Shown here: piece by piece, positions 1 to 27,335 of the stretch
How positions within the stretch are numbered: the first letter of the stretch is position 1
Layout: every line of letters begins with the position of its first letter
Virus record (IMG/VR): IMGVR_UViG_3300024518_003407
Span: 1 to 27,335 of that record
Source: a virus
Reading direction: 5' to 3' (one strand)
DNA: 27,335 bases
Notes under the pieces: model-generated
Databases searched by the model: none
What the model was told of the DNA's origin: nothing
What the model saw: the letters and a program-made list of their open reading frames with translations, nothing else
Position numbers and translations under genes: made by a program

Positions 1-312
1 AGTATAAGTAATTAACTTTGTGCCTCCCATTATTTGCCAAATACGCCAACACCGGGAATAGAGAAATGAATTGGTTCCTTTTGGGGCATAGTCACGGACG
101 CAAACACGTAACACTTCCGCTGTAAAACCATTCATCAGCGTGGCCGACAACGGGTTCCCGACAATCGCAACACCGATAAGCTCGTGACCGTTACTGACTC
201 CGATAGCCCACTTGCCACCATTCCGAGCGGTACGGCCATTGTGACGGTGAAAATTCGCCACAAAATCATTTGCTTCTCGGAGTGTAATTGGTATTGCTTG
301 CAGTTTACTCAA
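1..312 (-). CDS. XF1762-like phage protein, 3' part cut by window edge
   Basis: The minus frame opens at a TTG at 312-310 and stays open to the window edge, giving about 104 residues; the C-terminus lies outside the window. The TTG follows a GAGGA Shine-Dalgarno six bases upstream, and an in-frame stop at 324-322 leaves no earlier start. The nearby ATG at 325 is out of frame and stops after six codons. The translation begins LSKLQAIPITLREANDF and contains GGKWAIGV and LIGVAIVGNPLS, which I recall from small phage proteins labelled XF1762 family; their biochemical role is not established. The mixed beta-strand pattern with a conserved Arg-Val-Cys-Val stretch is loosely GNAT-like, but that is inference. 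The gene starts 15 bases after the attC-like site at 322-452, as expected for an integron cassette. Confidence 0.6.
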   Translation of the reverse strand, partial: MSKLQAIPITLREANDFVANFHRHNGRTARNGGKWAIGVSNGHELIGVAIVGNPLSATLMNGFTAEVLRVCVRDYAPKGTNSFLYSRCWRIWQIMGGTKLITYT

Positions 313-321
313 AGTGTATCC

Positions 322-452
322 TCATAACGCCCGGCTTGTGATGCGGCGGGATAGCGGGCGATGAACCCGACCGAACCACAACACCTCACCGGAAGTACGA
401 AGCTCGAAGTGGCGACGTTCCCCGCCGTCACCTCAAAGCCGATTGTTATGCC
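322..452 (-). other. attC-like integron recombination site (long imperfect hairpin)
   Basis: On the minus strand a 131-base imperfect palindrome opens with CATAAC and closes with GTTATG. The two arms share, in order, CATAAC, a three-base unpaired spacer (AAT against GCC), CGGCTT, an asymmetric stretch with extra bases on one arm (TGAGGTGA against GTGATG), and CGGCGGG. This is the R box, unpaired central spacer, L box with extrahelical base and variable terminal structure of integron attC sites. The length resembles Vibrio-type repeats. R' departs from the GTTRRRY consensus after GTT. It begins directly after the stop of the 58-aa gene and ends 10 bases before the next start codon. Confidence 0.65.
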
Positions 453-629
453 CTATCTTCCCATGCTCACGTTATAATCAGTTGCTATATTCAAATATTT
501 TCTCGCTTCTTTCCCCCACACAGGATCATTCCTTAATTCTTCAATTTTGTCCCATTCTTCAGCAGCAGCAAGATGCTCAATCAAATGTTTTTTGCCATAA
601 TCATCAATTTTATTTTCTTGGTCTTTCAT
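453..629 (-). CDS. 58-aa cassette-like protein of unknown function
   Basis: A short minus-strand frame starts with ATG at 629-627 and ends with TAG at 455-453. An AGGG purine stretch lies eight to ten bases upstream of the start. The product is charged and predicted helical: an N-terminal MKDQENKIDDYGKKHLIEHL segment, then AAAEEWDKIEEL, a VWGKEARKYL segment, and a short polar tail. There is no signal peptide, membrane segment or recognisable motif. It sits alone between two attC-like hairpins in the same orientation, exactly as a promoterless integron gene cassette would, with 34 bases from the R' cut point to the start. I do not recognise the family. Confidence 0.5.
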   Translation of the reverse strand: MKDQENKIDDYGKKHLIEHLAAAEEWDKIEELRNDPVWGKEARKYLNIATDYNVSMGR

Positions 630-657
630 AATATTTTTCCCTCGCGTCTAACTCGAC

Positions 658-705
658 GCATAACATGGTTTAGCGGGAGAGTCACCCGCTAAACACAAGT
701 TAATC
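658..705 (-). other. Second, shorter attC-like hairpin
   Basis: On the minus strand TTAAC is followed by TTGT, a perfect ten-base stem arm GTTTAGCGGG, a seven-base loop, the matching arm CCCGCTAAAC, then CAT and GTTATGC. The terminal TAAC/GTTA pairs act as R boxes, the 4-versus-3 unpaired spacer is asymmetric, and the TAA stop of the upstream gene lies inside R''. At about 47 bases it is shorter than typical attC sites. A simple terminator is less likely because no U-tract follows the stem. Confidence 0.45.
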
Positions 706-939
706 TCCGTATGTTTGGGCTGCGCCGCTGCGTTCCCATTCTTCTTTTGTCGTCAATTCGCCCTTACTTATCGAATCGACATCTTGCGTATCTTGCCATT
801 CCTGACGACTTGCGTTAATACCCTGTCGTACAAAGGTATTGACTAAATAATTAACGCTTCTGTCTCGCAATTGTGCCAACTTTTCCAGAGCCTCTTTCAT
901 CTCTGGTGTAAATCGGCAAGTATGTTGTTTCTTTCCCAT
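700..939 (-). CDS. Ribbon-helix-helix DNA-binding protein (CopG/ParD-like)
   Basis: The product from ATG 939 is 79 residues. The N-terminal part, HTCRFTPEMKEALEKLAQLR followed by DRSVNYLVNTFVRQGINA, has the strand-helix-helix pattern of ribbon-helix-helix regulators; the rest is an acidic polar tail. A GTG nine bases upstream is in frame, but the AAGGTG Shine-Dalgarno (951-946) is spaced six bases from the ATG, which decides the start. This family acts as dimeric DNA-binding repressors, often antitoxins or plasmid copy regulators. No adjacent toxin gene is evident; the 58-aa gene downstream does not look like ParE or a PIN protein. A perfect inverted repeat overlaps the ribosome-binding site, suggesting autorepression. 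The stop lies within an attC-like hairpin. It follows terL by 52 bases in the same direction. Confidence 0.7.
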   Translation of the reverse strand: MGKKQHTCRFTPEMKEALEKLAQLRDRSVNYLVNTFVRQGINASRQEWQDTQDVDSISKGELTTKEEWERSGAAQTYGD

Positions 940-940
940 G

Positions 941-975
941 TGAGTCACCTTGACTCATGTTGAATTGTTTGTCAA
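941..975 (-). promoter_or_regulatory. Candidate promoter element and operator of the RHH gene
   Basis: A perfect inverted repeat TGAGTCA-AGG-TGACTCA (minus strand, 957-941) encloses the Shine-Dalgarno of the RHH gene. A consensus -35 hexamer TTGACA lies just upstream at 975-970 (minus), but no good -10 is seen at 16-18 bases spacing, so promoter activity is uncertain. Repressor binding to the repeat would block both initiation and, on RNA, hide the ribosome site. Confidence 0.45.
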
Positions 976-991
976 GAAAATAATATTATTA

Positions 992-2395
992 TTATTCATT
1001 GACTGTGTAATTTCTACTTCCCTGCTCAAAATACATCACCCCGTACCTCGTACAGTCAGGGGCTTCGTCATCTATTTTGTTGACGGCTTCCTTGACTTCT
1101 GAGCCGTCCCTCACTTGTTTATAATGATATGTCTCAAGCTGACTCTGGGCGATTGGACAACGTGGAGAAACGTACAGCCGCGCCTTGTGCCGTGCATCTA
1201 ATTTGAGATGGCGGTTGACGGCCTGTATGCTCAAATCAACGCCCTTGTTCCCGGTTCCGGTTGCGCTCTTTATCGCGGGGATCGTAAATATTGCCATATC
1301 TCCCAGCCCACCTGATTCTAATTCCGCACGGTCTTGCGAGTCATGATCTGCGATTGTTGCCTCAATCGTCAAGAATTTCGGCATGTCTTGTAGGAGCGTG
1401 GATTCGTGGCCTTTCGTCTTGTCGTAAATGATGCGAGCGTGTTCCGCAAGGAGTGTTTCGTTCTGATGGTGTTCATCGTACAACCACAGAACACCATCGT
1501 CATCCTGAGCCATCCAGAGGCAATAGAAGGGGTGATTGTATCCAAAATCAATGACTCGTATCCGTCGCCACGATGCTGATATAAAAGGCTCCTCTGTGAG
1601 ATTATGAACCGATGCATTGAACTCCTTAAAACACGCGCCGGAAAGCGTCGTAAACATGCCATAAAACCGCCTATCAATCTCATCTTTGGTCATCCTGCCT
1701 TTTTGCTTGGCCTTCGCTGAATCGGATATGAACTTATTGTCAAGCAGAGAGACATTCCAACATTCGATGTCGGGGTCTGGTGTGTGGTCTTCCCGGTTGT
1801 CCTTGTTTCTCATGTAGAGCCGTTTATACATCCAATTCTTTCCGAGAATCGGCGTGGCGGAAACAAACACATATCCGTCATTGTCCAGGATGCGAGAAAG
1901 ACAGTCGTTAAAAATGCCCTCTGCCTCCGCTGTGATGCGTTGGCCGTCTTCGTCAAGGTGTATCGCCTTGACAGAGTTCGCAGAAAATGAGCCAGAACCT
2001 GACCGCCATGTCTTGTATTCCATCACTGTCCCATCATGCAAGGATACTACCAGGGGGATTCTATTTGACTTTCTCCATTCGATTTTCTTGATTTCACCAG
2101 GGGCAAACAAGAGCTTGTGCCATTCCCAAATAGCTGTCAACTTATCCTCTGTAAGGGCGGCAAACCAAAAGAGGCAACCGGGGAACCTTCGCATTAGTGA
2201 GAACATCTCAAAGGACACCGTGCCGGTTTTGCCGGATCTGTCCCCTCCGAACAGGGCTTTTATGTGCTTTGTAGACTTGTGGAAGGCTTCAGCTTGCCAG
2301 GATGCTGGCTCGTAGGGGGGGTAAATCAGTTGTGATGGTGGTGGCGTGGAGTGCTCGGAAAGGATGCTTTGAATGCTCATCTTATTCCATATCAT
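992..2395 (-). CDS. terL: Terminase large subunit (TerL), packaging ATPase and nuclease
   Basis: This 467-aa protein has the two-domain layout of phage packaging motors. In the ATPase half the Walker A is GGDRSGKT (residues 50-57), Walker B ends in HLDED (catalytic acidic pair 148-149) and a coupling motif FVSATP lies at about 177-182. The nuclease half has an RNase H-type acidic set: D283 in RVIDFGYNHPF, D350/D352 in TIADHD, and an acidic cluster DEAPD near 443. The protein translocates DNA into the prohead and cuts concatemers at the portal. The start ATG 2395 overlaps the stop of the upstream small-subunit gene as ATGA. An internal ATG (residue 6) is a possible alternative. Placing terL directly after a glycosyltransferase and ParB couples packaging to DNA modification in one transcript. 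Confidence 0.9.
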   Translation of the reverse strand: MIWNKMSIQSILSEHSTPPPSQLIYPPYEPASWQAEAFHKSTKHIKALFGGDRSGKTGTVSFEMFSLMRRFPGCLFWFAALTEDKLTAIWEWHKLLFAPGEIKKIEWRKSNRIPLVVSLHDGTVMEYKTWRSGSGSFSANSVKAIHLDEDGQRITAEAEGIFNDCLSRILDNDGYVFVSATPILGKNWMYKRLYMRNKDNREDHTPDPDIECWNVSLLDNKFISDSAKAKQKGRMTKDEIDRRFYGMFTTLSGACFKEFNASVHNLTEEPFISASWRRIRVIDFGYNHPFYCLWMAQDDDGVLWLYDEHHQNETLLAEHARIIYDKTKGHESTLLQDMPKFLTIEATIADHDSQDRAELESGGLGDMAIFTIPAIKSATGTGNKGVDLSIQAVNRHLKLDARHKARLYVSPRCPIAQSQLETYHYKQVRDGSEVKEAVNKIDDEAPDCTRYGVMYFEQGSRNYTVNE

Positions 2396-2946
2396 TCAGG
2401 CTCTTCGGATACTCGCTTTCCCTGCTTTATAAGTTCAATGAGTTCATCACGCCGGAACTCTTGCAAAAACGCAAAGATGACTCGTTTTATCTCATCTGTG
2501 ATTGACTTCTTCCCTGCTAACTTCTTAAACTGCGTGGCGACAATCATGTTGAGAGCCGCCTCTGTTACGCTCTGTCTATTCAGCATAAGCTCCACAGCCC
2601 ACTTTGACGCGCCGGTCTGCGTAACGCTCTTTAATTCAAGCTTCCCGGTCTCTGCGTTGACAAGAGAGAGTTTTTTGAAAGAACCGTGCGTCAAGTTCTG
2701 TTCAACCGCGTCCATTGCTTTCTGAATGAGATCCGCCCGTCGCGTGGGGTCGCTCTGCGTTTTGATGTGTTTCAGTTCGGCATGAAAATCAGGATGCTGT
2801 TCGAGGTATGCGAAAAAAGAGCTTGCGTGTTTATAGGTTGTGAGTAACCAAGCATCAGTCAACGTGCCGGTCGCCTGTACGAACCCCTTGACAGCGTGCC
2901 GCATCTCTTCGTTATCCAGTGCTGAAGCTTTCTTTTTCCGTGGCAT
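2392..2946 (-). CDS. Terminase small subunit candidate
   Basis: The 184-aa product lies immediately upstream of terL and overlaps it by four bases, the usual small-subunit position. The N-terminus is basic (PRKKKAS), followed by a predicted helix-turn-helix around residues 25-55 (GTLTDAWLLTTYKHASSFFAYLEQ), which matches the way small terminases recognise the packaging site. The middle contains a beta-like segment and a helical C-terminus, TDEIKRVIFAFLQEFRRDEL, suitable for oligomerisation. The family is diverse and sequence-poor, so assignment rests mainly on position and the HTH-like stretch. Shine-Dalgarno evidence is weak: GGAG about 12 bases upstream of the ATG. Confidence 0.6.
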   Translation of the reverse strand: MPRKKKASALDNEEMRHAVKGFVQATGTLTDAWLLTTYKHASSFFAYLEQHPDFHAELKHIKTQSDPTRRADLIQKAMDAVEQNLTHGSFKKLSLVNAETGKLELKSVTQTGASKWAVELMLNRQSVTEAALNMIVATQFKKLAGKKSITDEIKRVIFAFLQEFRRDELIELIKQGKRVSEEPE

Positions 2947-2987
2947 ACCGTTCTAAACTCCATTTACTACATTAAAAGGCGAAACTA

Positions 2988-3830
2988 TTATTTTTTATGC
3001 TTTTCATGTAGGATAACCGGAACCGCATTTTTCCATGTAATTTGATGGTGTAATCGCCTATGATGGCTAATCATCATTTTGACTTTAACACAAGAAGGGG
3101 CGTACATTACCGTATAAAAACTCTTAATATATGTTCCTGAATTTTTATAAATGTCTGTCATTCCTCCGTCGGAATGCTGTGTCGTTTTTTGTATAATGGA
3201 TACGTTTGGAACAGTAAAAAATTGCCAGCCTTTTGCCCCTAAAGAAATGTATGTGTTGACATCTTCATTTATTCTACCTGTGAAAGTAAACGCTCTCTCT
3301 ATACAACAAAAAAATGTATTCATGCATTTCCGGCGGCGATAGCCCTTAACCATGCTACTTTCATGCGCTCCGATAAAGTCGCCATTTTGTGCAATTGCAA
3401 TTGAGTCGGATATAGTCTGTTTGTAATACTTGAATAAAGCAGAGAAAATTAAACCAATATTCTTTATTGGTTTCTCCATGTATTCCATTCTATCGTTAAA
3501 TTTATACACAAATGACGTATAATCATCATCTAATTCGATAAAGTATTCAAACCCCAAATCTTTAGCAATTTGAAAACAAGCGTTCCTGGCGTAAACAATC
3601 GTTCTTCTATCTCCAAAGTTATCACCTTCGTCAAATGTCTTTGCAATAGCCGATTTGTCGAACATGATGACCTCATCACCATAGTTCTCGTAATACTTGT
3701 CAGCGGTTTCGTCTTCATTGTCAATGATGACGAATATCTGGCCTGTGTATCCTTGCTTGCGTAGTGTTTTGTACGTTATGACGTTATCAGGACGGCCATG
3801 CGTTAAAATGAAGACACAGAAATCATTCAT
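2988..3830 (-). CDS. TET-associated-type glycosyltransferase (TAGT-like), DNA base modification
   Basis: A 280-aa GT-A fold glycosyltransferase. The N-terminus FCVFILTHGRPDNVITYKTL is the nucleotide-sugar strand-loop; YARNACFQIA (80-89) and the acidic FIELDDDYTSF segment (metal-binding DDD at 101-103) complete the donor site. The C-terminal HHQITWKNAVPVILHE segment is one I recall from phage TET-associated glycosyltransferases, which add sugars to 5-hydroxymethylcytosine made by TET/JBP dioxygenases and protect phage DNA. No dioxygenase or C5-methyltransferase is inside the window, so the substrate base is unproven. The gene overlaps the upstream ParB gene by eight bases and precedes the terminase genes, a neighbourhood typical of this family. 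Local sequence is AT-richer than its neighbours, perhaps marking transfer. Confidence 0.7.
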   Translation of the reverse strand: MNDFCVFILTHGRPDNVITYKTLRKQGYTGQIFVIIDNEDETADKYYENYGDEVIMFDKSAIAKTFDEGDNFGDRRTIVYARNACFQIAKDLGFEYFIELDDDYTSFVYKFNDRMEYMEKPIKNIGLIFSALFKYYKQTISDSIAIAQNGDFIGAHESSMVKGYRRRKCMNTFFCCIERAFTFTGRINEDVNTYISLGAKGWQFFTVPNVSIIQKTTQHSDGGMTDIYKNSGTYIKSFYTVMYAPSCVKVKMMISHHRRLHHQITWKNAVPVILHEKHKK

Positions 3831-4593
3831 CTGGATACTCCTCTAAATACTGCGCTGCGATTTCTTCTGATAACTTTACATATCCTTGTTCTATCGCCTG
3901 CTCAAAGTCAATTATAATGAGAGCAGACTTCTCCATTAACGCCTGAACAGGCTTTGGAGAGTTTGAGTAATAATCAGCGATCTTCTGATAATCGAATACT
4001 GTGTGCCTTTTAGCAGCTTCGATAAGAAAAGCCTTTTCCGCCTCTGGAATGTCTGCCTGTTGTATTTCTTCCATGAGTTCAAGACTTTTGGTCATGTCGA
4101 AAAGTTCTGTGATTCCAGGCTTTTCGTTTTTAGGCTCATAGACAGGAGCCTTTATTTTCTTAGTGTATGTGTCGTCATGGTCACCGTCTTCCTCTTCTTC
4201 CCCCGGCATGGACGTGTCAATGCTTTCCAACCATCCCGGCGTCACACCGGGAATGTCGTCAATATTTGGCAGGCTTGCAAGGAGTTCGTACAGCTTTGTG
4301 GTGTCTGGCAGTGCCATCGCAGGCAGGGAGTTATCGGCTATCAACAACGCTCTCTGCTCATCTTCCGTCAGGCCGTCCATCACAACAGCCTCTATGTGTG
4401 TCCATCCCTTACGTTTAGCCGCTTCGACTAAACCGTGCCCGGCTAAAATGACACCATTCGACACGACAATATTCTTGAACTGCTCAAACTTTTCGAGACT
4501 CTCGCCCAGTGCGTCAAGCTGTTCATTCAAGTGCTGATTGTAGTTATCAGGATGCGCTCTGAGCGTGCCTATCTCTATTCGTGTCAATTCCAT
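3823..4593 (-). CDS. ParB/sulfiredoxin-fold protein paired with glycosyltransferase
   Basis: The 256-aa product begins with a ParB-N type domain: LRAHPDNYNQH, a helical stretch, then FEQFKNIVVSNGVILAGHGL and VEAAKRKGWTHIEAVV (roughly residues 11-75), followed by EDEQRALLIADNSL. An acidic linker (EEEEDGDHDD) leads to a C-terminal helical domain containing VFDYQKIADYYSNSPKPVQA and SALIIIDFEQAIEQGYVKL, which I recall from phage ParB-like proteins beside DNA modification genes. ParB-N folds can bind DNA or nucleotides or act as nucleases; the exact activity is not deducible. A near-consensus promoter lies 20 bases upstream of the GAGGGTAA-led ATG, making this the first gene of the ParB-glycosyltransferase-terminase transcript. 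Confidence 0.75.
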   Translation of the reverse strand: MELTRIEIGTLRAHPDNYNQHLNEQLDALGESLEKFEQFKNIVVSNGVILAGHGLVEAAKRKGWTHIEAVVMDGLTEDEQRALLIADNSLPAMALPDTTKLYELLASLPNIDDIPGVTPGWLESIDTSMPGEEEEDGDHDDTYTKKIKAPVYEPKNEKPGITELFDMTKSLELMEEIQQADIPEAEKAFLIEAAKRHTVFDYQKIADYYSNSPKPVQALMEKSALIIIDFEQAIEQGYVKLSEEIAAQYLEEYPDE

Positions 4594-4613
4594 AAGTTAC
4601 CCTCTTAAAAGAC

Positions 4614-4642
4614 AATATACGTCCTTGTGTGCGTTCTGTCAA
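4614..4642 (-). promoter_or_regulatory. Near-consensus sigma70 promoter for ParB-TAGT-terminase operon
   Basis: On the minus strand TTGACA (4642-4637) and TATATT (4619-4614) are separated by exactly 17 bases. Both hexamers match those of the rightward promoter at 11344-11372. Transcription would begin near 4607, just after the preceding gene ends at 4646 and before the ParB start at 4593. Confidence 0.7.
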
Positions 4643-4645
4643 TGT

Positions 4646-4891
4646 TTACAATCCATACTTGCCAGGCTCGAACGCTAAACCCGCATCTTGTGACGTTTTT
4701 TCAGACTCAGGTTCAATTCTTATGTTTCTTGACTGTCCGACGTTATCCAGCAACCAACGCAGGGCGGCAATTTGTCCACCCTGCTGATACATTATCCCCT
4801 CAAATATTTTCCATCTGCGAACATCGGCAGGAAGGTTCTTTCGGAGCCCACCCTTGATCATATTGTACGCATGGTATCCTTTTACGCTCAT
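4646..4891 (-). CDS. Small protein in ParM operon, possible ParR-type adaptor
   Basis: This 81-aa basic protein starts at an ATG overlapping the ParM-like stop as ATGA, so the two are translationally coupled. In type II partition systems the gene after the actin-like parM encodes the small adaptor ParR, which binds centromere repeats and the filament. The N-terminal MSVKGYHAYNMIKGGLRKNL and the ADVRRWKIFEGIMYQQGG stretch are helical and positively charged, consistent with DNA binding, and the tail is acidic and polar. I cannot see a clear ribbon-helix-helix pattern, so the ParR role is inferred from position and size only. Confidence 0.45.
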   Translation of the reverse strand: MSVKGYHAYNMIKGGLRKNLPADVRRWKIFEGIMYQQGGQIAALRWLLDNVGQSRNIRIEPESEKTSQDAGLAFEPGKYGL

Positions 4892-5973
4892 AATTTCGCC
4901 TCTTTCAGGAACTGATAAGAATGATATTTTTGCAGGCCATGAAGAACGGAGAACCTCGCTGTGTCCTTCGCGCCCGTCTCGTCTGTCGCTAATTCAATTC
5001 GTTGACAGATACCGTCAAACATATCGAAAATAACCTGATGGTCATGCAACAATACGCCGCCCGCCAATATGACGGAACCCCTGTCATCGGTATCGAAACC
5101 GATTTTTGCCAGATACCTTGAGATCTCAGATCTAAACTTTTCTTGCCCGAAATACATAGCTGTCATCTCGCCCAGGATAGGCATGAAATCGAAGTGTTTA
5201 CCCTTGTAAGTATAGTCACCTTCCCGCATGATTTTGAGTAATTGAACCTGGTTTAAATTGCGCCCCGTGCATTCGTAGACCACACGCGCAAGTTCTTCTT
5301 GAATTTCCAGGAAACCGAAGAAGACACTATGCGTTTCAAGCGTGGCAAAACTCCCTTTAAATAGGCAAAACTCCGCGCTGTTAGTGCCAAAACATCCGAT
5401 AAGAACTTGCCCATCCGAACACATGCGATCCGCCCCTGATGCCGTCAGCCTATGCCCTTCCCACCGGAAAAGAGCATGATACGTGACCGCCGCACCTTGC
5501 TCAATCGCCTCAACTGATGTGAACGTGACCATTCTCGCCTTGTGTCTGTCGATACAAATTGAATCCATCATGAGCCAGTCTCTAATGTCCTTAATTTGGC
5601 TGATATGTTGCGCCGGTAGAGCCAGAGCCAGGGAGACGTTGACATGTTCTGAACATCCAATTGTATCCAGCACTCTTGCGACCGCGAACAACAGCCCCAA
5701 CCGAAACTGGTTTGTCAGGTACGTTTCGGAGTCCCTCGTAATGGGGGATGGGTTGAAATCCTGAACCTGCTCGCCTACTAAACCGGCATACTCTGCCGGG
5801 GATGATATTGACCAGGAATCCAAACCTAAGAAAGGGGATTGTGACGGATAAAATAACGCCGGAAATATGAACTCTTGAATATTGCCAAAACTCGTAAAAA
5901 AGCTTATCTTCCATTCGCTCGTTCCGGGATCGCCTTGCATGTAAATTGTTGGGTTCTCGATACTCGTTGTCAT
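4888..5973 (-). CDS. ParM/StbA-like actin-type ATPase
   Basis: A 361-aa protein from the ATG at 5973. The chosen start follows AGGAGA-AACCACA; the upstream in-frame ATG at 6000 would translate this ribosome site itself. Actin-superfamily phosphate loops are recognisable: phosphate-1 region MQGDPGTSEWKISFF near the N-terminus, phosphate-2 region QVLIGCFGTNSAEFCLF mid-protein, and an adenosine-type loop SVILAGGVLLHD near the C-terminus. Length fits plasmid ParM/StbA and Alp proteins (about 320-380 aa), whose filaments push DNA copies apart. The loops depart from the textbook DxGxGxTK, so ATPase activity needs testing. It is followed by a coupled small gene and preceded by short direct repeats that could serve as centromere or operator. 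In a phage this favours plasmid-like lysogeny or intracellular virion positioning. Confidence 0.65.
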   Translation of the reverse strand: MTTSIENPTIYMQGDPGTSEWKISFFTSFGNIQEFIFPALFYPSQSPFLGLDSWSISSPAEYAGLVGEQVQDFNPSPITRDSETYLTNQFRLGLLFAVARVLDTIGCSEHVNVSLALALPAQHISQIKDIRDWLMMDSICIDRHKARMVTFTSVEAIEQGAAVTYHALFRWEGHRLTASGADRMCSDGQVLIGCFGTNSAEFCLFKGSFATLETHSVFFGFLEIQEELARVVYECTGRNLNQVQLLKIMREGDYTYKGKHFDFMPILGEMTAMYFGQEKFRSEISRYLAKIGFDTDDRGSVILAGGVLLHDHQVIFDMFDGICQRIELATDETGAKDTARFSVLHGLQKYHSYQFLKEAKL

Positions 5974-5993
5974 TGTGGTTTCTCCTGTTGGTG
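5974..5993 (-). promoter_or_regulatory. Shared ACCAACA-AGGAGA leader of the ParM gene
   Basis: The minus-strand leader reads ACCAACAGGAGAAACCACA just before the ATG at 5973. It belongs to a family of four leaders in this window (also before 9781, 10994 and 13365) that combine ACCAACA, AGGAGA and AACC. Confidence 0.6.
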
Positions 5994-6066
5994 CGTTCAT
6001 GGTGACGTGATAGGGCTAAGATGTCACCATTTATTATGAAAATAAGATGCTGTGGTGTTACGTTGT

Positions 6067-6099
6067 CCCCACCATGACCCCACCATGTCACTATGTCAA
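6067..6099 (-). promoter_or_regulatory. Direct repeats upstream of ParM (possible parC/operator)
   Basis: On the minus strand CATGGTGGGG occurs twice at exactly 11-base period (6087-6078 and 6076-6067), preceded by a related GACATAGTGA. A TTGACA hexamer at 6099-6094 lies just upstream, with only a weak -10 (CATGGT) at 17 bases. Short repeats at one helical turn upstream of parM recall parC of ParMRC systems, but only two clear copies exist. Confidence 0.3.
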
Positions 6100-6125
6100 G
6101 TTATTTTATCGGATATTGTGGTTCA

Positions 6126-6152
6126 GCCTGCCGTGATGCGAAGACGGCAGGC
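6126..6152 (-). other. Intergenic hairpin downstream of tandem-HTH gene
   Basis: GCCTGCCGT and ACGGCAGGC form a perfect nine-pair stem with a nine-base loop, 73 bases after the stop at 6225 and before ParM. No U-tract follows on either strand, so it is not a classical intrinsic terminator; it may be an RNA end-stabilising or processing structure. Nothing else is evident in 6153-6224. Confidence 0.4.
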
Positions 6153-6224
6153 CATACATCATAACTTTAGCCGGGGATTCCTCTATTGATTAGTTTAGAA
6201 TCACCTTGTAAGCACTTCTCTATT

Positions 6225-6632
6225 CTACCTGTGGGCATCACCTCCAAAGTATTTCTTGATCATGTTGTCATGGTGTTCTCTAATACTCCTTTCCATTCTG
6301 GCTGTCTTCTTCACGGGCTTGACTGCAAACCACCTGCGGAGAAGTCCTTCTTCGTTGGCTTTTCGCTTGATCTCATTCCGAGAACGACCAAAGAACTTTT
6401 CCATAAATTCTAAAGTGTCAAACGCATACCGAATATGTAATTGACAGAGATGATATTCCGACCAATTCTTTTTATATTCTCGTTTTATGCCCAGAGATTT
6501 TCGGCAGTGTTCGCCGATGGCTCTCCATTCTCTGCCAAGACGTGCTACTATTTTTTCAGGGTCGCCTCTTGGAAATTCGAGTTTAAGATACTCATCTTCC
6601 CAGGCGGCATACAGGTTTGTTCTATTTGCCAC
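6225..6632 (-). CDS. Tandem helix-turn-helix (Myb/SANT-like) DNA-binding protein
   Basis: The 135-aa basic protein appears to be an internal duplication. Repeat one (about residues 11-50) runs W-EDEYLKLEFP, then DPEKIVARLGREWRAIGEHC and RKSLGIKR; repeat two (about 56-97) runs W-SEYHLCQLHI, then DTLEFMEKFFGRSRNEIKRK and ANEEGLLRR. Both share a leading tryptophan, a mid-repeat GR turn and a recognition helix with alternating Arg/Lys, the pattern of Myb/SANT-type or GcrA-like HTHs. The C-terminal 38 residues are very basic. A transcriptional or replication-accessory DNA-binding role is inferred. The start overlaps the end of the upstream small gene by 11 bases, so it belongs to the leftward early operon. 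Confidence 0.55.
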   Translation of the reverse strand: MANRTNLYAAWEDEYLKLEFPRGDPEKIVARLGREWRAIGEHCRKSLGIKREYKKNWSEYHLCQLHIRYAFDTLEFMEKFFGRSRNEIKRKANEEGLLRRWFAVKPVKKTARMERSIREHHDNMIKKYFGGDAHR

Positions 6633-6822
6633 TCTTCCCTCCTATCTTTACTGACATGTGACCCCATGTTTGGGGGTCGTACAACCCAGCAAGTGCATGT
6701 ATGTGAGCAGTCAATTCGCTTTTTCCGTCCTGTCGGTTCCTGGTGTACTCTGAAATATACCGTTGTCTTTCGAGCCATTTGAGATAACCAGGTATAACTA
6801 TGTCTGCTGTCTTTTTCGGCAT
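6622..6822 (-). CDS. Small basic protein, unknown
   Basis: A 66-aa minus-strand product starting at ATG 6822 behind a strong TATAGGAGAAAATAACC ribosome site. It is basic (MPKKTADIVIPGYLKWLERQ, then RYISEYTRNRQDGKSEL) with a short predicted helical middle and a glycine-lysine tail, and no membrane segment or metal motif. It lies two bases after the HNH gene and overlaps the next gene by 11 bases, so it is cotranslated with the early operon. The family is not recognised. Good ribosome site and tight packing support that it is real. Confidence 0.5.
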   Translation of the reverse strand: MPKKTADIVIPGYLKWLERQRYISEYTRNRQDGKSELTAHIHALAGLYDPQTWGHMSVKIGGKSGK

Positions 6823-6824
6823 GG

Positions 6825-7145
6825 TTATTTTCTCCTATAGCCTCCGCCGGGTTGCTCCACAAAATCACAGAGTTCCGGGCGTGTGTTCGTTTGTATTTTA
6901 GTGTCTTCGTGGAATCTCGAATGACACCGTTTGCAAAGTGTCACGCAGTCCTTTGTCTCTCTGGCAAATTCTGCCTTGTGCGCGTAGCTTCGATGATGTG
7001 CTTGTTTGCCTACCCGATTGCATAGGACACACCTCCCACCATCTCGAAGCAGTACAGCAGACCTGACGCGATCCCAGTGTGCTGTTCGGAGATATTTGGA
7101 ATATGATAGTAGAAATAATTCATCTTGTGTTAATTCTTGTTTCAT
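6825..7145 (-). CDS. HNH endonuclease
   Basis: A 106-aa protein carrying a compact HNH domain: zinc-binding CVLC (about residues 39-42), the catalytic histidine pair in KQAHHRSY, then TLCKRCHSRFH with the second CxxC and final histidine. The N-terminal YLRTAHWDRVRSAVLLRDGG is the usual helical lead-in. HNH proteins of this size in phages nick or cut DNA and often act with terminase, in replication or as free-standing homing nucleases. Here it is in the replication operon rather than next to terL, so a recombination or homing role is as likely as packaging. The start overlaps the upstream gene by four bases (ATGA). Confidence 0.85.
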   Translation of the reverse strand: MKQELTQDELFLLSYSKYLRTAHWDRVRSAVLLRDGGRCVLCNRVGKQAHHRSYAHKAEFARETKDCVTLCKRCHSRFHEDTKIQTNTRPELCDFVEQPGGGYRRK

Positions 7146-7348
7146 GATACTTTAACCATGTTGTGAAGATTTATGAAATAACGGGGGAAACTCGTTCCCA
7201 TCCACCGCCTTTTTTCATGGCTGAATACGTCTATTAACATATACTCTTCTCCGTTCTCATTTTCCATGCACGGTTCAATTACCTTGATTATTGCCTTTGA
7301 TCCGGCAGCGTAATCAATATAGATTTCGTCTTTTTTGAATTTTGTCAT
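7142..7348 (-). CDS. Small hypothetical beta-rich protein
   Basis: The 68-aa product from ATG 7348 (MTKFKKDEIYIDYAAGSKAI...) appears to consist of alternating beta strands, with no membrane or metal motif. An ATG 15 bases upstream is in frame, but it precedes the AGGAGA ribosome site, and the chosen ATG overlaps the upstream stop as ATGA, so the shorter form is preferred. It is one of four coupled small genes between the initiator and the tandem-HTH gene. Function unknown; the small-barrel character suggests a nucleic-acid or regulatory adaptor but nothing decisive is visible. Confidence 0.55.
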   Translation of the reverse strand: MTKFKKDEIYIDYAAGSKAIIKVIEPCMENENGEEYMLIDVFSHEKRRWMGTSFPRYFINLHNMVKVS

Positions 7349-7542
7349 AGTTTCTCCTGCCATTTCTCTTTAAGCTTTTTCCGGCCTGTCCTATTTTTGA
7401 GACTCTTGAGTGTGACGATAACGCTTTTAAGGTATAGCGTCAACGCCCTTGCCTCAACCATCGAAAGGGTAGCGTAAGAAAGTTTATGGAGTTCTCCAAT
7501 AAGTCTGTCCCTTGTGAGTTTTGGTGGTCTTTTAGAGTTCAT
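7345..7542 (-). CDS. Small basic helical protein, unknown
   Basis: A 65-aa, strongly basic product: MNSKRPPKLTRDRLIGELHK, then YATLSMVEARALTLYLKSVI and a C-terminus rich in Lys/Arg (KSLKNRTGRKKLKEKW). It appears to be two or three helices with a charged tail, consistent with nucleic-acid contact, but no family is recognised. It overlaps the initiator stop (ATGA at 7542-7539) and the next start (7348-7345), so it is translationally coupled on both sides within the replication cluster; an accessory replication role is inference from location. Confidence 0.5.
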   Translation of the reverse strand: MNSKRPPKLTRDRLIGELHKLSYATLSMVEARALTLYLKSVIVTLKSLKNRTGRKKLKEKWQEKL

Positions 7543-8624
7543 GCAGCAGCCTCCACAAATTCAACGCTCATATTTTCACCGCTGACGAATTCAACGGCCA
7601 TTTCGACTTCGTTCTGGAAATCTTGCAAGGCGACCAGTGAAGCCACAGGCACTCCAATTTTTACGAATCCATTGACTGACACGATATTCGCACCTGCCAG
7701 GAGCTTTCCCACATAGGCGTTTTGCCTCATGACGGCGGCCTGTAAGCTCTCAAAAAACTCAGGTTCTTCTATCCCCGCCCGATGCAAAACAGACTCAGGA
7801 ATCGCCACGCCGCGTCCCTGCTCAGGAAAAGGCGGCGCGTCTGACGTATCAATGCCTGACCTCAACGTTTCAAACACCATGCCTGCCGGGTTGGTGAGAT
7901 TGTCCCATGATACGGAGTCTCTAACGTGTCGGAATGCTCCTTCAATTTCTTCTTTGGAATATCCTTCTTTTAGCATAGCGAATAATCCACCTTGTTCAAC
8001 ATTGGGGAAGCCTGCATCTTTTACGCTTTTTAAAACATTAAAAAACCAATCTTTGTCATCATCATCATTACTCAATGATGATGTAGATGTATTTATTAAT
8101 GTCTTTTTATATGTACTTATAGCGTCCTTTTTTGGGGGGTCGGACGTGCCGTCTTGCCCTACTGAAATAGGCATCTGCGTATTAGCCACAGGTTTACACG
8201 TATTAACCACAGGTTTACACGTATTAACCACAGGTTTACAGGTATTAACCACAGGTTTACAGGTATTAACCACAGGTTTACAGGTATTAACCACAGGTTC
8301 ACACCCTTCCTCACTTTCGGCTATATCAGAGACTTTGGAGGATGTTTTTATGTATATCCTCCGCCTGTGTTTCTTGTCATATTCAAGGCGTATGTAGCCT
8401 TGTTTCCTAAGCTGCCCTACCCATTTCGAGACAGCTTGACGGCTTACTCCGTAAAGTTCCGCAAAATATTCGTTCTCTGCCGTGCAATATCCAAATAATT
8501 TCGTCAGGGCTGTAATTTCTCCATAGAGCAGTTTCGCGTTCGGATAAATCTTCTTATCATACCGGACATCAGCCGGAATGATGGCGAAATACGCCGGGTT
8601 TTGTTTCTCTTGTTTTTCTTCCAT
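7539..8624 (-). CDS. Phage replication initiator (lambda O-type organisation) with winged HTH
   Basis: The 361-aa protein has an N-terminal winged helix-turn-helix (about residues 10-95: AIIPADVRYDKKIYPNAKLL, ENEYFAELYGVSRQAVSKWV, RKQGYIRLEYD with a basic wing KKHRRRIYIK). A seven-residue repeat CKPVVNT follows in six copies (about 108-149), then a low-complexity Ser/Asp linker and a C-terminal DnaD/O-like helical domain with GYSKEEIEGAFRHVRDSV and a conserved NPAGMVFETL, the usual helicase-loader contact type. In the family the N-domain binds iterons at the origin and the C-domain recruits helicase loader. The heptapeptide repeat is encoded by perfect 21-bp DNA repeats, so the origin probably lies within the gene, as in lambda O. 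It sits in the replication operon next to a DnaQ-like nuclease. Confidence 0.75.
   Translation of the reverse strand: MEEKQEKQNPAYFAIIPADVRYDKKIYPNAKLLYGEITALTKLFGYCTAENEYFAELYGVSRQAVSKWVGQLRKQGYIRLEYDKKHRRRIYIKTSSKVSDIAESEEGCEPVVNTCKPVVNTCKPVVNTCKPVVNTCKPVVNTCKPVANTQMPISVGQDGTSDPPKKDAISTYKKTLINTSTSSLSNDDDDKDWFFNVLKSVKDAGFPNVEQGGLFAMLKEGYSKEEIEGAFRHVRDSVSWDNLTNPAGMVFETLRSGIDTSDAPPFPEQGRGVAIPESVLHRAGIEEPEFFESLQAAVMRQNAYVGKLLAGANIVSVNGFVKIGVPVASLVALQDFQNEVEMAVEFVSGENMSVEFVEAAA
8179..8304. repeat. Six 21-bp iterons inside initiator gene: putative replication origin
   Basis: Six head-to-tail 21-base units occupy 8179-8199, 8200-8220, 8221-8241, 8242-8262, 8263-8283 and 8284-8304. The plus-strand unit is GTATTAACCACAGGTTTACA followed by C or G; units 1 and 6 each carry one further change. 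Spacing is two helical turns. Each unit includes TTAACCACA, one mismatch from the DnaA box TTATCCACA. An AT-rich tract (about 8020-8125) flanks the array, as expected of an unwinding element. The array keeps frame, encoding CKPVVNT repeats. Confidence 0.7.
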
Positions 8625-8754
8625 TCGTTTCTTTCCTCTGTTCCGTTCTTATCCTCGCACACGTGGCATCAAAATTGACACAACAATCTTCTTCTTGACA
8701 TGACTTACACATCTCGATAATTCGCAACTGTTCTGCGTTCATTTCTTCTTTCAT
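8569..8754 (-). CDS. Small cysteine-rich protein, unknown
   Basis: A 61-aa product starting at ATG 8754 behind AAGGT, overlapping the initiator start by 56 bases. It contains MCKSCQEEDCCVNFDATC, five cysteines within about 20 residues, suggesting a small zinc or disulfide knuckle, followed by a basic tail. The second in-frame ATG (residue 5) follows GAAAGAAGAA and is an alternative start. The large overlap with the initiator weakens confidence slightly, though the cysteine spacing and coupling with the exonuclease (5 bases away) look genuine. No family recognised. Confidence 0.45.
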   Translation of the reverse strand: MKEEMNAEQLRIIEMCKSCQEEDCCVNFDATCARIRTEQRKETNGRKTRETKPGVFRHHSG

Positions 8755-8759
8755 GTTGT

Positions 8760-9503
8760 TTACCTTATTTTCAGTAGCGTCTTATATGTCTCTATTACGT
8801 CATTCGTACAATCCATCACGACTGTCAAATGATCGCCAGGGTTCCCCCTGGCGATTGCGTGCGGTATTTCCGCACCGGTCAGCGTCTTCTTGTACTTAAT
8901 ATTCAACTCGTCGCAGACGGCATGTAGGGAAATCATCAGGCGGTGTGCGTCTTCGCAGTTGTATTTCCTGATAAAATCAACCATCAGATCAACCTGGTTT
9001 TGGCTGTTTTCAGGCTTCAAGATTTCAGGCAACTTGACATCGTTCCGTCTACAGGCAAGCCTCATTTTTGAAAAATCGAACTTAAACGAGTTGAACCCGA
9101 CAATCCTTGAGTATTCAGACGAACACGAGTCAAGAAAATCAGTAACGCCAACCATCATCTCTTTCTCGCCTTCAAACATCCTGGCGTCAACGCCTTCATC
9201 CCTTAATATTGACAAATCATCTCCTGATAAATTGAGTGTTGAAAAGTTTAGAAGATTCCCATCTGCGGCTAATCCGATACATCCAATAGGAGCGGCGTTC
9301 AGACATGCACTCTTTTCCCGTATCTTATCACACTCTTTTTGATATTTATCATTAATTTCCTTCTGATACGCCGCGATCTTTTCAGCGTCCCTGTAGTTTC
9401 TGGGGACGTTCCCCCGTTCTATTTCCGCACATGCGGACAGGACAAACTTTTCAGACGCATGACGAGTCTCGATGTCTGTTACAAAATCACGAACATTCAT
9501 CAT
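8760..9503 (-). CDS. DnaQ/RNase H-fold 3'-5' exonuclease (DEDD superfamily)
   Basis: The 247-aa protein shows the three exonuclease motifs: Exo I with D10-x-E12 in FVTDIETRHASE; Exo II GFNSFKFDFSKM (about residues 137-148); Exo III near the C-terminus in DCTNDVIETYKTLL, with the last catalytic aspartate four residues before the Thr-Tyr helix. It resembles stand-alone PolB-like 3'-5' exonucleases of phages, removing nucleotides from 3' ends in proofreading or recombination. There is no polymerase domain and no polymerase gene in the window, so the phage likely relies on host polymerase. The start ATG overlaps the upstream stop (ATGA); a second ATG directly follows. Confidence 0.75.
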   Translation of the reverse strand: MMNVRDFVTDIETRHASEKFVLSACAEIERGNVPRNYRDAEKIAAYQKEINDKYQKECDKIREKSACLNAAPIGCIGLAADGNLLNFSTLNLSGDDLSILRDEGVDARMFEGEKEMMVGVTDFLDSCSSEYSRIVGFNSFKFDFSKMRLACRRNDVKLPEILKPENSQNQVDLMVDFIRKYNCEDAHRLMISLHAVCDELNIKYKKTLTGAEIPHAIARGNPGDHLTVVMDCTNDVIETYKTLLKIR

Positions 9504-9781
9504 GATTTCATCCCCCCTTTCTTGTATTCTGGCGGCTGGGATTTGCGAGTGTCAAGGATTCCTTTGAGATACAATTCAGTGAATTTACTGTAAATGTCAT
9601 CGACTGACGTTGCCTCAAAGTCTACAATAGAATCCCAAAGCATTCCTTTGTTCGTGTCGATACGTAGCTTGACATTTCTGACGTGAAACGTGCCTGACAG
9701 CGTTGTCGTAGCGTCTACATCTGGTGTTGACTTCATTCCTTCAGATCTCGTTTCTGTGAGGTCTTCTTTCATTGTGCTCAT
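9500..9781 (-). CDS. Unknown 93-aa protein leading the exonuclease segment
   Basis: A 93-aa acidic-to-neutral product: a flexible Thr/Asp/Ser-rich N-terminus (MSTMKEDLTETRSEGMKSTP), then beta-like TLSGTFHVRNVKLRIDTNKG and MLWDSIVDFEATSVDDIY with a helical end FTELYLKGIL. The order suggests a compact strand-helix domain, possibly protein-binding. It is preceded by the shared ACCAACA-AGGAGA-AACC leader, so it appears to be the start of a strongly translated block, and overlaps the exonuclease start by four bases. Family not recognised; a partner role for the exonuclease is a positional guess only. Confidence 0.5.
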   Translation of the reverse strand: MSTMKEDLTETRSEGMKSTPDVDATTTLSGTFHVRNVKLRIDTNKGMLWDSIVDFEATSVDDIYSKFTELYLKGILDTRKSQPPEYKKGGMKS

Positions 9782-9812
9782 AATGGTTTCTTCTCCTGTG
9801 TTTGTTGGTTTG
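9782..9812 (-). promoter_or_regulatory. Shared ribosome-binding leader before 93-aa gene
   Basis: The minus strand has AACCAACA, five bases, AGGAGA, then AGAAACC directly ahead of the ATG at 9781. It is a member of the four-copy leader family; the gap between the two conserved blocks is longer here. Confidence 0.55.
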
Positions 9813-9820
9813 CGTTATCT

Positions 9821-9916
9821 TCATACAAAATTGATAATAGAGCGGTGTGCCTGGACAAATGACTCCGCCTCCCTCTTTACTTCTGACTCATTCCCGGTAA
9901 ATAAAATATATTTCAT
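9821..9916 (-). CDS. 31-aa small ORF, unknown
   Basis: ATG at 9916 overlaps the stop of the preceding small hydrophobic ORF as TAATG, then runs 31 codons to TGA at 9823-9821. The product MKYILFTGNESEVKREAESF... is a charged single helix after a short hydrophobic start. No family recognised. Coupling is the only support beyond the open frame, so this is tentative. Confidence 0.3.
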   Translation of the reverse strand: MKYILFTGNESEVKREAESFVQAHRSIINFV

Positions 9917-10017
9917 TAAAAAGGGGTGCATCCTGCTGCTAAAACGCTCAAGACAATAGATGCTACTGCGAACGCTGCTAAACTTACAAAATTAATTACT
10001 TCGTTTTCCATTGGCAT
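9916..10017 (-). CDS. 33-aa small hydrophobic peptide (possible membrane peptide)
   Basis: From ATG 10017 (AGG six bases upstream) the 33-codon frame encodes MPMENEV, then about 22 nonpolar residues (INFVSLAAFAVASIVLSVLA) and AGCTPF, ending at TAA. It is a single transmembrane segment; LAAGC resembles a lipobox, but the N-terminus lacks positive charge and only three residues follow, so a lipoprotein is unlikely. It overlaps the 3' end of the 71-aa gene by 26 bases. Single-span peptides of this size occur among phage holins, antiholins and host-takeover peptides; which applies is unknown. Confidence 0.35.
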   Translation of the reverse strand: MPMENEVINFVSLAAFAVASIVLSVLAAGCTPF

Positions 10018-10207
10018 ATTTAGCCTGTAATATCGGCAAAGCGATTTTGACCGCTTCACGATACAAGAAGCTAACTCCTGTGTTTTTCCTTCCGTTATTC
10101 TCCTTGACGATGGCAGGTCTGACGCCTGCCATCTTTAAGAGAGTTTCATAATCTTTTTTGATTTCTTGCGTACCATTAAAACTCAAGATTTCTTTTTTCT
10201 CATTCAT
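9992..10207 (-). CDS. 71-aa basic protein, unknown
   Basis: The frame is open from 10294, but the credible start is ATG 10207, four bases after the stop of the 260-aa gene; the longer version would be buried in that gene. The product MNEKKEILSFNGTQEIKKDY... continues with a helix (ETLLKMAGVRPAIVKENNGR), then a helical SFLYREAVKIALPILQ segment and a basic tail KYANGKRSN. It may be a small helical DNA- or protein-binding factor. No recognised family. Position behind the 260-aa gene indicates cotranscription. Confidence 0.5.
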   Translation of the reverse strand: MNEKKEILSFNGTQEIKKDYETLLKMAGVRPAIVKENNGRKNTGVSFLYREAVKIALPILQAKYANGKRSN

Positions 10208-10211
10208 GATT

Positions 10212-10994
10212 CTATACCAGTTCTTCGAGGTTTTCCGCCATAGAGTAGCGAGCAGACCTGAACTCAGAATTATCATTCTGCGTGATATGATCAAGCCATG
10301 TCAAGAAGTCGTTTGGCAGATTTTCGATTGACGAAAATTGGAACACATCATATAACTGCTCAGGGGACAGGCTTCCACCGGTCTTTATTTCGTCAATAAC
10401 TGTTTGAACGTCGCATTCCCCCGCGTCCAGGCGGTCAACTACTGAATCATACACGCTCTGAAGATTTTTGTAGACGATCCCGTCAAACATTTCAAGATAA
10501 TCTTTTTTAGCGGGCGAGGTTTGCGCGACTGTATTCCAGTTGTTTTTGGATGCGATCCCCTTCGAAGAGGAGTCAAGGTATGCTCTCAAAAAGTCGATAG
10601 CTTCACTGATGTCATCCAACGCCTCTTTCAATTTTGATTCTGTCAGAGATAATCTGTCTGAAAGGTTCTGGCGGGCGTTCATCTCTTCTTTTGTGAGGTG
10701 TCCCGATTTGTACGCTTCTAAAATGTGGATTCCTGAAAGGATGAAAGGAGACCATGTAGGATCGACGTAAAGAAGAGCCACCACTTCATGATGTGTTTTT
10801 TGCTGCTCGTTCAGGATGATATTTTGACGAGTAAGCAGGATTTCGAGAAGTTGTTTAAGGTCTTCTTTGTGGGCTGAATCGGCTTTGTGACCGGCTTCTG
10901 TGGTTATCATCTGTTCTCCTTTACAGAAAGTCGAAAGGATATTTCGACTTTTGTTGTTGGCTGCTATTACGTTTTTAACTTGTTCTAAATACAT
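10212..10994 (-). CDS. Unknown 260-aa helical protein, first gene of leftward operon
   Basis: First gene after the leftward promoter at 11116-11144. The product is almost wholly helical, with coiled-coil-like stretches in the N-terminal third (HKEDLKQLLEILLTRQNIIL) and middle (SLTESKLKEALDDISEAIDF). It has no cysteine motif, membrane span or enzyme signature. Two starts are plausible: ATG 10994 behind the shared CAACAACAGGAGATAAACC leader, and ATG 10910 behind an equally strong AAAGGAGAACAG, which would give 232 residues; two products of one frame are possible. As the first early gene it may act in host takeover or early regulation, but that is inference. Family not recognised. Confidence 0.6.
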   Translation of the reverse strand: MYLEQVKNVIAANNKSRNILSTFCKGEQMITTEAGHKADSAHKEDLKQLLEILLTRQNIILNEQQKTHHEVVALLYVDPTWSPFILSGIHILEAYKSGHLTKEEMNARQNLSDRLSLTESKLKEALDDISEAIDFLRAYLDSSSKGIASKNNWNTVAQTSPAKKDYLEMFDGIVYKNLQSVYDSVVDRLDAGECDVQTVIDEIKTGGSLSPEQLYDVFQFSSIENLPNDFLTWLDHITQNDNSEFRSARYSMAENLEELV

Positions 10995-11033
10995 TGGTTT
11001 ATCTCCTGTTGTTGGTTTGGTTTATGTTGGTTA
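10995..11033 (-). promoter_or_regulatory. Shared leader with duplicated ACCAACA block, first leftward gene
   Basis: The minus-strand 5' leader holds TAACCAACATA (11033-11023), then AACCAACA, two bases and AGGAGAT close to the ATG at 10994. The distal block is identical over 11 bases to plus-strand sequence inside the predicted small RNA at 11176-11281, so it would pair with that RNA. Confidence 0.6.
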
Positions 11034-11115
11034 ATACGTTTACTCTGAACTTGCGTGTAGAGCAGATATGCCATTAAGCATTTACTCCGCTGTTACCGTC
11101 AAACTCATTATGTCT

Positions 11116-11144
11116 AAAGTAAGCATAAAACCTTTTTTTGTCAA
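11116..11144 (-). promoter_or_regulatory. Leftward promoter of the early/replication operon
   Basis: Minus strand TTGACA (11144-11139), 17-base spacer, TACTTT (11121-11116). Around the -10 and start site TTATG and CATAA form an inverted repeat ten bases apart (about 11108-11128), a candidate operator. It lies just downstream of the terminator of the predicted small RNA, so the early operon has its own start. Confidence 0.6.
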
Positions 11145-11175
11145 GTAAAAACATAAAATATTTATAGTTTTGTGT

Positions 11176-11203
11176 AAAAAACAAGGGGAGGAAACCACTC
11201 CCC
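11176..11203 (-). terminator. Intrinsic terminator ending the leftward small RNA
   Basis: On the minus strand GGGGAG, a seven-base loop and CTCCCC form a stem followed by TTGTTTTTT. It lies 78 bases downstream of the small-RNA start site and upstream of the early-operon promoter. Confidence 0.7.
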
Positions 11204-11281
11204 CCCTCATACTAACCAACATAGGAGATCAAGAGAGAGGTTGGGAGCCACGCTCTTGAGAAGAACCACAGGCATTCTCTG
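11176..11281 (-). ncRNA. Predicted antisense small RNA (~106 nt) complementary to shared leaders
   Basis: A strong promoter (11288-11315) and an intrinsic terminator (11176-11203) bracket about 106 bases with no credible coding frame. The RNA would start near 11281 with a CACAG...CTGTG hairpin, pass through a pyrimidine-rich single-stranded middle, and end in the terminator stem. The middle contains ATCTCCTATGTTGGTT, the complement of the AACCAACA-AGGAGA leader used by four genes here. Against the leader of the membrane ATPase gene, 14 of 15 bases match across AACCAACA-N-AGGAGA. It could therefore block ribosome binding in trans. The RNA also shares short complements (TCAAGAG, CTCC) with the rightward leader RNA. 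Existence is predicted from signals only; no known family is claimed. Confidence 0.5.
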
Positions 11282-11287
11282 TGATAC

Positions 11288-11315
11288 AGTATAAGCGATT
11301 TTGTCGAAAAGTCAA
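11288..11315 (-). promoter_or_regulatory. Promoter of the leftward small RNA
   Basis: Minus strand TTGACT (11315-11310), 16-base spacer and TATACT (11293-11288); predicted start near 11281. No coding frame follows before the terminator at 11176-11203. Confidence 0.6.
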
Positions 11316-11343
11316 GGGGAACGGACGTATTTTTATTTTGAGA

Positions 11344-11372
11344 TTGACAGGCGGCCTATTATGCACTATATT
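11344..11372 (+). promoter_or_regulatory. Rightward near-consensus promoter of ParB-MTase operon
   Basis: TTGACA (11344-11349), exactly 17 bases, TATATT (11367-11372); predicted start near 11379. The hexamers and spacing equal those of the ParB-terminase promoter at 4614-4642, so both may respond to the same host sigma70 polymerase at similar strength. Confidence 0.75.
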
Positions 11373-11378
11373 AATTAC

Positions 11379-11473
11379 GCTACCCAAACATGTTTCATTA
11401 GGCCAGGAGACTCTTGAAGTGGCAACGCTCAAGACGCGATAAATCGCGGGTAGCAGTCTCCCGGCCTTTTTTT
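11379..11473 (+). ncRNA. Structured leader RNA with three-way junction and terminator U-tract
   Basis: Downstream of the rightward promoter, GGCCAGGAGACT (11401-11412) pairs with AGTCTCCCGGCC (11455-11466), eleven pairs with one A-C mismatch, followed by seven T (11467-11473). Inside are two further hairpins: 11413-11433 closed by a GCAA tetraloop, and 11435-11448 with stem CGCGA/TCGCG. This is a three-stem RNA ending like an intrinsic terminator, 16 bases before the ATG of the methyltransferase gene. The closing stem also buries an AGGAGA. It may be a free ~95-nt RNA, an attenuator, or a ligand- or RNA-responsive switch. A functional likeness to c4-type phage antisense RNAs is possible but not shown. 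Confidence 0.6.
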
Positions 11474-11488
11474 GTGGAGAATCGAATC

Positions 11489-12733
11489 ATGGAAAAAGAA
11501 TTTCATCCAATCGCCAACATATTCCCTATGATGTCAGAAGAGGAGACAAAGGGACTGACAGAGGATATTTCACAGAATGGATTAAAGGAGTCAATCTGGT
11601 TACACCCTGACGGACGTATTATTGACGGTAGGAATCGCTATAATGCCTGTCAGCAGGCAGGGGTTGAACCAGTGTTTAACACTTGGAATGGAAAAGGCTC
11701 TCTTGTGGCCTTCGTGATCTCGCTCAACTTGCACCGCCGTCACCTTTCATCTATCCAAAAAGCCGCCGTTGGTTTTGAGTCCCTGCCATTCCTGGAAGCA
11801 GAGGCAAAAGAACGTCAGCTTAGAACATCAGCAAACAGGGAAAAGGCAAAAGAGGAGCAAAATCTTGTGGTGCAAAAAATTGCACAACAAGATTTTGCTC
11901 CAAAGGAAGAAAACAAGTCACGAACACAGGCGGCTAAGATGGTTGGAACGAATAAGCAGTATATTTCTGATATGAAGAAGTATAAAGAGGAGTGTCCAGA
12001 TGTGTTTGACGCTGCCAAAGAAGGGAAAGTCAATGGTTCGCAGGCAAAAGCCATTGCTAAACTTGACGAACCAACACGTAAAACCGTCATTACTCGGATT
12101 GCGCAAGAGCCTGAAACACCCGCAAAAAGCATTTTGAGAGATGAACAGCAAAGAAAACGAGTCAATATTGCAAAGGATAGTGAAACGTCAACACGCGCCT
12201 GTCATCAGTCTATACATGAAATAACAACAAAGTATCGCGTTATTTATGCCGATCCTCCTTGGTTTTATGGGAATGACCAAACCAAAGCCATGCCAGGAAG
12301 TACACGGCCTGAAGATCACTATGTCGCTATGCCCTTGCAAGACATCTGCGATCTGCCTGTTAAACGGATAACCTTAGACGATGCTGTCTTGTTCTTGTGG
12401 GTAACATCCCCTTTGTTGGAAGAAAGTTTTCAGGTCATCAGGGCGTGGGGATTCAAATATAAAACGTCGTTCGTATGGGATAAGGTCAAGCATAATTTCG
12501 GACACTATAACAGTGTTCGCCATGAATTGCTTTTAATCGCTACTAAGGGAAGTTGTACGCCTGACAAGAAGATATTGCATGATAGTGTCCAGAGTATAGA
12601 GAGAACCGAACACAGCGCAAAACCTGACGTATTCAGAGGATTTATTGACGAACTGTATGACGTTGGAAACCGTATCGAGTTATTTTCACGAACTAAAAAC
12701 GAAGGGTGGGATTCATGGGGGAATCAATTATGA
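11489..12733 (+). CDS. ParB-N / MT-A70 adenine DNA methyltransferase fusion
   Basis: From ATG 11489 the product is 414 residues; GTGGAG lies nine bases upstream. A longer frame from TTG 11414 would cross the leader-RNA hairpin and is disfavoured. The N-terminal ParB-like domain (about 1-95) includes LTEDISQNGLKESIWLHPDG, IIDGRNRYNACQQAGVEP and ISLNLHRRHLSSIQKAAV, with a helical HTH-like section (MVGTNKQYISDMKKYKEECP). The C-terminal MT-A70 domain has the catalytic DPPW at 255-258 in YRVIYADPPWFYG, plus AVLFLWVTSPLLEESFQVI and KTSFVWDKVKH with its H-N-F-G loop. Such fusions methylate N6 of adenine in phage DNA, likely for protection or regulation; the ParB part would choose the site. First gene of the rightward operon, overlapping the next gene by four bases. 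Confidence 0.85.
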   Translation: MEKEFHPIANIFPMMSEEETKGLTEDISQNGLKESIWLHPDGRIIDGRNRYNACQQAGVEPVFNTWNGKGSLVAFVISLNLHRRHLSSIQKAAVGFESLPFLEAEAKERQLRTSANREKAKEEQNLVVQKIAQQDFAPKEENKSRTQAAKMVGTNKQYISDMKKYKEECPDVFDAAKEGKVNGSQAKAIAKLDEPTRKTVITRIAQEPETPAKSILRDEQQRKRVNIAKDSETSTRACHQSIHEITTKYRVIYADPPWFYGNDQTKAMPGSTRPEDHYVAMPLQDICDLPVKRITLDDAVLFLWVTSPLLEESFQVIRAWGFKYKTSFVWDKVKHNFGHYNSVRHELLLIATKGSCTPDKKILHDSVQSIERTEHSAKPDVFRGFIDELYDVGNRIELFSRTKNEGWDSWGNQL

Positions 12734-13332
12734 ATAGTCAATTATCATTATTAGAACCTGTCAGACAACAAATGAATGACGTAAAAGGGAATACGCACCT
12801 TGTTAATTATGGTATTCAGACAGAAACGAGTGATTATCATGTTCATATTGCATACCTGAGCCAACACGCTTACATATTCCCAACGAAGGTCGGGATCGCC
12901 TTAGTCATGCAAAAAGGTCATAATCAGAGCAAGGATGTCTTTATGAATGCCAGTGATGGAAGGAAGCTCAAAACGGCCAAAGGGTTCCCGGTTGGCGTTG
13001 GTGAGTTTAGCGAGATGCAAGAGGTTTTGATTCCTTCTGACGTTCATCAAAAAAACCAAATTCATTTTAAAATGTCCACTACAATGAAAGGGCAGATTGC
13101 TGTCAAGATTACCCTGGAAATGCTGAAACGTCATCTTATCAACTTGCCTCTGGACGTAAACGAGATTAATGATAAAACATTACAGATACAGGGGTCTGAC
13201 ATTATCGTCAAAATGAATACGAGATTACAGGTAAAGTGTGACTTTCAGGGAGGGTCAAAGAAATATAATAAGTTTTGCACGGGTAACTTATTTTTACAGA
13301 CTCACGAGTGTAACCCGTTCAGGAAGTTTTGA
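12730..13332 (+). CDS. Unknown 200-aa protein with possible clamp-binding N-terminus
   Basis: Start ATG 12730 overlaps the methyltransferase stop as ATGA, with a GGGGGAATC ribosome site. The product begins MNSQLSLLEPVRQQ; QLSLL resembles the bacterial sliding-clamp binding pentapeptide (QLxLF type). The rest alternates strands (HVHIAYLSQHAYIFPTKVGI, IHFKMSTTMKGQIAVKITLE) and helices, and includes a lysine-rich region near GGSKKYNKF. No catalytic motif is recognised. Sitting between the methyltransferase and membrane ATPase, it may tether the modification enzyme to replicating DNA via the clamp, but that is inference from a five-residue motif. Confidence 0.55.
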   Translation: MNSQLSLLEPVRQQMNDVKGNTHLVNYGIQTETSDYHVHIAYLSQHAYIFPTKVGIALVMQKGHNQSKDVFMNASDGRKLKTAKGFPVGVGEFSEMQEVLIPSDVHQKNQIHFKMSTTMKGQIAVKITLEMLKRHLINLPLDVNEINDKTLQIQGSDIIVKMNTRLQVKCDFQGGSKKYNKFCTGNLFLQTHECNPFRKF

Positions 13333-13335
13333 TAT

Positions 13336-13364
13336 TAACCAACAAACCAACACAGGAGAAACCA
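13336..13364 (+). promoter_or_regulatory. Shared leader of the membrane ATPase gene
   Basis: Plus strand TTAACCAACA, then AACCAACACAGGAGAA (13345-13360) and ACCA before the ATG at 13365. This is the best match to the predicted small RNA: 14 of 15 positions pair, with one C-A mismatch. Confidence 0.6.
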
Positions 13365-14969
13365 ATGAAACTTGACCTTGCCAGAAAACTTATCGGCGCG
13401 TGTATGTTAGCAGGCGTGATTGTCGGCGTCATGATGACGTTATACCTCAGAAATGATAGTAAGCTGCTCCTCTCTTCGCAGGCGTGGAAACACCAACGCA
13501 TCAAAACCGAACTCTTGCGAGAAGAACAGGCTCAAGAGAAGATTCGCGCGGCCATCGCGTTTATCCCCTGGAAAACGTCAGCCTATAAATGGGGATTCAT
13601 GCTGATTATCGGTTCCGTCTGTTCCGGCCTGCTCATTGTGGCGGCAACAAAGGGAGCAGGGTATCTCATGAAGGCGAGCGTTGTCTTTGCGGAAGTCAAC
13701 GATTCAAAGATTCCCATTCGAACAAAAGACCTGGGCAAAATGACGCCGGCAGTGATGATGCTGACGCAAGCTCAGATGATAGCGGCACACTCGCAAGAGA
13801 AATGTTTTGAGATGGTGGTGGAGGCTCACAAGATGACGCGGGGATTGAGACCAGACACCCGGCCTGCCTTGCAAGGGGCTTTCCCTCAACTACCCATCAC
13901 TAAACATAAAACACCATCTTTTCGGCACGTCCTGGACAGTTTGCAGGCGGGGGATGATATGGTTCTGGGCTATGACTACACGTCCGGCCATGCGATTTCA
14001 GGCACGTTTGACAAAATTTATAGCTGTGGAATCTTTGGGAAGTCTGGCTCAGGCAAAACGACCGGCCTGTATAGTATTATTAGTCAATCTCTGCTGACAT
14101 CACCAGGGATTACGTATTATGTGATTGACCCACACAATAAGCGCCCGGAAGGATTGACCGCCGGGCTGCCAAAGACTGATAATTTTCATCATCTTGACCC
14201 GCATGACTGCCGGTCTGGTCTGTACGAATTTGGAGACTTGCTCAACAGGCGACTTGATACCATAACAGATTATCACGACACGCCCCTTGTTATGCTGATT
14301 GACGAACTTCCCGTTTTAATGGATACACCAGAGGGTAAAAGTGTTGAGGCTCTGCTTGGCAGGATAGCGAAGGAAGGGCGCAAGGTGTCTGTCTTCTGTC
14401 TTATCGCTGGACAGGATACACGCATCAAATCGGCAGGTGGAAATCGGGATCTGCTCTGCTCAACGATAGGATACAATATGCTCAAAAAACAGGCAGGATA
14501 TCTTTTCGGGGATAAAGACACGGTTGATCTTCATAAAGTTGTCAGGGACGGGAAGGAGGCTGGTCTGTGTGTATTTTCAGCAACGGATGATGAACCGCTG
14601 CTTGTTCGTCAACCCTTCTGTCAATCGGCAGATGTCGAGTATGTGGAGAAAATCGTCAAGCAAGCGAACGGAAAAGATGTGGTGTATGCAGTGGAAAACA
14701 CTGGAAAACAGGCGGAAAAGAGCGTGATTGAATCCGTCAATGCGTATCTGCAAACCGACGGGAACACAGGCGGAAATCTGGCTGAACGTGCTGGGATAAG
14801 CGGGAAAGATTTGAGTCAATATCGCGGGGGAAAGGGGATGTCAATAGAACGGAAAACCCGAATCGAAACCGCCTTAATTGAGTTTTTTAGCGCACCTGAA
14901 AAAGTGGAAAACACTGGAAAACAGGCGGTCACGACCGGAAAAAATGTTATTCCGTTTGGAAGGAAATGA
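13365..14969 (+). CDS. Membrane-anchored FtsK/HerA/VirD4-type ATPase with C-terminal HTH
   Basis: A 534-aa protein from ATG 13365 (the shared leader decides the start over an upstream TTG). Two N-terminal membrane spans (about residues 9-28 and 76-100) frame a short charged loop. The motor domain has Walker A GKSGSGKTT (225-233) and Walker B LVMLIDEL (D313-E314), with a YVIDPHNKRPE segment between them, typical of FtsK/VirD4/HerA DNA translocases. The C-terminus contains GNLAERAGISGKDLSQYRGG, a helix-turn-helix-like module, flanked by two copies of VENTGKQA. Such ATPases pump or thread DNA at membranes, in conjugation, chromosome segregation or phage-plasmid maintenance. No relaxase or secretion genes are seen, so conjugation is unsupported. 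It may position or segregate phage DNA with the ParM system. Confidence 0.75.
   Translation: MKLDLARKLIGACMLAGVIVGVMMTLYLRNDSKLLLSSQAWKHQRIKTELLREEQAQEKIRAAIAFIPWKTSAYKWGFMLIIGSVCSGLLIVAATKGAGYLMKASVVFAEVNDSKIPIRTKDLGKMTPAVMMLTQAQMIAAHSQEKCFEMVVEAHKMTRGLRPDTRPALQGAFPQLPITKHKTPSFRHVLDSLQAGDDMVLGYDYTSGHAISGTFDKIYSCGIFGKSGSGKTTGLYSIISQSLLTSPGITYYVIDPHNKRPEGLTAGLPKTDNFHHLDPHDCRSGLYEFGDLLNRRLDTITDYHDTPLVMLIDELPVLMDTPEGKSVEALLGRIAKEGRKVSVFCLIAGQDTRIKSAGGNRDLLCSTIGYNMLKKQAGYLFGDKDTVDLHKVVRDGKEAGLCVFSATDDEPLLVRQPFCQSADVEYVEKIVKQANGKDVVYAVENTGKQAEKSVIESVNAYLQTDGNTGGNLAERAGISGKDLSQYRGGKGMSIERKTRIETALIEFFSAPEKVENTGKQAVTTGKNVIPFGRK
14691..14928 (+). repeat. 25-bp direct repeat flanking the HTH segment of the ATPase gene
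   Basis: An exact 25-base repeat beginning GTGGAAAACACTGG occurs at 14691-14715 and 14904-14928, encoding VENTGKQA twice. The 213-base period encloses the HTH-like domain. Perfect nucleotide identity suggests duplication or a protein-binding function of the DNA itself. Confidence 0.6.
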
Positions 14970-15086
14970 CAAGGTGAACGCATCCCTTCTCCTTCTCAAT
15001 ATTCACGTCAATAAGAAGTTTTTTGTGAAAAAATGCCGGGTTTGCCTGCTATCAGGGGAACGTATTTTTGCAGAAAATAAAAGAAT

Positions 15087-15473
15087 TTAGGGGGTTTCTT
15101 CGCGTGTCCAGTCTGTTTTTCTTTTTTTGGCTATCATGAGAGTCTGCTCTATCTTGCCCTCCAAGCCTTCGAGCGACGCCTGAAACCCTCCCATGTATTC
15201 GTCATAGTGGTTGCGGTCTGTTACGAGTTTCTCATTTATTTTTTCCAGGTTCATCGCTATGGCAGTCAAATTTAATCCTGTCGCTGTCTGTATTTTAAGC
15301 TGTTCTGACTCGTGATCAAGGTAGCGAGTGACAGCATCACGAAGGAAGACAGCCGTGCCGTTGATGAGATATTTTTTGACGATAATTGCGATGACTACAA
15401 ACGTCACAATGTCGCTCACAAAACCGCTTGTTCCGCCTTCAATGAGCTTTTCCAACAGCTTAAACTCTTCCAC
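15087..15473 (-). CDS. Small membrane protein with coiled coil (holin/spanin-like candidate)
   Basis: 128 aa from a GTG start at 15473 that overlaps the upstream stop by one base, with GAGG eight bases away. A single membrane span lies at about residues 18-36 (GFVSDIVTFVVIAIIVKKYL), followed by a helical, heptad-like body (HESEQLKIQTATGLNLTAIA, MNLEKINEKLVTDRNHYDEY) and a charged tail. An N-terminal anchor with a long coiled coil resembles inner-membrane spanins or small holins, but the orientation and lack of an adjacent lysin leave the role open. It is the last gene of the structural operon and converges with the ATPase operon; 117 bases separate them, with no clear terminator. Confidence 0.5.
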   Translation of the reverse strand: MEEFKLLEKLIEGGTSGFVSDIVTFVVIAIIVKKYLINGTAVFLRDAVTRYLDHESEQLKIQTATGLNLTAIAMNLEKINEKLVTDRNHYDEYMGGFQASLEGLEGKIEQTLMIAKKRKTDWTREETP

Positions 15474-15712
15474 TATTCTACCTCTTTCAGCTTATGTAAG
15501 ACATCTATCGTACAGGCTCTTGCTTTTATGTCGCGGCTGGTTAATTGAGAGTCTGGAAACTCCACCCCTGACAAGGATTCCAGCACGGAGAACATGGTTT
15601 TTGCGGCCAGATGAACGAGTGGCCTGCGGTCTGGCAGGTTCATCAGATCTGCTGCTGATTCTGTGAGAGTTTCCTCAATTATTAATGCAATTTCGTGTGG
15701 TGTATATTTCAT
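15473..15712 (-). CDS. Small helical protein at end of structural operon, unknown
   Basis: The credible start is ATG 15712 behind GGGGAATCTT, giving 79 residues; upstream in-frame ATGs would extend through a basic, unlikely leader that overlaps the fibre gene. The product is helical and acidic (MKYTPHEIALIIEETLTESA, TMFSVLESLSGVEFPDSQLT) with no motif or membrane span. It is translationally coupled to the membrane protein that follows. A chaperone or lysis-control role is conceivable, but nothing in the sequence supports one. Confidence 0.45.
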   Translation of the reverse strand: MKYTPHEIALIIEETLTESAADLMNLPDRRPLVHLAAKTMFSVLESLSGVEFPDSQLTSRDIKARACTIDVLHKLKEVE

Positions 15713-15764
15713 AAGATTCCCCGTGTTCCTTACTGTTTTAGTCGTTTTGTTGCCATCCGTCCGC

Positions 15765-16580
15765 TTACGCATAGAAGTCAGGAGCCTTGTTTTTTGTCGG
15801 TAACTGCGTACTCTGATAATGTACATCTGTGAAATGAAAGAACGGATCTGGTACTGCTCCGCTGGACGTTATCGCATTAGCCGAAAGATACACACGAACA
15901 AGAATCAACCCGTCAATTTCCAGGTCATCAGTGTCGAGTTGACTGGCTGAAGGAGATGTTGCCGAAATCTGAACCTCTGCAATCATGTGATAATATTGGG
16001 TCGTGTTCGCGTTTTGCAATATTGTCGTGTTGACCGTCGCCGGGAATGCTGCCTGTTGATGTCCTTTGGCATACGTAATATCATACCCTACGGTAATGCT
16101 TCCGCCTGTCACAAGGGTACTATCATGCGTCCAGTGGGTATGAAGAAACAAGTCTGTCCCTGGTGCGTAATCATGCGGCATGTGAAAATCAACCCACACC
16201 TCATCGTTGACCGCAAACTCGAACGCTCTGATATTTCCCTGCCAAATATTAAAACCCGGCTGAGTGCCTCCCGTCCCTCTATTGGATACAGTTCCAATCA
16301 TGTCATGCCAACCGAAATCAGGAGAAGCGGTATCAATTTTGATCGCCGTGCCGCTTGCCTTGTTCATCGTGATGTTTCCAGAAACATCTAAGGAAGTCGC
16401 TGCTGTGACCCCGCCCAACGCGCCAGGGTTGCCAACGATTCCGGCCTTGACATCACTGTAGTCGGTCTGTTGGGCTGCTCCTGCAATGGACGTGCCCATC
16501 AATGTCATATCGGAAGATTCTAAATCCGTATTGACGACGGTTGTTATTCCCGTCCCACCAGGATAAACTAAGTTTGACAT
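15765..16580 (-). CDS. Tail fibre / receptor-binding-like beta protein
   Basis: 271 aa from ATG 16580, four bases after the hub gene stop; no strong ribosome site is visible, so coupling is likely. The N-terminal part is Gly/Ser/Thr-rich and repetitive (GNPGALGGVTAATSLDVSGN), while the C-terminal half is a beta sandwich with FEFAVNDEVWVDFHMPHDYA, LFLHTHWTHDSTLVTGGSIT and a closing PDPFFHFTDVHYQS. I recall this pattern from phage structural proteins encoded after tail hubs, where a carbohydrate-binding-like domain caps a fibre. Binding partner unknown. The position after the hub and before small lysis-like genes supports a host-recognition role. Confidence 0.6.
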   Translation of the reverse strand: MSNLVYPGGTGITTVVNTDLESSDMTLMGTSIAGAAQQTDYSDVKAGIVGNPGALGGVTAATSLDVSGNITMNKASGTAIKIDTASPDFGWHDMIGTVSNRGTGGTQPGFNIWQGNIRAFEFAVNDEVWVDFHMPHDYAPGTDLFLHTHWTHDSTLVTGGSITVGYDITYAKGHQQAAFPATVNTTILQNANTTQYYHMIAEVQISATSPSASQLDTDDLEIDGLILVRVYLSANAITSSGAVPDPFFHFTDVHYQSTQLPTKNKAPDFYA

Positions 16581-16584
16581 AATT

Positions 16585-19500
16585 TTAAGACTCGATACAC
16601 ACTTGATCTGAACCGATATACACCAAATCATTTTTGATATATATAGTATGGTCAAGCGTAAGTCCTTCCAATCCTTGTAAGGTTAAGGTAGACGTGAAAT
16701 CATCCAAATTGATAGTTTTTTCCCTAAGCTGAAACACTTTTCTCGTTTCTACGTCCCCGTTTTTATCGACAATCAACGATAGTGTCGCCTCTAATTGGTC
16801 AAGAAGGTCAATAGGCAAATATTTAAAGTCTTGACCCTGGTATGACACCACCCAAGCGGGGGATGTGTAGAGTTTCAGGAGTCTATTTTTGATAAGGTTG
16901 ACCGTCGCCGTGTTTCGTGTCCAGTCAAAATTAAAATCCCATGTCTTACCCGTGTAATTTTTATTAGCAGAATATAAATCAGAATCGTCTACCGTTCTAT
17001 AATACGAGGTATCCGCGCCCGTTTTGAATCTCCTGTCAATCTCGACAGCAGATACAGCGTAATTTATAATCACCCTGTCAAGCACGTTCTCAATGTCTTT
17101 TTGCGCGCTGTAGGTGATAGCCTCATATTCAAAGATCTCGTCTTGCACGCTATCCTTGTCAAGGAGAGGCAAAAAAGAAATGACAAGCTTTCCCTGCTCA
17201 TTGAAAGCAAACGAACCCGCAAAAGAATTGAGGATATTTCTAATCCAGAAACCGAGTTCTTTATTGACCAGAATCATTCCCGCACACGTGTACGAATTGA
17301 GAATGCAGAAAGTTTCCCCCTCTGCGAAGGATGTCGTGTCTTTCTCCCATGCCAAATTTCCGACAAGATCCGCCACGTAATCGAGCAGATCCTCTATAAT
17401 GTCCACAGGATTTGTGAGGAGTATCCCCCCTGACCATTTCCCCTGACACCGGACAGTCACAACGCTATCCCCTTGATCTGCTGAAAAAGTGAGTTTGGCT
17501 ATCGCGCCCTGACTCTCATAATCGTCGGATTCGTCAAACGTCCAGCCTGACGGCGTCAATACATCGTCAACCCAGACAGAAACTGTGTTGCCTTGTGCGA
17601 CGGAAGCAATAGTCCAGCCTGCCACGCAATACACAAAATTCACGCTATCAATGAGAGGAGCGACCCAAACCCCAGCATCTGAGTTTTCTATACAATCCCC
17701 ATATATGAGAGGGCGGTTGACGTTTTTCTGGTTGTTGCCAGGATTCGTATAAAGGGCTGTGGTAGGGAATACCACCTCTGTCAAGGCGTCTATGGAATCC
17801 TCTCCGTCTACCGTGCTTGTCACTTCGACCGCTGTTCCGTATGCCGTCCATGTGCCATCAACAAGAGCGAGATCCGTGCCTGTGATTTGTTCGGGAAAAT
17901 CAATTGGTGTGTTGTCTGACGTGTTGAGCAGTTGATATGTTTCACCAGCAGGGTTGGAAAAGTTCATATTATAAATTTGACCGTTGAATCCATTTGTACC
18001 GTCCCCCCCAACATAAATGTCTTCGTTGGAAGTAGGGGTATCTTCGGTCGTATCGAATGCTGGAGTTCCAAACTTTTGCACTCTATGATTTCCATCTGAT
18101 ACAAAAATATCACCCGCCGAATCAATAGCAATACCAAAAGGATTATTGAATTGCCCATCACCAGAGCCAGAACTCCCAAACTGCGAGATGTACGATCCAG
18201 AAGAATCAAATTTTTGGACTCTGTGATTGCTTTGATCTGTTACGAAAAGATTTCCTTCCGTGTTGATTGCGATCATTGCCGGATGCGTAAATTGCCCATC
18301 ACCAGAGCCAATACTCCCAAACTGTGAAAGGTACGATCCGGAAGAATCAAATTTTTGGACTCTGTGATTGCTCACATCTACTACAAAAATATTTCCTGCC
18401 GAATCAAATTTAATCCCGATTGTACCACTTGTAAATTGTCCATTCCCAGAACCAGAACTCCCAAACTGTGAAAGGTACGATCCGGAAGAATCAAATTTTT
18501 GAACTCTGTTTTGGATGCTATCCGTGACAAAAATATTTCCTGCCGAATCAATATCAATTCCTGACGTTCTTGTAAATTGTCCATTCCCAGAGCCAGAACT
18601 CCCAAACTGTGAAAGGTACGATCCGGAAGAATCAAATTTTTGAACTCTACTATTTCTACTATCCGTGACAAAAATATCACCCGCCGAATCAAAAACTATA
18701 TCTATCGGTTTGTTAAATTGTCCATTCCCAGAGCCAGAACTCCCAAACTGTGAAAGGTACGATCCGGAAGAATCAAATTTTTGAACTCTGTGATTATTCT
18801 GATCTGCTACAAAAATATTTCCTGCCGAATCAATTGTCACGCCTCGTGGAAAACTAAATTGTCCGTTCCCAGAGCCAGAACTCCCAAATTTTGAGATATA
18901 CCCAAAAAGAGACTGTTCGAAACAATCTCCTGTATTACAAATCGACAAAAACCCTGGTGTCGTTCCCCACTGAAATATAGGGAAGTTTGCCCCGGTTGAG
19001 GCTGTTACGTCTGATGTGATTGTGGTGTAAGTAGGAGAGCCTGTCAGTGCGTCCGGCGTGTATTTCACGTAGTAGAAATCATTTGCATCTATCCCGATTT
19101 CCAGACGGGTTGAACCAAAATTATTATTTTCGAGACGGAATAAAACCTCTGCGGTTCCGGTGGTGTCCCTGTTCATTTCCATTGACCATTCCCATTCAGA
19201 CGACACATCCGTAAAGAAGAGAGGCTCAACCGTTGCGTAGATGTATGACTCATACGCTGCCTTTGTCGCCCCGCCTGCGTTGTCCAGTGCGTAGGTTGTG
19301 GTAGTGTCCAGGGTTGGGGCTGGGGGATCTTCCGGTTCGACTGCTTGATCTGCCAGAAATTTAATATTCTGAATCGTCAGGGTATAAGCGGAGATGACCC
19401 CGTTAAACAGGGGCTGAAAGTCTGCGAAGACAAACCCAGGATACGCAAACCCCTGGTAGAGTGCTAATTGACCGCCGATGAACTCTTCACGTCCGCAGAT

Positions 19501-19794
19501 TGTCGTGAAATACCCGTCAGCATTGTCACAAGTGAGGGTGTAAGTAGCCATCTCTTGAGTCGAAAGAGAGGGAAATATCTGGTCACTTTCTTCGGAGAGA
19601 GCCTGCCGGAAATCACCAAACGATAAGACTCTTGCGCTCCATTCTAAGGTGTCGATTGTGCTACCAACATAATCGGATGTGGGGGTTTCTTTGCCAAAAC
19701 ACCGCGTTCCCCTGTCGGAACCAACAAAGGCCATAATGAACGGCTTTGCGCCTGCCTTGCGAGCCTTATTATAGTTGTCGGTATATCGTCTCAT
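16585..19794 (-). CDS. Large tail hub protein with NHL propeller nested in LamG-like domain
   Basis: A 1069-aa protein; ATG 19794 overlaps the upstream stop (ATGA). Residues about 1-150 and 650-1069 look like a baseplate hub (e.g. DTLEWSARVLSFGDFRQALS; ITYSAQKDIENVLDRVIINY). About 175-298 is the first half of a concanavalin/LamG-like sandwich (SSEWEWSMEMNRDTTGTAEV). Residues about 299-578 hold six 47-residue NHL-type repeats (FGSSGSGNGQF, SAGNIFVADQNNHRVQKFDS), a six-bladed propeller candidate. Then EDIYVGGDGTNGFNGQIYNM (about 590-615) reads as the second half of the LamG fold, so the propeller appears inserted within it. Hub proteins sit at the tail tip and can display host-binding modules. 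The near-identical repeats imply recent amplification. Confidence 0.7.
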   Translation of the reverse strand: MRRYTDNYNKARKAGAKPFIMAFVGSDRGTRCFGKETPTSDYVGSTIDTLEWSARVLSFGDFRQALSEESDQIFPSLSTQEMATYTLTCDNADGYFTTICGREEFIGGQLALYQGFAYPGFVFADFQPLFNGVISAYTLTIQNIKFLADQAVEPEDPPAPTLDTTTTYALDNAGGATKAAYESYIYATVEPLFFTDVSSEWEWSMEMNRDTTGTAEVLFRLENNNFGSTRLEIGIDANDFYYVKYTPDALTGSPTYTTITSDVTASTGANFPIFQWGTTPGFLSICNTGDCFEQSLFGYISKFGSSGSGNGQFSFPRGVTIDSAGNIFVADQNNHRVQKFDSSGSYLSQFGSSGSGNGQFNKPIDIVFDSAGDIFVTDSRNSRVQKFDSSGSYLSQFGSSGSGNGQFTRTSGIDIDSAGNIFVTDSIQNRVQKFDSSGSYLSQFGSSGSGNGQFTSGTIGIKFDSAGNIFVVDVSNHRVQKFDSSGSYLSQFGSIGSGDGQFTHPAMIAINTEGNLFVTDQSNHRVQKFDSSGSYISQFGSSGSGDGQFNNPFGIAIDSAGDIFVSDGNHRVQKFGTPAFDTTEDTPTSNEDIYVGGDGTNGFNGQIYNMNFSNPAGETYQLLNTSDNTPIDFPEQITGTDLALVDGTWTAYGTAVEVTSTVDGEDSIDALTEVVFPTTALYTNPGNNQKNVNRPLIYGDCIENSDAGVWVAPLIDSVNFVYCVAGWTIASVAQGNTVSVWVDDVLTPSGWTFDESDDYESQGAIAKLTFSADQGDSVVTVRCQGKWSGGILLTNPVDIIEDLLDYVADLVGNLAWEKDTTSFAEGETFCILNSYTCAGMILVNKELGFWIRNILNSFAGSFAFNEQGKLVISFLPLLDKDSVQDEIFEYEAITYSAQKDIENVLDRVIINYAVSAVEIDRRFKTGADTSYYRTVDDSDLYSANKNYTGKTWDFNFDWTRNTATVNLIKNRLLKLYTSPAWVVSYQGQDFKYLPIDLLDQLEATLSLIVDKNGDVETRKVFQLREKTINLDDFTSTLTLQGLEGLTLDHTIYIKNDLVYIGSDQVCIES
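18060..18899 (-). repeat. Six ~141-bp NHL-coding tandem repeats
   Basis: Six tandem units of about 141 bases encode the NHL repeats. The FDSSGSYLSQFGSSGSG part is nearly invariant at nucleotide level, while the strand preceding IDSAGNIFV differs in every unit (SFPRGV, NKPIDI, TRTSGI, TSGTIGI, THPAMI, NNPFGI). Such arrays can change copy number by recombination. Confidence 0.75.
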
Positions 19795-20900
19795 ACCTTA
19801 ATCACCTCTTCAAGATTCATAGTGACCCCGCTATTGAGAAGATACTGAAAATAAGTGTGTTCCCACTCTCCTAAGTCCGCCCACTCCATCAGTGTCAAGG
19901 TGTCCGCCTCATCCTGGAAAAGATGAACCCACAAGGGGAGAACCCTGTGAGTCGTTGTATTGACCAGAGCCGCTTGAAGAGCGATAAAGCTGTCAATATC
20001 ATTATTCGAGACGACATTCCCAAAATCTAGACTTAATTTCTTTTGGCTTCCGTATGCGTACCGCCTGAAAACCCCCGGCTCTGACGTGTTGGCCTGTATT
20101 GTGTATCCGTCAACCTGAGAAGACCCCCACCATGCATTGACTTGTTCAAGTTCGAGATAGGTTCCTAAGAAAATGTTAGCGGCCTCGACATATCCGTCAG
20201 GGTTGGCGGCATCTGTAATCAGTATCCTCCAATATTGATACGTCTCGCTCAGATACAAATAAAGAGGTTCTTGAATCGTGATATTCCCAGAATCGTAAGA
20301 AGGCGATCCCCAGGAATCAGAGGCATTCCCTTGTAAGTTACATGTTGCCCCTGCCGATAGGTTGTGGTCTTGTAGGATAAATGCCGTGACCGCCTGAGCA
20401 CTCCCTAAATTGATAATAATAGTTTCAGACGTGTCTGCTGTGGTTCTCCACGTCGTCATCCGATTACGGTCAAGCGGTCGTTCTGTTCCGTATGTCGCCC
20501 TTGCGTCCCATTGCCACGAATCGGCGATGATAAAGTCAGATCCGGTTGCGCCTGTATGTGCGACAGAAAGACCGCCGCCCAACCCGTCAGCACTCAGGGC
20601 ATACGCGGGGGTTGTCCTGGTGACGACACCGGTTTCTTCCCACGCACCCGCCGCCGTGTCTGACGTTCTCCATTTAAAGGTTGACTGTCCGACTTCTGTT
20701 CCGCCTGCGATGCTGTCAATTTCCAGCTCATAATTTAAGTCGAACGCCGCAGCGAAGCTGCCTGTAATGGCAAGAGTCGCCACGCCTGAACCGACTTTAG
20801 AGGAATCGCTATAACGACCGGTTGCCTGTGTTGATAATGTGAGAGCAGAATAATCAGGTATGAGATTATTATAGAGAAATCTTAGGTTTCCGTATGCCAT
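19791..20900 (-). CDS. Distal tail / baseplate protein with discoidin-like domain
   Basis: 369 aa, ATG overlapping the tape-measure stop as TAATG. The N-terminal half is a Thr/Gly/Ala-rich sheet region (WRTSDTAAGAWEETGVVTRT); residues about 145-245 resemble an F5/8 type C (discoidin) sandwich with DRNRMTTWRTTADTSETIII, NLGSAQAVTAFILQDHNL and a YQYWRILITDAANPDGYVEA signature. The C-terminal part (QKKLSLDFGNVVSNNDIDSF) looks like a tail-tube-extension fold. Location between tape measure and hub is that of distal tail protein, which joins tube and hub; the discoidin-like part could bind cell-surface glycans. Assignment is from gene order plus domain pattern. Confidence 0.65.
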   Translation of the reverse strand: MAYGNLRFLYNNLIPDYSALTLSTQATGRYSDSSKVGSGVATLAITGSFAAAFDLNYELEIDSIAGGTEVGQSTFKWRTSDTAAGAWEETGVVTRTTPAYALSADGLGGGLSVAHTGATGSDFIIADSWQWDARATYGTERPLDRNRMTTWRTTADTSETIIINLGSAQAVTAFILQDHNLSAGATCNLQGNASDSWGSPSYDSGNITIQEPLYLYLSETYQYWRILITDAANPDGYVEAANIFLGTYLELEQVNAWWGSSQVDGYTIQANTSEPGVFRRYAYGSQKKLSLDFGNVVSNNDIDSFIALQAALVNTTTHRVLPLWVHLFQDEADTLTLMEWADLGEWEHTYFQYLLNSGVTMNLEEVIKV

Positions 20901-23641
20901 TATGCCGCGATCCTCCGTGTGCTTTTACTTGCCAGCCCTGAAGAGATTTGTCGGATGAAACGCTCTTTTGAACTTTCATCAATGACGTTCGTACCCTGGA
21001 ATATAATAGTCGGGGATGATGCGGGGCGTTGTCCTCCTGTCTGCTGTCCGCCTACTGTGGCAACCGAACTTGTTCGACTCGTAATTGCTTTTGATGGGGT
21101 TGGGAGCGTGGGCGCGTTTTGTGGTTGTCTCTTTGACAGCCCGCCCTGTATAGATGCAATCATAGAGCTTGACAATCCTGAATTACTGAGTGCTAACATC
21201 TGTTGGTTGACGCCTGTACTCATAGCTTGCGAGGCTTTGCCAAGACTCGCACCCATTGACGAAATGTTGCTGTCAGCCATGAGAGCAGAAGAGGAAACAC
21301 TGTTGATTTGGTTCGTTAGTTGTGCTGAATCCATTCCTGATTGAATGGCTTGCGCTCCATATCGTTTAAGCGCAGGGGTTAACGATGCTCCTTCAAGTTG
21401 ATATTCTTGTTCCTCCATCGCCCGTGTTCCGTCTTCAATTTCTTCTTTTGCGTGTTTCGAGGTGAATCTTAATTTGTCTTGATTTTGCCATAAACTACCT
21501 ATTGCGTCACCAAGCTTTCCAGCTACCTTTGAGGCTGTATCGAGGGGGTTTACAATATCTTTTATTAATCCGATAAAGTCTTTCAAAAAACCCATGCCTG
21601 CATCGACCGTCATGAAGAAATCATGCCAATCTAAATCGGCTTTTTTGAGCGCCGCGCCAGCCTCTTTAAAAATATCGACAATATCTTTAAATGATTTCCA
21701 TGTTGACTTGAGTTGTTCCTCAAAGTTCTTGAGTTTTGGGAAGGCTAATAATAGGGATTCCCAAACAGTATTTCCTTCTTGAATGGAAGATATAAAAACA
21801 CGAAAGCTACTAATCAATCCGACAAGAGCAAGTTTGGTTGAGGCTATTCCTGAAGGGATTGACTCTTGAAAGAATTTCTGAATGATTCCGCTTTCTTTGG
21901 CAAGGTTCGTAAACTCTTTGATAAAAGGTATAATGTCAAGTTGAACAAGAGCTAATAAGCTTTCTCGGATCTGGTCAATAAAACCTTGTGCTGCCATCCA
22001 CTTCTGAAACTCTTGCGCGCCCGTTACGATGTGTTTTAATAGCTCTTTTAGACCCGGTAAAAGTTGATCTGTGACCGTGCCGGACGTATTAGTCCAGATG
22101 ACCCCTAACGCGCTCCATAATTGAGAAAATTTTGTAATATTGTTGATGAATTCTGCGGTTACTGAATCCATGCTTTCCAGCCCCTTGTTGGCAGGATCTA
22201 AAAAGTCTGACTGAAGTTTAGCCCCCATGTTTGCCATACCTAAAATCGCTGTTGAAACACCAGACCCGGCGAGGCCTAAGTCTTTGAGGTTTTGTGAGAC
22301 GATCTGGATGCCTTCTGGTGTTTCAGTTGCCATTTTCTGAACACTTTGCAAGAACAACTCCATTGCCCCGCCGATGTCCGTCTGGACGAGTCTATTAAAT
22401 TCTGATGTGTTAATTCCGAACGCTTCCGCGAATGCGTCTGTGTCCCTTGCCATTACCTGAAATGACCCTTTTAGAGCAGTCGCGGCTTCTTCTGAAGAGA
22501 TGCCCATCGAACTCATTGCACCTGTAAATCCTATCATATCACCCATAGCAATCCTGAAAGGGGCTAAAGCAGGAGCTATCCTCTTTGCCATTTCTATCAT
22601 GACAGGAGCCGACGCCCTCGTAGAATCGGCCAATACATTGAATGAGTTGGCCATCTCGCCGACGGTAGTTTTTGAACCCTCAAACGCCCCTTTGATAGTT
22701 CCCAGGGATTGCGCTGTTTTCCCGAATGACAAGTCAAGGGCTGCTGACGCCATCGCAACGTCTTTCGTAAATTCAAGAGTTGCCTTCAAACTATTTTCAA
22801 AATCTTGACCTGAAAGGAGTCCCTGTTGTCCAGCCGCTTCAAGGATTTCCCCTAACTTCTCCGCGCTCACTGCCCCTTGTAATTCTTGTGATGACAAGTC
22901 ACGAACTGATTTCGTCAATATCACCATTTGATCGTCTGTCAAATTCGCAGTTCTCCTCGCTCCTGACAAGGCGTCTTCAAGGCTTACCGAACTTTTGAAC
23001 GCGGCTTTAAATTCATCAGTAATAATACCAACAACTTTCTTGAGTCCTGATACAAGGCCACTAATCGCAGAGCCGACAGCCCCCAACGCGCCCAGGGCAA
23101 GCTTGCCAAAAACACCAAAAGCCCGGCCTAATCCTTTAAGGTTATTCTCTATACCAACAAACTCCAAAGCGGCCTTCCTGAGTTTTAGCCTAAGTTCTAT
23201 CAATTCCTTTGAATAAAACCCTCGAATCCTTGACGCAAGGCTATTTGTTGCCGATTTCGCTTCCTTCTTCGCATCTGCTAATTTCTTCGTTTCCTTGATA
23301 GCTTTTTTGGTTGATTCTTGTTTGTCTAATGTCTTAGAAAATTTACCCGCTGCCACTTGTAATTCCTGGAATACTTTTGAGGCTAATAACGCCTGTATAG
23401 CAAGCTGTTTCAAGTCATCAGCCATAAGAATGACCGCTGGTGTAATTTCTTGAAAAACATCAACAGCAAATCCAAGATTTGTCGTGAATTTTAGGAAGGC
23501 TTTAGATGTCTTCTCTATCCCTTTAGACATGTCAAGGTCCGCAAGCTTAGAAATACTCTTCAATTTCTTCTCAAATGCTCCTAACTTTTTAGAGCCTTCA
23601 TCCTTTACGATTAGCCTGAAAATAAGTTCATCGGCTGCCAT
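20900..23641 (-). CDS. Tail tape measure protein (TP901-type core)
   Basis: 913 aa, mostly helical. The N-terminal half has Lys/Leu-rich coiled coil and a glycine-rich hydrophobic stretch (GRAFGVFGKLALGALGAVGS), then the TP901-like core with SLEDALSGARRTANLTDDQM, LSSQELQGAVSAEKLGEILE and FTGAMSSMGISSEEAATALK. The C-terminal third contains low-complexity Ser/Gly/Gln segments and ends in a basic tail. This protein sets tail length and is ejected into the cell; at about 0.15 nm per residue the sequence would imply a tail near 135 nm, an estimate only. It lies in the correct place, after tail chaperones and the morphogenesis gene and before distal tail and hub. Confidence 0.85.
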   Translation of the reverse strand: MAADELIFRLIVKDEGSKKLGAFEKKLKSISKLADLDMSKGIEKTSKAFLKFTTNLGFAVDVFQEITPAVILMADDLKQLAIQALLASKVFQELQVAAGKFSKTLDKQESTKKAIKETKKLADAKKEAKSATNSLASRIRGFYSKELIELRLKLRKAALEFVGIENNLKGLGRAFGVFGKLALGALGAVGSAISGLVSGLKKVVGIITDEFKAAFKSSVSLEDALSGARRTANLTDDQMVILTKSVRDLSSQELQGAVSAEKLGEILEAAGQQGLLSGQDFENSLKATLEFTKDVAMASAALDLSFGKTAQSLGTIKGAFEGSKTTVGEMANSFNVLADSTRASAPVMIEMAKRIAPALAPFRIAMGDMIGFTGAMSSMGISSEEAATALKGSFQVMARDTDAFAEAFGINTSEFNRLVQTDIGGAMELFLQSVQKMATETPEGIQIVSQNLKDLGLAGSGVSTAILGMANMGAKLQSDFLDPANKGLESMDSVTAEFINNITKFSQLWSALGVIWTNTSGTVTDQLLPGLKELLKHIVTGAQEFQKWMAAQGFIDQIRESLLALVQLDIIPFIKEFTNLAKESGIIQKFFQESIPSGIASTKLALVGLISSFRVFISSIQEGNTVWESLLLAFPKLKNFEEQLKSTWKSFKDIVDIFKEAGAALKKADLDWHDFFMTVDAGMGFLKDFIGLIKDIVNPLDTASKVAGKLGDAIGSLWQNQDKLRFTSKHAKEEIEDGTRAMEEQEYQLEGASLTPALKRYGAQAIQSGMDSAQLTNQINSVSSSALMADSNISSMGASLGKASQAMSTGVNQQMLALSNSGLSSSMIASIQGGLSKRQPQNAPTLPTPSKAITSRTSSVATVGGQQTGGQRPASSPTIIFQGTNVIDESSKERFIRQISSGLASKSTRRIAA

Positions 23642-24060
23642 TAATTGAATACCGCCCGGATTCTCTCTTTCACTGCGTTTTTTTCACTTTGAACTAATTG
23701 AACAAATTTTCTGATAACGGGTTTTCCTCTTGTCAGCATCCCTTTTAATTGATGGATAGCTCCATAAAAAATGGTCTTAATTTCCATTCGATGTATGGTT
23801 TTTAGATGTTTCCAGTTCTTCGCTGACAATTCTGCATCGTCCCTCATCTTGCCCGTATGGTCAAGGATCGGATGACTGTATTTCCCGACTCGTTTTTTCC
23901 AGGGGGGGCGACCACCAGCCGCGAAATTTTTACGAATACTCTGCGCCATTATCCGGCTAATATCATCATACATTCCGCCTTGTTTGCCTTCTAATTCTTT
24001 CTGCATCTTCCCCAGGTGTTTCAATGCGTCGGAAGCATCAAGCTTTGTTTCAATCCTCAT
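23641..24060 (-). CDS. Phage virion morphogenesis protein (gpG/gpS-like)
   Basis: 139 aa, basic. Contains the family pattern MAQSIRKNFAAGGRPPWKKR (F-x-G-x-P-x-W region), HPILDHTGKMRDDAELSAKN (L-x-TG-x-L/M), and FYGAIHQLKGMLTRGKPVIR (YxxIHQ-x-G and RP turn). These motifs define the virion morphogenesis (Mu gpG-like, P2 gpS-like) family, which completes tail or head-tail assembly. The start ATG 24060 overlaps the chaperone frame that ends at 24050, and the stop overlaps the tape measure start. A basic C-terminal helix (VQSEKNAVKERIRAVF) is typical. Its location just before the tape measure is slightly unusual, since in Mu-like phages it precedes the tube genes. Confidence 0.8.
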   Translation of the reverse strand: MRIETKLDASDALKHLGKMQKELEGKQGGMYDDISRIMAQSIRKNFAAGGRPPWKKRVGKYSHPILDHTGKMRDDAELSAKNWKHLKTIHRMEIKTIFYGAIHQLKGMLTRGKPVIRKFVQLVQSEKNAVKERIRAVFN

Positions 24061-24436
24061 GCTCTATCCCCTGATATGCGGCGTTGATACGTGTGAGTCT
24101 CTCGAAGGTTTGCAAAAAATCAAGCCCGATCTCATCACAAAAGAGCTTGACTGTATTCGCATCTATTATTCCTATTTGACGCGCTGCTTCGCCTTCTCCC
24201 TGCTGTCTTTGGTGGTTGTACGGAAGTATGATGGAGAATAGGCCAAGCCATAACGCGCCCTGCTCTGTGTGGACTTGGGCGGGGTCTCCATGCTTCGCGC
24301 ATGGGAGAGGAACAGCACGTTTTAGCACCGGTGCGCCCGCCCGTGTGAGTTCTGATAGGCATGTCAAACAGAATGCCGGTTTGTCTTTGGCTATCCACTT
24401 GACATGTTGAGTCAGTCCCGGTCTGTTGTGTCGTCT
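24050..24436 (-). CDS. Downstream tail-assembly chaperone frame (probable frameshift extension)
   Basis: The frame is open from 24436 to the stop at 24050 (128 codons). It has no convincing start: the first start-like codons are a CTG overlapping the upstream stop and a TTG at 24367 with no ribosome site. It reads RPGLTQHVKWIAKDKPAFCL, then TCLSELTRAG and later DANTVKLFCDEIGLDFLQTF; the CLTC and PCAKHGD pairs suggest a zinc knuckle. The second half resembles DUF1799-type tail chaperones. In siphoviruses the second chaperone is made by ribosomal frameshift from the first; here it is the -1 frame, and the two can only be joined within 24436-24412. No textbook slippery heptamer is present there. 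Confidence 0.55.
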   Translation of the reverse strand, partial: RRHNRPGLTQHVKWIAKDKPAFCLTCLSELTRAGAPVLKRAVPLPCAKHGDPAQVHTEQGALWLGLFSIILPYNHQRQQGEGEAARQIGIIDANTVKLFCDEIGLDFLQTFERLTRINAAYQGIEHED

Positions 24437-24858
24437 TTATCCTGTTTAAAGGCGGCGGCACTCGTAAACGCCACAGTGACAGCATCCGCAAACCATTCCA
24501 AAAACTGAGGATAGCGAAGGAGCAATGCCCGAAATCCGTCCTTTGAATGCAAAACAGGTTTCCCGTCTATTGAGAAAAGTCCAGAGCTGCCAGTCACACA
24601 CAAATCAGAAAGTTCAGAACAGTATTTTAGACGGTCGCTCCTGACTTCTCCTTCTTTTTGACTGCGTGTTCCGCTGCCGGAATCAACCACAACCAAACGG
24701 TTATATTTCCTGCTCAAATCGCGTTCTTTTTTTCTGATTTTATCGTTTATGCTTACAACGATTTCCGGCACTGATTCCCCATCTTCAACCAATAAGCAGT
24801 CAACAGGAATAACTTTTTCAATAGTGACATCTTGCGTTAATTCAGACAGATCAAACAT
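24412..24858 (-). CDS. Tail assembly chaperone (upstream, gpG-type position)
   Basis: 148 aa with a strong ribosome site AAAAGGAGATTCA before ATG 24858, directly after the tail tube gene. Content: N-terminal strands (MFDLSELTQDVTIEKVIPVD), a charged linker (DKIRKKERDLSRKYNRLVVV), FSIDGKPVLHSKDGFRALLL and an alpha-helical end YPQFLEWFADAVTVAFTSAA, a pattern seen in siphoviral chaperones that coat the tape measure before tube polymerisation. It ends in KQDKDDTTDRD, an acidic tail that overlaps the -1 frame over 25 bases. Function from gene order; sequence is family-poor. Confidence 0.65.
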   Translation of the reverse strand: MFDLSELTQDVTIEKVIPVDCLLVEDGESVPEIVVSINDKIRKKERDLSRKYNRLVVVDSGSGTRSQKEGEVRSDRLKYCSELSDLCVTGSSGLFSIDGKPVLHSKDGFRALLLRYPQFLEWFADAVTVAFTSAAAFKQDKDDTTDRD

Positions 24859-24869
24859 TGAATCTCCTT

Positions 24870-26228
24870 TTAGAAGGTAGCGATAGCGATTTCATGGTCA
24901 TTCCCCAACACAGCGTCTTTGACGGCCTGCAATGACGAATCAACAGACATGAGTTCATCCGTCACGAGAGATGACTCGCCGATGATCTGTTTTGCCACGT
25001 TGACCGCAAAAATATTATTAGCGGTATCACCCAGCACAACTTGTAAAGCTGAACCAATAACGTTGTCTCTCATTAGGAATTCAGACCAATCGGTAAAAAA
25101 TGGAGAGCGTGAAATATTGACTGTTCGCTCTGTAAAGTCACGCCCCGAAAATCCTGAACTTGACACCATACACTTCTTAGCAACATCCGCCATCTCAATC
25201 GTTATTGTGAGCGTGTCCTTGACGTATCCACACTGATTATGGACAATATAACAGGTTTCTGTTGCAGTTCCTGCACCTGAGAGTGTTGCGTGTGTCAAGG
25301 TCTGGTTTGTCCCTTCAGTCCCCGTAACCGCGCTGATGGCCTTCGTCTCATACACGCCCGAACCGACATCGACAATAATGGAATCACTCGTTGTGACCTG
25401 AAAATTTGGGGCGACCAGAATCGTTTCGGTGGTTGTGGGGCTGCCTGTAATCACTCCTGAAAATATCGTTTTGCTTGTGATTCCTAAACACATAAGGGGT
25501 TGTGTTGTGCTGTCGTAGGTGGGCGTCACTGCCTGCGCTGTCCGGTCGTATGTCGGAGTCAACGCCTTGACCGTGAAAGCCATCGTTGCATTTTGCCCGA
25601 CCTCGAAATTCATCTCACAGTTCGTGACCTTACAACCTGCCAACCTGAGCCGAAGAAGGTCTTCAAAGTAAATGTAAGACGTGAAAGAAGGGTGTGAAGT
25701 ACTTGAAAGCATCCACGATATTCCGGCTGAGATGGGGTCTGTCGATACGGGCGTCGCTGATAACGGAGGAAATACCGTCAAGGCGTCCGTTGCGATCCCG
25801 TCAATTCTGATGACCTCATCATTCACGAGGATTAACTGTCCTAAAGTGAAATCCTGTCCAACAGTTGTCGTGAAAAGGTCTGTTGTCGGGCCGGGAGCTG
25901 CTGCGACTGTGTTGTCAGTGTTCGCGTTCTGCTGTCCCATAATGGACTTCATGAACATTGCCCACTCCGGCGCAGACTTTGTGCCTTTACCCTTAATATT
26001 CATGGTGACGGAAAACCCTAAATCCTCTGAATACATGCCGGGTTGTGGTGATGTCTTCGTTAGCGACGCGGTGATCTCGTTGCTGGGTATTAATTCCCTA
26101 TCAATATTTACTTCGATTCCGTCCGCTGTAAAAATGAGAGCACCCAGCGCAATCTCATTGACGGGGGTGTTCTCCGTTACTTCTTCTACTATGCTAATTT
26201 CTGTATTTCTTAGCGCAATCGTGCTCAT
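24870..26228 (-). CDS. Major tail tube protein
   Basis: 452 aa, Thr/Ser/Val-rich, almost all beta, with ribosome site GAGGAG before ATG 26228. The N-terminal MSTIALRNTEISIVEEVTEN opening and SLTKTSPQPGMYSEDLGFSV are characteristic of tail tube proteins; a central insertion (APGPTTDLFTTTVGQDFTLG, then ITGSPTTTETILVAPN) resembles added Ig-like decoration. The C-terminal SSGFSGRDFTERTVNISRSP is again tube-like. The protein polymerises into the inner tail tube. It is larger than a minimal tube protein (about 200-250 aa), consistent with surface domains. Position after the terminator candidate and before chaperones fits siphoviral order. Confidence 0.75.
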   Translation of the reverse strand: MSTIALRNTEISIVEEVTENTPVNEIALGALIFTADGIEVNIDRELIPSNEITASLTKTSPQPGMYSEDLGFSVTMNIKGKGTKSAPEWAMFMKSIMGQQNANTDNTVAAAPGPTTDLFTTTVGQDFTLGQLILVNDEVIRIDGIATDALTVFPPLSATPVSTDPISAGISWMLSSTSHPSFTSYIYFEDLLRLRLAGCKVTNCEMNFEVGQNATMAFTVKALTPTYDRTAQAVTPTYDSTTQPLMCLGITSKTIFSGVITGSPTTTETILVAPNFQVTTSDSIIVDVGSGVYETKAISAVTGTEGTNQTLTHATLSGAGTATETCYIVHNQCGYVKDTLTITIEMADVAKKCMVSSSGFSGRDFTERTVNISRSPFFTDWSEFLMRDNVIGSALQVVLGDTANNIFAVNVAKQIIGESSLVTDELMSVDSSLQAVKDAVLGNDHEIAIATF

Positions 26229-26230
26229 AT

Positions 26231-26692
26231 TTAAACGCTCCTCACATCTGTGTTGACGTGTGTCATTATCATTTCACAACTGCCTGACCACTCGCCCGAC
26301 TGAGGGGCTATGCTGGCCTGTGAATAGTCCTTACTTGTCACGTCAACCCACTGTGACAAGCTGAATCTTTGTGCAAAAAAAGCGGTCTCGATCAAGTCCA
26401 GAATGTCCGCCGCCGATTTATCCTCTTTATCTCCTGAATCCTCGGTAAAAACAGAGAACCGGACAGGGTATTGTTTGAGCATATACCGCCCACAATTCGA
26501 CACGGTTTCTGACGTGACCTGCCCCATCCTGACAATTATCAGAGGCAACACCGTTCCGTAATCAGGAGGCAGATCCGACGCAGTGAACATCACGAAAAAC
26601 GAATTTACGTCTTCCAGCGTTCCGCTTGTGGCGGTTTCTGTGGTCAATTTCGCGTCTATGGCCTCAAGCAGACTAACTGCGATGTCACTCAT
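26231..26692 (-). CDS. Tail terminator / minor tail protein candidate
   Basis: 153 aa from ATG 26692, which overlaps the preceding stop by eight bases; the in-frame upstream extension lies inside the gp36-like gene and is rejected. It has a helix (DIAVSLLEAIDAKLTTET), strands FFVMFTASDLPPDYGTVLPL and IIVRMGQV, and a helix SAADILDLIETAFFAQRFSL, an alpha-beta order recalling tail terminator proteins that cap the tube end. Placement between connector and tube genes supports this. It is sequence-diverse, so confidence is moderate. Confidence 0.55.
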   Translation of the reverse strand: MSDIAVSLLEAIDAKLTTETATSGTLEDVNSFFVMFTASDLPPDYGTVLPLIIVRMGQVTSETVSNCGRYMLKQYPVRFSVFTEDSGDKEDKSAADILDLIETAFFAQRFSLSQWVDVTSKDYSQASIAPQSGEWSGSCEMIMTHVNTDVRSV

Positions 26693-27128
26693 TATAGTAC
26701 ACAATGTCAGCGTCAAAAGAGGAGTCTGCATCGTCAACCTCTGTTCTTTCCGACAAGTCCTCTGTAACTCCGTATAAATCATCAACGCCGTCTCGAATAC
26801 GCTCCAAAGATAAAAGAGCCTCCTGGTAAAGCTGAAGGAGCAAGGGCGACTGTGAATTGTTTGAACTTGAGAACCAATACACACAAAGGTCATCTGAGAT
26901 TGAAAGAACCCGCTCCGGGGCTGTCGAAATTGTCCAGGCTGAAATGACCGTCTCTCCGTATCGCCTGGTCAAATAGCTGAAAATCAGACCAGATGCGAAC
27001 TGATACCCCTGTGTCAGCGTTCCGGGGTCTGGGATGGTGTCACTGTTCTTGTCAGTCCACCCCAGAACCCGTTTTGAATTCGCCCTTTGTTGGACGGTTG
27101 TCAATGTCGAAAATTCTGTCAAAGCCAT
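26685..27128 (-). CDS. gp36-like head-tail connector (DUF1320-type)
   Basis: 147 aa. The pattern TEFSTLTTVQQRANSKRVLG, then GTLTQGYQFASGLIFSYLTR and RYGETVISAWTISTAPERVL, with LSISDDLCVYWFSSSN and the long helix LLLQLYQEALLSLERIRDG, resembles Mu gp36/DUF1320 connector proteins, in which a helical bundle repeats around the portal. The C-terminus is acidic (EVDDADSSFDADI). It is a virion connector between capsid and tail. Its stop overlaps the next gene; the start ATG 27128 lies one base after the upstream stop codon. Confidence 0.65.
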   Translation of the reverse strand: MALTEFSTLTTVQQRANSKRVLGWTDKNSDTIPDPGTLTQGYQFASGLIFSYLTRRYGETVISAWTISTAPERVLSISDDLCVYWFSSSNNSQSPLLLQLYQEALLSLERIRDGVDDLYGVTEDLSERTEVDDADSSFDADIVYYNE

Positions 27129-27129
27129 A

Positions 27130-27335
27130 TTAATTCGTACTTCTTGTCAGTTCAATATAATCATTGTCGGCTTGCACATACAGAGTCAAGGTCTCATCGA
27201 CGCTCGCCGTCCATGCTGCTGAAAGTGCGAAATTCCCGGCGTCTGCGATTGTGCTGCTATTGGTAGCACTTCCGCCCACAAGAATCACGATGCTTCCTAC
27301 AATCGGATTATCAAGGTCTGTAATCGCCGTCGCTC
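27130..27335 (-). CDS. Beta-rich virion protein, 5' part outside window
   Basis: The 3' end of a minus-strand gene: 67 codons are open from the window edge to TAA at 27132-27130. The translated tail is beta-type and small-residue rich (ATAITDLDNPIVGSIVILVG, then ATNSSTIADAGNFALSAAWT and LTLYVQADNDYIELTRSTN), as in capsid decoration or head-associated proteins that precede connector genes. The start and full length are not visible, so no finer call is possible. Confidence 0.5.
   Translation of the reverse strand, partial: ATAITDLDNPIVGSIVILVGGSATNSSTIADAGNFALSAAWTASVDETLTLYVQADNDYIELTRSTN

Follow-up and report, generated by a model that had tools for sequence, protein, structure and literature searches.

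The divergent region of the viral genome analysed here carries the signals of a complete minus-strand transcription unit, and it is proposed that this interval encodes an intrinsically terminated antisense RNA that would repress phage translation in a c4-like, multi-target manner, a reading that is given somewhat less than an even chance. The main rivals to it are control of the neighboring 260-aa operon in cis only and a leftover leader that has no function.

The window, that is, the whole stretch of DNA analysed, is a 27,335-base virus record, identical end to end to bases 5907-33241 of the IMG/VR contig IMGVR_UViG_3300024520_000186 (40,008 bases), which is its parent contig and supplies extra sequence of the same genome, not an independent relative. 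Gene starts were called by a simple ORF-plus-Shine-Dalgarno caller. The gene content includes a terminase, a replication initiator, an exonuclease, a ParM-like partition protein (matching phrog_691), a ParB/MT-A70 methylase fusion and an FtsK/HerA-like membrane ATPase (weak FtsK/DUF87 matches). Nearly all genes of the virus are oriented leftward; the ParB-methylase, 208-aa and ATPase genes run rightward from the divergent region that contains the candidate antisense RNA. Two sets of tandem repeats were also observed, one of 42-bp units within the replication-initiator gene (window 8178-8303), encoding repeated PVVNTCK units, and one in a 1069-aa tail-region protein (window 18069-18888), encoding NHL-like repeats of the FDSAGNIFVTD type with about 80% DNA similarity.

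The initial annotation had described a leftward unit consisting of a TTGACT-16-TATACT promoter, about 106 transcribed bases and an intrinsic terminator, and its promoter and terminator signals are present in the sequence. The RNA is predicted to form two hairpins, one at its 5' end and one at the terminator, joined by a linker, and the features of the region are as follows:

11288..11315, minus strand: sigma-70-type promoter of the candidate RNA, TTGACT-16-TATACT (10/12)
11176..11281, minus strand: predicted antisense RNA of about 106 nt (promoter and terminator signals, folding, unpaired probabilities)
11228..11259, minus strand: 5' hairpin UCAAGAG...CUCUUGA of the candidate RNA (MFE and centroid structure)
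11210..11229, minus strand: linker GAUCUCCUAUGUUGGUUAGU, mostly single-stranded and complementary to leaders (unpaired probabilities, duplex and accessibility energies, shuffles)
11181..11210, minus strand: intrinsic terminator hairpin, followed by a T-run to 11176 (-19.7 kcal/mol)
11207..11275, minus strand: 22-codon ATG frame within the RNA, probably not a gene (shuffle P 0.005; codon use unlike phage genes)
11116..11144, minus strand: TTGACA-17-TACTTT, a promoter from which the 260-aa operon may be transcribed separately, between the RNA and the gene (9/12, weak)

The terminator hairpin (11210-11181, minus strand) has 13 pairs and is the best-scoring terminator-like site within the scanned region. 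In the 40,008-bp parent contig, the TTGACT-16-TATACT unit is the sole promoter (at least 10/12) with a stable terminator 50-260 nt downstream; the one further promoter/terminator pair within 260 nt has a marginal stem (-12.0 versus -19.7 kcal/mol), and six Markov shuffles yielded none. These signals suggest that the antisense RNA is transcribed. The linker UCUCCUAUGUUGGUUAGUA is predicted to be exposed, being mostly unpaired between the two hairpins with a few bases partly paired, and the overall fold stability of the RNA is unremarkable (z -1.2). An imperfect palindrome, CTGTGATACAG (window 11279-11289), lies at the predicted RNA start as a single copy in the 40-kb contig and is a possible operator.

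The plus strand at 11214-11228 reads AACCAACATAGGAGA, the complement of the RNA linker. Its relation to a composite ribosome-binding leader, claimed earlier for four genes, was confirmed, the ATPase leader (AACCAACACAGGAGA, 13345-13359) sharing 14 of 15 bases with AACCAACATAGGAGA. The leader of the 260-aa gene contains both blocks, TATTAACCAACATA and AGGAGATAAACC, with extra repeats between them, and the additional 11-base identical block assigned to it is indeed there (RNA bases 59-69, corresponding to contig 16929-16939 and window 11023-11033). The two remaining leaders were also located, that of the 93-aa gene fitting the pattern with one mismatch (9806-9792) and that of ParM, CACCAACAGGAGAAACCACA, preceding the ATG at 5973; both carry shorter versions of the two blocks. 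With up to three mismatches allowed, the leader pattern has 11 matches in the window versus 3.0 expected.

Pairing was scored as net energy, which is hybridisation minus the cost of opening both strands (accessibility-corrected). This RNA-RNA interaction prediction over the leaders, a check that the initial annotation had proposed, set eight of the 59 scored start-site entries apart (-17.6 to -9.0 kcal/mol; the next at -6.0, the mean at -0.6), four of them outside the window and absent from the initial annotation:

10995..11036, minus strand: target 1, the 260-aa gene leader, with two pairing blocks, reachable in cis too (-17.6 kcal/mol net)
13337..13364, plus strand: target 2, the leader of the gene for the FtsK/HerA-like membrane ATPase (-17.1 kcal/mol net)
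9782..9813, minus strand: target 3, the 93-aa gene leader, which precedes the exonuclease and replication-initiator genes (-12.8 kcal/mol net)
5974..5994, minus strand: target 4, the leader of the ParM-like gene, which starts at ATG 5973 (-11.8 kcal/mol net)
outside the window: 88-aa gene (-11.3 kcal/mol net)
outside the window: 176-aa gene (-10.8 kcal/mol net)
outside the window: 65-aa gene (-9.7 kcal/mol net)
outside the window: 63-aa gene (-9.0 kcal/mol net)

All eight belong to left-part genes or to the ATPase gene, and none to an identified structural gene. The computed hybridisation energy of the linker with the 260-aa leader was -24.1 kcal/mol over two blocks.

For the linker, a segment selected post hoc, the summed energy of the best four leaders was reached by 0.07% of shuffled linkers (P ~0.0007), and by 0.8% (P 0.008) when the anti-Shine-Dalgarno part was kept fixed. 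Cofolding of the whole RNA gave P 0.007 against the 260-aa leader in trans and P 0.027 against the ATPase leader, so that pairing with these two Shine-Dalgarno regions is predicted above the level of shuffles. The raw hybridisation energy, with structure ignored, was equalled in 593 of 12,401 genome windows (4.8%), and raw duplex energies between the leaders and the full RNA were dropped as a criterion, being uninformative because structure does not enter into them. Pairing with the leaders beyond chance was judged significant, not overwhelming: the RNA is predicted to expose a seed whose complementarity to several mRNAs exceeds chance, a result weakened by the raw-energy background and by the generic leader class described below.

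The 260-aa gene, whose leader is the best predicted partner of the candidate RNA, follows it directly on the minus strand. Because of this arrangement, which had not been noticed in the initial annotation and which resembles those of P1 c4 and P4 CI RNA, read-through transcripts would mask the 260-aa gene in cis. In the read-through transcript, the predicted pairing probability between the linker and the 260-aa leader is 0.9-1.0 at most positions; in a transcript without the candidate RNA, this leader is mostly open. It may be, although this is considered unlikely, that the RNA is only the 5' leader of the 260-aa operon, acting as an attenuator: transcription would mostly end at 11181, an antiterminating factor would permit read-through, the anti-leader would still mask the 260-aa Shine-Dalgarno, and the other leader matches would be incidental, arising via a generic A/C-rich signal. 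The adjacency of RNA and gene on one strand, the top pairing in two blocks with the 260-aa leader, the high pairing probability in cis and the generic leader class are all in keeping with control of this operon in cis only. However, the ATPase leader is nearly as strong a partner (-17.1 versus -17.6 kcal/mol; whole-molecule P 0.027), and a candidate promoter (9/12), downstream of the terminator and ahead of the 260-aa gene, may allow the operon to be transcribed without read-through.

The leader class itself was found well beyond this genome. The pattern AACCAACANAGGAGAN{0,3}AACC was present in 23 viral stretches of 34-67% GC, with ATG following in 18 of the 20 distinct ones, and a permuted control (ACAACCAA replacing AACCAACA) was present in 33 stretches, with ATG following in 21 of the 26 distinct ones. 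In five other contigs containing TAACCAACANAGGAGATC, it stands ahead of an ATG in 5/5, and no second example of the candidate RNA was found among these five. Unstructured A/C-rich spacers around the Shine-Dalgarno are, judging from these sequences, a common phage translation signal; as the motif is generic in phages, leader similarity needs no common regulator, and many targets will seem to exist for any RNA that is complementary to a leader of this kind. On the strength of the permuted control, the sharing of leaders was rejected as proof of a regulon. Three leader copies (gtaagcAACCAAC..AGGAGA..AACCATG) were observed within 1.2 kb of an unrelated virus of 67% GC (L121, 2442-3661), so the leader type recurs inside single phage genomes.

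It is likewise unlikely that the plus-strand copy at 11214-11228 is a leftover generic ribosome-binding leader without a gene, its antisense complementarity being functionless. Such a relic would fit the commonness of A/C-rich leaders in viruses, including the ATG counts for pattern and permuted control and the TAACCAACANAGGAGATC copies ahead of ATG in all five other contigs; however, no ATG or GTG at a usable distance is present here, the flanking AACC..ATG of real leaders is missing, and, on the opposite strand, its position corresponds to the mostly unpaired linker of a complete transcription unit. What appears distinctive, once the generic leader class is set aside, is this start-codon-less leader complement, carried in the linker of a transcription unit on the minus strand.

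The interval had also been described as having no coding frame, which does not hold, because an ATG at 11275 opens a frame that runs to a TGA at 11207 (minus strand) and encodes 22 residues. A small mRNA for this hydrophobic peptide (MPVVLLKSVAPNLSLDLLCWLV), with the leader match arising in its codons by chance, is considered quite improbable. The frame fills the RNA and stops at the terminator, and one of such length was obtained in just 0.5% of shuffles; however, its 5' UTR of ~5-7 nt lacks a properly spaced Shine-Dalgarno, and its codon score is lower than that of 99.7% of real 22-codon gene chunks and falls inside the off-frame distribution, codon use thus disfavouring the frame as a gene. 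Finally, it is very improbable that no stable RNA is made and that the region holds just a terminator separating the divergent units and a promoter-like sequence that arose by chance. Promoter-like sites are indeed not rare (28 observed versus 20 expected in 12 kb), but the present promoter/terminator pair is the stronger of just two in 40 kb and has no counterpart in the shuffles.

In the antisense mechanism preferred here, the linker would carry an anti-Shine-Dalgarno block, UCUCCU, joined to UAUGUUGGUUA, the complement of the A/C-rich spacer upstream of the Shine-Dalgarno. The strongest pairing would be with the leader of the immediately downstream, same-strand 260-aa gene, which would be masked in cis upon read-through of the terminator by the polymerase and in trans on transcripts beginning nearer that gene. 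The ATPase, 93-aa/replication and ParM leaders, together with those of a few other left-part genes, would be paired more weakly, and the targets would be jointly held down until their mRNAs exceed the RNA in number. A block of translation by the RNA is suggested by analogy with c4 and with anti-Shine-Dalgarno sRNAs (PMC8216469), and joint control of the replication, partition and ATPase operons is the weakest of the steps that we infer. The earlier claim that one RNA could silence several phage operons is therefore retained in part: pairing, accessibility, the transcription-unit signals and four more leaders speak for it, whereas the generic nature of the shared leader speaks against it. The broader idea that this RNA is a translational master switch is doubtful; it would repress some eight early genes or operons, covering replication, partition, the membrane ATPase and the operon next to the RNA, and would thereby restrict copy number or keep the genome in a quiescent state. 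Should the multi-target antisense reading hold, the RNA would serve c4-like immunity or copy control by acting on a whole viral gene set via a leader type common in phages, which would suggest a general route for a phage to tune its own translation, or that of a competitor phage, with one short RNA.

Among known RNAs, c4 is situated upstream of its own target on the same strand, as is the candidate RNA with respect to its best target. The C4 antisense RNA of P1/P7 (Rfam C4) is phage-encoded and blocks translation in trans by pairing with the ribosome-binding site (RBS), its block b' lying on the RBS and its block a' on upstream sequence for specificity; RNase P cuts a longer transcript to ~77 nt, which has three stem-loops with a' and b' in loops (PMC12197685, PMC5320573). 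By computation, the candidate RNA similarly pairs with the RBS and upstream sequence of its target, using two blocks against the 260-aa leader. It differs in its dedicated promoter beside the 5' end and its intrinsic terminator, whereas C4 is processed, in its two main hairpins and one continuous linker as opposed to the stem-loops P1-P3 of C4, and in its several predicted targets. No Rfam family was found over the window at gathering score, and no C4 hit in 10900-11600 even at E up to 5; sub-threshold Rfam matches, e.g., AniS, were far below the cutoff. Because of the lack of a covariance-model match and the different fold, the candidate RNA is not classed as C4; it would work like c4 and is best called an unproven variant of phage antisense RNA.

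The P4 CI RNA is complementary to sites in its own transcript and controls replication genes; it is made by processing and causes premature transcription termination via seqA and seqC pairing (PMC4825925). The linker of the candidate RNA is similarly predicted to pair with the 260-aa leader in its own read-through transcript (mostly at probability 0.9-1.0), but its targets are Shine-Dalgarno leaders and its 3' end is an intrinsic terminator. In Firmicutes anti-Shine-Dalgarno sRNAs such as RoxS/RsaE, several mRNAs are bound at their Shine-Dalgarno regions by one segment rich in C or in pyrimidines (PMC8216469). The use of one segment against several Shine-Dalgarno regions is common to both, whereas RoxS/RsaE are chromosomal with metabolic targets, the predicted targets of the candidate RNA are phage genes, and its predicted pairing reaches past the Shine-Dalgarno into the preceding spacer.

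In the search for independent relatives by proteins, the sole matching contig was 100% identical to the window, and terminase relatives were at most 33% identical. No close relative was found in genomes, DNA matches were absent in phages and none was meaningful in plasmids, and the 260-aa and ParM proteins had no tblastn match in phage records. No independent homologue was found in which linker and leaders could be compared for covariation.

On the opposite strand, a second complete unit was observed upstream of the ParB-methylase gene (window 11344-11472, plus strand), with a TTGACA-17-TATATT promoter and an RNA of ~94 nt. This RNA (11379-11472) had no Rfam match and was rejected as a sponge for the antisense RNA, the interaction being no better than in shuffles (P 0.33). 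It folds into a three-way junction closed by the terminator (z -3.3), and its first 7 bases, GCUACCC, are complementary to GGGUAGC at 11448-11454, beside the junction (shuffle P 0.005), a pairing that may form a pseudoknot.
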